Source: a virus
Length of the DNA: 64,000 nt
Reading direction: 5' to 3' (one strand)
Virus record (IMG/VR): IMGVR_UViG_3300032117_000022
Span: 1 to 64,000 of that record
The notes beneath the pieces were generated by a model. It was not told the DNA's origin. It made no database searches and worked only from the letters and a program-made list of their open reading frames with translations. Made by a program: the position numbers and the translations under genes. Of the stretch, positions 1-64,000 are shown one piece after another. Numbering within the stretch: the first letter of the stretch is position 1; each line of letters starts with the position of its first letter.

Positions 1-566
1 ACACACCTACTCCACATCGTGGTCTAGATATTCTGGTACCAGTCTTCATCAAGCTAGCCGAGAACGATCCTAACATCACATTGGATGTCTATTCATCATT
101 CAAGTTGTATGGTTGGGAACAACGCGATCAACAGTATGAAGACCTGTTTGAAGTCTGTCGCCAGCATCCACAGATTAACTATCACGGCTCTGTAAGCAAC
201 GAAGAGTTGCGCAGCGCATTGTTGAACGCAGACATCTTTGCATATCCTTCAATCTGGAAAGAAACCTCCTGTCTCTGTTTGATCGAAGCCATGTCTGCTG
301 GTCTACTCTGCATTCATCCTAATCTAGCAGCACTACCAGAAACTTCTATGGGCTTGACATGGATGTATCAGTGGAGCGAAGATAAGAATCATCATGCAAA
401 CTCATTCTATCAGGTTCTTTCACAGGGTATCAACGTTATGCGTAATCAAAGAGACTTGATTGCACAGGATCTTTATCTACAGAAAATCCAAGCAGATCGT
501 ACATACAACTGGAACACTAAAGCAATGGAATGGTCGGGCCTTCTAGAATCTCTAAAAAATAAGTAA
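1..566 (+). CDS. glycosyltransferase, GT-B fold (3' part)
   Basis: The frame is open from base 3, so the gene begins left of the window. What remains is the nucleotide-sugar-binding half of a GT4/GT1-like glycosyltransferase. It opens with TPHRGLDIL, typical of the start of the second Rossmann domain. It then has VSNEELRSALLNADIFAYPS followed by the E-x7-E signature KETSCLCLIEAMSAG. It probably moves a sugar onto phage DNA, a virion protein or a host surface glycan; the acceptor cannot be told from this part. The gene ends at a TAA 20 bases before the next start. Confidence 0.8.
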   Translation, partial: TPTPHRGLDILVPVFIKLAENDPNITLDVYSSFKLYGWEQRDQQYEDLFEVCRQHPQINYHGSVSNEELRSALLNADIFAYPSIWKETSCLCLIEAMSAGLLCIHPNLAALPETSMGLTWMYQWSEDKNHHANSFYQVLSQGINVMRNQRDLIAQDLYLQKIQADRTYNWNTKAMEWSGLLESLKNK

Positions 567-585
567 TGGTAGAGAGGAGACTTGT

Positions 586-954
586 GTGAATACCAACACA
601 GCTATTTCTACTAATGTTTCTGTTGAGATACGTTCAAACATCATTCAGTTCCCGTTGAAAAATAGAACAAACTTTACCCAAGATCATCTTGAAGAGATGA
701 GAGAGCAGGCTCTTCTAAACAAAATAGAGTTTGTTCATTTCGTGACGGATGAGATGACCGAAGAGTTGTTCTATAAGATTGGTATGCTAGGGTTCAACTT
801 TGATGACGATGACTTCAGCAAAGATGTTGCACTAGTCATCGAATCCCTACGGTCATTGATCCTCAAGAGTATGGGAGTCAATCATGGGCTGCAACAAGCA
901 GCAGAACAGTTGATTGACTTTCCAGACATCGATGAAGAATATTTTGACGAATAA
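586..954 (+). CDS. hypothetical acidic phage protein
   Basis: 122 residues from a GTG start preceded by the strong ribosome site AGAGGAG. I do not recognise a catalytic domain. The middle is helical and the tail is very acidic (ends DIDEEYFDE). It lies between a glycosyltransferase and RNase H, all on the same strand. Its size and acidic end suggest a small DNA-metabolism accessory protein, but that is only a guess. Confidence 0.6.
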   Translation: MNTNTAISTNVSVEIRSNIIQFPLKNRTNFTQDHLEEMREQALLNKIEFVHFVTDEMTEELFYKIGMLGFNFDDDDFSKDVALVIESLRSLILKSMGVNHGLQQAAEQLIDFPDIDEEYFDE

Positions 955-1016
955 CTCTTTACAATGATCTAAAAATGTTGTATATATAGATCATAACAAC
1001 GTGAGAACAACCTAAC

Positions 1017-1862
1017 ATGATTATCCTAGATTTGTCACAAGTCATGATTTCGACTCTTATGGTCCAGATCGGTAACCATAAAAATGTCAAGATCGAAGAA
1101 GATATCATTCGACACATGGTGTTGAACGCTCTACGCGCACACAAGGTAAAGTTTACTGCCGAGTTTGGTGAGATGGTCATTGCTTGTGATGACAAGAACT
1201 ACTGGCGCAAGCAAGTTTATCCTTATTACAAAGCTAATCGCAAGAAGGAACGCGATGCTTCTGAACTTGACTGGAATGCAGTGTTTGAAACACTCAACAA
1301 GATTCGTCAAGAAATCAAGGACTTCTTTCCTTACAAAGTCATTCAGGTAGAACACGCTGAAGCTGATGATGTTATCGCTACTCTTGTCAAAGAGTATCAT
1401 TTGCGTGAAAACATTTTGGTGCTGTCTGGCGATAAAGACTTTGGTCAGTTGCAGAAGTATCCTAACGTCAAGCAATATAGCCCTGTCCTCAAGAAGTACA
1501 TTACTTGTACCAATCCTGACTTGTTCCTCAAAGAACATATCATGAAGGGTGATGTGTCTGATGGCATTCCCAACTTTCTATCGGCTGATAATGTGTTCGT
1601 TATGGGCATTCGGCAGTCTCCTGTGTCTGCTAAGAAGCTGTCTTCTTGGATTCTTCAAGAACCTGAACAGTTCTGCAATGAAACCATGCTGCGTAACTAT
1701 AAGCGCAATCAACAGTTGATCGATCTTGATTGTATTCCTACTGAAATCTCAGAGCAAGTTCTGGAACAGTACAATACTCAGAAAAAAGATCGTAGCAAAC
1801 TGTTCAACTATTTTGTAGAAAATCGTTTGAAGAACCTTTTGGAATGTGTAGGTGATTTTTAA
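1017..1862 (+). CDS. rnh: RNase H, T4 Rnh / FEN-1 family
   Basis: 281 residues, close to the 305 of T4 Rnh, the 5'-nuclease that removes RNA primers and flaps from lagging-strand DNA. Visible metal-binding acidic residues sit in the family order: D5 in ILDLSQ, D58/D59 in ACDDKNYW, the E112-D118 cluster in EHAEADDVIA, D139/D141 in LSGDKDFGQL, and D179/D182 in GDVSDGIPN. The last motif is part of the helix-hairpin-helix region. It would act at the replication fork with gp32 (54697). The next small gene overlaps its stop by TAATG. Confidence 0.93.
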   Translation: MIILDLSQVMISTLMVQIGNHKNVKIEEDIIRHMVLNALRAHKVKFTAEFGEMVIACDDKNYWRKQVYPYYKANRKKERDASELDWNAVFETLNKIRQEIKDFFPYKVIQVEHAEADDVIATLVKEYHLRENILVLSGDKDFGQLQKYPNVKQYSPVLKKYITCTNPDLFLKEHIMKGDVSDGIPNFLSADNVFVMGIRQSPVSAKKLSSWILQEPEQFCNETMLRNYKRNQQLIDLDCIPTEISEQVLEQYNTQKKDRSKLFNYFVENRLKNLLECVGDF

Positions 1863-2005
1863 TGGTAAGAAAAAGAGTTGGGCCACCAAAGATCAGTAAA
1901 GTTAAAACAACAAAAAGCGGCTCAACTCGCACATACACAAAAAGTTTGAGCGGTAAATGGTCTATTACAGGTTGGAGTGGAAAGACTCCTCGAAGAAAGA
2001 AATGA
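1862..2005 (+). CDS. small basic protein, 47 aa
   Basis: Starts at the ATG overlapping the RNase H stop (TAATG), which implies translational coupling. It is strongly basic (MVRKRVGPPK at the start, GKTPRRKK at the end) with a central WSITGWSG stretch. No family recognised; the charge suggests nucleic-acid binding. Confidence 0.55.
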   Translation: MVRKRVGPPKISKVKTTKSGSTRTYTKSLSGKWSITGWSGKTPRRKK

Positions 2006-2018
2006 TAGGGAATAAACA

Positions 2019-2519
2019 ATGTTAGGTATCTCAGAGATTTTGAATAAGATTGACGCTGAACCAGATTACGAAAAGCGTCGTAGTATGCTAGCCGCAAACG
2101 TAAACAATCCTACGTTTATGGAAATCCTAAAGATGACATATCATCCTGGTGTTCGCTGGCTTCTACCAGAAGGTGCACCTCCATACAAGCCATGTCAGTT
2201 TCTAGATCAGCAAGCAATGCTCTATAACACTTTCCGCAAGATGTATCTTTGGGTTGGGCCAGAAAATCCAAACATCTCGAAGGCAAAGCGTGAAGCATTG
2301 TTCGTAAACTTTTTGGAAGCACTTGATCCTGCTGATGCTAAACTTATCTTGGCAGTCAAGGACCGCAATCTTCCATATGTAAACATCGATGAACAACTCG
2401 TTCGTAGTGTATTCACACTTTTGCTTCCACCTAAGCAGGAAGCAGATACAACAGTAGCAGAACCAGCCCCAGTCAAACGAGGTCGCGGGCGCCCTAAGAA
2501 AGAAAACGTAAATGCATAA
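2019..2519 (+). CDS. DUF6433-like conserved T4-type phage protein with AT-hook tail
   Basis: 166 residues. The body resembles a family found in cyanophages and related T4-like viruses, with the recurring pieces LLPEGAPPYKP, KREALFVNFLEAL and AKLILAVKDRNLPY. The tail carries RGRGRPKK, a textbook AT-hook that binds the minor groove of AT-rich DNA. Function is unknown; the AT-hook suggests work on DNA, in keeping with neighbouring RNase H and PhoH. The next gene overlaps its end by 8 bases. Confidence 0.7.
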   Translation: MLGISEILNKIDAEPDYEKRRSMLAANVNNPTFMEILKMTYHPGVRWLLPEGAPPYKPCQFLDQQAMLYNTFRKMYLWVGPENPNISKAKREALFVNFLEALDPADAKLILAVKDRNLPYVNIDEQLVRSVFTLLLPPKQEADTTVAEPAPVKRGRGRPKKENVNA

Positions 2520-2679
2520 GAAGAAGGTCATGAAGTTCAAGGACTGGTACGAAGAAGACGAAGTGAACAATACTTCTCAGTTGCGAGAGTATCGGGAACA
2601 CAAGAAACAAAAACGTCTAAATAGAGCGATCAGGACACTTGATATTGACCAACTATTAGAAATGGAAGACGATGAGTAA
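2512..2679 (+). CDS. small charged protein, 55 aa
   Basis: ATG overlaps the end of the upstream gene and the stop abuts the next ATG, so it is packed into the operon. The sequence is a basic helix (REHKKQKRLNRAIR) followed by an acidic hydrophobic tail, DIDQLLEMEDDE. The tail loosely recalls sliding-clamp binding ends, but a better gp33 candidate exists at 54361. Function unknown. Confidence 0.55.
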   Translation: MHKKKVMKFKDWYEEDEVNNTSQLREYREHKKQKRLNRAIRTLDIDQLLEMEDDE

Positions 2680-3048
2680 ATGAGTAAGCCTTGGGGATGG
2701 ATAACAATGATTGATGCTGGAGAATGTGATTCTTCGGCTATAAACGATGTTGTTGTTTTTCAAAACTTTATTGATGATGTATTGAATGCCATAGAAATGG
2801 TAAAAATAGGTGATCTAAACATCGTTTGGTGTAATACAAATGATCCCAATAAAGTAGGATATTCAATATATCAACTTCTTCAAGATTCAAACATATCAGC
2901 ACATTTCTGTCCAGTAGATCGTAATAGTTGTTACATGGACATTTTCTCTTGTAAAGAATATTCTGAAGAAACAGTCAAAGAAATCTTCGTCAAGTATTTT
3001 AATCCTAAAAAGATTCACTGTCAAACAATAGAACGCAAGATTGACTGA
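2680..3048 (+). CDS. S-adenosylmethionine decarboxylase-like protein (SpeD family)
   Basis: 122 residues, the size of prokaryotic AdoMet decarboxylase proenzymes, which cleave themselves to make a pyruvoyl group and supply decarboxylated AdoMet for spermidine synthesis. DSNISAH (69-75) aligns with the family self-cleavage box ESHLTIH, giving S70 as the pyruvoyl precursor and H75 as the processing histidine. YMDIFSC (85-91) aligns with AVDVFTC, giving C91 as the catalytic acid. The loop between H75 and C91 is one residue longer than in Thermotoga SpeD. Overall similarity is low, so activity is inferred from these three residues and length. Confidence 0.65.
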   Translation: MSKPWGWITMIDAGECDSSAINDVVVFQNFIDDVLNAIEMVKIGDLNIVWCNTNDPNKVGYSIYQLLQDSNISAHFCPVDRNSCYMDIFSCKEYSEETVKEIFVKYFNPKKIHCQTIERKID

Positions 3049-3077
3049 TTTTATAAGTAATCGTAAGGAGTAACTAC

Positions 3078-3389
3078 ATGCCAATGTACCAATACCTCAT
3101 TCCTGAAACACAAGAAACGTGGGACGAGTTGTGGTCTTATGCATCACACAAGCAGTTTCTCCAAGACAATCCACACATTCAGCAAGTATTTCATATGCCT
3201 ATGCTCGTAGGTGGTACTGGTGATCGTGTAAAAACAGACAGTGGAATGAACGATGTTCTAAGTCGAATCGCCGCTGCTAATCCATTTTCTCCCCTCGCAG
3301 AGAAACATGGCTCTAAGAGTGTTAAAGAAACAAAGACCCGCGAAGCTGTCAACAAAGTAAAAAAGAAGCTTGGTGGTGCTTTGACATAA
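3078..3389 (+). CDS. FmdB-like small protein lacking the zinc ribbon
   Basis: 103 residues with ribosome site AAGGAG. The start MPMYQYLIPETQETWDELW follows the pattern of FmdB-type putative regulators seen in T4-like phages (MPTY.F...), but the CxxC pairs of the zinc ribbon are absent. The C-terminal 35 residues are basic and low in complexity. Role unknown; similar genes sit beside phoH in other T4-type phages. Confidence 0.5.
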   Translation: MPMYQYLIPETQETWDELWSYASHKQFLQDNPHIQQVFHMPMLVGGTGDRVKTDSGMNDVLSRIAAANPFSPLAEKHGSKSVKETKTREAVNKVKKKLGGALT

Positions 3390-3428
3390 TGTGCCGGTGA
3401 CTTAACGTAAAAACGATTAAGGAGTCTT

Positions 3429-4223
3429 ATGGCTACGACAAGAGCGGAAAAGCGAGACCGTAATAGACAGAGTAGACAAAGCAAAGAGAGAACCACAGAA
3501 GATAAACTGAAACTGCACTTATCTCAAATCACACCTGCTACAGACAATCAACGCAGGTCGTTCGAATACTATGATGATGGCAAGAACCTTTTGCTCCACG
3601 GAGTTCCTGGTTCTGGCAAATCATTCATCAGTCTTTATCTTGCTCTTGAAGAGGTAATGGAAGACTTAAACAAACCTCGTAAAGTAGTCATTATTAGAAG
3701 CGCACAATCATCTAAGTCCATCGGCTTCTTGCCTGGCACCGCGGCTCAGAAGATGGAAGTCTTTGAGGCGCCATATATCTCCATCTGTGCAAAGTTATTC
3801 AAGCGTGGAGACGCATACAGCATCCTAAAACAAAAAGGCATTGTTGAGTTCGAATCAACATCATTCCTTCGTGGTACAACCATCGACAACGCTATTGTGA
3901 TTCTAGATGAATGTCAGAATCTAGGTTATAACGAACTTAAAACAGTCTTGACACGTATTGGCGAAAATGCTAAAGTTATCGTATGCGGTGACATCAATCA
4001 AGATGACTTGACAAGTTCTCGTTATAATGAAGAGTCTGGTTTAAAATCTATGATGAGAGTTTTAGATAAGATTCCTTCTATCCGAAAAGTTGAGTTTGAT
4101 GTGGACGATATTGTTCGTTCTGGATTTGTCCGTGAGTTTATTCTAGCAGAACTACAAGAGATTGGTTATTTTCGTGATACAAAAAAAGTTCAAACACAAC
4201 ACGACAACACTGCCTGGTATTGA
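3429..4223 (+). CDS. phoH: PhoH-family P-loop ATPase
   Basis: 264 residues. Walker A is HGVPGSGKS (57-65) and Walker B is AIVILDECQN (155-164). The family box RSAQSSKSIGFLPGT lies between them and VIVCGDINQDDL follows. PhoH proteins are cytoplasmic ATPases with a helicase-like core that are very common in T4-type phages; their exact job is unsettled (RNA metabolism is likely). A ribosome site (AAGGAG) sits 8 bases before the ATG. The 3' end overlaps the following nuclease gene by about 60 bases in another frame. Confidence 0.9.
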   Translation: MATTRAEKRDRNRQSRQSKERTTEDKLKLHLSQITPATDNQRRSFEYYDDGKNLLLHGVPGSGKSFISLYLALEEVMEDLNKPRKVVIIRSAQSSKSIGFLPGTAAQKMEVFEAPYISICAKLFKRGDAYSILKQKGIVEFESTSFLRGTTIDNAIVILDECQNLGYNELKTVLTRIGENAKVIVCGDINQDDLTSSRYNEESGLKSMMRVLDKIPSIRKVEFDVDDIVRSGFVREFILAELQEIGYFRDTKKVQTQHDNTAWY

Positions 4224-4875
4224 TAGGATTGATGGTGATGAGAACACGGGGAGACTTTATCGTCTCCCCGATGGTTCTAAAGTTCCTTCTGTAACCACTG
4301 TCCTAGGGTGGTATAAGAAGCCTCAACTAGCAGAATGGCGTAAGCGGCTAGGTGAAGAAGAAGTTCAAAAGGTTTTGAGAAGAACTTCTAGTCGTGGTAC
4401 CAAAGTTCATGCTATCTGTGAAGATTATCTACACAATAAAGAGATTGACAAAGACAAAGTAGATCCGTTTGCATTGTTTTTGTTTACATCCATTCAAAAG
4501 TTTATTGATCGTATTGACAATGTTCTTGGTGTTGAGTTGCAGATGTACTCCAATCATCTTGGAGTTGCTGGAACTGCTGACGTTATTGCAGACTTTGATG
4601 ACCGTAGGTCTATCATCGACTTCAAGACATCAGATAAACCTAAGAAAGAGGAGTGGATTGATACATACTTCATGCAGATGGCCATCTATGCGGTCATGTA
4701 TGAAGAACTAACTGGTGTACCTGTGAATAATCTTGTTGTTATCATTGCAGTAGAGAACAGCGAACCTCAGTTGTTCATCCAAAGAAGAAACCAGTGGATT
4801 GGAAAAGCAGTCAATGTCATCAACACATACTACGATTATCACGGATTAACTCGTGGACAAATCACCAAAGTTTAA
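4162..4875 (+). CDS. PD-(D/E)XK nuclease, RecB/Cas4-like
   Basis: RecB-type nuclease. The motifs are GTADVIADFD (first catalytic Asp), SIIDFKTSD (the D-x-K pair) and YFMQMAIYAVMY (the Q-x3-Y motif of the RecB/Cas4 branch). The N-terminal PSVTTVLGWYKKP matches homologues in cyanophages. The start is uncertain: only TTG 4162 or GTG 4174 lie in frame upstream and both are inside phoH, so translation may be coupled to it. A perfect 9-bp hairpin is embedded at 4247-4270. It may process recombination or replication ends; no helicase is attached. Confidence 0.8.
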   Translation: MVIFVIQKKFKHNTTTLPGIDRIDGDENTGRLYRLPDGSKVPSVTTVLGWYKKPQLAEWRKRLGEEEVQKVLRRTSSRGTKVHAICEDYLHNKEIDKDKVDPFALFLFTSIQKFIDRIDNVLGVELQMYSNHLGVAGTADVIADFDDRRSIIDFKTSDKPKKEEWIDTYFMQMAIYAVMYEELTGVPVNNLVVIIAVENSEPQLFIQRRNQWIGKAVNVINTYYDYHGLTRGQITKV

Positions 4876-5041
4876 GAAACGCTATTTTCTGATTTTTATA
4901 ACAGAAGAATCAGGCCGTGAAACCGATATCGACTATATCGGGCTGAACGCAAAGTCATTCAAAGACGCAAAACGAATCGCTAGATGTGTCTATGGTGAGC
5001 ATGGACCAAATCATATAGTTTACAAAAACGTAGAGGTGTGA
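4853..5041 (+). CDS. hypothetical protein, 62 aa
   Basis: GTG start overlapping the nuclease 3' end by 23 bases. The pattern FLIFITEESGRETDIDYIGL and then KSFKDAKRIARCVYGE looks like a compact alpha-beta domain. No function recognised. It closes the first operon; a promoter cassette follows 12 bases later. Confidence 0.55.
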   Translation: MDKSPKFKKRYFLIFITEESGRETDIDYIGLNAKSFKDAKRIARCVYGEHGPNHIVYKNVEV

Positions 5042-5053
5042 GACGAATCTAGC

Positions 5054-5082
5054 TTGACATTTTATCGCGAATCGTCTATTGT
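5054..5082 (+). promoter_or_regulatory. sigma70-like promoter of the nested-hairpin cassette
   Basis: TTGACA (5054-5059), 17-bp spacer, TATTGT (5077-5082). The spacer piece 5067-5077 can pair with 5104-5114, which covers the ribosome site AAAAGGTG and reaches the base before the TATG of the start (5116): 8 Watson-Crick and 3 G-U pairs. RNA begun here lacks the 5' arm, whereas read-through RNA carries both. Confidence 0.8.
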
Positions 5083-5115
5083 CAGAAAGTAGACAGAGAG
5101 AAAAGGTGATTCGTT

Positions 5116-5481
5116 ATGGAAGTTCAAGTTCTTCATTTTGATCGCGACGGTCTCGGCAATCGTTGGTTTGAGCATATGGCTACGATTGATCTGTCAAGCT
5201 ACATGTTTGATAATATGGGAGTACAAGACGCTCTGGAATATGCCTATCGTCACACTCAGAACATCGGTGGTTCCTGGTCGATGGAACGAATGATCGATCA
5301 TAAGGGCGAACTTTATGAGAATCCCGATTTCAATCCTCATGTGATTGTTGTAAAGCCTCTTGATGGTGAAAATGGCAAAAAGTGGGGTCATCGCTCGTCT
5401 ATGGTCGGTGACCGTATGATCATTGATGGTGAAGTTTTTGAGGTTGATACGTTCGGCTTCAAGCTTGTGGAGGGCGAATAA
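5116..5481 (+). CDS. hypothetical protein, 121 aa
   Basis: First gene after a strong promoter cassette, with GATTCGTT directly before the ATG as in sibling operons. No known domain. It is a soluble mixed alpha-beta protein starting MEVQVLHFDRDGLGNRWF and ending in an acidic tail. It shares its stop with the next start (ATAATG). Probably an early host-takeover protein, judged by promoter type only. Confidence 0.6.
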   Translation: MEVQVLHFDRDGLGNRWFEHMATIDLSSYMFDNMGVQDALEYAYRHTQNIGGSWSMERMIDHKGELYENPDFNPHVIVVKPLDGENGKKWGHRSSMVGDRMIIDGEVFEVDTFGFKLVEGE

Positions 5482-5678
5482 TGTCTTTTAATCATCGTCA
5501 CGGTGGTCCTTATGATCGTGGTAGTGCTGATGCCTATTATGGTCGCCCCTACAAGCCACACTTTTATGAAAAAGCTACGTATGCATCACCTCTTGTGGAA
5601 AAGTCTGATATGACCCCAGAGCAGATTAACGAATATGATGCTGGCTTTTATGGTGAGTCAGATCGAAAATACGGTTGA
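5481..5678 (+). CDS. hypothetical protein, 65 aa
   Basis: ATG overlaps the upstream stop. The protein is rich in Tyr, His and Gly (GGPYDRGSADAYYGRPYKP), with a C-terminal PEQINEYDAGFYGESDRKYG that is common in small phage proteins of unknown role. The next promoter overlaps its 3' end. Confidence 0.55.
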   Translation: MSFNHRHGGPYDRGSADAYYGRPYKPHFYEKATYASPLVEKSDMTPEQINEYDAGFYGESDRKYG

Positions 5679-5707
5679 CATTAATCGCGAATCGTGCTAG
5701 GTATACA
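5675..5707 (+). promoter_or_regulatory. sigma70-like promoter, divergent copy of the cassette
   Basis: TTGACA 5675-5680 is followed by ATCGCGAATCGTGC, as in the sibling promoters. The -10 box is not clear: TAGGTA lies at 17-bp spacing and TATACA at 21. The pairing with the downstream leader is short (about 4 bp). It overlaps the 3' end of the upstream gene. Confidence 0.55.
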
Positions 5708-5728
5708 TAATAGAAAACGGAGATTGTC

Positions 5729-5965
5729 ATGAACGCAGATTATTTTTCAGTTTCAACAGACACATCTTTCATGAACGGTGTCTGCACTGCTTCCAAGATG
5801 ATCCTAAACACTCCAGAGAACGTTCGCGATATTCCCTGCGATACATGCCCGAACGCTGACATATGCGCTCTGGATATCACTGACTGCGTTGCATCGCGTG
5901 TTTGGTACACTACTGGTGATTTTCTTGACAAAGACGTTGCGCGTCTCATCCGAAAGGCTAAGTGA
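5729..5965 (+). CDS. cysteine-rich hypothetical protein, 78 aa
   Basis: Ribosome site CGGAGA before ATG 5729. Six cysteines: one early, then IPCDTCPNADICALDITDC in the middle. The spacing suggests a metal-binding knuckle or disulphides. No named family. The next gene starts one base after its stop. Confidence 0.55.
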   Translation: MNADYFSVSTDTSFMNGVCTASKMILNTPENVRDIPCDTCPNADICALDITDCVASRVWYTTGDFLDKDVARLIRKAK

Positions 5966-5966
5966 A

Positions 5967-6368
5967 ATGACTAAGATTGTTTACAACTCTTCCTATGGTG
6001 GTTTCGGTCTATCGCATGAGGCTGTTATGCGTTATGCTGAAATCAAGGGAATCACTCTGTACGATCATCGTAGCTGGGGTTATTCGTATGCTACTGTTCC
6101 TTGGGAAGAATATGATCGTATCTATGAGGAATGCCGTAAAGAACATAACTACCGCCGTTCGAATGAACTAACTTTCAGCGACCTTAGTATTAGTCGTACC
6201 GATCCTGCTTTGGTTCAGGTTGTAGAAGAACTTGGTGATGATGCTAATGGTACTTACGCCAAGTTGCTGATCGAAGAACTTCCTGCTGGTACTCTGTATC
6301 GTATTGATGAGTATGATGGTAATGAAACTGTCATGACACAAGATGACTATGATTGGAGTGTTGCTTGA
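5967..6368 (+). CDS. conserved phage protein, 133 aa
   Basis: The chosen ATG is 5967, just after the upstream TGA, because an upstream in-frame start would run through the previous gene. The N-terminus IVYNSSYGGFGLSHEAV is a recurring opening of a family in large phages whose function is unknown. The middle has HRSWGYSYATVPWEEYDRIY, and the C-terminus LLIEELPAGTLYRIDEYDG is typical of that family. Cytoplasmic, no membrane segment. Confidence 0.65.
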   Translation: MTKIVYNSSYGGFGLSHEAVMRYAEIKGITLYDHRSWGYSYATVPWEEYDRIYEECRKEHNYRRSNELTFSDLSISRTDPALVQVVEELGDDANGTYAKLLIEELPAGTLYRIDEYDGNETVMTQDDYDWSVA

Positions 6369-6532
6369 TGGAAACGGAAAAATCATTCTCATCCTTTGAA
6401 GCACTAACACACTTCTCAGAAGTATATGATCTACTTGACAATATTACATATTATGATCCTATTCGCGGTTGGGTGTTGATTCTCGATGAAGATTTCGATG
6501 AAGATTATGAAGGTCCTCAGCAAGGTTGCTGA
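6368..6532 (+). CDS. small acidic protein, 54 aa
   Basis: Starts at an ATG overlapping the preceding stop (TGATG) and ends inside the next gene. The tail is acidic (LDEDFDEDYEGPQQGC). The overlap on both sides supports a real gene. No function recognised. Confidence 0.5.
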   Translation: METEKSFSSFEALTHFSEVYDLLDNITYYDPIRGWVLILDEDFDEDYEGPQQGC

Positions 6533-6896
6533 AGCCTCGGAACCGTTTGCTAGGGCCAAGATAGCCGCTGCTCTCGTTTACAAAAACGAAATCATCGCGA
6601 TTGGCACTAACAAGAACAAAACGCATCCACTTCAAGGCAGATATGCAAAACATGAAGAAGCTATATATCTTCATGCAGAAATAGATGCAATCGCTAACGC
6701 ACTGCGTAGGCATGATGCTGATACCGTGGCTAAATCCAAACTCTACATCTATCGGTGTAAGTGGACACATAGCAAGAAACCTATGATCACTCAGGGATTG
6801 GCTAAGCCGTGTGAAGGCTGTATGCGCGCTATTGCAGCGTTTGATATCAAGCATGTTTGTTATACATTAGAGGACGAAGGTTATGAGTGGCTATAA
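6507..6896 (+). CDS. cytidine/dCMP deaminase-family protein
   Basis: Zinc deaminase fold. The box HAEIDAIANAL supplies the first zinc ligand and the proton-shuttle Glu, and KPCEGCMRAI supplies the two cysteines. It may deaminate dCMP or a related nucleotide for dTMP supply with ThyX (29041). It is about 130 residues, shorter than T4 Cd (193). Three in-frame ATGs (6486, 6498, 6507) are possible. I chose 6507 because MKVLSKVAEASEPFARAKIAAA is the usual length before the first strand and upstream codons overlap the acidic gene. Confidence 0.75.
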   Translation: MKVLSKVAEASEPFARAKIAAALVYKNEIIAIGTNKNKTHPLQGRYAKHEEAIYLHAEIDAIANALRRHDADTVAKSKLYIYRCKWTHSKKPMITQGLAKPCEGCMRAIAAFDIKHVCYTLEDEGYEWL

Positions 6897-7429
6897 TGGG
6901 TAAACGAAGTGACTTTGACAGAGTAGAACGTGACTTCTATCCTACTCCGATGAAAGCCGTTCTGCCTCTGTTGCCACATCTGAAGAAGTATTCTAACTTC
7001 TATGAACCATGCGCCGGCGATGGTAGATTGATTGATCATCTTAGTTATTATAATCATACTTGTATTGAAGCATGGGACATTGAACCACAAGAAAAGTGGA
7101 TTCTACAGTCAAATGCTCTTGACATTCAGTTCAATCCAGTATATTATGGATGGAATATAGATTACATCATCACCAATCCACCTTGGAATCGCAAGATTCT
7201 TCATCCCATGATTGAACACTTCAGCAATCAACTTCCCACTTGGTTGCTGTTTGATGCAGACTGGATGCACACCAAGCAATCATCCGCGCTGATGAAACGC
7301 TGCGAAATGGTTGTATCTGTGGGTCGTGTAAAGTGGATTGAGGGAAGTAAGACAAGCGGGAAAGACAACTGTGCTTGGTATCTGTTTACAAATACAACAA
7401 ACGCTAAAACTGTTTTTTATGGAAGGTAA
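6896..7429 (+). CDS. DNA adenine methyltransferase-like protein
   Basis: 177 residues from the ATG overlapping the deaminase stop (TAATG). Motif I is FYEPCAGDGRL and motif IV is IITNPPWNR, the N6-adenine NPPW type. A short core without a recognition domain suggests either an orphan methylase or a degenerate one. A family of short NPPW proteins is common in large phages. Target unknown. A second, Dam-like methylase lies at 44892. Confidence 0.75.
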   Translation: MGKRSDFDRVERDFYPTPMKAVLPLLPHLKKYSNFYEPCAGDGRLIDHLSYYNHTCIEAWDIEPQEKWILQSNALDIQFNPVYYGWNIDYIITNPPWNRKILHPMIEHFSNQLPTWLLFDADWMHTKQSSALMKRCEMVVSVGRVKWIEGSKTSGKDNCAWYLFTNTTNAKTVFYGR

Positions 7430-7662
7430 TGATTATGGATAAGTTTATTATTGGTTTGTTTACTGTTTTTGGCACTATCGTTCTCGGTTGTGCTTATGGT
7501 CTGTTGATGTCATGGCCTGTTATGTGGCTATGGAATGCTGATCTTGTTCCTGCTATGACTATTTTGCGACCTATTGGTTGGATCCAAGCATGGGGCATCT
7601 CCATTCTAGTATCGCTTCTTGTTACTCGTGCGAGTGTGAGTAAAGATTGGAGTAAGGATTAA
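7429..7662 (+). CDS. small membrane protein, 77 aa
   Basis: Two hydrophobic helices (about residues 5-30 and 52-68) joined by a short loop with Pro and Trp. The start overlaps the methylase stop (TAATG). No family recognised; probably an inner-membrane protein of early infection. Confidence 0.55.
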   Translation: MIMDKFIIGLFTVFGTIVLGCAYGLLMSWPVMWLWNADLVPAMTILRPIGWIQAWGISILVSLLVTRASVSKDWSKD

Positions 7663-7664
7663 TC

Positions 7665-7979
7665 ATGGCAATCTTTATTATTGAAACTGTTTCTTCACAT
7701 CGTATGCGTTATGCGGTAGAAGCACATACTCTTGAAGATGCTAAGAATGAAGTTGCCCTTAAGACATCATTCTATGATGATGACTGGCGTGAAATGTCAC
7801 AATATCATATTGGTGAGGTTATCTCCAGTGGCCATGAAGTCACACCTGAAGAATATCTGAAGGTCTTCGATGAAGATAACGATTATCTCCGAGACGCATG
7901 GCAAGATGAACGTAAGTTTCAACAGATCAACCATATCGAGTATCCTGGCATCAAGGCTATCGATCTGGACGATATCTGA
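7665..7979 (+). CDS. hypothetical protein, 104 aa
   Basis: Soluble acidic protein. The N-terminal IETVSSHRMRYAVEAHTLEDA resembles the beta-alpha start of many small phage proteins in which a strand is followed by 'EAxxxEDAK'. The second half is helical and acidic. No function recognised. A promoter follows the stop by 20 bases. Confidence 0.55.
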   Translation: MAIFIIETVSSHRMRYAVEAHTLEDAKNEVALKTSFYDDDWREMSQYHIGEVISSGHEVTPEEYLKVFDEDNDYLRDAWQDERKFQQINHIEYPGIKAIDLDDI

Positions 7980-7998
7980 TTTTTTCTGAAAAAACTGG

Positions 7999-8026
7999 TT
8001 GACATTTATCTCCCTTTTGCTATGAT
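7999..8026 (+). promoter_or_regulatory. sigma70-like promoter nested in a 13-bp hairpin
   Basis: TTGACA 7999-8004, 16-bp spacer, TATGAT 8021-8026. Bases 8008-8020 pair with 8040-8052 (13 bp, one G-U), which covers the ribosome site AAGGGAG before ATG 8058. The arm sequences differ from the sibling CGAATC/GATTCG cassettes, but the complementarity is kept. The -10 box and start point lie in the loop. Confidence 0.85.
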
Positions 8027-8057
8027 GAGTTATCAGAGAGCGAAAGGGAGATTTTTT

Positions 8058-8252
8058 ATGATTAAAGTTGGTGATTCGGTCCGCTCGTGCATTTGGCCCA
8101 ACAAGGATCGCGTTGGCGTTGTCGCCGATGTCGATGGCAAGTTGATCAAAGTGTTCTTCGGTCGTGAACACGCCCCGCCCTTTCCTGATCCCTTCTGGCT
8201 GTATGTCAAAGAAGAACTGACGGTTGTTGATCCTCTTGAACTGTATAAGTGA
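8058..8252 (+). CDS. hypothetical small beta-rich protein, 64 aa
   Basis: The start is ATG 8058 after the strong site AAAGGGAG. The in-frame ATG 8022 lies inside the -10 box and cannot be on promoter-derived RNA. The sequence VGDSVRSCIWPNKDRVGVV then GKLIKVFFG suggests an SH3-like or KOW-like barrel. Function unknown. A 17-codon frame (8259-8312) between it and RNA ligase is too short to call. Confidence 0.6.
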   Translation: MIKVGDSVRSCIWPNKDRVGVVADVDGKLIKVFFGREHAPPFPDPFWLYVKEELTVVDPLELYK

Positions 8253-8323
8253 GGCTTTATGATTGATCCTGATGTGTATGAAGATGCGTATGGTAAGAAT
8301 GTAGCAGAGTGAAAGATTGAACA

Positions 8324-9574
8324 ATGAACTATGAGTTTCCTCACATCACCAACATCTCTGATGTGTTGCCTGCCATTGAAGGTCGTGACGAGTTCGTTGT
8401 GGCTGCGAAGGAAGGCTACACGGTCATCAACTACAACGTGATGATGTCCGATACGTTTCCTGATGTGATGATCGACGCTGATCCATATGATCAGGCTTCG
8501 GGTGTATTTGAGCAGCGTGACTATAACGCTGCCATTCGTCGTGAATGTCGTGGTATCATCTTTGATACTGAAACTGGTGATATCATTCGTCGTCCGTTCC
8601 ATAAGTTCTTCAATGTGAACGAGCGTGAGGAGACGCAGGATCATGTCATTGATCTTTCGCGTCCTCATGCTATCCTTGAGAAGCTAGACGGATCAATGAT
8701 AGCACCGTTCATTGTGAATGGTCAGATGATCTGGGGCACGAAGATGGGTGCTACCGATGTGGCAAAGCCTGTTGAGGAGTTTGTAAAGAACAATCCTCAG
8801 TATGAGCGTTTTGCTACTTCCTGCATTGCCAACGGTGTAACTCCGATCTTTGAATGGTGTTCGCGTAAGCAGCGCATTGTTTTAGACTACAAGGAAGATC
8901 AACTGATCCTCACCGCTCTTCGTGATATGCATACTGGCGAATATATCAAACTGTTCGGTGATGGTCGTATCAACCGATTGCATGTTGAAGATTGGGATAT
9001 CCCTGTCGTTCGTGCATTTGAGTTCACTAACTATGGTGAACAGACTGATATGAAGGCTTTCCTTGAATACGTTCGTGATCTGGAAGACCTTGAAGGGTTC
9101 GTGGTTCGTTTTGATGATGGTCATATGTTGAAGCTGAAGTGCCATTGGTATCTCCAGATTCACAAGGCGAAGGAAGCTATCCTGCAAGATCGTAACATCG
9201 TTGAACTGATTCTGGACGATAAGCTGGATGACATCAAGGCTCATCTGCCTGCCGAAGATCGTGATCGGCTGACTCAGTTTGAGAGCAATATTCATTTTGA
9301 TATTGCCAGTCGCGTAAGGCTGATTGGTATGAAGCTGGAATATATCCGTGAGCGTGGTATTGATCGTAAAACGTTTGCAATCGATCCGAAGCACAGTGTT
9401 GGTGTTGATGCTTTCATGCGTCCTATTATTTTCAAGAACTTTGATAACGACATTATCAGTGGTCTGAAGATTGGCGAAGACGTTCGCAATACGATCCGCA
9501 ACAACTTGACCAAAACGGCAAAGTATGAAGCGATTCGTGATGCTTGGTTTCCTGGATTGACTTACAATGATTGA
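8324..9574 (+). CDS. rnlA: RNA ligase, T4 Rnl1 type
   Basis: 416 residues (T4 Rnl1 has 374). The nucleotidyl-transfer motif I is LEKLDGSMIAPFI, giving K120 as the AMP-accepting lysine. RECRGIIFDTETGDIIRRP precedes it as in Rnl1, and motif IV is LEGFVVRFD. Motif V is MLKLKCHWY. It seals 5'-phosphate to 3'-OH RNA ends, and in T4 it repairs tRNA cut by host anticodon nucleases. The polynucleotide kinase at 10089 would prepare the ends, and a tRNA-Ser and a tmRNA are encoded elsewhere in this window. Confidence 0.92.
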   Translation: MNYEFPHITNISDVLPAIEGRDEFVVAAKEGYTVINYNVMMSDTFPDVMIDADPYDQASGVFEQRDYNAAIRRECRGIIFDTETGDIIRRPFHKFFNVNEREETQDHVIDLSRPHAILEKLDGSMIAPFIVNGQMIWGTKMGATDVAKPVEEFVKNNPQYERFATSCIANGVTPIFEWCSRKQRIVLDYKEDQLILTALRDMHTGEYIKLFGDGRINRLHVEDWDIPVVRAFEFTNYGEQTDMKAFLEYVRDLEDLEGFVVRFDDGHMLKLKCHWYLQIHKAKEAILQDRNIVELILDDKLDDIKAHLPAEDRDRLTQFESNIHFDIASRVRLIGMKLEYIRERGIDRKTFAIDPKHSVGVDAFMRPIIFKNFDNDIISGLKIGEDVRNTIRNNLTKTAKYEAIRDAWFPGLTYND

Positions 9575-9734
9575 CTGGAGTGAAATGCGATCCATCAGAA
9601 AGCCAACTCTAAAAGAGAATGCAAGGTATAGACGGTGGGTCGCATATCTCAAAAATTCCCGTCTTACATTGGATGAAATCCATAAACGTGCTGGTGAGTA
9701 TACAGAAAGAGGAATGAATCCTGATGCCTACTGA
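9567..9734 (+). CDS. small protein MIDWSEM paralogue A, 55 aa
   Basis: Overlaps the RNA ligase stop. It begins MIDWSEMRSIRKPTLKENAR and is clearly paralogous to the protein at 13014 (MIDWSEMLHVRKPTSQEKAL). Both have RW spaced the same way. Function unknown. The pair marks a local duplication of small early genes. Confidence 0.6.
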   Translation: MIDWSEMRSIRKPTLKENARYRRWVAYLKNSRLTLDEIHKRAGEYTERGMNPDAY

Positions 9735-9873
9735 TAGAGAACTTTTGGAAATGGCGCTTGATGATCTTGATTGGGCAAAGGCAATGCTTAAGTTAGACGG
9801 TACGGATTCTCACGAATGTCTTGATGATGTGATTGCTGCCATCACAAAACGGTTGGAGAACAAAGATGGGTAA
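9724..9873 (+). CDS. small helical acidic protein, 49 aa
   Basis: Starts inside the previous gene and ends inside the next, a typical packed early operon. It is all helical with repeated Leu and Asp (ELLEMALDDLDWAKAMLKLD). No family known. Confidence 0.45.
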   Translation: MPTDRELLEMALDDLDWAKAMLKLDGTDSHECLDDVIAAITKRLENKDG

Positions 9874-10096
9874 GTTTATTCTTGCTGAAGATGATGAAAA
9901 CTCTGGCGGTTACCATTGGACTAACATTAATCGTAATGATTACTTCACCTTTGACGGTGCATGGGCAGAAGATTTCGATTCTGAAGAATGGGCTATCATT
10001 GCTGCTGAACAGCGCACTCAAGAAGGTTGGATTGTCAGTTCTTTTCGCAAACTAGGATACACAGTAGAAGATGGTTATGACAAACAAGATGACTAA
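9866..10096 (+). CDS. hypothetical protein, 76 aa
   Basis: The start is ATG 9866, the first good ATG, overlapping the upstream stop. It is acidic and aromatic (GGYHWTNINRNDYFTFDGAWAE). No function recognised. It overlaps the kinase start by 8 bases. Confidence 0.5.
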   Translation: MGKFILAEDDENSGGYHWTNINRNDYFTFDGAWAEDFDSEEWAIIAAEQRTQEGWIVSSFRKLGYTVEDGYDKQDD

Positions 10097-10574
10097 GCGT
10101 ATTATCATGCTCGTTGGTGTTCCTGCTTCTGGCAAGTCCACTTGGATTGAGAAAGAGTTTCAGGGGCAATGTTGGGTTTGTTCTACTGACAATATTATTC
10201 AATATATGGCAGATCATGAAAACAACACATATAATGGTGTTTTCAATAAGTATATCAAAGTAGCAGAACGTGTGATGTGGGAAGATTTTGATCGTTTTGT
10301 TGACGGTAATCATTATCCCATTATCATTGATCGCACCAATCTGAATCCCAAATCTCGTAAGAAGTTCTTTGATCGTCTTAAGAACTTTCATCCTAATCAT
10401 GGTTATGAGATTGAAGCGGTTGTGTTTCCTACTCCTGAGAAAGAAGAATGGGAACGTAGGTTGAACAGTCGCCCTGGCAAAACCATTCCTCAAAGTGTTC
10501 TTGACAGCATGGCACAATCTATGCAACAGCCAACATTGTCTGAGGGATTTTCAAAAATCAATATTTCTTCTTGA
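10089..10574 (+). CDS. pnk: polynucleotide kinase, kinase domain only
   Basis: P-loop kinase resembling the N-terminal half of T4 Pnk. Walker A is LVGVPASGKSTW, the substrate box is IIIDRTNLNPKSRKKFF (T4: DTNLNPERR), and the lid and C-terminal piece is NSRPGKTIPQSVLDSMAQSM (T4: [21 protein letters not shown]). The 3'-phosphatase HAD domain of T4 Pnk is missing. It would phosphorylate 5'-OH RNA ends for the ligase four genes upstream. Three in-frame ATGs exist; 10089 gives the family length. Confidence 0.8.
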   Translation: MTKRIIMLVGVPASGKSTWIEKEFQGQCWVCSTDNIIQYMADHENNTYNGVFNKYIKVAERVMWEDFDRFVDGNHYPIIIDRTNLNPKSRKKFFDRLKNFHPNHGYEIEAVVFPTPEKEEWERRLNSRPGKTIPQSVLDSMAQSMQQPTLSEGFSKINISS

Positions 10575-10599
10575 CATTTTTTCGGATCTGAGTTATAAG
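10571..10599 (+). promoter_or_regulatory. sigma70-like promoter
   Basis: TTGACA 10571-10576, 17-bp spacer, TATAAG 10594-10599. It overlaps the kinase stop and drives the small membrane protein and phosphatase. I see no strong spacer-to-leader pairing here, unlike the cassette promoters. Confidence 0.7.
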
Positions 10600-10623
10600 G
10601 AATGAGTAACAAGGAGACTGACA

Positions 10624-10785
10624 ATGTTTGATTTCTATCTTATCGCCTCAGTTATCGTCAATATTTTTATGTTCATCATTTGGCGTCGAGGAGATTTGTT
10701 TAACTTGAGCCTCAAGATTCTGTTTCTGATTCTGTCTGTTTCTGGCGGACTTGTTGTGATAAACAACTATCACCTTATTCATTGA
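10624..10785 (+). CDS. small membrane protein, 53 aa
   Basis: Ribosome site AAGGAG before the ATG. Two hydrophobic helices (residues 2-19 and 30-46) are separated by a short charged loop RRGD. Too short for a domain call; an inner-membrane early protein is likely. Confidence 0.55.
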   Translation: MFDFYLIASVIVNIFMFIIWRRGDLFNLSLKILFLILSVSGGLVVINNYHLIH

Positions 10786-10794
10786 GTATAAAAT

Positions 10795-11376
10795 ATGTCC
10801 AATCGTTTTGTAATCTCTGACACACATTTTGGTCACACCAACTCGTGGGAAAAGTTCAAGCTACCAAACGGCGATCCGCTGCGCCCGTTCACTTCCACTG
10901 AGGAAATGGATGAAGCGATGGTAGAGCGTTGGAACGCTAAAGTCGGTCCTAATGACACGGTGTATCATCTGGGCGATGTGGTGATCAATCGCAAGTCTTT
11001 GCATCATGTCAAGCGTCTGAACGGTAAGAAGCGTTTGATTCTCGGCAATCATGATATCTTTAAGAATCAGGATTACCGTGATGTTGGCTTTGATACTCTG
11101 TATGGCGTTCGGGTGTTTGTGGATCAGTTCATTCTGAGCCATATCCCACTTTTTGAAAAGTGTGTATCTGATAGGTTCGTGTGTAATGTTTCTGGGCATC
11201 TTCACGCAAACTATATTAACTCACCGCGATACCTGACAGTTTGTGTAGAACACACCGACTTTACACCGCTGTCGTTTGAAGAGGTTGAACAGAGGATTGC
11301 TGCCAATAAAGAATCCTTTGAACGGACTGGATCAGTTATCAACTATGGTGGTGGAGTTGATATTACTTCGTTTTAA
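10795..11376 (+). CDS. calcineurin-like metallophosphoesterase
   Basis: 193 residues with the full metal-binding set: ISDTHFGH (D9, H11), YHLGDVV, LILGNHD, LSHIP and SGHLHANY. Members hydrolyse phosphomonoesters or diesters; a role in nucleotide or RNA-end processing beside the kinase is plausible. The last 45 bases are overlapped on the other strand by a homing endonuclease. The C-terminal piece (HTDFTPLSFEEVEQRI) has a near copy in the small gene at 12429. Confidence 0.88.
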   Translation: MSNRFVISDTHFGHTNSWEKFKLPNGDPLRPFTSTEEMDEAMVERWNAKVGPNDTVYHLGDVVINRKSLHHVKRLNGKKRLILGNHDIFKNQDYRDVGFDTLYGVRVFVDQFILSHIPLFEKCVSDRFVCNVSGHLHANYINSPRYLTVCVEHTDFTPLSFEEVEQRIAANKESFERTGSVINYGGGVDITSF

Positions 11377-12075
11377 TCTACCTGTTGAATAATGAGACAA
11401 TGCGTCTTCTGGTAATATGAAGTAGGTTTTTATGCCATCATTATACCATCTTTTGTTAGAACGTGTCGCTTTTGTGTTTATTTTACCTATTTTTCTGCCT
11501 TCATAGAATCCATCAGGCACTTCGGTTGGTAAAATAAACACGGAAGTTATACCGTTTGTGTACCACTTTTTATTTCTACTCAAGAAACCGCCGATCTGAG
11601 CACCATTGTTATTAAAAGGACCTCGCCCCTCATAACATTTGTCATTGGGTCGATTCTGACAAAACCAAGATTTAGTTCCATCGGTCCACCATTTATGTAG
11701 TTTACGGGTTTCTGATTGTGATTTTCTTGTTTTTTCTGATACTATTTTGTTCTTAAAAGTAAGTCCATCAGAGTTATGTCCGTTTAGCGACAATGTATGA
11801 TGTCTGGCATTAACTTTCTGCAAGAATCTGGTCTCCCACAATAATGCTTCTTCTTGATTATAAAAGGTTTTCGTCACTTTAATAATATCTGGTTCGCCAT
11901 TGAGTCTTCTATATTCTGCAACGGCATTTGATGAAGTGAAATATGTTGTCCATAGATTGTTTGGGTTTGCGGTTTTAGTTACCGATGCATATTCAACGCC
12001 ATAATACCAGACCCCAGTTCTGGTCCATTTGATGTAATAAGTGTATGGGATATACCCATGTGAATAAATAGTCAT
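11332..12075 (-). CDS. GIY-YIG-type homing endonuclease
   Basis: Read from ATG 12075, just after the AGGAGCATCAG leader shared by all such genes here. The N-terminus YTYYIKWTRTGVWYYGVEYAS is a diverged GIY-YIG start. Three repeats follow of the type KWYTNGITSVFILP...GFYEGR (also KWWTDG... and RWYNDG...), which probably touch DNA. The 3' end overlaps the 3' end of the metallophosphatase by 45 bases. Selfish element; late expression is expected from its TATAAATA promoter. Confidence 0.75.
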   Translation of the reverse strand: MTIYSHGYIPYTYYIKWTRTGVWYYGVEYASVTKTANPNNLWTTYFTSSNAVAEYRRLNGEPDIIKVTKTFYNQEEALLWETRFLQKVNARHHTLSLNGHNSDGLTFKNKIVSEKTRKSQSETRKLHKWWTDGTKSWFCQNRPNDKCYEGRGPFNNNGAQIGGFLSRNKKWYTNGITSVFILPTEVPDGFYEGRKIGKINTKATRSNKRWYNDGIKTYFILPEDALSHYSTGRLKRSNINSTTIVDN

Positions 12076-12144
12076 ACTGATGCTCCTTGCAAGCGTTAGA
12101 GTAGGTGGATGCAACCAACATCGCGACCTACATTCTTATTTATA
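12076..12144 (-). promoter_or_regulatory. homing-endonuclease leader cassette, copy 1
   Basis: On the minus strand: late promoter TATAAATA (12144-12137), then hairpin GTAGGT-CGC-GATG...CATC-C-ACCTAC, then CTCTAACGCTTGCAAGGAGCATCAGT before the ATG. The arms differ from other copies but remain complementary. Confidence 0.85.
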
Positions 12145-12152
12145 CTTTTCTA

Positions 12153-12181
12153 TTGACATTCCCAATAATATTTGATAGTAT
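12153..12181 (+). promoter_or_regulatory. sigma70-like promoter
   Basis: TTGACA 12153-12158, 17-bp spacer, TAGTAT 12176-12181, followed by a ribosome site CAGAGGCG before ATG 12208. It diverges from the endonuclease leader just to the left. Confidence 0.65.
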
Positions 12182-12207
12182 TAAACATACAACAACAGAG
12201 GCGTAAT

Positions 12208-12426
12208 ATGAGCCAAAATGGTCCTGAAAAGATTGTAAGTGTTTCCTACATTTGTCGCGGGTGTGAGTTTCTGAAAACAAAATATTGGGTTGAGTACCCA
12301 GACGGTGAGCGTGATTCAGGAACTAATGCAGTTTGCCATGCGATTGATCCACCAAAACATATTTCTGCGTATCATGGTATTTCAAGCACGACTCCTGCTT
12401 GGTGTCCGTATATACAAAAGGATTGA
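12208..12426 (+). CDS. cysteine-containing hypothetical protein, 72 aa
   Basis: The ATG 12208 is downstream of the promoter; an earlier in-frame start would lie inside the -10. Four cysteines at SYICRGCEF, AVCHAI and PAWCPY form a C-x2-C...C...C set that could bind zinc. No named family. Confidence 0.55.
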   Translation: MSQNGPEKIVSVSYICRGCEFLKTKYWVEYPDGERDSGTNAVCHAIDPPKHISAYHGISSTTPAWCPYIQKD

Positions 12427-12428
12427 TT

Positions 12429-12572
12429 ATGCGGTCAATATTTATGATTGAACACACCAACTATGAACCGCTGTCTTTTGAAGAAGTGGAAGCACGTATT
12501 CAGAAGCGTTGGGCTGATACTGGTTATGCACCTGTTGCTAGGGCTTGGGGTAATGGAAGTGGACCTAACTGA
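12429..12572 (+). CDS. fragment paralogous to the metallophosphatase C-terminus, 47 aa
   Basis: EHTNYEPLSFEEVEARIQKRW matches EHTDFTPLSFEEVEQRI at the end of the phosphatase (about 11250-11300), also at the base level. The catalytic part is missing. It lies on the far side of the homing endonuclease, so it looks like the displaced or duplicated 3' end of that gene. It still has a start and stop and overlaps the next ATG, so it may be translated. Confidence 0.6.
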   Translation: MRSIFMIEHTNYEPLSFEEVEARIQKRWADTGYAPVARAWGNGSGPN

Positions 12573-12787
12573 TGTCTCAACATTATTTTATTAATACACA
12601 GAAGGGTATTTACTATACCAAATGTGCATATGGCGATGAAGTTGAGTATGTCTATATTGTGGACTTTGACGAACCTGATGTGCAAAACCAGTTTCAGCAT
12701 TTTCTTAACTATGTTCGCAAAGACGGTGCTGATGCAAAAATACAACAACTCAAAACAGAGTTTAAAGCACTTCGCGAATTGTTCTAA
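12572..12787 (+). CDS. hypothetical protein, 71 aa
   Basis: The leader GGAAGTGGACCTAACTG directly precedes the ATG and is repeated before two later genes. The protein starts with a beta piece (HYFINTQKGIYYTKCAYGD) and ends in a charged helix. No function recognised. Confidence 0.55.
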   Translation: MSQHYFINTQKGIYYTKCAYGDEVEYVYIVDFDEPDVQNQFQHFLNYVRKDGADAKIQQLKTEFKALRELF

Positions 12788-12809
12788 TAACAGGAAGTGG
12801 GCCTAACTG

Positions 12810-12986
12810 ATGAACGAAAAGAAGCCAAACTACGTTGTGGTGACACATTCCTTCAAGGGTACTGAAAGAACAGAGTGTAATACTGTTGAAGAAGCATGGG
12901 ATGCTATTGGTAGCATGTCATTCGGTGGTATCTATTCTGTTGATTCGCCCGTTGGTTTACCTACTGATGAGTTTATTCCATACTAA
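12810..12986 (+). CDS. hypothetical protein, 58 aa
   Basis: Second gene with the repeated leader GGAAGTGGGCCTAACTG before its ATG. It begins with a strand-loop (NYVVVTHSFKGTERTECN) and then TVEEAWDAIGSMSFGGIY. This layout recalls small phage proteins with a strand, 'EEAW' helix and strand. Function unknown. Confidence 0.5.
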   Translation: MNEKKPNYVVVTHSFKGTERTECNTVEEAWDAIGSMSFGGIYSVDSPVGLPTDEFIPY

Positions 12987-13013
12987 ACATAACGATGAAA
13001 GTGGACCAAACTA

Positions 13014-13190
13014 ATGATTGACTGGTCAGAAATGTTGCATGTGCGTAAGCCAACCTCACAAGAGAAGGCACTTTATAATCGCTGGCGACTATACTTTAAA
13101 ACTTGGTGTCCAGAATACGATGAAGAGAAGATTCACAAATACTGTTGTCGTAATGCAGAAGTAGGCGAGGAACCACCAGTTTATGATTAA
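13014..13190 (+). CDS. small protein MIDWSEM paralogue B, 58 aa
   Basis: Third gene with the repeated leader (GAAAGTGGACCAAACTA). MIDWSEMLHVRKPT is a clear paralogue of the protein at 9567. It adds a CC pair (KYCCRN). Function unknown. It overlaps the next start by 8 bases. Confidence 0.6.
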   Translation: MIDWSEMLHVRKPTSQEKALYNRWRLYFKTWCPEYDEEKIHKYCCRNAEVGEEPPVYD

Positions 13191-13359
13191 TAAGAAAGCA
13201 GCGCTTGCGGTCGTAAAGCTTTATGCATTTGTGGGATGTCTTGTTGCTTTGTTTTTCGCAGTTTTACAATATCCTGATATCGCCCTGCCTTTTCTCTTGA
13301 CAGTTTGTTTTTTTTGTGTTACATATTGCGTATACAAGATGTACGAAAGGTCTCTGTAA
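13183..13359 (+). CDS. two-helix membrane protein, 58 aa
   Basis: Hydrophobic helices at about residues 8-29 and 33-51, with Cys in both (VGCLVALFF, VCFFCVTYCV). It starts inside the previous gene and its stop abuts the GTG of the next. No family recognised. Confidence 0.55.
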   Translation: MINKKAALAVVKLYAFVGCLVALFFAVLQYPDIALPFLLTVCFFCVTYCVYKMYERSL

Positions 13360-13896
13360 GTGAATATCTTTTATATCGATGAGTCTGCACAGCAATGCGC
13401 GGAATGGATGGTTGATCGTCATGTGGTCAAGATGATCGTTGAGACGGCACAACTGTTGTCTACTGCACATCGCATTCTTGACGGTGATGAGTATGTTGGT
13501 GAATCTAAAACTGGTCGTAAAGCAAAGCGTTGGCGATTGAATGATGGTCGTCAAGATGTTTTGTATTCTGCTAGTCATATCAATCACCCTTCTGCTGTGT
13601 GGGCTAGAACTTCGGTTGAAAACTACAACTGGCTTGTTGATCACATGTTTGCTCTTGGTGATGAGTACACTTATCGTTACGGCAAGAAGCATTCGACAAT
13701 CGAAAAGCTTGGTTATCAGTTGCAGTCTCCGCCTTACAAGTTGAAAGAATGGGACTGGACTCCAATGCCTTGCTGTATGCCAGACGAATACAAAGTGTCA
13801 GATGATCCTGTATTGAACTATCGCGAATACTACAAGATTGGTAAGGCAAATCTTCACAAGTGGACTAAGCGTGATGCACCAGATTGGATGTCATAA
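13360..13896 (+). CDS. conserved phage protein, HVVKMIVETAQLL family
   Basis: 178 residues from a GTG start. It has the strong opening NIFYIDESAQQCAEWMVDRH then VVKMIVETAQLLSTAH, seen in many unrelated phages. HINHPSAVWARTSVENYNWL and the C-terminal PMPCCMPDEYK are also family features. Conserved His, Cys and Asp suggest an enzyme, but the reaction is not known to me. Confidence 0.65.
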   Translation: MNIFYIDESAQQCAEWMVDRHVVKMIVETAQLLSTAHRILDGDEYVGESKTGRKAKRWRLNDGRQDVLYSASHINHPSAVWARTSVENYNWLVDHMFALGDEYTYRYGKKHSTIEKLGYQLQSPPYKLKEWDWTPMPCCMPDEYKVSDDPVLNYREYYKIGKANLHKWTKRDAPDWMS

Positions 13897-13927
13897 GTAG
13901 ACAGAAACTTATGTCTAGGATCCATCA

Positions 13928-15247
13928 ATGTCATCAAATCATCAAGAAAAATGGCAAAAATACTTTTCATCAGGTGCTGTTGATACAAAGATTAAAGCAA
14001 AATCTGGCGAAAGGATTGTTGTATACGATAAGTCTGGTAACACCATTGACTTTCTAGAAGATGGTCACCAGATACATGTTCCAGCATCTAAAGAGTACAA
14101 TCAACGTTATTTGATTGAATATAAAAAATCAGCTTTGAGTAAGATGGGATTTGTTAATCAATCTTATGTAGCAAAGCCTGGTGGAAAAGGCACTGGAACA
14201 GAAACGTTAAGCGTAAGAGCCGAAACACTAATATCGCTTGGACAATCAAAAGAGATAGACTTCTCTGGCCAAAAGATAAAAGTGAAAAGCTTTACTAGTG
14301 CAGATACATTGATTGCCTCTATAGTCAAAGGCCTCAAAGACAACAAGAATGTGTCAGAGGGTATTGAAGACGTATTTGAAAACTATGCAAAGAGTAAAAA
14401 ATACACAGAAATCAAATGGACAAGTGAAGTTGCACAGAATGAAGTCGATCAGTTAGGCAAATATGCTGGTGAACTTATTGTAGGACTTCTGGCACTTAGC
14501 AAAAATGAATCTGGTTTTAATAGAAAAATCTACGAAGGATCTCCTGTAGAGTTTTGTATTCCTGTTGATCCCACTTTTGCTGGTGTTGATAGTTTTCTTT
14601 TGATGCAAGATGGAAAGATTGTTCCCATATCAAGCAAGTATGGTGTTGGTGCTAAAGCATCACTCTTTGCTAACCTTCTTCCAAAGGCAATAAAATACTC
14701 TAGCAAACTACCAAATAGTGTTCTTAAAGGAATGTGTGAGTCTGCTAGAAGTGTTGGTGTCACATCACAAATGCTAGAGCAAAGACGTGGTGCTAAAGAA
14801 ATACTCTATCACTATGGCATAACCAAAGTTCTTAAACTGAACATCTCAAATACGTATGGGATATTCACAGAACTAAAAACAAAGAAAAGCGTAGATGGGT
14901 TGAGTAAAGATGCTTCTGCTGTTTTAGAAGCAATACGAAAATATCCAGGCGTTGACAAGAAAATCGTTGACAAGCTGCCGATGTCTGTTACAGCGTTTTT
15001 CTGTCGTACAATAGCAGATCAGTTGAATCGAGATAGTGCTTCGGTACAAGCAATGCTTGATATTCTTGCAGGAAAGAACTTCTGGCAGGCAAATCTAGAC
15101 ATCAATGCATGGAAGTCTGGTAAAGTATATTACAAGTTTGTGAATAGTGGCAACTCGATCATCAAGGTGATCGGGTCTAAAGCTGCTATTGATGATATAG
15201 AAGCGAAACAGGGTATGATCAACTACGAAATCCAGTTGCCTAGATAA
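13928..15247 (+). CDS. large hypothetical protein, 439 aa
   Basis: No clear family. A central core reads EFCIPVDPTFAGVDSFLLMQ then KIVPISSKYGVGAKASLFA, which looks like a nuclease-type or ligand-binding strand pair. It opens SSNHQEKWQKYFSSG and lacks a signal peptide or membrane helix. A late promoter lies at its 3' end for the following virion genes, so it may be the last middle gene or a virion protein. Function unknown. Confidence 0.6.
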   Translation: MSSNHQEKWQKYFSSGAVDTKIKAKSGERIVVYDKSGNTIDFLEDGHQIHVPASKEYNQRYLIEYKKSALSKMGFVNQSYVAKPGGKGTGTETLSVRAETLISLGQSKEIDFSGQKIKVKSFTSADTLIASIVKGLKDNKNVSEGIEDVFENYAKSKKYTEIKWTSEVAQNEVDQLGKYAGELIVGLLALSKNESGFNRKIYEGSPVEFCIPVDPTFAGVDSFLLMQDGKIVPISSKYGVGAKASLFANLLPKAIKYSSKLPNSVLKGMCESARSVGVTSQMLEQRRGAKEILYHYGITKVLKLNISNTYGIFTELKTKKSVDGLSKDASAVLEAIRKYPGVDKKIVDKLPMSVTAFFCRTIADQLNRDSASVQAMLDILAGKNFWQANLDINAWKSGKVYYKFVNSGNSIIKVIGSKAAIDDIEAKQGMINYEIQLPR

Positions 15248-15255
15248 TATAAATA
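15248..15255 (+). promoter_or_regulatory. T4-type late promoter
   Basis: A perfect TATAAATA at 15248-15255, 28 bases before ATG 15283 of a likely virion gene. T4-type late promoters use just this -10 box, read by a gp55-like sigma factor with gp33 and the clamp. Confidence 0.75.
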
Positions 15256-15282
15256 CAACAACAAACTAACAATCAAGGCGCA

Positions 15283-16446
15283 ATGATGATTAACTTCCTA
15301 TCATTCTTATCAGAAGATGTCGAACATGCTGGTGGGATTTTGCATATTGAGCATCCTTCAGACAGAACTTTCGATGGACCAGAAGCAGCAAAACATGCGG
15401 TAGACACGCTACGTGGTGCAGCAACAGGAACTGCTCCAATCTCACGCAAGCTTGACGATAAGATGTCGTATCAAGTAGTAAAGACGCCTGACGGTCGCGT
15501 TGGTGTGAAATACAAGGGCAAAGGTTCGCATTACAACTTCACCAGCGAAGATGTCGATACACAGCATGGGCACAAGCCATATCTTGCTCATCCTCTGAAG
15601 CTACTACTAGAGCATCTACCAAAAGTCCTACCTGATCGTCCAGGCGAGTGGCAGGGTGGTTATATGAGCGATCCATCAATGAGAACAATCTCAAATGGTC
15701 GTATCTCACATCAACCAAACACAATCGAATATTCTGTACCAACAGACACGAAAGAGGGGCAAAAGCTTCGCAACTCTAAAGTCTCTACAGTTATTCACAG
15801 CGAACTTACAGGTCCGAACAGGGAAGCACATCCTGTTACGGACCTTTCTGAGTTTAAAGAGCATCCAGACGTTCACATGGTGAGTCATCTAGTATCACAC
15901 GATGAACAACATGGCATTGATCCTGTTGCAAAGCGTCAAGCATTGACACATCTAGACCGCGCTGAAAAGCTAATGAAGAACCACACCTATGATCATTTAG
16001 CTGGTCACGAGATTCCACTTCGCACTTATATCAACTCAACAGTATCGTCTGGTGAAGAGCCTACGGTTGAAGGATATAAAGAGCATCTTGGTCGTTCTCA
16101 TCAAAAGAAAATCGATGCTGTTAAGATGCAAAAGACCAAAGAAGCTAAGACAGCCGAACGCGATGCTGCAATGAAACACGTTGAAGAGAATGCAAAGTCT
16201 TTTGGTAAGTCGCTAAAGATTCATGGGCACGTTCAAAATGCTACCAACATTCTAGCAAGAGCATTGGCCAAGTCTGCACATGGCGGATATGGGCACGCGA
16301 TTGAAGGCAAAGAAACTGGACCAGAAGGTTTCGTTTCAAACGGGCTAAAGATCGTTGATCGTGGTGAAGGTGGCTTCAGTCAAGCGAATCGTGCAAGAAG
16401 TGCCATCCTCAAGGCTTCCCCTAAACTAGCAAAGATGGTATCATAA
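15283..16446 (+). CDS. virion-associated protein, DUF6267-like, with capsid-targeting-like N-terminus
   Basis: 387 residues. The start MMINFLSFLSEDVEHAG resembles the T4 internal-protein signal (MKTYQEFIAE), which the prohead protease cuts after a hydrophobic-x-E. Next comes a conserved part, HAGGILHIEHPSDRTFDG, found in T4-like phages of marine and soil bacteria (DUF6267-like). A Lys/His-rich helical region follows. Inference: packaged or injected protein expressed from the late promoter just upstream. Confidence 0.65.
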   Translation: MMINFLSFLSEDVEHAGGILHIEHPSDRTFDGPEAAKHAVDTLRGAATGTAPISRKLDDKMSYQVVKTPDGRVGVKYKGKGSHYNFTSEDVDTQHGHKPYLAHPLKLLLEHLPKVLPDRPGEWQGGYMSDPSMRTISNGRISHQPNTIEYSVPTDTKEGQKLRNSKVSTVIHSELTGPNREAHPVTDLSEFKEHPDVHMVSHLVSHDEQHGIDPVAKRQALTHLDRAEKLMKNHTYDHLAGHEIPLRTYINSTVSSGEEPTVEGYKEHLGRSHQKKIDAVKMQKTKEAKTAERDAAMKHVEENAKSFGKSLKIHGHVQNATNILARALAKSAHGGYGHAIEGKETGPEGFVSNGLKIVDRGEGGFSQANRARSAILKASPKLAKMVS

Positions 16447-16447
16447 C

Positions 16448-17266
16448 ATGGGCGATTTTTACGATAAGATTACAAAGAGAATCGAAGCTGCCAAGGGCAC
16501 ACAGTCTGCTATTCAAGCTGGTGCAACTATGACTGGTTCTCAGCCAAATCAGATTCTAATCAATCCAGACGTTCAACTTCGTACCGAAGCTGCTGATCCT
16601 GATATGTTTCGCAAGCATCACACACTGTTCTGGGGTCGTGCAAATCCACCACATGCTGGGCATGAAGCAGCATATGATGTTGTCAAGAAAACAGCAAAGA
16701 AGAATGGTGGCACATCATCGATGGTTCTTACACGATCACAAGATCCAAAGAAGAACCCATTGACACCAGCACAAAAGGAAGAACATGCTAAGGCTGCTTT
16801 CCCTGATGTGAATACTTCTGTAACAGATAAAGAGCATCCTACACTAATGCACCACTTATCAAAAATACACGAGAATGGTGTTACTGATCTACATCTAGTT
16901 GCTGGTTCTGATCGTATTCCTGCATATCAGAGTTTAATAGATCAGTACAACGGTATTCATGGTCCACATGGGTACTACAACTTCAAGAAAGTCTCTATCC
17001 ATTCGTCTGGTGATCGCGATCCAGACGCTGAAGGCGTTGCAGGTATCTCTGCATCGGTCATGCGCGCCCACGCTGGTGCTGGTCGCCAGAAAGAGTTTGA
17101 AGCTGGTGCGCCATCTGCAATGAAGCCAGAACAAAGAACGAAAATGTATAATGACGTTCGCGAAGGTATGGCTGCGGGTAAAGGCAAGAAGGGTCTCAAA
17201 GAAAGCATGGAAGACTGTGATATCTGTGGTAGAACAGGATGCTTGGTACATAGAAGAAAGTATTAA
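16448..17266 (+). CDS. nucleotidyltransferase (NMN/cytidylyl type)
   Basis: 272 residues. FWGRANPPHAGHEAAYDVV holds the HxGH nucleotide-binding motif, and VAGISASVMRAHA matches the ISxTxxR motif that ends the fold; LVAGSDRIP lies between. Such enzymes join a nucleotide to a phosphorylated substrate, as NadM does in NAD synthesis. The C-terminus adds CDICGRTGCLVH, a small cysteine knuckle. It sits inside a virion-gene block, so it may be packaged. The substrate cannot be read from the sequence. Confidence 0.75.
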   Translation: MGDFYDKITKRIEAAKGTQSAIQAGATMTGSQPNQILINPDVQLRTEAADPDMFRKHHTLFWGRANPPHAGHEAAYDVVKKTAKKNGGTSSMVLTRSQDPKKNPLTPAQKEEHAKAAFPDVNTSVTDKEHPTLMHHLSKIHENGVTDLHLVAGSDRIPAYQSLIDQYNGIHGPHGYYNFKKVSIHSSGDRDPDAEGVAGISASVMRAHAGAGRQKEFEAGAPSAMKPEQRTKMYNDVREGMAAGKGKKGLKESMEDCDICGRTGCLVHRRKY

Positions 17267-17268
17267 TC

Positions 17269-18336
17269 ATGGATCCAAGAGCATTCAAGCCTAAGCTACC
17301 TCATGTTCTGAAGACTGGTTCTGTTGGTAATAATCCTGGCTTTCAAAGCAAACCTCGCGTTTCTGAACCTGCGATGGCAGCAACTAAACAAGAGCGTTCT
17401 ATTAAAAAGAAAATAACAGGTACAGATATTCGAGCAGATCGTCCATACGGCGCACAACCAACTAAAGCTGATGCTGTGGAAAAACATCTTAAAGATCAAC
17501 AACATGCTTTAAAGATTCATAAACAGAACTTTGTCAATGCCGCTCGTTCTAGAACTAATCCTGCAAAACCACATAATCCACAGAATGCAGGATCTAAAGA
17601 TAGATTTGCATTCGAAGAAGCGAAGCCAAAGAAGTACAAGAAAGCACCAAACTACAAAGATAAACAGATCATGGGGCTGAATGCTACTTTTGGCGGTAAC
17701 AGTCAAAGTCAAGGAGATACAACAGGCGTGACTACAAATCCATACGAAAGTGCCCGCTATAACATTCCTTTTGATCGTGCTGGTGCAGATGATAAGCCTA
17801 TTGGTCTAGACAAAGACTTGGAATCAAAAGATAACACAAAGCAACTGAAGCGCCGCAAAGCCATGAAGTTGGTAAAAGCTTATGTCGATGAAGAAGGCAT
17901 TGGCGGTGAAGGCACTTCAGGTGGTTGGGGAGCAGAGAATGCTGGTGACCCAGGTGCTTCTGCTAGTGGTGGTCAGAACTATACACTAGCAAAGAATGCA
18001 AACTCTAAAGGATACAAGAAAGCCAAGACATTCAAGGCGATGAAAGAATCGCTTTTTTCTGAAATGGGTTTCGATGGCATCTCTGGTGCAACTGATGCAA
18101 GCCCAAATCAAGACGAAATAAATACTGGTACTATCGGACAGCCATTGACGATTGACTCAGCCATCAGCAATGAGAAGCGCAAAGCCAAGAAAAAGGCAGT
18201 CAAAGAGGAAATCGAAGTATCACTTGGAACCACAGGGAAACGCAAGAAAGTGTTTTCATCAAAAGTTCCTATTCGTATGGCAGACGGTTCTATTAAATCA
18301 TTACCACCTGGTAAAAGTGGAAGTTCAGGGCATTAA
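17269..18336 (+). CDS. disordered basic virion-block protein, 355 aa
   Basis: Low-complexity Lys/Gly/Ser-rich protein without a recognisable fold (KKYKKAPNYKDK, GGEGTSGGWGAENAG, KRKAKKKAVKEE). Late in the chain it has KAMKESLFSEMGFDG, similar to the M..LF.E signals of neighbouring internal proteins and a possible protease site. Probably a DNA-associated capsid protein. It is followed by about 130 bases without a gene holding a late promoter. Confidence 0.5.
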   Translation: MDPRAFKPKLPHVLKTGSVGNNPGFQSKPRVSEPAMAATKQERSIKKKITGTDIRADRPYGAQPTKADAVEKHLKDQQHALKIHKQNFVNAARSRTNPAKPHNPQNAGSKDRFAFEEAKPKKYKKAPNYKDKQIMGLNATFGGNSQSQGDTTGVTTNPYESARYNIPFDRAGADDKPIGLDKDLESKDNTKQLKRRKAMKLVKAYVDEEGIGGEGTSGGWGAENAGDPGASASGGQNYTLAKNANSKGYKKAKTFKAMKESLFSEMGFDGISGATDASPNQDEINTGTIGQPLTIDSAISNEKRKAKKKAVKEEIEVSLGTTGKRKKVFSSKVPIRMADGSIKSLPPGKSGSSGH

Positions 18337-18443
18337 TAATGAATGAGAAAGAGCAAAAACTTCTTTAGTTACCAATACACTTCCAGGTATTTCAAATACG
18401 GTATATGTTCCTGCTATACGTATTCAGTATGCCTAACTAGAAG

Positions 18444-18451
18444 TATAAATA
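18444..18451 (+). promoter_or_regulatory. T4-type late promoter
   Basis: A perfect TATAAATA 18 bases before ATG 18470, with ACAGGAAA as the ribosome site between. Confidence 0.75.
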
Positions 18452-18469
18452 ATAGAAACAGGAAATGTA

Positions 18470-18856
18470 ATGAAAACATATCTAGGATACATCATCGAGG
18501 AAAGTGAAGTTGCTTCTATTCCTGCTGGTCCACAAGGCCAGCAAGGGCAACCACAACCTAAACAGGATGTGTTAAAGAATCCTTCTCTTATGTACAATGA
18601 CAGAAACGGCGCATTCAATGCGGCTTCGAAGATGGCTTCAGAGCAAACCAATCCAGATGATCGTGCATATGTTCTCTCTTATAGAGACTACCAACAAGCA
18701 CACGTTAAACAGTTTGTCGTCATATATAATAAGACCCTACTTTCGCAAGCACCCGACTGGAAAGAAAGAGGCTACTCGATTATCGGTTGGGTTTCTATCA
18801 AAGATGGTAAAGTAACCAAAACACCCGACGGCAGATATGTAAAGGAACAACAATGA
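18470..18856 (+). CDS. putative packaged internal protein with T4-like targeting signal
   Basis: 128 residues. The start MKTYLGYIIEESEVAS is nearly the T4 internal-protein signal (MKTYQEFIAE), with cleavage expected after I-x-E. A Gln/Pro/Gly linker follows (GPQGQQGQPQPKQD), then a small folded domain with DDRAYVLSYRDYQQAHVKQF. Inference: cut in the prohead and injected with the DNA. Its function in the host is unknown. Overlaps the Dps-like gene by 4 bases (ATGA). Confidence 0.65.
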   Translation: MKTYLGYIIEESEVASIPAGPQGQQGQPQPKQDVLKNPSLMYNDRNGAFNAASKMASEQTNPDDRAYVLSYRDYQQAHVKQFVVIYNKTLLSQAPDWKERGYSIIGWVSIKDGKVTKTPDGRYVKEQQ

Positions 18857-19293
18857 CAACACTGATAGATTCTTTGAAAGTAGCATTAGCAGATGCTTTT
18901 GCGTTTTATTTAAAGTCACACAACTATCACTTTAATGTAATAGGAAACAACTTCTATGAATATCACACATTTCTAGAAAAGATATACACTCAAGTATTCG
19001 AAGAGTTTGATTCTATCGGTGAAAAGATCAGAACACTAAACGAATACACACCAGCATCCTTTACTCGGTTTATAGAGTTAACTAATATTGATGATGCACT
19101 TACTGTTCCTTCTAGCCAAAGAATGTTTGAAACACTGCACGAAGATAATCTAATACTTACACAATCTCTAGAAACTGCATATCATGCGGCTGAACTTGCT
19201 GGTGAAATAGGAATCAGCAACTTCCTTCAAGATTTGGTTGACAAACACAATAAACTATCTTGGATGTTAAAGGCAACCATATCTACGATCTGA
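18853..19293 (+). CDS. Dps/ferritin-like protein
   Basis: 146 residues, close to bacterial Dps size. FAFYLKSHNYHFNVIGNNFYEYH and FEEFDSIGEKIRTL follow the Dps pattern H-N-x-H-W-N-V-x-G...H...D-x-I-x-E-R-I. The His, Asp and Glu of the ferroxidase site are thus present, with W replaced by F. Dps cages store iron and shield DNA from oxidants. In the phage it may protect packaged or incoming DNA. Its 3' end is overlapped by an HNH gene on the other strand. Confidence 0.8.
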   Translation: MTTLIDSLKVALADAFAFYLKSHNYHFNVIGNNFYEYHTFLEKIYTQVFEEFDSIGEKIRTLNEYTPASFTRFIELTNIDDALTVPSSQRMFETLHEDNLILTQSLETAYHAAELAGEIGISNFLQDLVDKHNKLSWMLKATISTI

Positions 19294-19945
19294 TCTTCAT
19301 TTTACACTTATCGCCATGATGTTTTGCAAAGTTACCAGGATCGAGATAGTTTAAACAATGAGGACATTCTTTTTTCTTCAGAAACGGATGAGTTCCATCT
19401 TTGAATCTTTTACGGTTCATTTCACCACCCAATAAATGGTGTGTTCCATTTTCTACTCTTTTTTTATTAGATTGTCTCTGTATTTCACCACCTAGAAATG
19501 GATGTGTGCCTTCTTCTACTCTTTTGTTGTTTATATCGCTTCCTAGAAAGTGGTGAGTTCCTTCTTCTATACGTTTTCTTTGAACTTCACCACCTAAAAA
19601 GTTGTGTGTTCCATTTTGAATCTTTTCTTTATTCCATCTTTTATGATTTTCTTTATCCAAAAAAGGATGTGTACCATCTTCAAGCCTTTTTGTTTGAACA
19701 AGCTTGGCCAAGTTAGACTTTTCTTCTGCACTAATGGACATTCTCTGTGAGATACGTAAACAGGCTGCCCAATCGTTTTGAGAATAATGTATGTTATAGT
19801 GTTCTTGTATCGTTATGCAAACTAAGTTGGAAATATCGTTGTTCTTACGATTGCCGTCTATATGATGAATCTCGTATGATCTACCATTCTCATCTTTAGG
19901 AATGGGACCGAAATGACGAGTCCAGATTCTGCGATAAATATTCAT
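19283..19945 (-). CDS. HNH homing endonuclease with tandem EGTH repeats
   Basis: The N-terminal HNH core is YEIHHIDGNRKNNDISNLV, with the flanking FGPIPKDENGR typical of phage HNH enzymes. It is followed by about seven repeats of the form RKRIEEGTHHFLGGE, likely DNA-reading units. The tail has a C-x2-C...H...C zinc-like knuckle (ECPHC...HHGDKC). It is preceded by the shared leader cassette and overlaps the Dps-like gene end by 11 bases. Confidence 0.82.
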   Translation of the reverse strand: MNIYRRIWTRHFGPIPKDENGRSYEIHHIDGNRKNNDISNLVCITIQEHYNIHYSQNDWAACLRISQRMSISAEEKSNLAKLVQTKRLEDGTHPFLDKENHKRWNKEKIQNGTHNFLGGEVQRKRIEEGTHHFLGSDINNKRVEEGTHPFLGGEIQRQSNKKRVENGTHHLLGGEMNRKRFKDGTHPFLKKKECPHCLNYLDPGNFAKHHGDKCKMKIRS

Positions 19946-20016
19946 GCTGATGCTCCTTATAAGCGTTAGAGTCTGTGGATATTTCCAGTATCGTGACAGA
20001 CATCAATACTTATATA
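19946..20016 (-). promoter_or_regulatory. homing-endonuclease leader cassette, copy 2
   Basis: Minus strand: a late-promoter-like TATATAAG, hairpin GTCTGT...GATA...TATC-C-ACAGAC (arms at 19996-20001 and 19971-19976), then CTCTAACGCTTATAAGGAGCATCAGC before ATG. The promoter box is weaker than in other copies. Confidence 0.8.
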
Positions 20017-20034
20017 AGTGATGTAATCAGTTTT

Positions 20035-20042
20035 TATAAATA
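20035..20042 (+). promoter_or_regulatory. T4-type late promoter
   Basis: TATAAATA at 20035-20042, 27 bases before ATG 20070, with GTAGGAGCG as the ribosome site. It diverges from the endonuclease leader to its left. Confidence 0.75.
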
Positions 20043-20069
20043 CAGAAAAGAATCCTGTAGGAGCGCCCG

Positions 20070-22199
20070 ATGCCAATCAATAAAGATACACCAACATCTG
20101 AAATCATTCATGACTTTGTGAAATCAAAGAATCCAAAGTTCGCGGGCAAGAGTAAGGCCGAGCGAGTGAAACAGGCTGTTGCTGCATCTTATAAGGTTCA
20201 CGGTGAAGAAGTTGAAGAATCAAACAACACACCATATGTGAGAAAGAGCAAGACAAATCCAAATGCTTGGGATGCAATGAACAAGCACGGTAAGGTAAAG
20301 ACGTTTGGTGCAGAGTTTAAAGATTCTGCTATGCGTCATGCTGGCATTTCAGAAGATATTGAGCAGGTCGATGAAGAAAAGCCAAAGAAAGATTTCATGT
20401 CTTTATTTCCAGCCAGAACTGATGGTCCAGGAAAGTTTACAATCTCTGATATTGAAAATATCACAAAAGTGAAATCTTCTAAAAATAACATCAAGAAAGA
20501 AGAAACTGAACTAGACGAAATGGCTGGTGCTAATATGGATCGTCGTGCGCTAGTTTCACACATCAAGAAGAAAGGCTGGACACCAAAGTCAAGTGGTGGT
20601 TCTGGCGATCATGAAGTATATGTTCATCCAAGATCAACACAGAGACTTGTTGTTCCTCGCCACAATGCATTGAAGGCTCCTCTTATTCTGGATGTTTTAA
20701 AGAAATCAAAAGTAATGGATAAAGAAATGGCAGAAGAAGTAGAACTAGACGAAGCACGTGGTCGACCAAAGAAGGATCTTGGCTACACTGTCAATCCTAA
20801 CAATAAAGAAAAGTTGTATCATGACAATCCAGAGCATATGGATCGCATTCGCAGACTTCGCAAGAATGGTGTCCTACCGCCAGAGCAACATGCGCCATCA
20901 GAACACATCATCAACAGACTAAGACAAGCTTCTACCAATCAGACTGGTGGTCAAGACATCAAGTATGAGAATGGTAAGACACATCACGTTTCAGGCTCTA
21001 TGGCATCAAAGACATTAGATCACTATAATAGTCTACCAAAGCCTGCGGATAAAGAAGCATTTCAAGCCAAGATTCGTAAATCACATGAAGAACACAAATC
21101 AGCATTAGGGGAAGAAGTAATGTCCGAAGAAACAAAAGCGCCACTTTGGGGTGTAAGTTCATCAAACAAGTTCCGTACACTTGATGAAAAGTTGGATCCT
21201 ACAAAATGGGGCATTAAAGGCGCACTAGCAGGCGGCGCACTAGGTGCAGTTGCTGGTGGTATGGCTGCGGCGCCGCATGTACATCATGATCCAATGGCCA
21301 TCAAAGGCGGAGCAACTCTAGGTGCTGCTGGTGGCGCTGTTGCAGGTGGTACTGCTGGTACTGCACTTGCTAAAGGCATCAACAAGATTGGTGAGATTGG
21401 CAATAAACTCAAAAAGAAAGTTACCGCCAAAGAAGAAGCCGAACTAGAAGAAAAGAAGCTAATCGGCAAGCAGAAGAAGCTTGACAAGAATCACAATGAT
21501 AAGCTAGACGCTGAGGACTTCAAGATGCTTCGTAAGGAAGAGTTGATGGACCAGTTTGCAGATGCACTTGAAGAAGGTATCTTTGACGAGTCAGATATTG
21601 ATCGTCTAGTTGAGAATGAACTTGCCGATCTTGACGAAAACAATATGGATATTGTCCGCAAAATGGGCCAATCAAGAACATTACGTAAATATGTTCCTGG
21701 TCTTGGTAAGAATGAAGCTGGTGAACGCGCTAAGGACGAAAAGTTCAATGCAAACTTGCTAAAAAATACTCCTAAAAAGTTTTATGATGGAACACCAAAC
21801 GACAGCCACGAAAAAGAAAAAGCTGAAGGCGGTAGATCAGCAAGAGCGGCAGATCGTTATAAAAAGATTTCAACCAAAGAAGAAACCGAACTAGAAGAAA
21901 TGGACAAATCTCCAGAAACCAAGTTTGATCGTGCAGGACAAGATCGTGCTAAAGATAAAACAGCAACTCCAATCGGTGCAAAGAAGTTTGCCAAAGATGC
22001 CGAAGTTGCAATGAATAAGTCTTTCAGTAAAGAAGAAACCATCCGCGAATCAGTAGTAACACCTTACACTGCTGCTTCGCGCTATCATGCTGTCGAATCT
22101 GCTGTTCGTGATATCATGTCACAAAATCAGAATCTAAAGAAGATCGCTGAAGAAGAAACATTTCGTAGAAACAATCCAGGTCTATTCAAGGATAAATAA
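20070..22199 (+). CDS. virion polyprotein-like protein with HicA-like domain
   Basis: 709 residues made of separate modules joined by repeated KEE-x-ELDE/ELEE linkers (near 145-150, 223-228, and further on AKEEAELEEKKL, TKEETELEEMDK). Residues 156-215 look like a HicA mRNA-interferase/dsRNA-binding domain: IKKKGW, GSGDHEVYVHP, LVVPRHNALKAPLILDVL. A glycine-zipper stretch follows (GALAGGALGAVAGGMAA, then LGAAGGAVAGGTAG). An EF-hand-like loop is seen in LDKNHNDKLDAEDF. The linkers resemble prohead-protease sites (hydrophobic-x-E), so it may be cut into several capsid peptides. It is read from a late promoter. Confidence 0.65.
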   Translation: MPINKDTPTSEIIHDFVKSKNPKFAGKSKAERVKQAVAASYKVHGEEVEESNNTPYVRKSKTNPNAWDAMNKHGKVKTFGAEFKDSAMRHAGISEDIEQVDEEKPKKDFMSLFPARTDGPGKFTISDIENITKVKSSKNNIKKEETELDEMAGANMDRRALVSHIKKKGWTPKSSGGSGDHEVYVHPRSTQRLVVPRHNALKAPLILDVLKKSKVMDKEMAEEVELDEARGRPKKDLGYTVNPNNKEKLYHDNPEHMDRIRRLRKNGVLPPEQHAPSEHIINRLRQASTNQTGGQDIKYENGKTHHVSGSMASKTLDHYNSLPKPADKEAFQAKIRKSHEEHKSALGEEVMSEETKAPLWGVSSSNKFRTLDEKLDPTKWGIKGALAGGALGAVAGGMAAAPHVHHDPMAIKGGATLGAAGGAVAGGTAGTALAKGINKIGEIGNKLKKKVTAKEEAELEEKKLIGKQKKLDKNHNDKLDAEDFKMLRKEELMDQFADALEEGIFDESDIDRLVENELADLDENNMDIVRKMGQSRTLRKYVPGLGKNEAGERAKDEKFNANLLKNTPKKFYDGTPNDSHEKEKAEGGRSARAADRYKKISTKEETELEEMDKSPETKFDRAGQDRAKDKTATPIGAKKFAKDAEVAMNKSFSKEETIRESVVTPYTAASRYHAVESAVRDIMSQNQNLKKIAEEETFRRNNPGLFKDK

Positions 22200-22400
22200 G
22201 TGCCTATTATAGCACATAATATCATTATCACGAATAAGCAGGAAGCCGTACCTCAGATCAAACACCAAGAAGAGGTGCATCTGAAGGTATCGGCTCCTCC
22301 TGTTGTGAAAGTAACGGCTAATGTTGCTGTGGTGCAAATCCCAGACTTTGTTGAGAAGCCATCTGACTACGTTTCAAGCATGTTTCATTTGCATAAATAG
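22200..22400 (+). CDS. small virion-block protein, 66 aa
   Basis: GTG start directly after the stop of the large upstream protein. Rich in Val and Ile strands (VHLKVSAPPVVKVTANVAVV). No family recognised. Degenerate late-promoter boxes (CATAAATA, GATAAATA) lie at its end for the next gene. Confidence 0.5.
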   Translation: MPIIAHNIIITNKQEAVPQIKHQEEVHLKVSAPPVVKVTANVAVVQIPDFVEKPSDYVSSMFHLHK

Positions 22401-22407
22401 ATAAATA
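22392..22407 (+). promoter_or_regulatory. degenerate tandem late promoters
   Basis: CATAAATA followed directly by GATAAATA, each one mismatch from TATAAATA, about 32 bases before ATG 22439. The ribosome site is CAAGGAGAA. Confidence 0.5.
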
Positions 22408-22438
22408 ATCAGAAAAAGAACTCGCAAGGAGAATACGA

Positions 22439-24481
22439 ATGTCTTTATGGAAATCAACAGATCAAGCTAACTCTGCACCAAAGTTTTATGGCATTACTGC
22501 AAAAGATAAAGCTTATGCACAGCAAGCTAACGTCACTACAACTGGAACATTTACTCAAGGTAGTAATGTCATCTCTTCAATGGCATCAACTGTAGGTGTT
22601 ACAGTCAATCAGCTAGTCATTTCAAACACTGTGCTGGCTAACCTATCATCTGGTGCTATCGTTACAGGTATCATCAACTCAACCGCAGTTCAAATGTCAC
22701 AGACATTTTCAGGTACAACTGCTGCTAGTGCAAATATTACTTTTGAATATAACCACGTAACTGGTTATAACCTATACAACAACACTACACCAAATGCATT
22801 CCAGAACAATCAAGCACTTGGCGTATTCAATATGTTGAATATTCCAAACTATGTTACTGTAACTGCAAACACCATTGCTGGCAATAACGTTCTAACCAAC
22901 CCAACTCCAGCATTTGCAAATACACAGACAGGCACCCTTTCACAGGGTAACGCGATCATGATCAATCTAACATCGACCTCAAACATCGCTCCTGGTATGG
23001 CAATCTATGGTACTGCTGCTAATACGACTGGCGGTTCACCCGTTTGGTCAAACACTGGCGCATACGCTGCTGTTGCTAACGTAATCAACTCATCGGCTGT
23101 TCTACTAAGTGGCGTATCACCACTAACAAACGCATCAGCAACATTCTTCTTCTCAAAGATTGCACCAGGTATGGTTGCTTCTGGTAATAACCTACCAACA
23201 CTACCAACACTTTATGGTACAACTTCAACAAACACTGCAACAATCACTGGCACCATTTCAAATGGTACAATCGGTTCAAACGGTAACATTCTAAACGTTA
23301 CTGCATTCACTGGTCCAGTACTTGCTGTTGGTCAAGAACTACTTGCTAACGCAACTCTTGGTATCGCAAACGGCACTTATGTTGTTTCATCAACTGCCAC
23401 AAACGGTATCGGTAACTACGTTCTAAGCGGTAACTCAATCTCAAACGGCGCTTCTGGTGCTACTGTTACAATGTCAACTGTTCTTCCTAAGGTTGTTGCA
23501 GTCAACGCTACTACAGTTACACTATCATCAAACGCTTATGCGACTGGTTCTTCTACTGGCAACACTGTAAACTTCTCAACATATGAACAAACAGTATTTG
23601 GCCACAGCCAACATGCTGGTTGGACAGAAGTTCGTTACGGTTCAGGTCCAGTTGCTACATTCACTGTTAACTCAACTTCAACTTCAGGTTATGCTAACGG
23701 CGAAACAGTCATCGTATCTGGTGGTTCTGCTAATGCTCTCGGCATTATCACAACTAACGCTGGTGCTGCTGGTTCAGGCGCTAACATCGCTTCTGTTGCA
23801 CTTGCTTATCCAGGTGCTGGTTTCACCAACACTTCAGTTGCTTCACTAACCTATCAGCATCAGCTACACGTTGCTAACGTTACAGCAACCGGTACGCCTT
23901 CAGGCTATGTTGTTGGCGACAAAGTTACTGTCACTGCTACTTTTGCTCTCGCATCATTCACTGGTGTTATTGCTAATGGTATCCTAACTGCATCATCAGT
24001 AACAGGTACGATCACAGTCGGCAATATCATCACTGGTACAGGCGTTGCTACAGGTACACAGATCCTTGCACAGCTATCAGGTACTGCTGGTGGTGCTGGA
24101 ACATATGTCGTAACCAACAGCGTCAACGTTGCTAGTGCTTCTATGGCATCATCTGGTCAGATTGTTGCTGCTACTGCAAACCTAACATCAACTTCAGTTG
24201 CAAACTCAAACATCACGATCACAAACCCAGGATTGTTCACAAACGGTCTAACAACTGCTAACCTAGTATTCACTTACTCAAATTCGAGCGGTGGTACAGG
24301 TACAGGTACAGGCATTACGTTTGCTGGTTCATTTGGTGCAGCATCTTCAGGTGCACCAGTCAACGTGACACTTGGTGGTCGTTCTGGTCGTACATACGTT
24401 GAAACACTAGTTGCTCTAACTGGTACTTCACCATATGTATCTGAAAACGCTGCTGATAATGGTACATTCCCTAACTCATAA
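22439..24481 (+). CDS. large Ser/Thr/Asn-rich virion protein (fibre or decoration)
   Basis: 680 residues dominated by Thr, Ser, Asn, Gly and Val, without Cys, in beta-repeat style (TGTFTQGSNVI, TGTISNGTIGSN, GTYVVSS). The start SLWKSTDQANSAPKFYG matches openings of structural proteins of T4-like phages. Repeated phrases such as GTxxxGNxL and GxGTYVVxN suggest stacked beta-units. Probably exposed on the capsid or tail fibre. Its bases are biased to A/C-rich codons. Confidence 0.65.
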   Translation: MSLWKSTDQANSAPKFYGITAKDKAYAQQANVTTTGTFTQGSNVISSMASTVGVTVNQLVISNTVLANLSSGAIVTGIINSTAVQMSQTFSGTTAASANITFEYNHVTGYNLYNNTTPNAFQNNQALGVFNMLNIPNYVTVTANTIAGNNVLTNPTPAFANTQTGTLSQGNAIMINLTSTSNIAPGMAIYGTAANTTGGSPVWSNTGAYAAVANVINSSAVLLSGVSPLTNASATFFFSKIAPGMVASGNNLPTLPTLYGTTSTNTATITGTISNGTIGSNGNILNVTAFTGPVLAVGQELLANATLGIANGTYVVSSTATNGIGNYVLSGNSISNGASGATVTMSTVLPKVVAVNATTVTLSSNAYATGSSTGNTVNFSTYEQTVFGHSQHAGWTEVRYGSGPVATFTVNSTSTSGYANGETVIVSGGSANALGIITTNAGAAGSGANIASVALAYPGAGFTNTSVASLTYQHQLHVANVTATGTPSGYVVGDKVTVTATFALASFTGVIANGILTASSVTGTITVGNIITGTGVATGTQILAQLSGTAGGAGTYVVTNSVNVASASMASSGQIVAATANLTSTSVANSNITITNPGLFTNGLTTANLVFTYSNSSGGTGTGTGITFAGSFGAASSGAPVNVTLGGRSGRTYVETLVALTGTSPYVSENAADNGTFPNS

Positions 24482-24517
24482 GTAATAGTATAACAACAAC
24501 ACACTAGGGTTTTGAAT

Positions 24518-25426
24518 ATGTCAAATGGTCCGATTAAGATTACACAACTACCTGTTGCAACGACAACAAATCCTACACAGGACTTGATGATCATTGTACA
24601 GAATACTGCCGGTACCAATACGACATATTCTATTACTCCTAGTGTGTTGTTAGCACAAACTGCTTATTATAGTTCAAACAATGCAAGTTATCTAGGTGGA
24701 GTTGCTGCTGCTTCTTATCAGCTAAACTCCACCCTTGGTGCAAATATCGCATCATATCTACCAACATATGCTGGCGTAGTCAATGCATCCTCTTATACTG
24801 TTGGTTCTTTCTTCTTAGCAAACTCAACCGCAACTTACATTGGCAACACTTCTGCAAACGTACAGATCGGTGGGCTAAACGTTGCTGGTACACCATCCGC
24901 ACTTGCTGGTTTTGGTAGTTCTAATAGTTCTGTTGATATCGTCATCACCAATGCCAACAATGGTGTCAATGCATCATCCGACTTTGCTGCTTATGATAAT
25001 AACGGTCTAGTTGGAAACAACTTCATTGATATGGGTATCAGTAGTTCCACATTCAGCGAATCATTCTGGACTATCAATGGTCCATCTGATGGATATCTAT
25101 ATACAGGCAATACAAATCTTTCAATCGGTACCGCATCTTATGGTGGTGGCACAAACTACATCAACTTCTTTACTGGTGGTACTCTAGCCGCCAATGAACG
25201 TATGCGTATCACATCGACGGGTAAAGTTGCCATTGGAACAACAACACCAGGCACAAGCACTATTCTTGATGTGCAATCAACCACTGCTGGCGTTCGCTTC
25301 CCAAATATGACAACAACACAAAAGACTGCACTAACACCTGCTGCGGGTACTGTTGTTTTTGATACAACATTATCAAAACTATGTCTGTATACTGGAGCAG
25401 CTTGGCAAACGATTACCTCGGCTTAA
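24518..25426 (+). CDS. tail-fibre-like protein
   Basis: 302 residues from ATG 24518 (an in-frame TTG lies 6 bases earlier). It starts NGPIKITQLPVATTTNPTQDL, a common fibre entry. It holds NASYLGGVAAASYQ, and its C-terminal GTLAANERMRITSTGKVAIG is a signature of trimeric fibre or tail-spike ends. Also Ser/Thr/Asn-rich like its neighbour. Probably assembles with it. Confidence 0.7.
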   Translation: MSNGPIKITQLPVATTTNPTQDLMIIVQNTAGTNTTYSITPSVLLAQTAYYSSNNASYLGGVAAASYQLNSTLGANIASYLPTYAGVVNASSYTVGSFFLANSTATYIGNTSANVQIGGLNVAGTPSALAGFGSSNSSVDIVITNANNGVNASSDFAAYDNNGLVGNNFIDMGISSSTFSESFWTINGPSDGYLYTGNTNLSIGTASYGGGTNYINFFTGGTLAANERMRITSTGKVAIGTTTPGTSTILDVQSTTAGVRFPNMTTTQKTALTPAAGTVVFDTTLSKLCLYTGAAWQTITSA

Positions 25427-25439
25427 TGATTTTTTTATA

Positions 25440-25832
25440 ATGCATGAAAAACTTGATGAAACAAACTTTTTATTATATTCAGCTAAACATTATGAAAATG
25501 CACAATGTTATGACACTGTGGAGTTTTATGATGACTTGAAGAGATTCAAGTATCTGAAAAGACTATTCAACATCTATTCTGAAAATGGTGATTTGAGGGA
25601 GCGGCTGATACTGAATCATATTATCGTCATCTATAATGTGTTCGGTTTAGTACCAGCCACTCGTATGTTGTTCTTCAAGTTATACGAATACAAAGAAATG
25701 TTGAAGCCCTTCCTTGAACTTCTAAACTATATGCCAGATCATGTTGTGAATATCGGGCTACAAGGTATAAACATTAAAAACACAGACATTGAGTCTGATA
25801 TATACATCAAGAAGAGGCTAGAGTCAATATGA
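25440..25832 (+). CDS. conserved T4-type phage protein, DUF7207-like
   Basis: 130 residues. The start MHEKLDETNFLLYSAKHYEN and the core FYDDLKRFKYLKRLF and LRERLILNHIIVIYNVFG belong to a small helical family found next to virion genes of T4-like phages. Function unknown. It overlaps the next start (ATGA). Confidence 0.7.
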   Translation: MHEKLDETNFLLYSAKHYENAQCYDTVEFYDDLKRFKYLKRLFNIYSENGDLRERLILNHIIVIYNVFGLVPATRMLFFKLYEYKEMLKPFLELLNYMPDHVVNIGLQGINIKNTDIESDIYIKKRLESI

Positions 25833-26113
25833 AAAGCTTAAGAGAACTTCAAGAAGAAGTCAAAAAGAAGCCATGCAAAGCATGTCAAGAAATGAAGTGT
25901 GGTTGCAGTAAAGAAGTCAAGGAAGATGTTGAGTACCAAATGGCTCGTACAGAACTTGAAACAGCAAAGCGCGCTTGTGAAAATCTATTGAAGATGCTCA
26001 AAGGCGAAGGTGATCTTCCTGCTTGGGTACAAACAAAGATTGCTAAAGGCTCTGGCATGTTAGACGCTGCTGCTGACTATATGATGTCAGGCAAAGAAAC
26101 AGGCGACGAATAA
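25829..26113 (+). CDS. small virion-block protein with CxxC-rich N-terminus
   Basis: 94 residues. The N-terminus KSLRELQEEVKKKPCKACQE resembles the targeting signals of neighbours and has CKAC...CGC. The remainder LKMLKGEGDLPAWVQTKIAK then AADYMMSG is a repeated unit in T4-like capsid-associated proteins. Probably packaged. It is tightly coupled to both neighbours (overlapping ATGA/ATAATGG). Confidence 0.6.
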   Translation: MKSLRELQEEVKKKPCKACQEMKCGCSKEVKEDVEYQMARTELETAKRACENLLKMLKGEGDLPAWVQTKIAKGSGMLDAAADYMMSGKETGDE

Positions 26114-26496
26114 TGGAAAGCTTTGCATCTTTTTGTGAAATGAAAGATGATCCTTGCTGGAAGGGTTATCAGATGGTGGGCAAAAAGAAAAAGAATGGCA
26201 AAGAAGTTCCTAACTGTGTCCCCGTCAAGGAAGATGTTCTTGTAGAGCGCGGCGCAGACTCTAAGGGATACTATCGCTCTACCGAATCTGGTGCTGGATT
26301 GACAGCAAAGGGCGCTAAACACTTTGGCATTCATACTGCCGTTACAAAGAAGCCAAGCGAACTAAATCCAGAAGGTAAAGCAGCCAAGCGCAGAAAGTCA
26401 TTCTGTGCGCGAATGAGCGGCATGCCTGGTCCTATGAAAGACGACAAGGGGCGCCCAACACGCAAAGCAATGTCTCTAAGAAGGTGGCACTGCTAA
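26113..26496 (+). CDS. DUF6321-like conserved phage protein
   Basis: 127 residues. CWKGYQMVGKKKKNGKEVPN is an early signature. The C-terminal box KSFCARMSGMPGPMKDDKGR then PTRKAMSLRRWHC is very strongly conserved among phages (DUF6321). The N-terminus MESFASFCEMKDD again looks like an internal-protein signal. The role is not known; Cys and His suggest metal binding. Confidence 0.7.
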   Translation: MESFASFCEMKDDPCWKGYQMVGKKKKNGKEVPNCVPVKEDVLVERGADSKGYYRSTESGAGLTAKGAKHFGIHTAVTKKPSELNPEGKAAKRRKSFCARMSGMPGPMKDDKGRPTRKAMSLRRWHC

Positions 26497-26747
26497 TGAA
26501 AAAGTTTAGAGATTTCAGAAGCGATCTAAACGAGACTTCTGGTGCGGCACCAGCGGTGGTGGACGCAGGTCTTGCTAGTGTGATAGATCCCAACACAGGA
26601 AAGCCAGCATCGCCTCCAGTGTACAGGAAAAAGCAAAAAACCTACCAAGAAAAAGAAGCTGATCGCCAGAAAGAATACGCTAAAGGTCCATCACAGATGC
26701 AAAGACGTGTAATGGGTGGAGTAAACATGGGCGGATTCGGTGCTTAA
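26484..26747 (+). CDS. small basic virion-block protein, 87 aa
   Basis: Starts inside the previous gene (13-base overlap) with MKKFRDFRSDLNETSGA, another targeting-like opening. The rest is low-complexity and basic. No known domain. It overlaps the i-spanin start by 8 bases. Confidence 0.5.
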   Translation: MALLMKKFRDFRSDLNETSGAAPAVVDAGLASVIDPNTGKPASPPVYRKKQKTYQEKEADRQKEYAKGPSQMQRRVMGGVNMGGFGA

Positions 26748-27147
26748 CTTTGTGTCAAATCTTTGGAGTACAGTTAAGGGATTTTCACCTTCTGGTATTC
26801 TTACGTCTTTGGCCCCATATGGTATTGCTCTCTTGATTGGTGTACTTGGATACAACTATGTTTATGATAAAGGATACAACGCAGCTAAGGCACAATGCAA
26901 TGCTGCTGTGATCCAATCGACGGTAGATGCTCAAACGATACAAATAAATAACTTGAAGAAACAACTTTCAGACGAACAAACTGCTTTAGCGGCCGCACAG
27001 ACCAAGAAGCAGATTATCGTTCAAAAAGTTATACAGGCAAAACAGGTGGTTGATCATGAAGTACAAGACATTCCTAGCTGCGATGTTGATGCTACCGTTA
27101 TCGGCGTGCTTAACGGCGCCCGCACGACCACCAGTAATAGTAACTAA
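26740..27147 (+). CDS. i-spanin (Rz-like)
   Basis: 135 residues from GTG 26740. One N-terminal membrane helix (YGIALLIGVLGYNYVYD) is followed by a long helical, coiled-coil-prone periplasmic part (QTIQINNLKKQLSDEQTALA). The o-spanin gene begins inside it in another frame, the usual Rz/Rz1 layout. Together they link the inner and outer membranes and fuse them in the last step of lysis. Confidence 0.8.
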   Translation: MLNFVSNLWSTVKGFSPSGILTSLAPYGIALLIGVLGYNYVYDKGYNAAKAQCNAAVIQSTVDAQTIQINNLKKQLSDEQTALAAAQTKKQIIVQKVIQAKQVVDHEVQDIPSCDVDATVIGVLNGARTTTSNSN

Positions 27148-27325
27148 TCCTTGCAATCCACCTGTTGCTTTCACAGCAAAACACGGTGACTTGCCAAAGG
27201 TAACACAAACAAAGTTAACAGAAAAACAAGTGATCGATTTGTGGTTAGATGATATCCAAGCATATAATGACCTTAATGTTGATCATTCGTCATTGATAGA
27301 CTGGGTTCAGACTCACTGCAAATAA
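27056..27325 (+). CDS. o-spanin lipoprotein (Rz1-like)
   Basis: Starts at ATG 27056 within the Rz-like gene. It has a lipoprotein signal with lipobox LPLSAC, then a Pro-rich stretch (LTAPARPPVIVTNPCNPPV). The mature protein would be anchored in the outer membrane. 89 residues. Confidence 0.8.
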   Translation: MKYKTFLAAMLMLPLSACLTAPARPPVIVTNPCNPPVAFTAKHGDLPKVTQTKLTEKQVIDLWLDDIQAYNDLNVDHSSLIDWVQTHCK

Positions 27326-27335
27326 GAGGAATACA

Positions 27336-27686
27336 ATGTCAGACTTAGAAACTAAAGTTGCCATACTAGAACGTGATGTGTCGCAAGTGTCAAGCTATTG
27401 CGATAAGATCGATGTTACTATGGAAAAACTCACAGATATTTCTATTTCATTAAAAGAAATGCTTGCTGTACATGAACATAAACTTGGTCAACATGCACTA
27501 GCAGACGAAGACCTTTATTCTCTTCACCAAGAAACCAACAAACGAATCGATACTCTGCATTCTGAGTTAAACGGAATCAAGACCAAGCAAGACCTACACA
27601 AGTGGTACTTTACTGCCACAGGCGTTATAGCTTGCTTTATTCTTTTCAAAATGGGACTCATTCCATTTATGGCACCTTTTCTCTAA
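27336..27686 (+). CDS. XhlA/holin-like membrane protein
   Basis: 116 residues. A long N-terminal coiled-coil (MSDLETKVAILERDVSQVSS) and a single C-terminal membrane helix (WYFTATGVIACFILFKMGL), the plan of haemolysin XhlA-type proteins often next to holins. It directly follows the spanins, so a lysis role is likely. A promoter follows its stop. Confidence 0.65.
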   Translation: MSDLETKVAILERDVSQVSSYCDKIDVTMEKLTDISISLKEMLAVHEHKLGQHALADEDLYSLHQETNKRIDTLHSELNGIKTKQDLHKWYFTATGVIACFILFKMGLIPFMAPFL

Positions 27687-27693
27687 AAAACCC

Positions 27694-27722
27694 TTGACAT
27701 TGGTCTACGGTTGGCGTATTAT
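27694..27722 (+). promoter_or_regulatory. sigma70-like promoter for the primase operon
   Basis: TTGACA 27694-27699, 17-bp spacer, TATTAT 27717-27722, 17 bases before ATG 27739. The spacer lacks the CGAATC arm of the early cassette. Confidence 0.75.
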
Positions 27723-27738
27723 ACAACTGTAGATTCAG

Positions 27739-28776
27739 ATGTATAGGATGAATATGAGTGACTTGTACCTAGATGTTATGTATTGTAATCTTCTATCCAA
27801 CAGGCTAGAACGTTTTAAAGTAAAGAAGTCTTCACCATACGTATCTAACTTTAGATGCCCATTCTGTGGTGATTCGCAGAAGAACAAATACAAAGCCCGT
27901 GCCTATCTGTTTCAGCACAAGGGCAAGACATACTTCAAGTGTTACAACTGTGGTCTTGCCCATGGCTTCTCCAACTTTCTAAAGCAAATCGATACTACTC
28001 TACACCAAGAGTATATCGTGGAGAAGTTCAAAGACAGCGCGAAGATGCGCCCTAAAGAACCACCAAAACAAGATATCGCTAGGTTTACACCACCAGCTTT
28101 TCTAAAGTCTGGTTCACCTCTACGTAAGTTGAAGAAGATATCTCAACTGACATACGATCATCCTGCTAAGAAGTATATACTCTCTAGGAAGATCGAAAAC
28201 AAACATCATGCAAAGTTGTTCTACTGCACCAAGTTTGCGGAGTGGACTAACAGCATGATTCCAGATAAGCTGGATACGAAACAAGATGAGCCTAGACTGA
28301 TCATTCCGTTTCTTGATGAAGACGGAAACATGTTTGGCTATCAGGGTAGAAGTTTTAATCCAAAGTCAAATCTACGCTATATAACTATCATGCTGGATGA
28401 CAGGCCAAAAATCTTTGGTCTTGACACTGTTGATAAAAACAAAAGGGTATACTGCTTTGAAGGACCACTCGACTCACTTTTTGTGGCAAATAGTCTTGCT
28501 ATGGGCGGTGCTGATGTTACTCTGGATCAATCCTTTGTGGACGTTGTTTACGTTCTTGATAATGAGCCTCGCAATAAAGAAATCGTAAAACGTCTTGACA
28601 AAATGATCGATAAGGGTTATAGTGTAATGATATGGGACGATACGTTCAAGGGCAAAGATATCAATGACATGATTCTGAATGGAGCAGATGTTGAACACAT
28701 CACAATCGTCCTAGAGAAGCGAACATTTAGCGGGCTAGAGGCTCGTGTTGAACTTATGAAATGGAAGAAAGTATGA
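27739..28776 (+). CDS. 61: DNA primase, T4 gp61-like
   Basis: 345 residues (T4 gp61 has 342). An N-terminal zinc-binding pair, FRCPFCGDSQKNK and FKCYNCGLAHG, is followed by a TOPRIM core: LIIPFLDEDGNMFGYQGRS, the acidic EGPLDSLF, and VVYVLDNEPRNKE. It makes RNA primers with a gp41-type helicase, which is not in this window. A strong early promoter lies just before it. Confidence 0.85.
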   Translation: MYRMNMSDLYLDVMYCNLLSNRLERFKVKKSSPYVSNFRCPFCGDSQKNKYKARAYLFQHKGKTYFKCYNCGLAHGFSNFLKQIDTTLHQEYIVEKFKDSAKMRPKEPPKQDIARFTPPAFLKSGSPLRKLKKISQLTYDHPAKKYILSRKIENKHHAKLFYCTKFAEWTNSMIPDKLDTKQDEPRLIIPFLDEDGNMFGYQGRSFNPKSNLRYITIMLDDRPKIFGLDTVDKNKRVYCFEGPLDSLFVANSLAMGGADVTLDQSFVDVVYVLDNEPRNKEIVKRLDKMIDKGYSVMIWDDTFKGKDINDMILNGADVEHITIVLEKRTFSGLEARVELMKWKKV

Positions 28777-28922
28777 GTGTGTATCCAGGACTTTACAATG
28801 ACGGTAAAGTCATAGTTGATGATAATGGTCGCATTTCGTTCGCAAGCATGGAAGCAGTAGTAGAATACTACTCATTGCCTGATGCATATTACAAGAACAT
28901 TATGGAGGATGATAAGGAATGA
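28773..28922 (+). CDS. hypothetical protein, 49 aa
   Basis: ATG overlaps the primase stop (ATGA). It reads SVYPGLYNDGKVIVDDNGRI then MEAVVEYYSLPDAYY; soluble and acidic. It also overlaps the next start. Function unknown. Confidence 0.5.
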   Translation: MSVYPGLYNDGKVIVDDNGRISFASMEAVVEYYSLPDAYYKNIMEDDKE

Positions 28923-29044
28923 CTATTACTATTCCTATTTGGTTGATGTGGCTTATTGGTGTTCCTCTCGGAATGATTGGGGGTTTTTTTACAGTGTTTG
29001 GCGCTATTATGATGTATGCTTTAAAGGATGGGATTTATAAATGA
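28919..29044 (+). CDS. single-helix membrane peptide, 41 aa
   Basis: Almost wholly hydrophobic (IPIWLMWLIGVPLGMIGGFF). Overlaps both neighbours by 4 bases (ATGA), which supports translation. Possibly an inner-membrane peptide; role unknown. Confidence 0.5.
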   Translation: MTITIPIWLMWLIGVPLGMIGGFFTVFGAIMMYALKDGIYK

Positions 29045-29712
29045 GCAGCGTTAATCTTGTAGGCATTACTCAGCCTGATTATGAGTATACTGGTTGTACA
29101 GATGCATCCGAACTAGTGGCATGGTGTGCCCGTGTATCGAATCCATCAAATCAGAACAACACAGAGACTGCACCAAAGCTGCTGAAGTATCTGATTACAC
29201 ATAAGCACTTTAGCCCATTTGAAATGGTCCATATCTCAATGGAGATTAAGACCACACGCGACATTGCCCGACAGATTCTTCGCCATCGTTCGTTCTCGTT
29301 TCAAGAGTATAGCCAGCGATATGCTGATCCTACTAAGGACTTGAAGTTCGTTACTCGCGAAGCGCGTTTGCAGGATCCTAAGAACCGTCAGAATAGTGTT
29401 GATGTGGATGACATTGAACTATCTAATGAATGGGAAGATTGGCAAAGATCAATCAGGTCAGATGCTATACGCGCATACAAATGGGCAATCGAAAATGGTA
29501 TTGCTAAAGAACAGGCTCGTGCTGTTCTACCAGAAGGGCTTACCGAGTCTGTTATGATCATGTCTGGTTCGCTTCGTAGTTGGGTCCACTACTGTCAGAT
29601 TCGCATGGACAAAGCAACACAGAAGGAACATCGTATCGTAGCAGAACAGTGCTGGGAAATCATTGGTGAGCGATTCCCTGCTATTTTGGAGGCAATGAAG
29701 AATGACACATAA
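29041..29712 (+). CDS. thyX: flavin-dependent thymidylate synthase ThyX
   Basis: 223 residues. The ThyX signature RHRSFSFQEYSQRY (R-H-R-x2-S-x-x-E-x-S-x-R-Y) is complete, and RAVLPEGLTESVMIMSGSLR is the substrate-binding helix region. It makes dTMP from dUMP using FAD and methylene-tetrahydrofolate. It sits just before NrdA/NrdB in a nucleotide-supply block. Confidence 0.93.
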   Translation: MSSVNLVGITQPDYEYTGCTDASELVAWCARVSNPSNQNNTETAPKLLKYLITHKHFSPFEMVHISMEIKTTRDIARQILRHRSFSFQEYSQRYADPTKDLKFVTREARLQDPKNRQNSVDVDDIELSNEWEDWQRSIRSDAIRAYKWAIENGIAKEQARAVLPEGLTESVMIMSGSLRSWVHYCQIRMDKATQKEHRIVAEQCWEIIGERFPAILEAMKNDT

Positions 29713-30169
29713 TGAACGAATTGTGATACTAGGCAAGATTGGTGAAAATATTGTTTCTAACTGGTTGAGTCGTACTGGTCATGTGGTTGAGTTGTCTCTA
29801 GACAACTATGATCGTCAAAAAGATATGACAGTCGATGGTGAACGTCTAGTAGAAGTTAAGACAGAGCAGCCATACGTAATGCGCAACTGTGTTTCTTTCC
29901 GACCAAGTCAGTTAAAGAAATGTAGTTCTGTTGATGACCTCTATGTTGTCACATCACCTGCATTGATCAATACGAGTTATAAACACAACGGCAAAATCTT
30001 CAGGATTGATCCAAAAAACTTTAATAGTTTCAGGTATACAACCAAGTTTGGTGTTGATATGATTGGTATTCCATTTGATCAACCTGCGGTGGAAGAAGTA
30101 TACATACTCAGTGAAAAAGAAAAGCGTGAGTTGATGAAATACTCACATTCTGAATACAAGCGTATGTAG
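29702..30169 (+). CDS. PD-(D/E)XK-like nuclease domain protein
   Basis: 155 residues. GKIGENIVSNWLSRTGH opens the fold, then DRQKDMTVDGERLVEVKTEQ gives the D...E-x-K catalytic set as in many restriction-like nucleases. FRPSQLKKC and DDLYVVTSP follow in the usual order. Start overlaps ThyX by 11 bases. Likely a DNA-cleaving or repair enzyme; target unknown. Confidence 0.65.
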   Translation: MTHNERIVILGKIGENIVSNWLSRTGHVVELSLDNYDRQKDMTVDGERLVEVKTEQPYVMRNCVSFRPSQLKKCSSVDDLYVVTSPALINTSYKHNGKIFRIDPKNFNSFRYTTKFGVDMIGIPFDQPAVEEVYILSEKEKRELMKYSHSEYKRM

Positions 30170-30180
30170 GAGAATAAGTA

Positions 30181-30393
30181 ATGTCAGTAAGTTACTCAGC
30201 AGTATTTCTAGCGAATGGTACACAGATAGGTACTACTACAGGTCAAACATCAGGCATTGACATTCAAGAAGAAATGAATGATGTTGCCAACTACTTCAGA
30301 GGTAATACTCTTGGAGTTTCGACTCTAGGAGTACAAAACTGGGACACTTTGAACATTACAGCGAACAGTCAACAATATTCATTTAATAGGTAA
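30181..30393 (+). CDS. hypothetical protein, 70 aa
   Basis: Ribosome site TAGGAGAAT. It has beta-rich, Thr/Gly-rich composition (FLANGTQIGTTTGQTSGIDI) and ends LNITANSQQYSFNR, which looks like a virion or fibre fragment rather than an enzyme. No family recognised. Confidence 0.45.
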   Translation: MSVSYSAVFLANGTQIGTTTGQTSGIDIQEEMNDVANYFRGNTLGVSTLGVQNWDTLNITANSQQYSFNR

Positions 30394-30399
30394 TAATGC

Positions 30400-32655
30400 A
30401 TGATCCATGTTTCTAAACGCGATGGTAGTAAAGAACCTCTAGACCTAAACAAGTTCCATCGTGTATGTCAGTTTGCGTGTGAAGGGCTTTCTGGTGTATC
30501 TGTATCAGAACTTGAAATCAAAACAAAGATTCAGTTTCACAATGGCATCACATCCAAAGACATTCAAGAAACGCTGATCAAAGCCGCGGCTGATCTTATC
30601 TCTGAAGAAACACCTAACTACCAATACGTTGCTGGTCGTCTAATCAACTATCAGTTGCGTAAGGAAGTTTATGGTCGATATGATCCCAAGCCTTTATTGC
30701 AACATCATGATAGAGTTGAAAGTCTAGGTTATTATGATAGAAATCTTTCAAAGGTGTATTCTTGGGATGAATGGGCAGAACTTGGTGATTATATCGACCA
30801 TGATCGTGACAATCTTCTTACCTATGCTGCAATGGAGCAGTTTCGTGGTAAGTATCTAATCAAGAATCGTGTCACAGGAAAGTTCTACGAAACGCCTCAG
30901 ATGGCATTCATGTTGATCGCCATGACATTGTTTCAAAACTATAAAACAGACCGTATCAAGTGGGTAAAGGAACTATACGATGCTATCTCTACATTTGATA
31001 TTAGCTTGCCTACTCCTATTATGGCTGGAGTTCGTTCTCCTCAGCGTCAGTTTAGTTCTTGCGTGCTTATTGAGTCGGATGATTCTCTCGATTCTATCAA
31101 CGCTACTTCCTCTGCAATCGTTAAGTACGTTTCTCAGAAGGCTGGAATCGGAATTGGTGGTGGCCTCATTAGGGCTATTGGCTCTCCCATTCGCGGTGGC
31201 GACGCTGTTCATACTGGCGTTGTGCCATTTTGGAAGCATTTTCAGAGTGCTGTTAAGTCGTGTTCGCAAGGCGGCGTAAGAGGTGGTGCAGCAACCATCT
31301 ACTATCCTCTTTGGCATCTTGAAGTAGAAGACCTTTTAGTTCTTAAAAATAACAAGGGCACAGAAGACAATCGCATTCGGCATATGGACTATGGTGTCCA
31401 GTTCAACAAGGTGATGTATGAAAGACTTCTATCTGGTGGTACAATCACGCTCTTCTCGCCTTCTGATGTGCCGGATCTCTACAAATGTTTCTTCACGGAT
31501 GTTGATAAATTCCGTAGTCTCTATGAGAAATACGAACGCAATCCAAAAATCAGAAAGAAGTCCGTCCCTGCGATTGATCTATTCTCAGCCTTCATGCAAG
31601 AGCGAAAAGATACAGGACGAATCTATTTGATGAACGTTGACCATGCCAATGATCATGGTTCGTTTATCAAACATGCTGCTCCTGTTAAGATGAGCAATCT
31701 TTGTTGTGAGATTACACTACCTACAACACCACTGAAAGATATCAATGATGAAGAAGGTGAAATATCATTATGCACACTTGCCGCGATCAACTGGGGTAAA
31801 ATCAAATCACCAGAAGACTTCGAGCGGCCTTGCACGATTGCTGTCCGCGCTTTGGATGCTCTGCTTGACTATCAAGACTATCCTGTTAAAGCAGCGCGAA
31901 AGGGTACTAGAAATCGTCGGCCTCTTGGCGTTGGTATCATTAATTTTGCATATTGGCTCGCTAAGAACGGATCAACCTATTCTAATCCTGATCTTGACCT
32001 TGTGCATCGTTTTGCTGAAGCTTGGTCCTATTACTTAATCAAGGCTTCTGTTGATCTTGCTTTTGAGTTTGGACCTTGCGGCAAAACAAACGAAACAAAA
32101 TACAGCCAAGCAATTCTTCCTATCGACACTTATAAGAAAGATGTTGATGATCTGGCTGGACCTGTGTATCATATGGATTGGGATTATGTTCGTCGTTATG
32201 CTACTTCATACGGCATTCGTAACTCAACTTTGATGGCATTAATGCCTGCTGAAACTTCTGCACAGATTAGTAACTCAACGAATGGTATTGAGCCTCCTCG
32301 TGCGTTGGTATCAATCAAGCAGAGTAAAGATGGTGTTCTAAAGCAGGTTGTTCCTGATATCAAGAAACTAAAGAATAAGTATGAGTTGCTATGGGACCAG
32401 AAGTCACCAGAGGGTTATCTGAAGATCATGGCAGTTCTACAGAAGTTTGTTGATCAAGCTATCTCCGTGAACACCTCCTACAATCCAGTTCACTATCCAG
32501 AGGGTAAGATTCCTCTATCAGAGATGATCGGGCACTTGCTGATGTTTTATAAACTCGGAGGCAAAAACCTATACTATTTTAATACAGCAGATGGCGCTGG
32601 AGAAATCGACGTTGAAGATTCGGCCGATGATGATTGCTCTTCCTGTAAGATTTGA
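30400..32655 (+). CDS. nrdA: class Ia ribonucleotide reductase large subunit
   Basis: 751 residues. ATP-cone-like N-terminus (KRDGSKEPLDLNKFHRVCQF), the substrate-site cysteine in FSSCVLIESDDSLDSI, NLCCEI for the radical cysteine loop, PAETSAQISNSTNGIEPPR, and the C-terminal redox tail DDDCSSCKI. It reduces ribonucleotides with NrdB (33992). The last 82 bases, including the codons for the redox cysteines, are overlapped by a homing endonuclease on the other strand. Confidence 0.95.
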   Translation: MIHVSKRDGSKEPLDLNKFHRVCQFACEGLSGVSVSELEIKTKIQFHNGITSKDIQETLIKAAADLISEETPNYQYVAGRLINYQLRKEVYGRYDPKPLLQHHDRVESLGYYDRNLSKVYSWDEWAELGDYIDHDRDNLLTYAAMEQFRGKYLIKNRVTGKFYETPQMAFMLIAMTLFQNYKTDRIKWVKELYDAISTFDISLPTPIMAGVRSPQRQFSSCVLIESDDSLDSINATSSAIVKYVSQKAGIGIGGGLIRAIGSPIRGGDAVHTGVVPFWKHFQSAVKSCSQGGVRGGAATIYYPLWHLEVEDLLVLKNNKGTEDNRIRHMDYGVQFNKVMYERLLSGGTITLFSPSDVPDLYKCFFTDVDKFRSLYEKYERNPKIRKKSVPAIDLFSAFMQERKDTGRIYLMNVDHANDHGSFIKHAAPVKMSNLCCEITLPTTPLKDINDEEGEISLCTLAAINWGKIKSPEDFERPCTIAVRALDALLDYQDYPVKAARKGTRNRRPLGVGIINFAYWLAKNGSTYSNPDLDLVHRFAEAWSYYLIKASVDLAFEFGPCGKTNETKYSQAILPIDTYKKDVDDLAGPVYHMDWDYVRRYATSYGIRNSTLMALMPAETSAQISNSTNGIEPPRALVSIKQSKDGVLKQVVPDIKKLKNKYELLWDQKSPEGYLKIMAVLQKFVDQAISVNTSYNPVHYPEGKIPLSEMIGHLLMFYKLGGKNLYYFNTADGAGEIDVEDSADDDCSSCKI

Positions 32656-33275
32656 TCTTTGGTGATATTGAATCCATCACGAAAAGCTTTGTCTTGATTA
32701 TACCACCTCATATATAAAGTGTTGTATTTGTATCCATTGTTGAGTGCCCAAGTTTTTAGACAATCGATTTGAACTTGGTGACCATCTTTATAATGTAATG
32801 TCCAGTTCTGTGCCATTGGATTCTTTGATCCAGAAAATAACGACTTTCTTAGCTGTCTGGTCTCATCAGTCACACCATTCTTGTAACGAGATTTTCTTGT
32901 TATCCAGATATTGTCGGTGTGTTGTTTTGTGGGGACTCTACCTGAAAGTCCTTTGCTTATTTTTAGTCTATGTTCTAGCGTATGTGGTTTACCTGGCTCA
33001 AATCCACCGTCGATTCTTTCTGTGACAAGATTTGCCCACTCGTTAGATTCAACTATATTGTGTTCTTTGGAAAAAGACAGAGCGAAGTTTATTGCTTCAT
33101 TTTTATCTTGAAATGTGTACATTTCTATGGTATAAGGAACTACATTATGTTTCTTGATATGCCTCATCCAGATGGTGCCAGATCCTTTATATTTGTAAGG
33201 ATCTTTGCTAACGGTCTTACCGAAATACTTTAGACCACAGTGGGGACATTGTTTGACATATAGATAAATAGTCAT
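32574..33275 (-). CDS. GIY-YIG homing endonuclease
   Basis: 233 residues. GIY-YIG start TIYLYVKQCPHCGLKYFGKT, then YKGSGTIWMRHIKKHN and EHNIVESNEWANLVTE. NUMOD3-like DNA-binding pieces are in the middle (HTLEHRLKISKGLSGR). The C-terminal 27 residues, rich in Ser and Glu, come from bases antisense to the nrdA end. It carries the shared leader upstream. Confidence 0.82.
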   Translation of the reverse strand: MTIYLYVKQCPHCGLKYFGKTVSKDPYKYKGSGTIWMRHIKKHNVVPYTIEMYTFQDKNEAINFALSFSKEHNIVESNEWANLVTERIDGGFEPGKPHTLEHRLKISKGLSGRVPTKQHTDNIWITRKSRYKNGVTDETRQLRKSLFSGSKNPMAQNWTLHYKDGHQVQIDCLKTWALNNGYKYNTLYMRWYNQDKAFRDGFNITKDQILQEEQSSSAESSTSISPAPSAVLK

Positions 33276-33343
33276 AGCTGATGCTCCTGTTTAGCGTTAG
33301 TGTGGCTGGATACTGGAATATCGCGAGTCACATCTTATTTATA
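33276..33343 (-). promoter_or_regulatory. homing-endonuclease leader cassette, copy 3
   Basis: Minus strand: TATAAATA (33343-33336), GTGACT-CGC-GATA...TATC-C-AGCCAC hairpin (one mismatch), then ACTAACGCTAAACAGGAGCATCAGCT before ATG. Confidence 0.85.
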
Positions 33344-33361
33344 CAAAGGAGTTTTTATATT

Positions 33362-33814
33362 ATGCGTTACTGGCTCGATTGTGAATATAACGGCTTCGGA
33401 GGGCAGCTACTTAGTCTAGCTTTGGTACGTGAAGACGGGCATAGCCTATATATCAAATATGAGACAATCCAAGAGATTGATCCATGGGTTGCTATAAATG
33501 TTATGCCCGTCATTATTAATGTACCCAAAGGCGTTAAGATGCAAGTTGCTTCTCTATTGGACAATCGCGGCGCACATATGATCAAAGAGTTCTTCGGAGA
33601 TGATCCATGCCCTGTGATTACTACAGATTGGCCAGATGACATCAAGTATCTTTGTCAGGCAATGATCACTGGTCCAGGTGAGATGATTGCCGTTCCTAGG
33701 ATCATCTTTGATATGGTGCGCGTTGATGCTTATCCAACTACACTACCTGGTGCTATTCGACACAATGCTTGGTGGGATGCTTCTGCACTAAAGCACATGT
33801 TTGAAAGTGTCTAG
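33362..33814 (+). CDS. 3'-5' exonuclease, Rv2179c-like DEDDh fold
   Basis: 150 residues. WLDCEYNGFGGQLLSLALV gives the first D-x-E, and HNAWWDASALKHMF gives the last H...D motif. TTDWPDDIKYL holds the middle acid. This is the small exoribonuclease branch of the DEDDh family. The chosen start is ATG 33362; an upstream in-frame ATG lies in the endonuclease leader. It may trim RNA ends in step with the RNA repair enzymes. Confidence 0.75.
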   Translation: MRYWLDCEYNGFGGQLLSLALVREDGHSLYIKYETIQEIDPWVAINVMPVIINVPKGVKMQVASLLDNRGAHMIKEFFGDDPCPVITTDWPDDIKYLCQAMITGPGEMIAVPRIIFDMVRVDAYPTTLPGAIRHNAWWDASALKHMFESV

Positions 33815-33816
33815 TT

Positions 33817-34005
33817 ATGCTATATATTCGAATAAATAATAACAAATGGGAAGAGAACGGCAAAGTCTACGAGGTGGTTGAAGCTAAGAACTATTCAAAC
33901 TCCACCAAAATTGACTTTGTTTTAAAAGATGAAACTCATGTTTGGCGACAAACTTTTCCTGCAAATCAAGTAGAATGGATAGACGAAAGCGATGTCAGTT
34001 TTTAA
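33817..34005 (+). CDS. hypothetical protein, 62 aa
   Basis: Small strand-rich protein (LYIRINNNKWEENGKVYEVV, HVWRQTFPANQVEWID). It starts 2 bases after the exonuclease stop and overlaps nrdB by 14 bases. No family recognised. Confidence 0.5.
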   Translation: MLYIRINNNKWEENGKVYEVVEAKNYSNSTKIDFVLKDETHVWRQTFPANQVEWIDESDVSF

Positions 34006-35089
34006 TAACAACAGATTTGACGCAACACAACAGACTTGCTTCTTTGGTGAGAATGTAAACATCGCTAGATATGACAAACAACGCTATCCAATCTTTGAAA
34101 AACTAACTGATAAACAACTCGGTTTCTTCTGGCGACCAGAAGAAGTTGATCTGTCTCGCGATGGCAAAGACTTCAAGGCACTAAATGACCATGAGAAACA
34201 CATTTTTACCTCGAACCTTAAGCGTCAGATTCTACTTGATTCTGTACAAGGTCGGGCTCCTTCGCTTGCTTTCCTCCCTGTGTGTTCGCTACCAGAGTTG
34301 GAGACCTGGATCCAAACTTGGGCTTTCAGTGAGACGATTCATAGTAGATCGTACACTCACATCATTCGCAATGTATACAGTGATCCAAGTAGAGTATTCG
34401 ATGAGATGCTCGACATCCCAGAAATCTTAGACTGTGCCGAGGATATCAGCAAGTATTATGATGATTTGATTACTCTAAACAATACACTTGGTTGTCCAGA
34501 ATCGCAATATGGTTATACGCCAAAGTATCGATATGATCACAAGAAAGCATTATGGTTATGTCTCAATGCTGTCAATGCTCTAGAAGGAGTTAGATTCTAT
34601 GTCTCATTCGCCTGCTCTTGGGCATTTGCTGAAGTCAAGAAAATGGAAGGCAATGCTAAGATCATTAAACTCATTGCCAGAGACGAGAACGTTCATCTTG
34701 CCTCAACTCAAAATCTCCTCAAGATACTACCGAAAGAGGATGAAGACTTTGCGAGAATACGGGAAGAGACACGGGATGAATGTGCTGCTATCTTTCACCG
34801 AGTCATCGATCAAGAAAAGGGGTGGGCACGCTATCTCTTTCATCAGGGGTCGATGATTGGTCTAAATGAACAACTGCTGTGTGACTATGTAGATCACATT
34901 GCAGCAAAGCGTATGAGCAACATTGGTCTTCCAGGTAAAGCTGGTCCTAATCCTCTACCATGGACTGCTAAATGGATTAGTGGTTCTGATGTACAAGTAG
35001 CACCCCAGGAAACAGAGATTACCAGTTATGTTTCTGGTGGCGTGAAAAAAGATATCACGGACACGACATTTTCTAACTTTACCCTATGA
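33992..35089 (+). CDS. nrdB: class Ia ribonucleotide reductase small subunit
   Basis: 365 residues. The di-iron ligands are visible as LNDHEKHIF, SFSETIHSRSYTHI-like AFSETIHSRSY, and RDENVHLAS, with a tyrosyl-radical region between. It generates the radical used by NrdA. Start ATG 33992 overlaps the upstream small gene. It shares its end with the acetyltransferase start (ATGA). Confidence 0.95.
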   Translation: MSVFNNNRFDATQQTCFFGENVNIARYDKQRYPIFEKLTDKQLGFFWRPEEVDLSRDGKDFKALNDHEKHIFTSNLKRQILLDSVQGRAPSLAFLPVCSLPELETWIQTWAFSETIHSRSYTHIIRNVYSDPSRVFDEMLDIPEILDCAEDISKYYDDLITLNNTLGCPESQYGYTPKYRYDHKKALWLCLNAVNALEGVRFYVSFACSWAFAEVKKMEGNAKIIKLIARDENVHLASTQNLLKILPKEDEDFARIREETRDECAAIFHRVIDQEKGWARYLFHQGSMIGLNEQLLCDYVDHIAAKRMSNIGLPGKAGPNPLPWTAKWISGSDVQVAPQETEITSYVSGGVKKDITDTTFSNFTL

Positions 35090-35535
35090 CAACTTATATA
35101 AGTATACGTGAAGCAACCGAGGCTGACTATCCTAGAATGATAGAGATAGAGAAAGCCTCATTTGAAACAGACACGATTACGATTGATGAACTTGAAGACT
35201 ACCAATCATTTGGTTGTAATGTCAATGTTCTTCAGATCAATGATGATATAGCAGGCTTCTATATAAGTTATGTCTATGATGACGATCAAGATCAATCTGA
35301 ATATCTAGAAACTTTAGAGATTGCCCCACAATACCGCGGGCAAGGATACTCTAAACTGCTTTTACAACACTATATCGATAATAAGACTATACCATGGTCC
35401 CCTCTCACTTTACACTGTAGAGTAGAGAACGATGTGGCTCTGTCTTTATATAATGCATACGGTTTTACTATTATTGAGTTGGTCCTTGGCTTTTACGATG
35501 ATGGAGGTAATGCATACAAACTCGTAAGGAGCTAA
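35086..35535 (+). CDS. GNAT-family N-acetyltransferase
   Basis: 149 residues with the GNAT order of motifs. ISIREATEADYPRMIEIEKA opens, LETLEIAPQYRGQGYSKLLL is motif A with the Q/RxxGxG/A acetyl-CoA loop, and ENDVALSLYNAYGFTI closes. RimI-like in layout. It would transfer an acetyl group to a protein or small-molecule amine; the target is unknown. Confidence 0.85.
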   Translation: MTTYISIREATEADYPRMIEIEKASFETDTITIDELEDYQSFGCNVNVLQINDDIAGFYISYVYDDDQDQSEYLETLEIAPQYRGQGYSKLLLQHYIDNKTIPWSPLTLHCRVENDVALSLYNAYGFTIIELVLGFYDDGGNAYKLVRS

Positions 35536-35544
35536 TACCCAGAA

Positions 35545-36231
35545 ATGAAGACCAAGATACACCCTATCTTTGGTAATGTTTCGCAATACGATTTACAAGT
35601 TTACGATTTAGAACTAGACCTGGAAAACTCGCGTGAAGTGGACGCCCTCGAACAAGGTTGGTTGATTAACGATAGAAAGTGGTATAACTCACGTTCTGTC
35701 CGCATCGACTGCAATCTATTCGATAAGAAAACTAAACCACTAAAGGGTTATAAAGTAACCCACGTTGAAACGATTGAGGATATGTCAGACGTTGGTACCG
35801 TATTCGGTATGTTTACAGCCAGACGTAACCTCGATGACATTTATACAATAGAAATCGATCTAGATCGTGCAACATGGATTCTTGTGCATAACAATGCAGG
35901 AGACTTGGTTGCATTTTCTAAGATGACAACTTATGACGGTGGGCTTGAAACACAGTTTACCGCATGGGACTATTCAGAACCAAAAGCTTCTATCTCACGC
36001 CACTTAGTGGCATATGAAGTAGAGTTAGCCAAGAAGATGGGATATTATCATCTTTACATTGGTTCTGGCTATGGAAATATTGGTATCTACAAGTCACAGT
36101 TCAAAGGTTTTGAATGGTGGGATGGAGAACAGTGGTCTACCGACATTGATAAGTATGTCGAAGTCTGCCACAGAGATGACTCCATCAAAACCCTTCAAGA
36201 CTTATCTGGATTGATTAATGGCCCTACCTAA
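35545..36231 (+). CDS. GNAT-like arginyl/leucyl-transferase-like protein
   Basis: 228 residues. MGYYHLYIGSGYGNIGIYKS followed by FKGFEWWDGEQWS resembles the C-terminal half of aminoacyl-tRNA-protein transferases (ATE/Bpt), a GNAT fold that adds an amino acid to protein N-termini. The N-terminal cysteines used in ATE are absent. It sits after another GNAT gene and overlaps the next gene by 14 bases. Confidence 0.5.
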   Translation: MKTKIHPIFGNVSQYDLQVYDLELDLENSREVDALEQGWLINDRKWYNSRSVRIDCNLFDKKTKPLKGYKVTHVETIEDMSDVGTVFGMFTARRNLDDIYTIEIDLDRATWILVHNNAGDLVAFSKMTTYDGGLETQFTAWDYSEPKASISRHLVAYEVELAKKMGYYHLYIGSGYGNIGIYKSQFKGFEWWDGEQWSTDIDKYVEVCHRDDSIKTLQDLSGLINGPT

Positions 36232-36691
36232 AGTTCATAGTTTTCGTGTCCATACAATGCTTCACGATCCTGCCTTTCAAAAAGAGATTGGTAGGACCGT
36301 GAAGATCATTAACAAGTATGATGTTCCTTATGTTGCTGGTTATTCCAAAGACAGTAAAGACATCTACATTGATAGACACATGAATGTTGACTTTAATGGT
36401 ACAGATATCACAAAATACCTCCTTGTTCACGAAAGAGTGGAGAAGGCCTTGATAGATGTGTTTGGGCTTCGATACCAAGAAGCCCATCACATTGCGTTAG
36501 CAGTAGAGCATGATGCAGTTGTTGGGGATGGGCTAAACTGGAGAGCATACGATAAGTTTGTTGATAAATACGTCAAGAAACTTGATCATGAAAACCTCAA
36601 GTTATCACCACCAAATCTAGACCTCACGCCCTACGAAGACGAAAAGGACTTCTCCAAGTTCGTGAAAAAACGGAGTAAACAAAATGATTGA
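36218..36691 (+). CDS. conserved phage protein with HExxE motif
   Basis: 157 residues. YLLVHERVEKALIDVFGL then EAHHIALAVEHDAVV is a conserved pair in phage and alphaproteobacterial proteins. The HExxE plus a later H could bind a metal, as in small metallopeptidases, but this is not shown. The C-terminal third is basic and flexible. Confidence 0.55.
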   Translation: MALPKVHSFRVHTMLHDPAFQKEIGRTVKIINKYDVPYVAGYSKDSKDIYIDRHMNVDFNGTDITKYLLVHERVEKALIDVFGLRYQEAHHIALAVEHDAVVGDGLNWRAYDKFVDKYVKKLDHENLKLSPPNLDLTPYEDEKDFSKFVKKRSKQND

Positions 36692-36845
36692 TTGGATCGA
36701 ATGTTCTGTCTGTGAAACAGAATACAAGTTGATTAGTAAAGAACCAGGCATACAAGTTGAGTTTTGTCCATTTTGTGGCGTTGATGCTGATAGCCAGTTC
36801 ACACCAGAAGAAGTAGACGACGAAGATGAAGAGTTCGATAGTTAA
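36684..36845 (+). CDS. zinc-ribbon small protein, 53 aa
   Basis: IECSVCETEY and EFCPFCGVD form a C-x2-C...C-x2-C zinc ribbon, followed by an acidic tail (EEVDDEDEEFDS). It overlaps the upstream gene and abuts the next start. It could contact RNA polymerase or DNA; function unknown. Confidence 0.6.
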   Translation: MIDWIECSVCETEYKLISKEPGIQVEFCPFCGVDADSQFTPEEVDDEDEEFDS

Positions 36846-37265
36846 ATGGATTATGAAAATCCATGGATCTACGATGGGGAACCCTTTACTGATGCACAGG
36901 CTGATGGTCATTTTGCATTTGTTTATCTGATCACAAACAAAGTTACTGGTCGAAAATATCTTGGCAGAAAATACTTGACTTCTGCTGGCTATAAGACTAT
37001 AAAGGGTAAGAAGAAGAAGATTCGCAAGCCTAGCGATTGGAAGACCTATTATGGTTCTTCTCCTTTACTCAAAGCGGATGTCGAAGAACTAGGCAAAGAA
37101 AACTTCTCTAGAGAGATAGTACGTCTATGTCACAATAAGTCTTCCGCTTCATATTATGAAACTAAAATGATTTTAGAGACAGATGCATTGCTGTCAGATG
37201 ACTATTATAACCAGTGGTTATCTGCCAGATTTACTGCTGTTCACATAAAAGCAATCTATAAATGA
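36846..37265 (+). CDS. GIY-YIG-domain protein, resident type
   Basis: 139 residues. FVYLITNKVTGRKYLGRKY is the GIY-YIG opening, then WKTYYGSSPLLKADVEELGK and ASYYETKMILETDALL with the catalytic Glu. Unlike the minus-strand homing enzymes it lacks their leader and NUMOD tails and is on the plus strand inside an operon. The family is widespread in T4-like phages; it may be a domesticated nuclease. Confidence 0.7.
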   Translation: MDYENPWIYDGEPFTDAQADGHFAFVYLITNKVTGRKYLGRKYLTSAGYKTIKGKKKKIRKPSDWKTYYGSSPLLKADVEELGKENFSREIVRLCHNKSSASYYETKMILETDALLSDDYYNQWLSARFTAVHIKAIYK

Positions 37266-37340
37266 GATAGGTTCTGTCAGTTGTACCTTAAACGACTGTC
37301 AAATGTTATAACATTGTTTTATTTTAATGGAGAATACTGA

Positions 37341-37814
37341 ATGAAGAATCTTATGTTTGCCCTCGCGGCTCTTACCGCTGTTGCTGCTACTCCTGCAATG
37401 GCAGACAGCTTTGTCGGCCCTCGTGTAACTGGCGTTGTCGGCTATCAGGACATCACTGCAATCCCATCAAACCGTTCATTCACTTATGGTGTTGAAGCTG
37501 GTTATGATAGTAAGCTTGTTGGTCCTGTTACCGTAGGCGTTGAAGCTGGTCTAGACAACGTATTTGACCGCACCGATGTTAACGTTGGTGGTCGTCTTGG
37601 CTATGAAGTAACTCCACATACTCTAGTGTATGCTGGTCTAGGTTATGACAACCTCCGTGATCTAGAAGCACACAATCTCCAGGGTCTTCGCGCTACCGCA
37701 GGTCTTGACGTTAACGTCATTGGTCATGTTTCGGTTGGTGCTCAGTACACCCACACCGATCTTGGCGCAGTCAAGAACAATGGTGCGGCTGGTACGGTCA
37801 CTCTCCGCTTCTAA
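37341..37814 (+). CDS. outer-membrane beta-barrel protein with signal peptide
   Basis: 157 residues. Sec signal peptide MKNLMFALAALTAVAATPAM ending AMA-D, then alternating strands (FTYGVEAGYDSKLVGPVTVG, GGRLGYEVTPHTLVYAGLGY) and a terminal Phe (GTVTLRF), the BAM recognition signal. It resembles small alphaproteobacterial porin-like proteins, so it may come from a host. It would insert in the host outer membrane, possibly to block superinfection. It stands as a single gene closed by a strong terminator. Confidence 0.85.
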   Translation: MKNLMFALAALTAVAATPAMADSFVGPRVTGVVGYQDITAIPSNRSFTYGVEAGYDSKLVGPVTVGVEAGLDNVFDRTDVNVGGRLGYEVTPHTLVYAGLGYDNLRDLEAHNLQGLRATAGLDVNVIGHVSVGAQYTHTDLGAVKNNGAAGTVTLRF

Positions 37815-37837
37815 TAAATAGAAGACCACACCCCAGT

Positions 37838-37877
37838 GAGAATGCCCTCGGAGTTTCGGCTTCGGGGGCATTTTTTG
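37838..37877 (+). terminator. rho-independent terminator
   Basis: GAATGCCCTCGG...CTTCGGGGGCATTTTTT: a GC-rich stem with a T6 tail just after the outer-membrane gene and just before the next promoter. It isolates that gene from the early operons. Confidence 0.85.
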
Positions 37878-37880
37878 TGG

Positions 37881-37908
37881 TTGACATTTTTGGCGAATCG
37901 TGTACATT
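37881..37908 (+). promoter_or_regulatory. sigma70-like promoter of the nested-hairpin cassette
   Basis: TTGACA 37881-37886, 16-bp spacer, TACATT 37903-37908. CGAATC in the spacer pairs with GATTCG 37930-37935 at the ribosome site. GATTCGAATC there is also self-complementary. Confidence 0.75.
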
Positions 37909-37939
37909 GAGAAAGTAGTCAGTGAGAGAGATTCGAATC

Positions 37940-38107
37940 ATGAAAATGTTTGTTGCTCGTAATCACAATGGGACTTTCATTGCTAAAGGTGTTGACCTTG
38001 GAAATCTGATGGAAGAAGTCATGATCTATGAAGAAGTGACTGGCAATCGGTGCACCGTCGGCCGAGAAGAGTTTGAAGTTGAACCCAAGCGCAACATTTA
38101 TCGCTGA
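37940..38107 (+). CDS. hypothetical protein, 55 aa
   Basis: ATG 37940 is chosen because it follows the cassette leader. Sequence KMFVARNHNGTFIAKGVDLG then LMEEVMIYEEVTG: a strand-turn-strand and helix. First gene of an early operon; function unknown. Confidence 0.55.
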   Translation: MKMFVARNHNGTFIAKGVDLGNLMEEVMIYEEVTGNRCTVGREEFEVEPKRNIYR

Positions 38108-38118
38108 GGAGATTTAAT

Positions 38119-38337
38119 ATGGCAGACAAGTACGGTCGCGGATATACTTTCACCCACGATTGGGCTGGTGGTATTGTTCTTGCTGAAACGGAAACGGGCT
38201 GGACCATCTATTTTCAGCCTGGCGATGACGCTGCAAAGATTGATGATTATTTCGATCTTCTCGTTGGTGAATGCGGATACGATGGACAGTCTGCATTACG
38301 AATCATCTGGGAAGAATATAAAGGAATGGCTGCTTAA
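38119..38337 (+). CDS. hypothetical protein, 72 aa
   Basis: Starts after ribosome site GAGGAG. FTHDWAGGIVLAETETGWTI then YFQPGDDAAKIDDYFDLL: a small strand-rich protein with an acidic helix. No family recognised. Confidence 0.55.
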   Translation: MADKYGRGYTFTHDWAGGIVLAETETGWTIYFQPGDDAAKIDDYFDLLVGECGYDGQSALRIIWEEYKGMAA

Positions 38338-38338
38338 T

Positions 38339-38737
38339 ATGACAATGCATCTCCTAGGTCCTGCTTATACCACAAACTCAACTAAGAAGCGTAAGCCGCA
38401 ACTAAACACTGCAAAGTATGCTCAAGATTGGGTAGACTATAACAAGCAGATGAAGCGGCTTGGATCAAAAACCAAGACGTTCCAAGAGTATGTTGCATAT
38501 CGACAAGGCAATGCCGCATACAAAACAAAGACCGTTAAGACTGGTATGGAAGCTTCCACATACGTTCGCAATGCGCCCAAGTATGAGACTGGTGATGGCA
38601 TCGGTGTGACGTTTGCCAAAGCGCCTAACACATATACGGGCGACAAGCTGCTCGGCATCGCCACGATGCATAAGAGCAATCTGGTACCTGTCTTCAGTCA
38701 GGAAGACGCGGAAGATATTTCTAAAATGAGGCGATGA
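38339..38737 (+). CDS. hypothetical basic protein, 132 aa
   Basis: ATG 38339 just after the upstream TAA; an earlier in-frame ATG would overlap the previous gene heavily. Lys/Tyr-rich, with SKTKTFQEYVAYRQGNAAYK and a conserved end LLGIATMHKSNLVPVFSQED. That end is common in phage proteins of unknown function. Confidence 0.6.
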   Translation: MTMHLLGPAYTTNSTKKRKPQLNTAKYAQDWVDYNKQMKRLGSKTKTFQEYVAYRQGNAAYKTKTVKTGMEASTYVRNAPKYETGDGIGVTFAKAPNTYTGDKLLGIATMHKSNLVPVFSQEDAEDISKMRR

Positions 38738-38741
38738 CCGC

Positions 38742-38769
38742 TTGACATTTATCCCGAATCGTCTATGGT
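38742..38769 (+). promoter_or_regulatory. sigma70-like promoter of the nested-hairpin cassette
   Basis: TTGACA 38742-38747, 16-bp spacer, TATGGT 38764-38769. CGAATCGT pairs with GTGATTCG ending at 38800 (6 Watson-Crick, 2 G-U), next to ribosome site GGAG. Confidence 0.75.
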
Positions 38770-38802
38770 TAAAGAGTAGTCAGTGATTTGGAGTGATTCG
38801 AT

Positions 38803-39102
38803 ATGGCTTTTGCAGCGGTGAAAAAAGGAATGTGGGATACGGTCGTTGGTTATTTTCGCGAAAAGGAATATGGTCGCCCATTCGAGTACAAGATGAACCC
38901 TGAGATGGTTCTCCATCCCGACCTCAAGACTGGTCGTAATGTTGTCTATCCTCATTTGGTGTTCGTTGGTCCTGAAGGCGATCAGGTTCGCATGGCTCTG
39001 GTCAAAAAGGGTGTCGCGTATATCGTCGTTGATGAGATTGATAACGACCGTTACATCATCGAAAAGTGGCACATCAAAGATCATCGTTCTTATCAAAAAT
39101 AA
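38803..39102 (+). CDS. hypothetical protein, 99 aa
   Basis: Single-gene operon with its own cassette promoter. Basic N-terminal half (FAAVKKGMWDTVVGYFREKE), strand-rich C-terminal half (GVAYIVVDEIDNDRYIIEKW). No function recognised. Confidence 0.55.
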   Translation: MAFAAVKKGMWDTVVGYFREKEYGRPFEYKMNPEMVLHPDLKTGRNVVYPHLVFVGPEGDQVRMALVKKGVAYIVVDEIDNDRYIIEKWHIKDHRSYQK

Positions 39103-39105
39103 AAC

Positions 39106-39134
39106 TTGACATTTTATCGCGAATCAGTTATTAT
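39106..39134 (+). promoter_or_regulatory. sigma70-like promoter of the nested-hairpin cassette
   Basis: TTGACA 39106-39111, 17-bp spacer, TATTAT 39129-39134. CGAATCA 39120-39126 pairs with TGATTCG 39159-39165 (7 Watson-Crick), extended by G-U pairs over GGGT of the ribosome site. Confidence 0.8.
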
Positions 39135-39167
39135 CAGAAAGTAGACAGAGAGAAGGGTTGATTCGTT

Positions 39168-39524
39168 ATGGCTTACATGTCTCAGGAAAAGAAAGCTGCT
39201 ATCGCTCCCAAGGTCAAGGCAATCCTCAAGAAGTACAATATGAAGGGTAGTCTGTCGGTTCGCCATCACAGCACTCTGATTCTGACCTTGAAAGAAGGTC
39301 CTCTGAAGTTCGCTCAGAATGAAGACGGTTATAGTCAGATGCACTTTTATCATCTGGAAAGCAACTATCAAGGCAAGGAACTTCAGTTCTTGAAGGAACT
39401 TCGTGTTGCTATGAACGACGGCAATCATGATAACAGCGATATTATGACCGACTACTTTGATGTGGGTTGGTACTCGTATGTTCATGCTGGTAAGTGGGAT
39501 CAACCCTACAAGTTGGCTGCGTAA
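39168..39524 (+). CDS. LPD29-like small domain protein, 118 aa
   Basis: KVKAILKKYNMKGSLSVRHH then LILTLKEGPLKF is the opening of the domain often found in large polyvalent phage proteins (LPD29-like). YFDVGWYSYVHAGKWDQPY is its usual end. It is probably a nucleic-acid- or protein-binding module. Function in infection unknown. Confidence 0.6.
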   Translation: MAYMSQEKKAAIAPKVKAILKKYNMKGSLSVRHHSTLILTLKEGPLKFAQNEDGYSQMHFYHLESNYQGKELQFLKELRVAMNDGNHDNSDIMTDYFDVGWYSYVHAGKWDQPYKLAA

Positions 39525-39536
39525 GGAGATTTGATT

Positions 39537-39719
39537 ATGTTTTATGATGATGAACAAATCCTGATTGGTGCGATGCGCAAGTTGGTCGCTGGAATGGATT
39601 CTACTCTCCGAGCCGCAGAGCGTGAAGGATTGACTGGCGAAAGGATTGCCGGGTTGCAGATCAAGCTTGATCGGCTCCAATATCTTTTGGACGATTTTGT
39701 TGCTTGTGCGGAACGTTAA
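39537..39719 (+). CDS. small helical protein, 60 aa
   Basis: ATG 39537 after ribosome site AAGGAG. All helix, with heptad-like Leu (AGLQIKLDRLQYLLDDFV). No family recognised. Confidence 0.5.
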   Translation: MFYDDEQILIGAMRKLVAGMDSTLRAAEREGLTGERIAGLQIKLDRLQYLLDDFVACAER

Positions 39720-39721
39720 TC

Positions 39722-39949
39722 ATGTTTGTTCCTGGTGTTAGCCCCTATCGGACACCTCTTGCTCTTGATGGTATTAACTTCAGTGAGAAACACCATCTGG
39801 TTGGCTTCACCTGGCCATACGTAAACTCTAAAGGCAAGCAATATAACACAACCATGGTCGAACGTGGTTGGGTATGTGATTGCATTGGTTTCAACTTTCG
39901 TGGTAAGTGTAAGCACATCGCGATGGTTCACGAAAAAGTTTCTTCATGA
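39722..39949 (+). CDS. SWIM zinc-finger protein, 75 aa
   Basis: ATG 39722 just after the previous stop. WVCDCIGFNFRGKCKHIAMV is a full SWIM finger (C-x-C...C-x-H), a zinc motif that binds DNA or proteins. A short strand-rich N-terminus precedes it. Overlaps the next gene (ATGA). Confidence 0.7.
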   Translation: MFVPGVSPYRTPLALDGINFSEKHHLVGFTWPYVNSKGKQYNTTMVERGWVCDCIGFNFRGKCKHIAMVHEKVSS

Positions 39950-40068
39950 TGGAAGGTTATCATTTTGTTTGGATAAAGCGTCTATCTGATTGCGTCTGGG
40001 TGCGGGCTTTGGTTCCCGATTGGTATTATCCAGAACTTCCACCTCCTGGCGCACAACTTGAATATTAA
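39946..40068 (+). CDS. small aromatic protein, 40 aa
   Basis: Starts inside the previous stop. Trp/Tyr/Pro-rich (YHFVWIKRLSDCVWVRALVP then YPELPPPG). It overlaps its neighbour, which supports coupling. Function unknown. Confidence 0.4.
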   Translation: MMEGYHFVWIKRLSDCVWVRALVPDWYYPELPPPGAQLEY

Positions 40069-40083
40069 TCGAAAGGATACGTT

Positions 40084-40299
40084 ATGATTCGTGAGAAGCA
40101 ACCCAAGTCTGAAATCGTTATCGACCTGAGTGGTCCTGAAGGTAACGCATTTGTCCTCATGGGTTATGCCCGCCAGTATGCAAAGCAACTCGGGCTTGAT
40201 GGTAAAGCTATTGTTTCGGAAATGATGGAAGGTGATTACGAAAACCTTCTGGAAGTTTTTGATCGTCACTTTGGTGATTATGTCATTCTGGAGCGATAA
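40084..40299 (+). CDS. hypothetical protein, 71 aa
   Basis: Ribosome site AAAGGATAC. PKSEIVIDLSGPEGNAFVLM then YARQYAKQLGLDG: the strand-loop-helix start of small phage proteins that may bind nucleotides. EMMEGDYENLLEVFDRHFGD ends it. Not a named family to me. Confidence 0.55.
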   Translation: MIREKQPKSEIVIDLSGPEGNAFVLMGYARQYAKQLGLDGKAIVSEMMEGDYENLLEVFDRHFGDYVILER

Positions 40300-40306
40300 G
40301 ATCGCT

Positions 40307-40334
40307 TGACATTTATCCCGATTCGTTTATGATG
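40307..40334 (+). promoter_or_regulatory. sigma70-like promoter, cassette copy with altered arm
   Basis: TTGACA 40307-40312, 16-bp spacer, TATGAT 40329-40334. The spacer has CGATTCG instead of CGAATC, so the usual pairing with the leader GATTCG is weak. A natural arm mutation. Confidence 0.7.
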
Positions 40335-40366
40335 AAAATATAGACAGTGAGAAGGAATGATTCGTT

Positions 40367-41092
40367 ATGACTGATATCCAAAGCAAGATCAAGGCTCGTA
40401 TTCGCGCTCTCTCGGCTAAGACCGTCAAGAATGGCTGCTCGGAAGAAGAAGCACTTACCGCAATCAACATGGTGGGTAAGTTGCTCTCGCAATATAATCT
40501 GTCCATGAACGAGGTCGAACTTCGTGATGAAGTTTGTGACACTTTGAAGATTGATATTGGCAGCAAGGTCCGCAACGGCGTCTATTACGCTCTCTCGGAT
40601 ATCGCTGGCTTTACCGATTGTAAGGTGTGGACCAATCGTGGTGCTACTCTGAAGTATTGCTTCTTTGGTCAAGAAAGTGATCTGCTGATGGTGAAGTATC
40701 TTTATGATATTATCCTGTCGGCTATGGCAACTGAACTGGCAAAGTTCAAGAAGACTCCTGAATATAAGGGAGCATATAGCAAGAAAGGTGCTACCAGTTC
40801 GTTTACCACTGGTATGGCAATGCGTATTGGTCGTCGTCTGAACGAAATGAAGGCTCAGATGAACGGCGAAGAAAAAGCTGCACGAGGCGGCAGCAATGCT
40901 TTGATTGTTCTGAAGAATCAGGTTGTCAATCAGGCATATCGTGAACTTGGCTTGCGTCTTAAGAAGAACTATGGTGGTACCACTATTCGTGATGGTGCAG
41001 CATATCGCAGCGGTCAGTCTGCTGGTGATCGTGTCAATCTTTCTCGCCCGATCAATGGTCCTGGCGGCAATGTTTTGCGCATTGCTGCTTGA
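40367..41092 (+). CDS. DUF2786/DUF7168-like protein
   Basis: 241 residues. KIKARIRALSAKTVKNGCSE followed by EEALTAINMVGKLLSQYNLS is the DUF2786 helical start. KVWTNRGATLKYCFFGQESD then LLMVKYLYDII is the associated second domain, which has a zinc-peptidase-like look in some members but no known activity. A single gene between two cassette promoters. Confidence 0.75.
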   Translation: MTDIQSKIKARIRALSAKTVKNGCSEEEALTAINMVGKLLSQYNLSMNEVELRDEVCDTLKIDIGSKVRNGVYYALSDIAGFTDCKVWTNRGATLKYCFFGQESDLLMVKYLYDIILSAMATELAKFKKTPEYKGAYSKKGATSSFTTGMAMRIGRRLNEMKAQMNGEEKAARGGSNALIVLKNQVVNQAYRELGLRLKKNYGGTTIRDGAAYRSGQSAGDRVNLSRPINGPGGNVLRIAA

Positions 41093-41116
41093 CATTTAAA
41101 TCGAATCATATATAGT
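41089..41116 (+). promoter_or_regulatory. sigma70-like promoter, cassette copy
   Basis: TTGACA 41089-41094 overlaps the upstream stop; 16-bp spacer with TCGAATCAT; TATAGT 41111-41116. The leader before ATG 41148 lacks GATTCG, so pairing is poor here. Confidence 0.7.
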
Positions 41117-41147
41117 AAGAAATGTAGCGAGTGAGATTGGGAATGAA

Positions 41148-41711
41148 ATGTTGATTTTGAGCGATTGCGACGGTGTGCTACTAGACTGGGAGTTTGGTTT
41201 CGACCAGTGGATGCAGCGCAAAGGGTTCAAGCGCGTTCGGAGCGATGCCTATGGCATTGATCTTCGCTATGGAATCGAAAAGGTCGTAAGCAAACAACTT
41301 GTTCGTGATTTCAACGAAAGTGCGGCATGTGGCTTTCTGCCTCCTCTTCGGGATGCTGTGAAATACGTTCGCAAACTCTATGAAGAACATGGCGTACAGA
41401 TTCGCGTCATTACCAGCTTGAGTCTGGATCCTGCCGCTGCTCGGCTTCGTGAACAAAACCTGAAGCGGTACTTCGGCGAAGCGATTGAAAGTGTCGTCTG
41501 CCTGGAATGTGGCGCAGATAAAGATGAAGCACTTGCTCCCTATAAGGGCAGCGGAATATACTTCATCGAGGACAAACCAGAGAACGTCGATTTGTGCGAT
41601 AGTCTTGGTCTAAAAGGTATTTTGGTTGAACACGAACACAGTCATGATTATAAAGGCAAAGCCGTCTTGGTAAAATACTGGAAAGACATTTATAAGATTG
41701 TCAAACAATAA
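41148..41711 (+). CDS. HAD-family 5'-nucleotidase-like hydrolase
   Basis: 187 residues. ILSDCDGVLLDWEFGFDQW is HAD motif I (nucleophile D-x-D), VITSLSLDP is motif II (Thr/Ser), and GIYFIEDKPENVDLC is motif IV. The size and start fit phage 5'(3')-deoxyribonucleotidases, which dephosphorylate nucleotides. Its last 11 bases are overlapped by a homing endonuclease on the other strand. Confidence 0.8.
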   Translation: MLILSDCDGVLLDWEFGFDQWMQRKGFKRVRSDAYGIDLRYGIEKVVSKQLVRDFNESAACGFLPPLRDAVKYVRKLYEEHGVQIRVITSLSLDPAAARLREQNLKRYFGEAIESVVCLECGADKDEALAPYKGSGIYFIEDKPENVDLCDSLGLKGILVEHEHSHDYKGKAVLVKYWKDIYKIVKQ

Positions 41712-42369
41712 TCCAACCCAAATGTTTTTCTTTATGTTCGATTTTATGTCTGAACGCCGATACAGTCATTGAATGTGCGTTTGCGGCTTGTGTGATAGAT
41801 TCGTATATATTTCCATCAGGTGATATGCACGTTTTTTGATTTACACTTTTCTTTCCCGTATTTGCTTTAGATATTTTGTCTTTATGTTCTTGTGTATGTG
41901 GTTTTCTATGTTTTATAGTTCTTCCTCGGCGATAACCCAACATCTCTGTGCCGACAGGAAGATATAGATTGTTCTCACCGTTAGTATACCAACGAAGATT
42001 TTGTTCAGTTATTGCTGATCTACCATACATAGGATTTTTTTCACCAGCCATGTCTATCTGATCAATCCATCGTTGAAATGCTGGAGAAGCCGAGGTGTCT
42101 CCACCGTCACACTGTTCTATAACAAGATTGAACCACTCTTTAGATTCTACTATTCTGTTTTCTTTAGAAAAGTTTATAGCAAACTTTTTTGCTTCCTCTT
42201 TATCAGAAAACTCATATAGTTCTATTGTTTTTGGTGTGACTTTGTGTTTCTTGATGTGTGGAATCCACATCTTTCCTGATCCGTTGTAAGTATATGGATC
42301 TTGTTCTGTTTTACCAAAATACTTTAGCCCACAGTGGGGACATTGTTTGACATAGAGATAAATAGACAT
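41701..42369 (-). CDS. GIY-YIG homing endonuclease
   Basis: 222 residues from ATG 42369. GIY-YIG core SIYLYVKQCPHCGLKYFGKT, NUMOD3-like pieces (HTQEHKDKISKANTGKKS), and a C-terminal helix-turn-helix resembling NUMOD1 (GNIYESITQAANAHSMTVSA). LRWYTNGENNLYLPVGTEML links it to the repeats of the copy at 11332. Leader cassette upstream. Confidence 0.82.
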   Translation of the reverse strand: MSIYLYVKQCPHCGLKYFGKTEQDPYTYNGSGKMWIPHIKKHKVTPKTIELYEFSDKEEAKKFAINFSKENRIVESKEWFNLVIEQCDGGDTSASPAFQRWIDQIDMAGEKNPMYGRSAITEQNLRWYTNGENNLYLPVGTEMLGYRRGRTIKHRKPHTQEHKDKISKANTGKKSVNQKTCISPDGNIYESITQAANAHSMTVSAFRHKIEHKEKHLGWIIV

Positions 42370-42435
42370 GCTGTTGCTCCTGTTTAGCGATAGTGTGGTT
42401 AGATGCGTCAACATCGTGAACCACATCTATTTATA
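42370..42435 (-). promoter_or_regulatory. homing-endonuclease leader cassette, copy 4
   Basis: Minus strand: TATAAATA (42435-42428), hairpin GTGGTT-CAC-GATG...CATC-T-AACCAC, then ACTATCGCTAAACAGGAGCAACAGC before ATG. The arms covary with copies 1 and 3. Confidence 0.85.
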
Positions 42436-42441
42436 TAAATA
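42434..42441 (+). promoter_or_regulatory. T4-type late promoter, overlapping a divergent one
   Basis: TATAAATA 42434-42441 overlaps the minus-strand TATAAATA by two bases (TATTTATATAAATA). It faces right, 26 bases before ATG 42468. Confidence 0.75.
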
Positions 42442-42467
42442 CTTCTAAACAATGTTTAGGAGTTTCC

Positions 42468-43079
42468 ATGATTCGGTTTAAAGACATTAGAAGTCTACAA
42501 GAAGTCATGCAAAATGGCGTCAATGTAGGCGATGTTTTTCATGATGAACTTGGTAAAGATGTACCTAAAAAGGCCAAACGTATTGGAATCCTTAAGAATG
42601 GCCATCACGTATATCAAAAACCATTGTCCACAAAAGAAAACACATACTATGTCGTTGACCCTAAAACAAACAAAGTTAACATAGCACTATCTACTAAAAA
42701 GTATAGAACCAAAGGTGCAGAGCATGTAGACTTTCTAGATGCAAACAAAGACTCCTTAGGTGCTGAACACCTATATCAACATCTAATCTTAAATCACAAT
42801 AAAATACTAGCGTCAGGGAATCAATCCCATGGCGCTAGACGTGTTTGGGACAAAGCATCCAAGCATCCTAGCATTAACGTTCATGCATATGATCCTAAGT
42901 CTGATGAAGCAGTTCATCTTGATCCTAAAGATGATGAGAACTATGTCACTGATCGTGATGTTTATAATCTCAGAAACGACTGGAAAGCATCTCCTGATTC
43001 TGTATCAAAATCTTATGAAAAAGATTATGATGATCTAATGAAGCAGAAGCAGACCATGGCTGTCATGCATAAGAAATAA
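42468..43079 (+). CDS. putative packaged protein with targeting-like N-terminus
   Basis: 203 residues. MIRFKDIRSLQEVMQNGVNV resembles internal-protein signals with L-x-E. The C-terminal half has SGNQSHGARRVWDKASKHPS then INVHAYDP, a phrase I have seen in phage proteins near virion genes, possibly an effector-like enzyme. Read from a late promoter. Function unknown. Confidence 0.55.
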   Translation: MIRFKDIRSLQEVMQNGVNVGDVFHDELGKDVPKKAKRIGILKNGHHVYQKPLSTKENTYYVVDPKTNKVNIALSTKKYRTKGAEHVDFLDANKDSLGAEHLYQHLILNHNKILASGNQSHGARRVWDKASKHPSINVHAYDPKSDEAVHLDPKDDENYVTDRDVYNLRNDWKASPDSVSKSYEKDYDDLMKQKQTMAVMHKK

Positions 43080-43087
43080 TATAAATA
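43080..43087 (+). promoter_or_regulatory. T4-type late promoter
   Basis: TATAAATA 43080-43087, directly after the upstream stop and 18 bases before ATG 43106. Ribosome site CAGGAG. Confidence 0.75.
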
Positions 43088-43105
43088 TAAAAAACAGGAG
43101 TTTTC

Positions 43106-43633
43106 ATGCTATCGTTTAATGCTTTCTTGACAGAAGGTAATCCCCTTGCTAGAGTACACAAAATGTCTCAATCTGGCAGACACTTTGTTACCATGTCAAC
43201 AGAGAGACCTAATCAGTCGGCTGAAGAACGCAACAAGCGTAATGCAGATTTAGAATCAAAACTAAAAAAGCAAGGCTATAGCTACCGCAAAGCTGCTGGT
43301 CATTGGGAAGGTGATAAAGAATCTTCGTATCAAGTCTATGCAAAAGGCGAAGGATCTGATCATGGAAAGCATCTGGTGCGTGATATGTCAGCACACGCTA
43401 GACACTATGGGCAAGATGCTATCATGCACCACAACCCGAACAGGAGCAGTGCCAGATTGATTGGTACCAACAAGACTGGTTATCCTGGATTCAAGAAAAG
43501 AGTTTCGATTGGTCGCGTGGCTTATAACAAACCAGAACAGCCTGGTCAGACAGAGTTACGTCAAAAGAACACCGAGAAGCCATTAAAGCCAGGGCGTACT
43601 GCTGGTACTGGCAAAAAGTTTACAACAGCATAA
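43106..43633 (+). CDS. putative packaged protein, DUF3293-like
   Basis: 175 residues. MLSFNAFLTEGNPLARVHKM has a T4-like targeting start (cleavage expected after L-x-E). The body FVTMSTERPNQSAEERNKRN then LESKLKKQGYSYRKAAGHWE and HARHYGQDAIMHHN follow the layout of DUF3293. That domain's activity is unknown. Late promoter directly upstream. Confidence 0.6.
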   Translation: MLSFNAFLTEGNPLARVHKMSQSGRHFVTMSTERPNQSAEERNKRNADLESKLKKQGYSYRKAAGHWEGDKESSYQVYAKGEGSDHGKHLVRDMSAHARHYGQDAIMHHNPNRSSARLIGTNKTGYPGFKKRVSIGRVAYNKPEQPGQTELRQKNTEKPLKPGRTAGTGKKFTTA

Positions 43634-43647
43634 CAATAGGATTTTCC

Positions 43648-44334
43648 ATGCTACGTTTCAATGACTTTGTTGACCTTGAAGAAGGCGTTAATGATCCAGC
43701 AAAACTAAAAGCAATCTTTCTTGCTGGTGGTCCTGGTTCTGGCAAATCTTATGTGACAAAGAAAACCATGGGCGGTTTAGGCTTCAAAATGGTCAACTCA
43801 GATGATCTGTTTGAGAAGGGCATGAAAGAACATGGCTTGGATCCAACTATGCCTGAACATGAAACAGCAGAACGTGATGTAGTCAGAGCAAAAGCAAAAG
43901 ACCTCACCAACAAGCGCCAGAAGCTATATCAACAAGGTAAGCTGGGTATGGTAATCGATGGTACTGGGAAAGATGCGGCCAAGATCAAGGCGCAGTCGGA
44001 GGCGCTACGCAATCAGGGATACGATACACATATGGTGTTCGTCAATACCTCGCTTCCAGTGGCTCAGCAGCGCAATATGGAGCGTGAACGATCATTGCCA
44101 TCACATCACGTTGAACGTATGTGGAATCAAGTCCAGGACAACATCGGCCACTTTCAGCATCACTTCGGTAATGAGAACATGCATATTGTTGATAACAATA
44201 ATGCCAGCGAGGATCTTCTCCACGGTGTTCACAAAACGATTCGCAAGATCGCTACAGGTCCAGTGAAAAATCGAGTCGGTCAGCAATGGATTAAATCTCA
44301 GCAACCAGGCGAGGTACCTCAAAAAACCACTTGA
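43648..44334 (+). CDS. zeta-toxin/polynucleotide-kinase-like P-loop kinase with targeting-like start
   Basis: 228 residues. MLRFNDFVDLEEGVNDPAKL is a targeting-like start. It is followed by FLAGGPGSGKSYVTKKTMGG (Walker A), VNSDDLFEKGMKEHG, and VIDGTGKDAAKIKAQS, the zeta-toxin/AAA_33 pattern. Zeta kinases phosphorylate UDP-sugars; others act on RNA ends. Being in the late block with a targeting start, it may be packaged and injected. The last base pairs run into a promoter. Confidence 0.7.
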   Translation: MLRFNDFVDLEEGVNDPAKLKAIFLAGGPGSGKSYVTKKTMGGLGFKMVNSDDLFEKGMKEHGLDPTMPEHETAERDVVRAKAKDLTNKRQKLYQQGKLGMVIDGTGKDAAKIKAQSEALRNQGYDTHMVFVNTSLPVAQQRNMERERSLPSHHVERMWNQVQDNIGHFQHHFGNENMHIVDNNNASEDLLHGVHKTIRKIATGPVKNRVGQQWIKSQQPGEVPQKTT

Positions 44335-44358
44335 CATTATCTCCAACTCTGATATTAT
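44331..44358 (+). promoter_or_regulatory. sigma70-like promoter, cassette copy with alternative arms
   Basis: TTGACA 44331-44336, 16-bp spacer, TATTAT 44353-44358. The spacer lacks CGAATC but has TATCTC, which pairs with GAGATA just before the ribosome site AAGGTG. The arms changed, the complementarity stayed. Confidence 0.75.
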
Positions 44359-44394
44359 CAGTAATGTAGTAAATGAGATATAAGGTGATTCGAT

Positions 44395-44895
44395 ATGAGT
44401 CGAGGCATACAAGTTGGTACTACAGCTTTTGATACTCTGTCTAAGTCTCTAGACAATACATGTAAGCTTGCTATCGATATCGTTGCCAAGAATCATCCAC
44501 ACCTGAAGTGTGTGAAACGTATGAGCAAGCAAAAGAAGATAGAGATATTCAAAACAGATAAAGTTATGGGTTTTGCTCCAGATGGTGGTGCTTGGTATAA
44601 TAGTGATGGTACACTCGTAGCAGTCTTCGAAGCAAAGAAACAAGACATGCGAGGAAACGCTCAAGAGCGATGGGTTAAAAACGCAGACTTTGCGAAATGG
44701 CAATCTCAGAATGTCAAATACGTAACGTTTTGTTCTGGCTCTGGTGTTGTACCACATGGACCATTAGGCAGATTGGCCTCTCAGTATACTATTATGTATC
44801 CTAAAAACTTTAAGTTTCATATGTCCGAGCACGGTTTTACTTTAGATGAAATCGTTTCTATTATGGATAAAACACTATCACTATTGGAGATATGA
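44395..44895 (+). CDS. EcoRI-like type II restriction endonuclease
   Basis: 166 residues. FAPDGGAWYNSDGTLVAVFE followed by AKKQ gives the P-D...E-x-K catalytic set, and RGNAQERWVKNADFAKW then VTFCSGSG closely follow the EcoRI order (EAKHQGKD, GNAIERSHKN, FLEGSN). It overlaps the methylase start by 4 bases (ATGA), the classic restriction-modification layout. EcoRI cuts GAATTC; the target here is not known. It is shorter than EcoRI (277), so some DNA-reading loops may be reduced. Confidence 0.7.
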   Translation: MSRGIQVGTTAFDTLSKSLDNTCKLAIDIVAKNHPHLKCVKRMSKQKKIEIFKTDKVMGFAPDGGAWYNSDGTLVAVFEAKKQDMRGNAQERWVKNADFAKWQSQNVKYVTFCSGSGVVPHGPLGRLASQYTIMYPKNFKFHMSEHGFTLDEIVSIMDKTLSLLEI

Positions 44896-45755
44896 TGAAA
44901 GATTTGAAGCCACTTTTTCGTTGGGCTGGTGCTAAGACTAAAATGAAATCGAAGTATGGATCAGACTTCTGGCCAGGAAGTAAGTTTGATAGGTTTGTCG
45001 ATCCGTTTTTTGGTACTGGTGCAGTCTGTATGTGGATCTTTGATCAATATCCCAACACAGAGTTCTTTGTGAACGATTATAACGAAGATATCATTAACAT
45101 CTATAAACAAATCAAAACAAACAAAAAAGAGTTTCTTGAGGTGGTTGATCAGTATCAGTCTTTGTACATTTCGAAGAACAAAGAAGACAGAAAAACATTC
45201 TATTATGAACAACGTAACATTCATGCATATAATCATCTAAGCGACGCCGAGCGGGCTGGATTGCTATTTTCACTACTAAAAACATCTTTTAATGGCATAT
45301 GGCAAATCAATAAGAACACTAACAACAAGTTTGGTACTCCATGTGGTCTACTGAACGAACGTGAAAAAATCTATGATGTTGATGTCATTAATGCCTTTCA
45401 TATCTTTTCGCAGAACCTGAATCTACATTCAAACGATTTCGAAACCCTTGACAAATATGTCAATCAAGACACGTATGTGTTTCTTGATCCTCCATATCGC
45501 GATTGCTTTACGAAGTACACAAAAAATGCTTTTGATGATTATGATCAAGAACGTCTGTGCAATATGATGAACAATGCAGCGAATGCTGGCGCTTTTGTTG
45601 CGATGGCTAACAAGTATCATTATGACAACTTTTTCGAATCAAAACTGATCGATTCGTTTTCTCCTTTGCTTTTTGATGTGACATACACCGCAGGCCGAGG
45701 AGCCAAAGATGGTCAAAAGGTGAAAGTCACCGAATGTTTGATAAAAAACTTTTGA
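44892..45755 (+). CDS. Dam-like DNA adenine methyltransferase (D12 class)
   Basis: 287 residues. LKPLFRWAGAKTKM is the start typical of Dam-like enzymes, VDPFFGTGAVCMW is motif I (AdoMet site), and VFLDPPYRDCF is motif IV (DPPY). It methylates N6 of adenine. Paired by overlap with the EcoRI-like nuclease, it would protect the phage DNA. It is not the gamma-class methylase of the classical EcoRI system. Confidence 0.88.
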   Translation: MMKDLKPLFRWAGAKTKMKSKYGSDFWPGSKFDRFVDPFFGTGAVCMWIFDQYPNTEFFVNDYNEDIINIYKQIKTNKKEFLEVVDQYQSLYISKNKEDRKTFYYEQRNIHAYNHLSDAERAGLLFSLLKTSFNGIWQINKNTNNKFGTPCGLLNEREKIYDVDVINAFHIFSQNLNLHSNDFETLDKYVNQDTYVFLDPPYRDCFTKYTKNAFDDYDQERLCNMMNNAANAGAFVAMANKYHYDNFFESKLIDSFSPLLFDVTYTAGRGAKDGQKVKVTECLIKNF

Positions 45756-45762
45756 TCCAAGC

Positions 45763-45790
45763 TTGACATTTTTATCGAATCAGCTATGAT
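45763..45790 (+). promoter_or_regulatory. sigma70-like promoter, cassette (twin copy A)
   Basis: TTGACA 45763-45768, 16-bp spacer, TATGAT 45785-45790. GAATCA pairs with TGATTC before ATG 45824. The ~60-bp stretch is almost identical to the cassette at 46312. Confidence 0.8.
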
Positions 45791-45823
45791 GAAAAAGTAG
45801 TCAGAGAGAGAAAGTGATTCTTT

Positions 45824-46315
45824 ATGAATGCTAGTTCTAGTGTCATCAAGAAGATTATTCACATTAGCGAAAGGCCAAAGTGCGTCGTTGATGGTTGCAA
45901 CAAAACTGGCCAACACTGTGGTCGATATCGAAAAGATGGATATCCAATCTTTCGGAAACGTTGCGCTAAATGTCATAGTAAACACACAGCAAGTCAGCAT
46001 GGTCTCGATAATATCCTGCAGGTTATGGCAAAGAAAGCAGGGTTTGATAATGTAACTCAGTTTACGAACTCTTTTCATCCTTACCGTAAGTTTCGTAAAA
46101 CTTATTGTGAAAACATCGATGGTCGATTGGGATTTACTTGCACGACCACGATCATCTGGGATGGTATGCTTGATGTCGATCACAAAGACGGCAATCCATC
46201 ACACAACACTGAAGGTAACTGTCAGACTCTTTGCAAGTGCTGCCATGCATACAAAACAAATGTTGAAAAAGATTACATGTCTCCTGGTCGCAAGGCGCTT
46301 GGTATAAAAGGTTGA
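45824..46315 (+). CDS. HNH endonuclease
   Basis: 163 residues. LDVDHKDGNPSHNTEGNCQT then LCKCCHAYKT is the HNH core with two C-x2-C zinc knuckles; an N-terminal cysteine set (KCVVDGC...KRCAKCHSKH) may be a second zinc site. Unlike the minus-strand homing genes it has an early cassette promoter and no homing leader. It lies next to the methylase and restriction-like genes and may be part of the same defence block. Confidence 0.8.
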   Translation: MNASSSVIKKIIHISERPKCVVDGCNKTGQHCGRYRKDGYPIFRKRCAKCHSKHTASQHGLDNILQVMAKKAGFDNVTQFTNSFHPYRKFRKTYCENIDGRLGFTCTTTIIWDGMLDVDHKDGNPSHNTEGNCQTLCKCCHAYKTNVEKDYMSPGRKALGIKG

Positions 46316-46339
46316 CATTTTTATCGAATCAGCTATGAT
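46312..46339 (+). promoter_or_regulatory. sigma70-like promoter, cassette (twin copy B)
   Basis: TTGACA 46312-46317, 16-bp spacer, TATGAT 46334-46339. CGAATCA pairs with TGATTCG before ATG 46373. Overlaps the HNH stop codon. Confidence 0.8.
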
Positions 46340-46372
46340 GAAAAAGTAGTCAGAGAGAGAAAGTGATTCGTT

Positions 46373-47230
46373 ATGCCTCGTGGTGTTCCTAAAGCTGGGT
46401 TTCGTAAAACTTCTAAGGTCAAGATTCGCGATATCAGCGAAGTCAACATTCAAAAGATTGTCGAGTCTGATGCTGAGATTTCAGAACGCATCCTCGAACG
46501 TTTTGATATTCTGGATGAAATGACTCATGCTGCAATCAAGGGTGATATTCGCGCTTTGATCGTATCTGGTCCTGCTGGTCTTGGTAAGTCTTTTACCGTA
46601 GAGGAAGCACTCAAAGGATGGGATGCTTCCGAAGAAAATCATACGATTGTTAAGGGTCATCTGAAAGCGCCATCTTTGTATCGCTTGCTCTTTCAACATA
46701 AAGATCAAGGCAAAGTTTTGGTTTTCGATGATGCCGATGCTATCTTCTTTGATGATATTTCACTCAATCTTCTTAAGGCTGCTTGTGACAGCAATAAAGT
46801 CCGTCGTATTAGTTACATGACGGAAGGTACTCTGATCGATGAAACCGATATGACAGTCATGCCCAAGAGTTTTGAGTTTGAGGGTACTATCATTTTCATT
46901 ACCAATCTTGACTTTGATGCTATGATTGGCAAAGGCCACAAGTTGGCTCCTCATATGAACGCTATGATTTCTCGTTCGCATTATATCGATCTTACGATGA
47001 AGACTAAGCGTGACTATATGATCCGCATCAAGCAAGTCCTTGATAAGGGTATGCTTGATCGTGAAGGCATCACAAAGGCCGCACAGGTCGATGTTGTGTC
47101 TTTCATTGAAACGCATCAAAACACCATGCGTGAACTTTCGCTGCGTATGGTTCTCAAGGTTGCAGGAATCCGCAACATGAACAGCCCCAAGTGGATGTCG
47201 ATGGCGAAAGTCACCTGTACTTATCTTTAA
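46373..47230 (+). CDS. AAA+ ATPase
   Basis: 285 residues. LIVSGPAGLGKSFTVEEAL is Walker A, KVLVFDDADAIFFDD is Walker B, and GTIIFITNLDF is sensor 1. It is similar to an AAA+ family in cyanophages of unknown role. A basic N-terminus (PRGVPKAGFRKTSKVKIRD) may bind DNA. Single gene between a cassette promoter and a solitary homing leader. Confidence 0.8.
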   Translation: MPRGVPKAGFRKTSKVKIRDISEVNIQKIVESDAEISERILERFDILDEMTHAAIKGDIRALIVSGPAGLGKSFTVEEALKGWDASEENHTIVKGHLKAPSLYRLLFQHKDQGKVLVFDDADAIFFDDISLNLLKAACDSNKVRRISYMTEGTLIDETDMTVMPKSFEFEGTIIFITNLDFDAMIGKGHKLAPHMNAMISRSHYIDLTMKTKRDYMIRIKQVLDKGMLDREGITKAAQVDVVSFIETHQNTMRELSLRMVLKVAGIRNMNSPKWMSMAKVTCTYL

Positions 47231-47308
47231 ATCGTAGACATGCTGATGCTCCTGTTTAGCGTTAGAGTCTGTGGGTATGGGGATACCGTGACAGACATTA
47301 TATTTATA
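47227..47308 (-). promoter_or_regulatory. solitary homing leader cassette (empty) with a 4-codon remnant
   Basis: Minus strand: TATAAATA (47308-47301), hairpin GTCTGT-CAC-GGTAT...ATACC-C-ACAGAC, CTCTAACGCTAAACAGGAGCATCAGC, then ATG TCT ACG ATT TAA. The start resembles the MTIY/MSIY of the nuclease genes, but the rest is missing. The tiny frame ends across the AAA+ stop codon. Confidence 0.8.
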
Positions 47309-47326
47309 TAAGATTGATTTTTTTGG

Positions 47327-47354
47327 TTGACATTTATCGCGAATCTGTTATGAT
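47327..47354 (+). promoter_or_regulatory. sigma70-like promoter, cassette
   Basis: TTGACA 47327-47332, 16-bp spacer, TATGAT 47349-47354. CGAATC pairs with GATTCG before ATG 47387. Confidence 0.8.
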
Positions 47355-47386
47355 GAAAATATAGACAATGAGAAAGGTGATTCGTT

Positions 47387-47821
47387 ATGGGTCTTGATAT
47401 GTACCTCAGCGCAAAGCGTTATATTTGGTCCAGCGAAAGTGATATTAAGCAGAAGGTTTCTTCTGACTTCGATCTACCTGAAGGTATTCAAGTCAAAGGA
47501 GTTAGTGCAGAAGTCGCATATTGGCGCAAGGCAAATGCCATCCATCGGTGGTTCGTGAATGAAGTTCAGGGCGGCGTTGATGAATGTGAAAGTTATGAGT
47601 TCGATCGCAAGAAGCTTCGCGAATTGATTGATGTCTGCCGGATGGTGAAAGAAAATCCTCAGTGGGCACCCGCTTTGCTTCCTACTCAGTCTGGGTTCTT
47701 CTTTGGAGAAACCGAGTATGGCGATTGGTATTTCAGGTATATTGATGAAACTATCGTTATGATTGAACGCGCTTTGACTCTTCCTGAAAGTTGGGTATTC
47801 GAATATCGGTCTAGTTGGTAA
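47387..47821 (+). CDS. conserved phage protein, MGLDMYL family
   Basis: 144 residues. MGLDMYLSAKRYIW, VAYWRKANAIHRWFVNEVQG and SGFFFGETEYGDWYFRYIDE are the three recurring pieces of a family found in many phages and prophages. Function unknown; no membrane or catalytic motif visible. Confidence 0.7.
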   Translation: MGLDMYLSAKRYIWSSESDIKQKVSSDFDLPEGIQVKGVSAEVAYWRKANAIHRWFVNEVQGGVDECESYEFDRKKLRELIDVCRMVKENPQWAPALLPTQSGFFFGETEYGDWYFRYIDETIVMIERALTLPESWVFEYRSSW

Positions 47822-47848
47822 CACATTTAAACTTGAAAGGAATATATT

Positions 47849-48088
47849 ATGATTAAGAACATTGAAGTTGGTCAAACTTTGCTTTGCAACATTGATGATT
47901 GGGTTGATGAGAAAACTGGGTATGATATTCCAGGTCCTACTCTTGATAAGAGGGTAACGATTCGCAAGATCGGTGCCGAACATGACGGATACGAGTTTAT
48001 CCCTATCGTTTGGTTTGAAGAGTTTCCTGGCGACACCAACGATCACTCATTTATTTTGAATGACGAAAACTTTTCATTGACATTTTAA
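47849..48088 (+). CDS. hypothetical protein, 79 aa
   Basis: Ribosome site AAAGGAA. IKNIEVGQTLLCNIDDWVDE and KRVTIRKIGAEHDGYEFIP suggest a small beta-barrel. The next cassette promoter overlaps its 3' end. Function unknown. Confidence 0.55.
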   Translation: MIKNIEVGQTLLCNIDDWVDEKTGYDIPGPTLDKRVTIRKIGAEHDGYEFIPIVWFEEFPGDTNDHSFILNDENFSLTF

Positions 48089-48105
48089 AGCGAATCAGTT
48101 ATAGT
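48077..48105 (+). promoter_or_regulatory. sigma70-like promoter, cassette with wobble arm
   Basis: TTGACA 48077-48082, 17-bp spacer, TATAGT 48100-48105. CGAATCA pairs with TGATTTG before ATG 48154, where one G-C has become G-U. The leader adds a separate hairpin GGTCGA...TCGACC near 48117-48133. Confidence 0.75.
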
Positions 48106-48153
48106 AAAAATATGAGGTCGAGTGGTTCGACCGATTTGAAAGGTGATTTGAAT

Positions 48154-49131
48154 ATGGCACATGAACTTGAAATCCTCGAAAATGGTCAGGCTTCGATGGC
48201 ATACGCTGGCGATCTGCCCTGGCACGGTCTCGGCTTCAAGGTCTCTAATGACCTCACTCCTGAACAGATGATGGAAGCTGCTCGGCTTGACTGGACAGTT
48301 GACACTGTTCCTCTTCCTGCAATGTATAACGGTCAGAAGATCAACACTGGTCACTCTGCTCTGATCCGTAGCAGCGATAGCAAGGTGCTTGACGTTATCA
48401 CGGATGACTGGAATCCACTTCAGAATGTGGAAGCATTTCGCTTCTTCAATGATTTTGTTGGTGCTGGCGATATGTCCATGCACACTGCTGGTTCTCTGAT
48501 GGACGGCAAGATGGTCTGGGGTCTTGCAAAGATCAACGACTCATTTGAACTGTTTGGTGGAGACAAGGTTGAAGGCTTCCTGCTCTTCAGCAATCCTCAT
48601 CAGTATGGTAAGTCGATTGACGTTCGTTTTACTCCCATCCGTGTTGTCTGCAATAACACTCTGACACTTGCCCTTGGTGGTAAGTCTTCTAACATGGTGA
48701 AGATCAATCACCGCCGTGAGTTTGATCCTGATATGGTCAAGGAAACTCTCGGTATTGCTAGTGATAAGCTTGCTAAGTATAAGGAAATGGCTGCCTTTCT
48801 CGGCACCAAGAAGTACAGCAACGAAAACATCGTTGAATACTTCAATCGTATCTTCCCCAAGACCTCTGACAAGAAGAACTCTGCTATTGAGAACGCTGGT
48901 CAGTTGCACAGCCGTGCTGCACAGTTTGCGATGGAAGCACTCCATGAACAGCCTGGCGCACAGTTTGCAGAAGGCACTTTCTGGCAAGCCTATAACTCTG
49001 TCACCTATCTGACCGACCACGTTCTTGGTCGTTCGAACGATACTCGCCTTGCTTCTGCTTGGTATGGTGTCAATCAAACTAAGAAGGTTCAAGCGTTGAA
49101 TCTTGCTGTGGAGATGGCAGAGTTGGTTTGA
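48154..49131 (+). CDS. DUF932 phage/plasmid-like protein
   Basis: 325 residues from ATG 48154. YAGDLPWHGLGFKV, TDDWNPLQNVEAF, DVRFTPIRVVCNNTLTLA and TYLTDHVLGRSNDTRL are the hallmarks of the DUF932/TIGR03299 family, common in phages and plasmids, function unknown. It is one of the largest early genes here and has its own promoter. The 3' end is overlapped for 53 bases by a homing endonuclease. Confidence 0.85.
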   Translation: MAHELEILENGQASMAYAGDLPWHGLGFKVSNDLTPEQMMEAARLDWTVDTVPLPAMYNGQKINTGHSALIRSSDSKVLDVITDDWNPLQNVEAFRFFNDFVGAGDMSMHTAGSLMDGKMVWGLAKINDSFELFGGDKVEGFLLFSNPHQYGKSIDVRFTPIRVVCNNTLTLALGGKSSNMVKINHRREFDPDMVKETLGIASDKLAKYKEMAAFLGTKKYSNENIVEYFNRIFPKTSDKKNSAIENAGQLHSRAAQFAMEALHEQPGAQFAEGTFWQAYNSVTYLTDHVLGRSNDTRLASAWYGVNQTKKVQALNLAVEMAELV

Positions 49132-49600
49132 TCCAAAACCAAGTTCCATCTTCTCTATAAGAGCGTCGGTTGCCAGTTCTACTGGCGCTCTTTTTTCTTT
49201 TAGTTTCTTCTGAATCTGGACCAGTCTTTAGACCTTTGTTCCAAACTGGATATCCTTTTGCCGCTTTAGCAAATCCACCCAGTTTAGAGTTTTTCTTGTT
49301 TGCTTCTTTATTATATGGTCTTGATCCACCGCAGAGTGCGTCTTCTTCTATAAGATTTGCCCACTCTTTAGATTCTACTATTGAGTGTTCTTTAGAAAAC
49401 GCTAGAGCAAACTCTTTAGCATCTTGTTCATTATCAAATGAAAAAACTTCAAGTGTTATAACAGATGCTTTGTGTTTCTTTAGGTGATTACGCCATCTCT
49501 TTCCTGATCCTTTATATTCATAAGGATTTGATTGTGATGTTTTACCAAAATATTTTAGTTGACAATGTGTACATTGTTTGATATAAAGATATATATTCAT
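49079..49600 (-). CDS. GIY-YIG homing endonuclease, short form
   Basis: 173 residues. NIYLYIKQCTHCQLKYFGKT then YKGSGKRWRNHLKKHKA, with EHSIVESKEWANLIEED shared with the copy at 32574. Its C-terminal TWFWIKPTLPSPQQDSTLEP is encoded antisense to DUF932. Leader cassette upstream. Confidence 0.8.
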   Translation of the reverse strand: MNIYLYIKQCTHCQLKYFGKTSQSNPYEYKGSGKRWRNHLKKHKASVITLEVFSFDNEQDAKEFALAFSKEHSIVESKEWANLIEEDALCGGSRPYNKEANKKNSKLGGFAKAAKGYPVWNKGLKTGPDSEETKRKKSASRTGNRRSYREDGTWFWIKPTLPSPQQDSTLEPS

Positions 49601-49669
49601 AGCTGATGCTCCTGTTTAGCGTTAGAGTCTGTGGATATTGGAGTATCGCGACAGACACTTCTATTTATA
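49601..49669 (-). promoter_or_regulatory. homing-endonuclease leader cassette, copy 6
   Basis: Minus strand: TATAAATA (49669-49662), hairpin GTCTGT-CGC-GATA...TATC-C-ACAGAC, CTCTAACGCTAAACAGGAGCATCAGCT, ATG. Confidence 0.85.
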
Positions 49670-49683
49670 CGGAGTTTATAAAA

Positions 49684-49776
49684 ATGACTAAAAGTAATAA
49701 GATTGTGTGGGGTCCAGCAATCGATGTCAAGGTTGCCCGGGCCCTTGCCCAATACAAAAAGGAGATTGGAAAATGA
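49684..49776 (+). CDS. very small basic peptide, 30 aa
   Basis: MTKSNKIVWGPAIDVKVARA then LAQYKKEIGK. Starts after ACGGAGTTTATAAAA and overlaps the next ATG (ATGA). Plausible but too short for firm support. Confidence 0.35.
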   Translation: MTKSNKIVWGPAIDVKVARALAQYKKEIGK

Positions 49777-49967
49777 TTGACAATCTTCGTGTAGTACGCT
49801 ATTATAAGACTCGATTCGTTTCAACGACTCAAGGTGCTGTAAATCACAAAGAGTATACTGGTCGATTCGATATTCAAACAAAAGTTCTTGTTAACAATGT
49901 TATCGATGGTAAGGTTGTCATGACAGAAGAATGGCAAACTGTACCAACTGTAGATATGGAAGGTTGA
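49773..49967 (+). CDS. hypothetical protein, 64 aa
   Basis: Overlaps the upstream stop; ribosome site AAGGAG. Strand-rich (LRVVRYYKTRFVSTTQGAVN, TKVLVNNVIDGKVVMTEEWQ). No family recognised. Confidence 0.5.
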   Translation: MIDNLRVVRYYKTRFVSTTQGAVNHKEYTGRFDIQTKVLVNNVIDGKVVMTEEWQTVPTVDMEG

Positions 49968-49970
49968 AGT

Positions 49971-50225
49971 ATGTCTTGTAGTGTTCCAGACTTGCTGGTG
50001 TCTCTACCAGCCGTTTTAATGTTGGCCATGTTCGTGTATATCTTTAAGCGACATCTAACGTTGGATGCTGCTTGGAATGAAGGCTTTGATGCTGCTAGTA
50101 TGACACATGATAATAATAACCCTATCGGGCATATTATTGGTCAAAATACTGTTGACAATCATGTTGAAATCATGGTAGAACATACCGATGGTACATATGC
50201 CCGTTATAGAAAGGTTGAAGTATAA
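49971..50225 (+). CDS. membrane-anchored hypothetical protein, 84 aa
   Basis: One N-terminal helix (LPAVLMLAMFVYIFKRH), then a soluble tail ending EHTDGTYARYRKVEV. Its stop overlaps the next ATG (ATAATG). Function unknown. Confidence 0.5.
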   Translation: MSCSVPDLLVSLPAVLMLAMFVYIFKRHLTLDAAWNEGFDAASMTHDNNNPIGHIIGQNTVDNHVEIMVEHTDGTYARYRKVEV

Positions 50226-50437
50226 TGTCATATAAGACTGTTGAACTATCGTATGAGCAACTTGATCGGATTGTATGGAAGTCTCTTGAAGAGACTTGCG
50301 ACAGACTTGCGCAAGACCTAGGCGCAAATAACAGCGTGTTTGTCTTTGGTGATTCAGAAGCAGATGATATTGAAATCCAGAAAGCCATTGATGCGTTTGA
50401 TCTAGTCATTGACTGGTACAGGATTCCAGGAGAGTAA
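50225..50437 (+). CDS. small acidic protein, 70 aa
   Basis: Helical and acidic (VELSYEQLDRIVWKSLEETC, EADDIEIQKAIDAFDLVIDW). No family recognised. Confidence 0.5.
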   Translation: MSYKTVELSYEQLDRIVWKSLEETCDRLAQDLGANNSVFVFGDSEADDIEIQKAIDAFDLVIDWYRIPGE

Positions 50438-50473
50438 TCCGATAACTTAAAGAATATTGATGGAGAATGTGTA

Positions 50474-50647
50474 ATGAAAACGGATGATGGCGGCTTTGGT
50501 ATTTGTGTTGTATATCTTTTACTGGGTGTACTAGTAGGATATGCTATCGCATTTGGTCTTGTTACTAACACCTGGAAGAATGATGCAATAAAGCATCATG
50601 CAGCACACTATGATGCCACTAATGGCGACTTTGCTTGGAATCAATGA
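50474..50647 (+). CDS. single-helix membrane protein, 57 aa
   Basis: One membrane helix (FGICVVYLLLGVLVGYAIAF) near the start, followed by a His-rich soluble tail (KHHAAHYDATNG). Ribosome site TGGAGAA. Function unknown. Confidence 0.5.
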   Translation: MKTDDGGFGICVVYLLLGVLVGYAIAFGLVTNTWKNDAIKHHAAHYDATNGDFAWNQ

Positions 50648-50648
50648 T

Positions 50649-50828
50649 ATGTTTGTTATCTTATACATTATTATCGCAGTATTGTCGGGTGGTTATCATC
50701 AAGCAAAACATGGTGATGAATATCGTAACGGTTTAAACGATGTTCCTGTGTGTATTGGCACTGCATTTGCTGCGGCTATCTGGCCAATCTATCTATCATC
50801 TCTTGTATTTAAGATGTGGGTAAACTAA
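50649..50828 (+). CDS. two-helix membrane protein, 59 aa
   Basis: ATG 50649 just after the upstream stop. Hydrophobic helices MFVILYIIIAVLSGG and CIGTAFAAAIWPIYLSSLVF. Shares TAATG with the next start. Confidence 0.5.
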   Translation: MFVILYIIIAVLSGGYHQAKHGDEYRNGLNDVPVCIGTAFAAAIWPIYLSSLVFKMWVN

Positions 50829-51085
50829 TGCAAGAGCATTTTTCTGATAGTAATCTTAAGACCGAAGCATTCGAAGGCGAACTAGAAGAACTTCGGAAGT
50901 TCTATAGACTAGTTTACCACACCATTTTAGCAGAGAAGCTTGGTGATCGCTACTTCATCTGTGGTGAAGGTGGTGAGAAGGATACCAACGGTCTACCTGA
51001 TACAATCTATATCTGCCCTGCATATGGTGTTGACTGGTTCCAAGCATACAAAAAGACTGACTTTACCGTAGGAACGGAGTGGTAG
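50828..51085 (+). CDS. hypothetical protein, 85 aa
   Basis: ATG 50828 overlapping the upstream stop. HTILAEKLGDRYFICGEGGE then KDTNGLPDTIYICPAYG recalls small phage metal-binding or enzyme-like proteins, but I cannot name one. Last gene before a cassette promoter. Confidence 0.5.
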   Translation: MQEHFSDSNLKTEAFEGELEELRKFYRLVYHTILAEKLGDRYFICGEGGEKDTNGLPDTIYICPAYGVDWFQAYKKTDFTVGTEW

Positions 51086-51092
51086 TTTTTTG

Positions 51093-51121
51093 TTGACATT
51101 TTTATCGAATCATCGTATTGT
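51093..51121 (+). promoter_or_regulatory. sigma70-like promoter, cassette with 8-bp arm
   Basis: TTGACA 51093-51098, 17-bp spacer, TATTGT 51116-51121. TCGAATCA pairs with TGATTCGA (8 Watson-Crick), and the base before the arm changed together with the leader base after it (GATTCGAAATG). Confidence 0.8.
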
Positions 51122-51153
51122 GAGAATGTAGCAGAGAGATGGAGTGATTCGAA

Positions 51154-51558
51154 ATGTTGAACTTGTCGGACATCAACGCCCTGACCAACTCGCATGATGG
51201 TGACATCTATTCGGATCTTTTCAAGGATCTTAACGGCTTTCGCCCTCGTGGGATCACTTTCCTTTCTCTAGAAGCTTTTGAAGAAGACTTTGAGTTTCTG
51301 GTTAAAATGCTTGATCTTCAAAGTCAAGAGGAAACTATTCGTCAGGAAAAGAACTTTCAGGTTTTTGTTGGCCGCATTGAGAAGATTCAGGAACTTATTC
51401 CTGGTACTTCGGTTGAACATGCTATTGAGATTCTCGCGGATGCAGAAGATGCTCTTGATGATTTGAACTTCTACGGCTATGAATGCCTTGAATATTATTT
51501 TGATCTGAAGTTTGGTGCAATCCAGAAATGGTTGGAGAAAGTCAATGAAGCCGCGTAA
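51154..51558 (+). CDS. hypothetical acidic protein, 134 aa
   Basis: Helical acidic protein (FEEDFEFLVKMLDLQSQEET, VEHAIEILADAEDALDDLNF). Cassette leader before the ATG. Overlaps the next gene by 14 bases. Function unknown. Confidence 0.55.
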   Translation: MLNLSDINALTNSHDGDIYSDLFKDLNGFRPRGITFLSLEAFEEDFEFLVKMLDLQSQEETIRQEKNFQVFVGRIEKIQELIPGTSVEHAIEILADAEDALDDLNFYGYECLEYYFDLKFGAIQKWLEKVNEAA

Positions 51559-51685
51559 TCCTGTTGCTGGTAACTCTTGGCGCTATAACAAGCCCAAGAT
51601 TATAGAGAGCAAGAAGAAGACAGTCGGTCGAGGTCGGCAGATCAAAGACGTCTGGAATGATGAGGCTAACGATATAAATATCTAG
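51545..51685 (+). CDS. small basic protein, 46 aa
   Basis: MKPRNPVAGNSWRYNKPKII then ESKKKTVGRGRQIKDVWNDE; strongly basic. Starts inside the upstream gene, and its end holds a TATAAATA box. Possible nucleic-acid binder. Confidence 0.45.
   Translation: MKPRNPVAGNSWRYNKPKIIESKKKTVGRGRQIKDVWNDEANDINI
51673..51680 (+). promoter_or_regulatory. T4-type late promoter
   Basis: TATAAATA 51673-51680, inside the end of the small gene and 37 bases before ATG 51718. Confidence 0.65.
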
Positions 51686-51717
51686 GTATCATTGCCATTT
51701 TATAATAGGAGAACATT

Positions 51718-51921
51718 ATGTTTATTGTATACGGAATTTTCATTGCATTGCTGTTCGTAGCATTTGTGGCTGGTACGGTTGTAAGCGCAGATACTGTCGA
51801 AAGTGCCCGGCTGAAGGAAAAGCTTGCCACTGCTGAAGCAGACATCAAGGATCTGGAAGAGCGTCTAGAAGCTGCTCTAAAGCCTGCACCAAAGGCCAAA
51901 GTCAACAAAAAGGTAAAATAA
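51718..51921 (+). CDS. membrane-anchored coiled-coil protein, 67 aa
   Basis: N-terminal membrane helix (FIVYGIFIALLFVAFVAGTV), then a charged coiled-coil (RLKEKLATAEADIKDLEERL) and a basic tail. Ribosome site TAGGAGA. Role unknown; the plan would suit a small envelope or virion-assembly factor. Confidence 0.5.
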   Translation: MFIVYGIFIALLFVAFVAGTVVSADTVESARLKEKLATAEADIKDLEERLEAALKPAPKAKVNKKVK

Positions 51922-51925
51922 TCTC

Positions 51926-51954
51926 TTGACATTTATATGCATTTCGCGTATAAA
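51926..51954 (+). promoter_or_regulatory. promoter of the tmRNA gene
   Basis: TTGACA 51926-51931, exactly 17 bases, TATAAA 51949-51954. RNA would start near 51961, at the beginning of the tmRNA acceptor piece. Confidence 0.75.
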
Positions 51955-51960
51955 TAAGTT

Positions 51961-52290
51961 ATCAGTTGTTTGAAAGCAGACTGAAAGATGTAAAGACGGG
52001 AGTTCGATTCTCCCCATCTCCACCATCTATACTGTGCATTTAGTATCTGCTAGATAGTATTGTCTAAAGACTTAGTACTAACGCTATCCTTATATAGCAC
52101 AGTGTAGTTGATGGGGATGACCTGGGATCGATTTGCATTGGATAGGAAAGTCTAGACTGATTCGCTGGCCGAGTGGCTAAAACTGTAAATGTCAACCTAG
52201 TTGCACATAACGACAACGATTTTGCAGCCGTGAGAATGTCTGCCTGATCTAAGTAGTTCGGAGTTTGTGGGTGTACTCTGTGAAATAAAC
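51961..52290 (+). ncRNA. ssrA: circularly permuted two-piece tmRNA
   Basis: Acceptor piece first: T-arm GGGAG-TTCGATT-CTCCC (51998-52014), acceptor strand CATCTCC (52015-52021), A, then CCA (52023-52025). An intervening loop closed by an 11-bp stem (52027-52037 with 52097-52107) follows. The coding piece begins GGGGATG (52113-52119), which pairs with CATCTCC. P2 is TTTGCATT (52132-52139) with GATGTAAA (51987-51994), and AGTCT (52149-52153) with AGACT (51978-51982) continues it. The D-loop box GGATCGA is present. TAGTTGCA precedes the resume codon. tmRNA rescues stalled ribosomes with SmpB. The 3' border is uncertain because a homing gene abuts it. Confidence 0.9.
52203..52247 (+). other. tmRNA tag-coding stretch
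   Basis: From the resume codon GCA: AHNDNDFAAVRMSA then TGA at 52245. It starts like bacterial tags (A.NDN) but does not end in -AA. A one-base shift at GCAGCC-G-TGA would end it after DFAA. In-frame TAG follows four codons on. Confidence 0.65.
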
Positions 52291-53019
52291 ACCCTCATTA
52301 TCTGGATATGTCCAATATCTTGTGCCGTCTTCTCTCGTGGACATTTTTCTTCCAGTGGTTAGATTAGAAAAACTTTTTCTAGTTTGTTCTTTCTTCATGC
52401 CATTTACCTTTACTAAAGATGCTGCATTACTTGCGCGGCATGATAGAGAGCAAAATCTAATATCATCTTTTTTATGATAGAAGTTTTTAGCACACTTTTC
52501 GCATATATGCGAATACACTTTACAAAACTTTGGTTTTGCTTCTTTTATTTTTGTTTTACTTTTGTCTAGTTGACGCCTTTTTGGAAGTTTCTTAGGAATA
52601 TCTAAAGGAAAGAAAGACAACAGACCGTCTCTTCTTAGATTTATTTCATCTTTTGTATATCCTTTGCTCCAACTTGGTCTACTTTTGCCTTTATTGGCAG
52701 TGCCATTACCTCCAGCAGAATGTTTCTTCTGGTTGTAATATCTAACAGTTTTGTTGTAAATGTTTGGTGTCCAATAAAGTTCTTCGTCTTTGATCATGTT
52801 TAGCCAACGTTGTTCTGCTTCACGCAAAGCTTTGTTGTCGCCGTAAACATATTCAAGCACACGAAATTTGAATGTTTCTGGACGTTTCTTGTATGCTCTC
52901 AGCATCATTTTGTTAGAGCAGATATAAGAATCTTCTACTTTACCTTTGTGGCCACCAAGATAAAAGAATTTTGCTCTGGTGTCGTACCAAAGATATACGT
53001 ATCCTGTATAAATAGTCAT
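52249..53019 (-). CDS. GIY-YIG homing endonuclease with zinc-finger tail, beside tmRNA
   Basis: 256 residues. GYVYLWYDTRAKFFYLGGHK is a diverged GIY-YIG opening and LREAEQRWLNMIKDEELYWT its later helix. A C-x2-C...C-x3-C zinc knuckle (HICEKCAKNFYHKKDDIRFC) follows, then a basic end. Its stop lies two bases after the tmRNA tag stop on the opposite strand, as with the 3'-end placements elsewhere. Leader cassette upstream. Confidence 0.8.
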   Translation of the reverse strand: MTIYTGYVYLWYDTRAKFFYLGGHKGKVEDSYICSNKMMLRAYKKRPETFKFRVLEYVYGDNKALREAEQRWLNMIKDEELYWTPNIYNKTVRYYNQKKHSAGGNGTANKGKSRPSWSKGYTKDEINLRRDGLLSFFPLDIPKKLPKRRQLDKSKTKIKEAKPKFCKVYSHICEKCAKNFYHKKDDIRFCSLSCRASNAASLVKVNGMKKEQTRKSFSNLTTGRKMSTREDGTRYWTYPDNEGVYFTEYTHKLRTT

Positions 53020-53086
53020 GCTGATTGCTCCTTGTAAGCGTTAGAGTGACTGGGTGTGCGAAACCGCGAGTCACATCTTATTTATA
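53020..53086 (-). promoter_or_regulatory. homing-endonuclease leader cassette, copy 7
   Basis: Minus strand: TATAAATA (53086-53079), hairpin GTGACT-CGC-GGT...ACC-C-AGTCAC, CTCTAACGCTTACAAGGAGCAATCAGC, ATG. Confidence 0.85.
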
Positions 53087-53089
53087 AAA

Positions 53090-53905
53090 TATGGGTTTGG
53101 TGGTTGACCTTGCAACAGAATAACCACCACTTAGATGAACCTACTTTGCCGACGGGTTCTACCACCGAAATAAGTCTTGACGAAGACGTTGGTGGCTGCC
53201 ATGGAGAGGGTGCTCCATATCGTAGGTTCTTCTAAGTTTAGCTCCACGGTTTATCGAGGGGCAGGAAAAGCCTGGTGAATGCATAGTAAGTCAGTTAACT
53301 TGACTGATACTGCTTTGTTGAAATCAGGTACTAGCAAAGGGCTTAAACAACATTAAGCCTGGTCGTAATAAGAGAGAAAGCCGAGAATGTGGGACAGAGG
53401 AAGAAGTTCCCGAGTCAAAGATTCAGAGCAAGTATCCCGCCCTAGTGGTAAGTTTTCCTGTCACGCGGTAAACCGTGGTATAAATAAGTTTTGTTGGGTC
53501 CGAGCAGAAGAGCGCAAGATCCTAACTATCGAGGAAGATCATCACCCTAGCTGATAACCGCCACTATGTGGGATGTTCGGCGCAACCGATGAAAGGTTTA
53601 TTCTAGGGGGGCTACGTATAGCGATTGCCCTTAAACGGAGCGATAGTACCCAGCAAACTTTGATGAACACTGACAACGAATAACACCACGCGGATATCTA
53701 GGGATCGCGACTCGAAAAGCACACGGTGAGAAGTGCAGGTATCAGTCAGTGTTCATCTAAGTTATGTACTTTGTACTGTCTCCTATCGCGGTACATTGCA
53801 CGGCTAGGTCCGATTGTAGATAGTGATACGACTCTGTTGGGTGTCGGCAGAGTAAGAGATAATGTCTTCTGGCTACTCGGTGGATATAGGGCACCCCGTT
53901 TTCTA
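53090..53905 (+). ncRNA. large structured RNA, GOLLD/ROOL-like candidate
   Basis: About 820 bases without a convincing reading frame but packed with helices: TGGTGGTT 53098 / AACCACCA 53122; GAACCTAC 53137 / GTAGGTTC 53222; inside it CCACC 53162 / GGTGG 53191 with GTCTT / AAGAC and a GACG loop, and ATGGAG 53201 / CTCCAT 53213. Also CCACGGTTT 53244 / AAACCGTGG 53470, GGCTTA 53340 / TAAGCC 53354, a 13-bp helix 53662-53674 / 53745-53757, and ACTCTG 53831 / CAGAGT 53848. Size, phage setting and position beside tmRNA recall GOLLD and ROOL RNAs, but the class is not proven. A TATAAATA lies at 53479, within it. The strand is assumed from the flanking plus-strand tmRNA and gene. Confidence 0.7.
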
Positions 53906-53915
53906 AGGATACATT

Positions 53916-54368
53916 ATGAACCTGTACTTTAAGCCACATAATGAAAATGTTGGCTATCACTTTGGTAGCAAAGGCATCAAGATCATTGAAGAAAAATATG
54001 GTGCACGGTACATGGGTTACTGGTGCACCAAACGTCTAGGTGGCAACTGGAATGAAACTCCAGTAGATGTATTCTATCAACCTAATCCAGACACAAGCAA
54101 AGGTCATACACATTACTTCGGCGTCTATCGTGATGCGGCAGATCGTGTGATGATCACTGAGGCTTCTTCCGTATTCTCTAATCCACTTGTTGGTGCTGTA
54201 TGTGATGACGGCGAAGTGATTGTATCACGATATCGCCATGACTATCAAGAGACTAAAGGCGCAATGATTGATGGTGGACGAGATTATACCAAAACAAAAT
54301 GTTGCAAAACTGTTGAGATTGTGGTAAAAGGAGATAAGTTCATTATTAAGGAGAATGTGAATGGATGA
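53916..54368 (+). CDS. conserved phage protein, 150 aa
   Basis: YFKPHNENVGYHFGSKGIKI, MGYWCTKRLGGNWNETPVDV and HTHYFGVYRDAADRVMITEA are recurring phrases of a phage family of unknown function. Ribosome site AAGGAT. Overlaps the gp33-like gene by 8 bases. Confidence 0.65.
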   Translation: MNLYFKPHNENVGYHFGSKGIKIIEEKYGARYMGYWCTKRLGGNWNETPVDVFYQPNPDTSKGHTHYFGVYRDAADRVMITEASSVFSNPLVGAVCDDGEVIVSRYRHDYQETKGAMIDGGRDYTKTKCCKTVEIVVKGDKFIIKENVNG

Positions 54369-54594
54369 GTTGAAGATCAAAACACCAGCAGAGTTTGCTG
54401 AAGAGATTGAAGAGTTAGTATGGCAGTATGATATTGATTATATTGATGCTGTTATGCTATACTGTGAACGAAACAATCTAGAAGTTGAGACAGTGGCGTC
54501 TCTAGTAAAGGGCAATGCCAATCTGAAGTCACGAATGCAGAGTGATGCAGAGAACTTAAACTTTCTGCCAAAAGTCGCCAGATTGCCTGTATAA
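54361..54594 (+). CDS. 33: late-transcription coactivator, gp33-like
   Basis: 77 residues. FAEEIEELVWQYDIDYIDAV and MLYCERNNLEVETVASLVKG then AENLNFLPKVARLPV follow the phage late-transcription coactivator pattern (family of T4 gp33), which bridges RNA polymerase and the sliding clamp at TATAAATA promoters. Its place just before gene 32 also fits T4 order. It ends with a TATAAATA box in its last codons. Confidence 0.7.
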   Translation: MDELKIKTPAEFAEEIEELVWQYDIDYIDAVMLYCERNNLEVETVASLVKGNANLKSRMQSDAENLNFLPKVARLPV

Positions 54595-54628
54595 ATACAT
54601 TGACACCAGAAGATATATGGTGTAAAAC
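54590..54628 (+). promoter_or_regulatory. gene 32 control region: late promoter, TTGACA promoter and hairpin
   Basis: TATAAATA 54590-54597, then TTGACA 54600-54605 with a weak -10 TAAAAC at 17-bp spacing. ACACCA 54603-54608 pairs with TGGTGT 54618-54623. The ~70 bases on to ATG 54697 are A/T-rich with no other clear structure, and the ribosome site is ACGGAGA. T4 gene 32 is also self-regulated in its leader. Confidence 0.6.
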
Positions 54629-54696
54629 AAGATATACATTATGAATACTGTGGATAATAAACATACAACAACCATACAATCATACGGAGAATATAT

Positions 54697-55620
54697 ATGG
54701 ACTTTAGCAATCTCAAGCGTAACAGCGGTTCAAGCATCAACAAGCTTAACGACCAGCTAAAGAAACTCAACACAAACGAAAATCAGTCGAGCAAAGATGA
54801 CCGCTTCTGGTATCCCTCAACAGATAAGACTGGTAATGGCTATGCTGTTATCCGCTTCCTTCCTGCTCCAGGCGAAGAAGATGTGCCATTCGTTCGTGTG
54901 TTTGAACATGGCTTCAAGGGCCCAAGCGGCACTTGGTATATCGAAAAGTCTCTGACCACACTCGGTCAGAACGATCCAGTTTCTGAGTATAACACTCAAC
55001 TCTGGAACTCAACTACCGATGAGCAGTCACCAGCCCGTAAGCAGGCTCGTGAACAGAAGCGTAAGCTAAACTACGTTTCGAACATCTATGTTATCAAGGA
55101 TCCTGCGAACCCAGAGAATGAAGGCCAGGTTAAGCTTTTCAAGTATGGTAAGAAGATTTTTGATAAGATCAACGAATCAATGAATCCTGCTTTTGCGGAT
55201 GAAGAAGCAATCAATCCATTTGATCTTTGGACTGGTGCTAACTTCAAGATCAAGATTCGTCAAGTTGCTGGTTATCGCAACTACGACTCTTCAGAGTTTG
55301 AAGCTGCTGGTCCTCTGTCAAAGGATGACAATAAGCTTGAACAGATTTGGAAGTCAGAGCATTCTCTACAAGAGTTTGTTGATCCAAAGAACTTCAAGGA
55401 CTATGATACACTGAAGCGTAAGTTGCACGCGGTTCTTGGCTTGAATGAAGCGGCTGCGGCTCGTCGTGAAGTCTTCGAAGATCCTATCGCTCGTGCTGAA
55501 GCACCTGTACAGCGTCAAGCTGCTGCACCAAAGATTGCAGCCGCACAAGATGATGTGCCATGGGCAACAGATGATGAAGACGATGATCTAGCTTATTTCA
55601 AGAAGCTGGCATCAGACTAA
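54697..55620 (+). CDS. 32: single-stranded DNA-binding protein gp32
   Basis: 307 residues (T4 301). The basic N-terminal cooperativity piece is MDFSNLKRNSGSSINKL, the OB-fold core has WYPSTDKTGNGYAVIRFLPA, FEHGFKGPSGTWYIEKS and IYVIKDPANPENEGQV, and the acidic C-tail ends DEDDDLAYFKKLASD. It coats single-stranded DNA and recruits replication proteins. The zinc cysteines of T4 gp32 (C77, C87, C90) are absent; only a His in FEHGF is kept. Confidence 0.95.
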   Translation: MDFSNLKRNSGSSINKLNDQLKKLNTNENQSSKDDRFWYPSTDKTGNGYAVIRFLPAPGEEDVPFVRVFEHGFKGPSGTWYIEKSLTTLGQNDPVSEYNTQLWNSTTDEQSPARKQAREQKRKLNYVSNIYVIKDPANPENEGQVKLFKYGKKIFDKINESMNPAFADEEAINPFDLWTGANFKIKIRQVAGYRNYDSSEFEAAGPLSKDDNKLEQIWKSEHSLQEFVDPKNFKDYDTLKRKLHAVLGLNEAAAARREVFEDPIARAEAPVQRQAAAPKIAAAQDDVPWATDDEDDDLAYFKKLASD

Positions 55621-55630
55621 ATAGAATACT

Positions 55631-55722
55631 GGAGCAATGGCAGAGTCTGGTTTATTGCACTCGCCTTGAAAGCGAGAGGACCTGAAAAGGTTCCGTGGGT
55701 TCAAATCCTACTTGCTCCGCCA
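55631..55722 (+). tRNA. tRNA-Ser (UGA)
   Basis: Acceptor GGAGCAA pairs with TTGCTCC; anticodon stem CTCGC/GCGAG with loop CTTGAAA gives anticodon TGA. A long class II variable arm (AGGACCTGAAAAGGTTCC region) marks it as tRNA-Ser. T-arm GTGGG-TTCAAAT-CCTAC. GCCA is encoded. It reads UCA codons. Confidence 0.95.
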
Positions 55723-55732
55723 TCTTAACTTA

Positions 55733-55758
55733 GGGGTAGCTTCGGCTACCCCTTTTTT
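55733..55758. terminator. bidirectional rho-independent terminator
   Basis: GGGGTAGC-TTCG-GCTACCCC-TTTTTT, an 8-bp stem with the stable UUCG loop. It ends the tRNA transcript on the plus strand. The minus-strand holin-like gene stops within its T-run, so it also separates the two strands' operons. Confidence 0.9.
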
Positions 55759-56038
55759 ATTGTGATGATGAATCGTCTGGTGTTGGATCGTTTGGTCTAC
55801 TAGTGAACTTCTCAGCGCCAGCAAAACCAATACCAGCAATCACGATGTCACGAAACGACTCAAAGATAAACTGTTCAACATGAAGATTGAAGAACGTATT
55901 GGAAATACCTAAACCCATCATAAAGAATGTTGATATGAATGCCAACACACGCTTTGATGATGGATAACCATCGATGTCTTTAAGTAGTTCTGCTATCCAT
56001 GGAAAAAACTGTGATAGCCATGCGAATAGTTTTATCAT
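55757..56038 (-). CDS. holin-like membrane protein
   Basis: 93 residues with two or three hydrophobic segments (KLFAWLSQFFPWIAELL, VLAFISTFFMMGLGISNTFF, IVIAGIGFAGAEKF) and a polar acidic tail (NDPTPDDSSSQ). This plan suits a holin. It is the last gene of the baseplate operon, which encodes cell-wall hydrolase domains. Confidence 0.6.
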   Translation of the reverse strand: MIKLFAWLSQFFPWIAELLKDIDGYPSSKRVLAFISTFFMMGLGISNTFFNLHVEQFIFESFRDIVIAGIGFAGAEKFTSRPNDPTPDDSSSQ

Positions 56039-56047
56039 AATGATTCC

Positions 56048-57493
56048 TTATGTTCCTGCGTGATGTTTATTGCCCTGTGCTGGTTCTACTGCACCAAAAT
56101 AAGATTCTACTGATTGCCACCAACTACTTGAAGACGAACTTTTGTTGCCCTTAGAACCACCTGGTGGTGAACCACCTGGTGGTGTTGGTGAAATAGGCGA
56201 AATATCTGGCATCTTACCTGCATAAGAGTCGGATAAGATTTTCTGCTGCTCTTGGTCGAACGTTCCCCAATGGTTCCTAAGTTTAGGTTGTTTCAACTTG
56301 ATCGCTGCTATATCTATATGCATGTGATCGCGTTCAAATCCTATACCAGTGATACCTTCTTTGATTGCTGCTTTGAGAACTAGTGTTCTGCCGGCATTTG
56401 ATTGTAGAATAGGATTTCTAGAATAGCCTATGTCTAATGCTGTACCATGATCGTGTCTTGTGTCAGGTCCTACAGCGCGACGGTGATCGTCTCTCGCACC
56501 TGTAATGATTAACTTGGCGCCGACATCTTTTTCTATTCTTTTGAATGCACCAATGATATCTGGATCAATGCCGTGAAGTGTGACGGGATTAGAAGGATCG
56601 GTTTTGAGATTAACTCCCTCAACTTCTTGTGCAGTTAATGGCCTTACTTTTGGTAAAGGCATATTAGGCAAATCAGAACGACTGTTAGGATTTCTTTTTG
56701 GACCAGATGCTGGCTTATCTGAAAGACTTATTTTTGTCGTTTCTTCATTTTTAGACACAGACACAGTAGAACCATATTCATCTCCTTCAGTATAGTCTAT
56801 CTGTTCACCTGCTCCCATAGGAACTGATGTAACGTCTAGTCTTTTAATGTCAGATTCTTTTTGTTGTGAAACTAATGTGGGAGCAGATTTCTTTTGATTC
56901 GTTTGCCCAGCGGTGCCTGATATATTCGAAGCAGCTTCTTTTACCTTGCGTTCGTCATCTTTTCTTTCATCTTCAACTGTATAAGGCTTACTCTTATCGC
57001 CTTGATCTACATTTGATGTCTGTTCATATTGTGACACATTCGCAGCTTTTGTTTGTCCTCTATCACTCACTCCGATATTAACAATAGACATCAAAGTGTC
57101 ATATACATTGTCCATAACTGTTGATAGTGTAGTCTCTACCGTAACGAACATCTTCTTTAACATTTTGAAAATGTTTTCGCCGAATCCTGCAATCAATACA
57201 GATGCAGCAACAACAATGCCAGCAATCATGCCTCCCATGTCACCATCATCATTCTGTTCTTTGGTTACAGCAAGTTCTTCTGGGTTTGTTTCCATTTTTG
57301 GCTGCAACTTAACAGCATCTATTTTCTTTGTTATAGAAAATATTCCAACGGCAGACAGAATAGCAACACCCAAATCATGCGTAAGCGCACTAATGCGGTT
57401 CTCTTCAGTGAGAACTTTAGTTACGACCTCTACTTCTTCTTTAGGCTTTTTGGATTTAGACCAAAAAGAGTTGATGGTTACATTCGGTATCAT
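56048..57493 (-). CDS. baseplate-operon protein with M15-type peptidase domain
   Basis: 481 residues. The C-terminal part holds GARDDHRRAVGPDTRHDHGT then ALDIGYS and ERDHMHIDIA: the H...D...HxH zinc site of VanY/D-Ala-D-Ala carboxypeptidases (M15). The N-terminal half has a membrane-like stretch (IAGIVVAASVLIAGFGENIF) and a long linker. It probably trims peptidoglycan as the tail enters the cell, or in lysis. Overlaps the next gene by TAATG. Confidence 0.75.
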   Translation of the reverse strand: MIPNVTINSFWSKSKKPKEEVEVVTKVLTEENRISALTHDLGVAILSAVGIFSITKKIDAVKLQPKMETNPEELAVTKEQNDDGDMGGMIAGIVVAASVLIAGFGENIFKMLKKMFVTVETTLSTVMDNVYDTLMSIVNIGVSDRGQTKAANVSQYEQTSNVDQGDKSKPYTVEDERKDDERKVKEAASNISGTAGQTNQKKSAPTLVSQQKESDIKRLDVTSVPMGAGEQIDYTEGDEYGSTVSVSKNEETTKISLSDKPASGPKRNPNSRSDLPNMPLPKVRPLTAQEVEGVNLKTDPSNPVTLHGIDPDIIGAFKRIEKDVGAKLIITGARDDHRRAVGPDTRHDHGTALDIGYSRNPILQSNAGRTLVLKAAIKEGITGIGFERDHMHIDIAAIKLKQPKLRNHWGTFDQEQQKILSDSYAGKMPDISPISPTPPGGSPPGGSKGNKSSSSSSWWQSVESYFGAVEPAQGNKHHAGT

Positions 57494-59934
57494 TAGCCCA
57501 TACCGACGCCCATAGCAGGCTCATTTGCATTGAAGAATACTGAGACACGATCTTCATACGATGTTGAAGCAAATGGAGAAGGAATACCGTATTGCTGTGA
57601 TTGGTTCAACTTAACACCTCTCATAGGCATTGTACTTCTCATTGATCCTGAACTGGATTCCATAGTTTTAGAAGAATAAGGTGGTGAAGATCCCTTTTCA
57701 GATTTATCTGGTCGAACATTTCTATCTGTTCCTTCATCATGTACGATAGAAGATTTCGCTTGTTCGAATGACATACCAGAAGCATCTGGATGCTTTCTAA
57801 AGAAGTTCCAGGTGTTCTGTAGTTTGTGATTCTTCTGATTATGTTCGTATAACCATTTAGCTGCTTTGTCTTGTGTAGTCTTATCAAAAGTATCATTAGG
57901 AGAAATGATACCATTGTCCATAATAGTTTGTAGTGTAGCACTGTTTATAGAATATGCACCTAATCCACTATCAGCGCCATGTGGCAACTTACCTCTAGAG
58001 TTAGGTATCAAAACGTTTTTTTGGAAATCGAATACTTCTGATACTTTTAGTTGAGTTAACTTCTTACCTGGGAACATATCTTGGATTTTACCAAACTTTC
58101 CATATCCCAATACAATATCATATGACGAATCGGCGATTTCTGTCTGTCCACCGCCGCCACCGACTGTATTTTTTTTGTCGCCAGCAGTTGCAGGATTGAA
58201 TCCTCCAGCAGTTGCAATGTTGCCAGCAGTTACTGGTGTTGTACCTGTGATTAGACCAGCAGCTATTTTTGCTTGGTTCAATGCATCAGAAGCCACATCA
58301 GATGCTACATCAACTACTGTCTTTTCGCCAGTGATGATCTGCCAAATCTTTGTTGCAAGATACTCACCTACACTAGCACCACCAAAGCCTCCGATAAGTC
58401 CACCCACCACGCTGCCTACTGCGGCACCAACTAGATTGCCCACACCTGGTATGACAGTACCCAAAGCACCAAAGAGCGCGCCACCTGCCGCTGCACCACC
58501 AGCGGCACCTAACTCTGCTCCAATGAATGCACCTAATGCTCTTACAAAGGCCTTTTCGACTTCATTCCATGATCCTATGCCAATACCAACTTTTAACAAA
58601 GCAATCAATGGATCTAAGAACATCAGAAACTTAGCATACTTTGCTATTCCCTGAAGTATTCCTCTAATAGGGACAAGATAGCTGAGTGCCTTTGCCGCTT
58701 TACTTGACATTTTCATTGCGCCACGACCTGCACCTTTTGCAAGCATTTTACCTAATGAGTCCGCTTCTCTGGTAACAACTTCATCTTGTGCCATCGCGAT
58801 TGGTTTGCCAGACTCATAAGCTTGTTTATTTGAAAACATATTCTTGAAAGATTCGTTGAACTTTTTAGGATCTTTCGATACTACGTATTTTAGCAATGCT
58901 CTTTGTGCAGACTTCAATGATTGTTTTGTGCCTTGCCCGAACTCACCGCGACTTTGCTTATAAAATGAGTCAAACATGCTGCGAAGATACTCCTCTTCTT
59001 CACCAACTTGTGATATCTTAGTTACACTGCCTTCAAAAGGCTGCAACTTTGCTAACAGTGTACTTCCTGTTCTGGAAGCCCATTGAGACAAGCCCTCTAA
59101 AGATCGTGTCAGAGTTTTAGATGCAACTAGTAATCCAGCAGCTAATCTTTGTGTACCATCCCATGTCCATTTTGCGAACTTGTTATACCAATCAAGTATC
59201 GTCGGCATCAAAGCAACGGTTAGAAATGGAAGAATAGAACCGCCAGACTTATCGTTTAGCCCTTTGGCTTTGGCTAGCCATGGATAAGAATCTTTAGTAG
59301 AATATTTTAGAGTTTCTTCCTGGCTCGATATCTCTTGCTCTGCTATGCGATCACGTTCTAATGTGAGGTGATCGCTCAAAACTTTCTTGATGCCGAGCAT
59401 ATGGTTGTCTAGTCGTGACAACTTGTTATCAATAAGCGTAAGTCTAGAAACGATCAACGCCATAGTGTTGCGTTGCATCGCTTGTTCAACATCACGTGGA
59501 TCTGGCTTTTGATTTCTGCCGAACCAGAATCCTTTTGTCAAAAGAGATTCTTGTTTTGAGATGTTTCGATTTACATCATCAAAGTTTTCTGAAGCAGAGG
59601 TGCTAGTTGAGCCAGCATATGTGCCCGATGATGTTTCTTTTTCTACCGATTCTGTGTTATCTGCTTTATCGTCTTTGTTTTTACCAAAGATCGACCGAAC
59701 GGTTTTTCCAATCTCACCTATCTCTTCAGCACCAATCAACTTGTTAATGATGCCACCGCCTCTTTTAGCAGCGACACCAGCTTCTGCTGCTTCGCCTGCA
59801 ATAGCGCCACCTTCAGCGGCCATGGCGCCACCTTCTGCTGCAATAGCACCACCTTCTGCTGCAATCCCACCAACTTCAGCGGCACCAGCAATCATCTCGC
59901 CAGCTTCGATAGCACCTATGATTAGAGGAATCAT
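57493..59934 (-). CDS. large baseplate-operon protein with lysozyme-like C-terminus and glycine zipper
   Basis: 813 residues. It opens with Ala/Gly-rich repeats (AAEGGAIAAEGGAMAAEGGA). The middle holds a glycine-zipper membrane stretch (AAGGAAAGGALFGALGTVIP, GAAVGSVVGGLIGGFGGASV). The C-terminal part has YGKFGKIQDMFPGKKLTQLK and SGLGAYSINSATLQTIM, as in lytic transglycosylase/lysozyme-like domains. Inference: a tail protein that enters the envelope and digests murein, perhaps with tape-measure or hub roles. Confidence 0.6.
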   Translation of the reverse strand: MIPLIIGAIEAGEMIAGAAEVGGIAAEGGAIAAEGGAMAAEGGAIAGEAAEAGVAAKRGGGIINKLIGAEEIGEIGKTVRSIFGKNKDDKADNTESVEKETSSGTYAGSTSTSASENFDDVNRNISKQESLLTKGFWFGRNQKPDPRDVEQAMQRNTMALIVSRLTLIDNKLSRLDNHMLGIKKVLSDHLTLERDRIAEQEISSQEETLKYSTKDSYPWLAKAKGLNDKSGGSILPFLTVALMPTILDWYNKFAKWTWDGTQRLAAGLLVASKTLTRSLEGLSQWASRTGSTLLAKLQPFEGSVTKISQVGEEEEYLRSMFDSFYKQSRGEFGQGTKQSLKSAQRALLKYVVSKDPKKFNESFKNMFSNKQAYESGKPIAMAQDEVVTREADSLGKMLAKGAGRGAMKMSSKAAKALSYLVPIRGILQGIAKYAKFLMFLDPLIALLKVGIGIGSWNEVEKAFVRALGAFIGAELGAAGGAAAGGALFGALGTVIPGVGNLVGAAVGSVVGGLIGGFGGASVGEYLATKIWQIITGEKTVVDVASDVASDALNQAKIAAGLITGTTPVTAGNIATAGGFNPATAGDKKNTVGGGGGQTEIADSSYDIVLGYGKFGKIQDMFPGKKLTQLKVSEVFDFQKNVLIPNSRGKLPHGADSGLGAYSINSATLQTIMDNGIISPNDTFDKTTQDKAAKWLYEHNQKNHKLQNTWNFFRKHPDASGMSFEQAKSSIVHDEGTDRNVRPDKSEKGSSPPYSSKTMESSSGSMRSTMPMRGVKLNQSQQYGIPSPFASTSYEDRVSVFFNANEPAMGVGMG

Positions 59935-59949
59935 TCTTACTCGCTTTCT

Positions 59950-60108
59950 TTACTGACTGTTCTTTTCGGCTTCTATTTCCTCTTTGATCATATTAACGTA
60001 GATATCACGCTCAAAGGGTATTAGATTTTCTATTTCATCAATAGTGTAATTATGATATTTTTTCATAGAAAATATCAAAGAATAGTAACCACCCAGATCA
60101 TTGTGCAT
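59950..60108 (-). CDS. 51: gp51-like baseplate hub assembly protein, 52 aa
   Basis: ATG at 60108 overlaps the gp26 stop (ATGA). LIFSMKKYHNYTIDEIENLI followed by PFERDIYVNMI is the short conserved piece of T4-type gp51, the catalyst of hub assembly, and the 26-51 order matches T4-type phages. Much shorter than T4 gp51, as in cyanophages. Confidence 0.7.
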   Translation of the reverse strand: MHNDLGGYYSLIFSMKKYHNYTIDEIENLIPFERDIYVNMIKEEIEAEKNSQ

Positions 60109-60830
60109 CAAACCAAGGTAAAAAAATCATCTAGCGAAGACAGTTCGATTTCTCGTTCTGTTCCCATGCTGTTTGTATATTCGATCTTGTAATATAACTT
60201 AGGCATAGTATCAAAGAACTTCTGAATATCGGTAAAGGCAGACACACTTAAAGATTCCACAAATGTCTGTAGTTCTTCTGGCGTTTCATCTTTCGCTGGA
60301 TAAACGTTCTCGGCATCATAGACGTAATCAATACATGAAGATATCATGAACAATGCAGCATCTTCTTCCGCGATGTCAAGTTCTTCCATTTTGAGAATCA
60401 TAGTTGCAGTTGGATACTTTAGAACAACTCCAACTTCTTTGTCTACTTTGATCTTGTTCTTGTGTTCTGGTGTATGAACGATTTCGATTTGATCTAGTGG
60501 AACTTCGAAGTCATAATGCTTTTGGTCTTCATGATCCATATATCTCAGCTTCACCATGTTGTCCACAGACTTGGCTCTGATTTTGATGAAAAGATATTCT
60601 AGATCGAATGTGGTAAGATGATCGACATCAACCGAAGAGCCGTCAGATAACACCACACAGTTGTTGATGATCTGCTTCAGCGCGTTGACGATTTCTTTCT
60701 TTGTTCCGCCTGCTTGTGCCATGAGAAGAATCTTCTCTTCTTTGACAAGAAACGGGCGAAACTTGGCATTCTTGTTTGTTGAAGGAATAGTCACATCAAA
60801 CAAAGGCACTTTGAGTTTTGGTAAAGCCAT
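60108..60830 (-). CDS. 26: baseplate hub protein gp26
   Basis: 240 residues. LPKLKVPLFDVTIPSTNKNA and KFRPFLVKEEKILLMAQAGG form the T4 gp26 family start, and LKQIINNCVVL with FDLEYLFIKIRAKS and KVDKEVGVVLKYPTATMI continue it. It helps build the central hub of the baseplate. Ribosome site AAGGAGA after the upstream stop. Confidence 0.85.
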   Translation of the reverse strand: MALPKLKVPLFDVTIPSTNKNAKFRPFLVKEEKILLMAQAGGTKKEIVNALKQIINNCVVLSDGSSVDVDHLTTFDLEYLFIKIRAKSVDNMVKLRYMDHEDQKHYDFEVPLDQIEIVHTPEHKNKIKVDKEVGVVLKYPTATMILKMEELDIAEEDAALFMISSCIDYVYDAENVYPAKDETPEELQTFVESLSVSAFTDIQKFFDTMPKLYYKIEYTNSMGTEREIELSSLDDFFTLV

Positions 60831-60845
60831 AATAATCTCCTTGTA

Positions 60846-61556
60846 TTACGTTAGATAAAAATCAGTATAACCTATAGTCATGTCTACTTTGACGTATTGA
60901 TCTGTTGCACTCCACGATAAATCGATAGGTGACATTGATCTAAGAAAACATTGATTGAAGTTGTATGTAATCAACTCCTTGGCCTTGGCAGTATAAACAA
61001 TAACTTTTGTTGTAAAAACAATATCATCTTTATACGCAACCTCATAAGGAGATGCTGTCTTTGCGAATTTTCCGCCAGCAACACTTATATTCAGATTGTT
61101 GCTGGCCATATTATATGATTTCTTATTCGTTGTGTTAAATGGTGTGGTCCCTGAAAGTGTGTTAACAAGATCAGCGATACCTATCACCCGACTTTCTGGA
61201 GCAATGATAGTCACACGTAATGGCTGAAACACTGGGCGATACGGAACATCTTCTAATGGACCATATCCAAAACGTCTGATCTTTTCGGTGTCTAGAGAAA
61301 CATCTGGAAGTTCAACTCTTTCTGCCAAGAACTTGTACACCTCATCGTCTAATCTAGAACCAGTAAAAACGACTCTATATAAAGTCGATCTTAAAGTTCC
61401 TCCTGCGCCAGATAGCTTTGCTTTGAACCTTTCGATAGAAAACTCTTGAGGATCCACAGGCGGTGGCGGTGGCAATGTGCGGCCACTTACCACAATTTCC
61501 GGACCTTGGGGCGAGTCTGGACCTGTTGGTGTATTAGTAGGTGGATTAGATGGCAT
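60846..61556 (-). CDS. tail-tube-like protein (gp19/gp54 family)
   Basis: 236 residues. After a Pro-rich N-terminus it reads EFSIERFKAKLSGAGGTLRS then TLYRVVF, and it ends LRSMSPIDLSWSATDQYVKV then DMTIGYTDF. This start and end are shared by tube proteins (gp19) and the tube initiator (gp54) of T4-like phages. In the baseplate operon a gp54-like role is more likely. Confidence 0.65.
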   Translation of the reverse strand: MPSNPPTNTPTGPDSPQGPEIVVSGRTLPPPPPVDPQEFSIERFKAKLSGAGGTLRSTLYRVVFTGSRLDDEVYKFLAERVELPDVSLDTEKIRRFGYGPLEDVPYRPVFQPLRVTIIAPESRVIGIADLVNTLSGTTPFNTTNKKSYNMASNNLNISVAGGKFAKTASPYEVAYKDDIVFTTKVIVYTAKAKELITYNFNQCFLRSMSPIDLSWSATDQYVKVDMTIGYTDFYLT

Positions 61557-62218
61557 TATCTTGAACCTCTATTGATAATCTGCTTAGAATCTTTCCAGAC
61601 TTGATCTTTGCTTGCTTTCGCGAAGTTCTCAACAGGTAGAAACAATGCGATGTCCCATTCTGCTGGAACAATATAGATAAACTTCGATCTTAGATGACCT
61701 GTTAGATACTGCTTGATGCAAGGCTTGATGTACTTATTCGTAGCCGCAGCATTCAATATGTTATAACTGATATTCAACTTAGCGTTATCACTCAGATTTG
61801 GATCATTGACATATGTGTAAAGCATGTCCATCAACTTCGCACGAAGCACTGGTGGTAGATAGTGTAGATTGATGCCGAGAAAGCCGTCTGGAGTCTTTTT
61901 CAGTGGGAAGATCAATGGGAATCTATCGTAGTAGGGCAAAGTCTTTTTGTACTTTGGATCGTACTGGAACATATACATTCGACCAACCTGTATCTGATTC
62001 GTCAGTGCTGTTTTGTTCGCTAGAAGTCGCGTTTCGGTAATACTGGAAAGCTTCTTGGCGGTGTTTCGAAACCAGTTACGTGCCTCTGTTGTTCGCCCAG
62101 GAACTTGCCCCTGTCGAATGCCTTGTGCTAATGTCTGATCGAATAAACCTATTGCGATGTCGAATATCCTAAAACTATAAATAATAATGTAGATCGCGGT
62201 GACCGCCAAGAAACCCAT
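61556..62218 (-). CDS. conserved T4-type virion assembly protein
   Basis: 220 residues. GRMYMFQYDPKYKKTLPYYD then RFPLIFPLK and LGINLHYLPPVLRAKLMDML are very conserved in T4-like phages next to gp4 and baseplate genes; the precise role is unsure. The first ~18 codons (MGFLAVTAIYIIIYSFRI) read antisense through a homing leader cassette, so the N-terminus may be altered or the true start lies lower. Confidence 0.65.
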   Translation of the reverse strand: MGFLAVTAIYIIIYSFRIFDIAIGLFDQTLAQGIRQGQVPGRTTEARNWFRNTAKKLSSITETRLLANKTALTNQIQVGRMYMFQYDPKYKKTLPYYDRFPLIFPLKKTPDGFLGINLHYLPPVLRAKLMDMLYTYVNDPNLSDNAKLNISYNILNAAATNKYIKPCIKQYLTGHLRSKFIYIVPAEWDIALFLPVENFAKASKDQVWKDSKQIINRGSR

Positions 62219-62248
62219 CTACTCTAACGCTTACAAGGAGCATCAGCT
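62176..62248 (+). promoter_or_regulatory. homing leader cassette captured by gene 4, copy 8
   Basis: Plus strand: TATAAATA 62176-62183, hairpin GTAGAT (62189-62194)-CGC-GGT...ACC-C-ATCTAC (62217-62222), TCTAACGCTTACAAGGAGCATCAGCT, ATG 62249. The same plan as the minus-strand copies but in front of gene 4. Confidence 0.85.
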
Positions 62249-62812
62249 ATGTCTATTTATACATCTGATATGGAATGTCGAATATGTTTTCGAGATTTCA
62301 AGTCTACTTTATCTATCGCTAGACTAAATAAAACAGGCGCAGAACAATGTATTAATAATATAACAACAGGAAAAGCTGGATACGTATCCATGTCAAAAGG
62401 TAAGTTCACTCCCAAAAATCCAAGTAAGTATATGGGAGATCCCACAAACATAATATACAGAAGTTCTTGGGAACTACACTTCTTTATGTATTGTGACAAG
62501 CATCCAGAGATATCAGGATGGGCATCAGAAGAAATGACAATACCTTATGTCTCTCCTATAGATGGCAGATATCACCGATACTTTCCAGACGTACTAATAA
62601 AGAAAAAAGACGGCAAAGTTATATTGGTTGAAATCAAACCATATGCGCAAACACAGGAACCAAAAAGACCTAAAACACAAACAAAGCGATACATTGAAGA
62701 AGTAAAGACGTATGTTGTTAACCAAGCCAAATGGAAAGCAGCGAAAGAACATGCGGATGACAAGGGCTGGGAGTTTGTTGTGATGACGGAAAGAGAACTT
62801 TACTCAAAATAG
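62249..62812 (+). CDS. 4: head completion nuclease gp4 with foreign N-terminus
   Basis: 187 residues. From residue 48 it is gp4: SKGKFTPKNPSKYMGDPTNI (T4: GKWVPKNISKYRGDP), YRSSWELHFFMYCDKHPEIS, RYFPDVLIKKKDGKVILVEI then K (the D...E-x-K site), and NQAKWKAAKEHADDKGWEFV. gp4 trims DNA at the filled head. The first 47 residues (MSIYTSDMECRICFRDFKS...) resemble a nuclease zinc finger and follow a homing leader. An ATG at 62390 fits the normal gp4 start. Confidence 0.88.
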   Translation: MSIYTSDMECRICFRDFKSTLSIARLNKTGAEQCINNITTGKAGYVSMSKGKFTPKNPSKYMGDPTNIIYRSSWELHFFMYCDKHPEISGWASEEMTIPYVSPIDGRYHRYFPDVLIKKKDGKVILVEIKPYAQTQEPKRPKTQTKRYIEEVKTYVVNQAKWKAAKEHADDKGWEFVVMTERELYSK

Positions 62813-62842
62813 AGAAGATGAACTTGCCTTTCATTTTTTCTC

Positions 62843-62850
62843 TATAAATA
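62843..62850 (+). promoter_or_regulatory. T4-type late promoter for gene 48
   Basis: TATAAATA 62843-62850, 29 bases before ATG 62880, with AGGGAACG as the ribosome site. Confidence 0.75.
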
Positions 62851-62879
62851 GTTTGTGCATCGTATTTATAGGGAACGAA

Positions 62880-64000
62880 ATGGCCGATACATCAAACTAT
62901 CAATCACTTGCAAACATTGCGGCAGTTCCACAAGGTCTTGTTCCAAGTGCAGGTAATGGCATCAGCCCAGGCGGTGTTCCTAGTACAACTCAGTATTCGA
63001 TGGCGGCTGCTGGTGTTGTTATGACTAGTGTCAGTAATCTATCTTCTCCTATTTCAGATGCGGCTTTATCTGGAAGTGCTACATTCAACCCATCTGCAAA
63101 CGCATTAGATAAGGGCGACAATAGCAAATCTAATCCTGCACAAAAAACAGCAACTACACAAAAAGCTACTTCTGGTACTTATGCGATTTCTTATCCTAAA
63201 GAGTTGCCAAAATATTATATGGTATTGAGTGTGTCGAAATACGTAAGATCGAAACCGACATCAAACACCACACTAGACGTTCTTTATACTATTGCTTTGC
63301 CTCTTCCTGATGGTGAAGGACTAACAGACAATACAAGTACACAATGGAATGATAGTTCTTTGGGTCATTGGGGTAATGCTCTAGAGAACTCAAACGCAAT
63401 ACAAAGTGTTTTAAGGAACTTTCTTGGCAACAGCCAGGGCAGCAAGGCCGCGGCTCCAGATAATAACTCAGCAAACACCATGATATCCGATTTAGGAGGT
63501 GATGCTCTATTATACATCGCAGATAGTTTTGCTAAAAATGCTTCTGCTGAAATGGCTGGCACAATAGAATCTCAAACTGGTCTGGCACCAAACCCAGCAC
63601 TTGCTATGACGTTCAAGCAAGTTGACTTCAGAAGATTTCAGTTCTCTTGGCTATTGTCTGCTAGAAATAAAGAAGAAACAGATATTATCAAAAATATTGT
63701 TGTTGCCCTAAAACAAGCACAGTTGCCGAACTTCACTAAAGGGTCAAGTCTGATCTTTCAGTATCCAAATATCGTTCAGCCTGCCTTTTTTCCTAAAAAT
63801 GCACAGGACTATATGACAGACTTCAAGCCTTGTGTTATCACTGCGGTTAATGTTAGATATTCGCCTGCCTCCAAATCACCTTCATTTTATAGCACTACAG
63901 GCGCACCGGTGTTTGTGGAGTTGTCTATCGCATTAGAAGAAATGCAGATCAGATTGCCAGGCGATTACCAGCTGGTAAACCAGTCTAAAACAAGTCCAGT
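62880..64000 (+). CDS. 48: baseplate tail-tube cap protein gp48 (5' part)
   Basis: Runs off the right edge (373 codons present; T4 gp48 has 364). The low-complexity N-terminus (Ser/Ala/Asn) is followed by FKQVDFRRFQFSWLLSARNK, with IVQPAFFPKNAQDYMTDFKP and CVITAVNVRY later, as in T4 gp48 (VFTWDLTPRSTEDL, KFDGKTEIFGPCQIQSIRFD). It caps the baseplate where the tail tube begins. Late promoter upstream. Confidence 0.8.
   Translation, partial: MADTSNYQSLANIAAVPQGLVPSAGNGISPGGVPSTTQYSMAAAGVVMTSVSNLSSPISDAALSGSATFNPSANALDKGDNSKSNPAQKTATTQKATSGTYAISYPKELPKYYMVLSVSKYVRSKPTSNTTLDVLYTIALPLPDGEGLTDNTSTQWNDSSLGHWGNALENSNAIQSVLRNFLGNSQGSKAAAPDNNSANTMISDLGGDALLYIADSFAKNASAEMAGTIESQTGLAPNPALAMTFKQVDFRRFQFSWLLSARNKEETDIIKNIVVALKQAQLPNFTKGSSLIFQYPNIVQPAFFPKNAQDYMTDFKPCVITAVNVRYSPASKSPSFYSTTGAPVFVELSIALEEMQIRLPGDYQLVNQSKTSP

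Follow-up and report, generated by a model that had tools for sequence, protein, structure and literature searches.

The tRNA clusters of T4-like phages hold small stable RNAs that have been carried along as unexplained since the 1970s. The species 1 and 2 RNAs of T4 (rnaC and rnaD), of 119-139 nt, are encoded in such a cluster, which also carries the GIY-YIG homing endonuclease gene segB. GOLLD and ROOL, phage-encoded structured RNAs of several hundred nucleotides, similarly lie near tRNA genes (PMC12286853), and tmRNA genes are known to accommodate genomic islands and introns, with the mobile element in ssrA leaving the gene usable (PMC11915505). Here, we describe a locus that invites comparison with all of these, in a window of 64,000 nucleotides (positions 1 to 64,000 of the 68,430-base IMG/VR record IMGVR_UViG_3300032117_000022) derived from a T4-like phage. 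A sequence-only reading of this window had proposed that ~820 bases beside the tmRNA gene (53090-53905) form a single structured RNA, either of the GOLLD/ROOL kind or of a new class. Comparison with relatives leads us to a different account, to which we give a probability of about 0.8: separate small structured RNAs form a modular, late-expressed island here, with a conserved stand-alone core of ~165 nt. Like GOLLD and ROOL, the core RNA is found near tRNA genes, but it matches neither covariance model and is about 165 nt rather than several hundred.

The stretch is followed on the plus strand by a gene for a 150-residue protein (phrog_12504; 53916..54368) and the gene for the late-transcription coactivator gp33 (54361..54594; Pfam Trans_coact, E 3e-18), and then by gp32 (54697-55620). 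The exact motif TATAAATA is present 20 times in the window against 3.0 expected (0 of 100 shuffles have as many), which is the enrichment that T4-type late promoters would give. Given this enrichment and the encoded gp33, we assign as a late promoter the copy at 51949..51956 (plus strand), 5' of the permuted tmRNA. Further copies are assigned to a probable homing endonuclease gene (53079..53086, minus strand) and, inside the 820-base stretch itself, to the core RNA (53479..53486, plus strand). The endonuclease promoter is part of a ~70-bp leader, composed of a ribosome-binding site, a hairpin and the late promoter. The record has about six copies of this leader (window positions 12077, 19946, 33277, 47242, 53020 and 62213), which possibly stand in front of endonuclease genes.

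Modules of the 820-base stretch

As the sequence-only reading had noted, no gene fits in this stretch (the longest ORFs are 55-68 aa, none convincing), a tmRNA lies alongside (identified by both Rfam and ARAGORN), and the sequence is rich in structure, with the fold of 53020-53915 having z = -4.1 (20 shuffles) and that of 53132-53905 having z = -3.2 on the plus strand and -1.5 on the minus strand. The excess of fold energy comes from two cassettes and an insertion (z = -4.4, -2.4 and -5.6), and the conserved core has z = 0.07, such that energy alone would have missed it. A dense fold across 800 nt thus need not mean one RNA.

The first cassette, B (53130..53236, plus strand; z -4.4), is a stem-loop closed by CUUAGAUGAACCUAC and GUAGGUUCUUCUAAG, and the second, E (53658..53761, plus strand), is closed by CUUUGAUGAACACUGAC and GUCAGUGUUCAUCUAAG. 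The perfect 13-bp helix of the earlier reading is real (53662-53674 with 53745-53757) and is the closing stem of cassette E. The outer ends, CUU(A/U)GAUGA and UC(U/A)UCUAAG, are common to B, E and an element following the tmRNA in relative L015, and are shared less exactly by an element in L101. The closing stems covary, with six inner pairs that differ yet still pair (ACCUAC/GUAGGU, GCACAG/CUGUGC and ACACUG/CAGUGU); 55 of 60 cells are paired, and the observed pairing ranks first among the 24 permutations. The cassette interiors are unrelated, with that of L101 including a tRNA-like T-arm. The elements in L015 and L101, like cassette B, begin right after ...CCACCA, and cassette E begins 2-3 nt past the core. 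These CUUAGAUGA...UCUUCUAAG cassettes, which directly follow the ends of a tmRNA, the core and a tRNA-like RNA, are probably 3' trailers that shield 3' ends or mark them for processing.

Between cassette B and the core is element C (53241..53480, plus strand), a structured insertion of ~240 nt at a TA, with ends CCACGGTTTA and TAAACCGTGG and a z of -5.6. It is absent from L010, L012, L092, L098 and L100, and alignment with L010 and L012 shows 53241-53478 as additional sequence with clean borders, flanked by TTTA and TAAATAAG and with an overlap of 2 nt (TA). Only two differences distinguish the element C copies of the window and L094, and since both fall in predicted pairs and break them, the predicted fold is without comparative support. 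We considered a group I intron, but element C has no RF00028 match at E<=10, and the same library does find one in L032 (6017-6233; RF00028, 59 bits). The L032 intron adjoins a break in the gp32 coding match and is therefore probably inside the gp32 gene. Element F (53764..53853, plus strand), recognized by comparison with L032 (86.6% identity over 82 nt), is a conserved leader of the gene at 53916 and ends in a 9-bp hairpin (53831-53853) whose stem is kept in L032 though most of its pairs have changed.

These modules come and go independently. L032 is without cassettes B and E and element C, and has the core next to element F; L094 has element C without the endonuclease gene, and L010 the endonuclease gene without element C. 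In L013, everything from cassette B into the gene at 53916 has been lost, B, C, core and E together, and the core must be dispensable or replaceable there. This pattern of presence and absence is that of independent units. It is not the pattern of one continuous unit of several hundred nucleotides that is conserved whole, as expected of an ornate RNA like GOLLD or ROOL. The size of the stretch, its place near tmRNA and tRNA genes and its overall fold energy do match the description of those RNAs (PMC12286853), and a single ~820-nt molecule of this kind would presumably assemble into a large RNA complex. Nonetheless, cmscan of 52240-54000 with permissive filters and a threshold of E<=10 matched neither GOLLD nor ROOL, the tmRNA being the sole Rfam match in this interval; a 240-nt block is missing from near-identical phages, the first 39 nt are tmRNA, a TATAAATA promoter lies within, and the core travels alone in other phages. 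We rejected the single giant RNA on the indel pattern, the inner promoter and the tmRNA end; it is very improbable, and on the comparative data already contradicted. The alternative that the sequence-only reading had allowed, a new class, is supported for 53491-53655, although not for an ~820-nt molecule. More broadly, the locus shows phage RNA genes being assembled from cassettes.

A probable homing endonuclease gene in the permuted tmRNA gene

The tmRNA is of the permuted, two-piece type (RF04321/RF01849), which is also present in many T4-like relatives, with an acceptor piece, an intervening sequence and a coding piece extending to the tag stop codon (51961..52247, plus strand; RF04321, 72.7 bits; ARAGORN); its tag is AHNDNDFAAVRMSA. 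On the opposite strand is a probable homing endonuclease gene encoding 256 aa (52249..53019, minus strand), inserted in the tmRNA gene and with its own hairpin leader at 53020-53078. By tblastn, residues 6-116 are 35-42% identical to annotated Sinorhizobium phage homing endonucleases (E 1e-16), and the relative of this protein in L148 has NUMOD3 motifs. Genes resembling homing endonucleases lie within this coding piece, but on the other strand, in the window (52249-53019), L013 (3715-4428) and L148 (5202-5780).

Behind the endonuclease gene, the first ~40 bases of the 820-base stretch (GGUGGUUGACCUUGCAACAGAAUAACCACCAC; 53093..53131, plus strand) are the 3' end that the tmRNA coding piece had before it was displaced. 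This end is matched by the alpha_tmRNA model (53052-53131, E 0.01) and carries the 3' motif of a permuted coding piece, with a stem ... GCAACAGAA ... CCACCAC. In L094, a relative at this locus without the endonuclease gene, the tmRNA gives a full-length alpha_tmRNA match (118 bits), and its coding piece continues into GGGGTTTGGTGGGAACCTAGCAACAGAATCCCACCACT and then straight into cassette B; in the window, the same end lies about 840 bases further on, behind the minus-strand gene. The tmRNA in use in the window would have a replacement 3' end at 52257..52294 (plus strand), which falls after the tag stop codon and before most of the endonuclease gene, as suggested by comparison with the insertion-free L094. 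This segment forms a hairpin, GUGGGUG...CACCC, and is read from the strand opposite the codons for the endonuclease C terminus. L013 and L148 have the same layout with a substitute 3' end, but the sequence differs, and as in the window the original tmRNA end remains behind the endonuclease gene. The displaced piece of L148 even retains the old tag ending GCTCTAGCAGCTTAA (ALAA stop), and its tmRNA in use ends VAMKMAA. From comparison of L094, L013 and L148, it thus seems that the endonuclease gene entered the tmRNA coding piece and brought with it a new tag end and a new 3' end.

This arrangement resembles ssrA islands and introns in having a mobile element within a tmRNA gene, but differs in that the endonuclease gene is free-standing and on the opposite strand, the codons for its C terminus also serve as the new tmRNA 3' end, and the former end persists beyond the gene. 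We found no report in the open-licence literature of homing endonuclease genes of this kind within phage tmRNA, and the locus would be an example of a homing endonuclease gene that invades a tmRNA gene and rebuilds the 3' end from its own antisense codons.

Structure and distribution of the core RNA

The core RNA (53491..53655, plus strand; model match, 174 bits) is a pseudoknotted RNA of ~165 nt. It is a molecule separate from the permuted tmRNA, with neither an acceptor nor a tag part. A search with two exact motifs identified it in 23 IMG/VR viral contigs, which are fragments of genomes, with eight distinct sequences among them. The consensus structure has six helices. The two ends of the core pair with each other (P1; CUGGGU/ACCCAG), and the loop of the hairpin CCCU[AACUACC]GAGG (CCCU/AGGG) forms a pseudoknot with GGUAGU, beside the 3' strand of P1. 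Three more helices occupy a branched middle: CCUAG/CUAGG, a hairpin around GCGCAA, and a GGxC/GxCC helix followed by the invariant CUUAAAC; the middle of the L106 core aligns poorly.

Covariation provides the main support for this structure, and the check in relatives that the sequence-only reading had called for came out in favor of the core. In the eight sequences 97.1% of cells are paired, and 12 of 31 pairs are changed on both sides, including a pseudoknot pair (C-G to U-A in the window) and the hairpin stem (CCC/GGG to UCC/GGA in the window and L032). The covariation score is 0.288 compared to 0.132 in shuffles, with none of 500 shuffles as high, and the result holds with near-duplicates removed (six sequences). 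When the partners are slid by 1-3 columns pairing falls from 97% to 35-54%, although this control flatters the structure, which was drawn by eye on these same eight sequences; better evidence comes from the shuffles and from the pairs changed on both sides. Five of the six pseudoknot pairs are invariant across the family. The minimum-energy fold is no better than that of shuffled sequence and neither supports nor refutes the structure. Repeated invasion of the site, by endonuclease genes and by element C, might be expected if the conserved element were DNA, such as a replication origin or a recombination hotspot, but the compensatory changes fit pairing of one strand in an RNA pseudoknot, with G-U pairs accepted, and a DNA element is scarcely credible as an explanation.

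We thus have a consensus structure with covariation in independent loci, and the core has no Rfam family match at E<=10. We also weighed RNase P, a group I intron and self-cleaving ribozymes, and set them aside for want of any Rfam match or recognizable signature. The core recalls the T4 species 1 and 2 RNAs in its size, its place in the genome and its neighbors, but species 1 ends in a tRNA-like T-arm and the core does not, and model R1 has no hit in the T4 region (L109) at E<=5, so we also rejected identity with these RNAs. We found no published account of the core itself in the open-licence literature. In our reading it represents a new family of small late RNAs of phages, which would give T4-like phages a second such family, unrelated to the first, whose structure is well supported and whose late promoter motif is clear; at 165 nt it offers a compact target for knock-out, pull-down and probing experiments.

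The eight distinct sequences make a small, narrow family; this counts against our explanation of the region, as do the loss of the core in L013, the invariant pseudoknot pairs, the poor alignment of the L106 middle and the lack of a clear TATAAATA in the right place in L032 and L106. Wider sequence patterns added only chance hits as judged by the covariance model, including viral contigs L110-L112 and L188-L189, for which the model gives no hit. Among GTDB genomes the first pattern found none and the second found one (L113), which lies in a coding region and has no model hit, and when the whole region and two divergent cores were compared by blastn with 50,697 phage records, nothing real turned up; these GTDB and named-phage searches used motifs or blastn, which divergent members could escape. 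A model search of ~1.7 Mb of the relatives' loci gave no additional distinct members below E 1.

Genomic contexts and possible roles of the core RNA

The core occurs in at least four contexts. It is directly before tRNA-Ser, with a gap of 4-6 nt, and then tmRNA, in L016, L088 and L148; ~100 nt after the tmRNA in L106; after an unrelated ORF and before a tRNA-like element in L101; and upstream of the phrog_12504 gene in the window and L032, next to cassette E and element F, respectively. The L016, L088 and L148 loci also have one or two T-arm tRNA-like RNAs after tRNA-Ser (~946-1150 in L016 and ~4235-4322 in L148), most of them CCA-ended and not called by ARAGORN. The TATAAATA motif ends 4 nt before the modelled core start in the window, L010 and L094, and forms with one mismatch are at about the same place in L016 and L148 (CATAAATA) and L101 (TATAAGTA). 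A weaker promoter-like sequence, ACTAAATA, precedes the core in L088, and L032 and L106 have no clear late-promoter motif at the right place.

These contexts bear on whether the core acts in cis. Its position close to tRNA-Ser in three phages and to the tmRNA in L106 raises the prospect that it is a processing or spacer element of a tRNA/tmRNA precursor, on which maturation of tRNA-Ser or tmRNA would depend in cis. We consider this unlikely: the window tRNA-Ser is 2 kb from the core, behind gp32, several phages have a promoter motif for the core itself, and its invariant positions are many, a good share of them unpaired, which points to something beyond a spacer. More doubtful still is a cis-acting leader or riboswitch controlling the phrog_12504-gp33 operon. 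The core is upstream of that operon in the window and L032, and a glutamine riboswitch is found near the tmRNA and a coactivator gene in marine T4-like relatives (PMC9004378). But other genes lie downstream of the core in L016, L088, L148, L101 and L106, the core ends pair together with no expression platform seen, there is no match to a riboswitch family in Rfam, and element F is a better leader candidate.

We favor a late-expressed, stand-alone core RNA. Its transcript would start from its own gp33-dependent TATAAATA promoter, at or a few bases from the first helix; T4 spacing would place the transcript start no more than a few nucleotides from P1. Pairing of the ends through P1, together with the hairpin-loop pseudoknot, would lock the RNA, with the branched middle carrying the other three helices. 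Transcripts with mutually pairing ends are typical of stable small RNAs, and we infer the transcription of the core, its exact ends and its stability. What it does is a more tentative matter. Judging by its tmRNA and tRNA-Ser neighbors, the likeliest role, though at less than even odds, is that of a stable RNA that acts in trans, late in infection, on the machinery of translation or RNA processing, perhaps akin to the T4 species 1 and 2 RNAs. Equally speculative is that this new class of late RNA acts in trans on ribosomes, or on tRNA and tmRNA processing, via its pseudoknot, with the units bounded by interchangeable CUUAGAUGA...UCUAAG trailer cassettes.

Two further observations concern structured RNAs elsewhere. 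The tRNA cluster of phage L094 includes a tRNA with anticodon CTA (3871-3944; tRNA-Pyl type by ARAGORN), a possible amber suppressor. Among 200-nt tiles of the window, the strongest folds are at 15600 (minus strand; z -8.0), 800 (plus strand; z -7.4) and 55600 (plus strand; z -5.5), each with 12 shuffles, and the last of these contains tRNA-Ser and a terminator.
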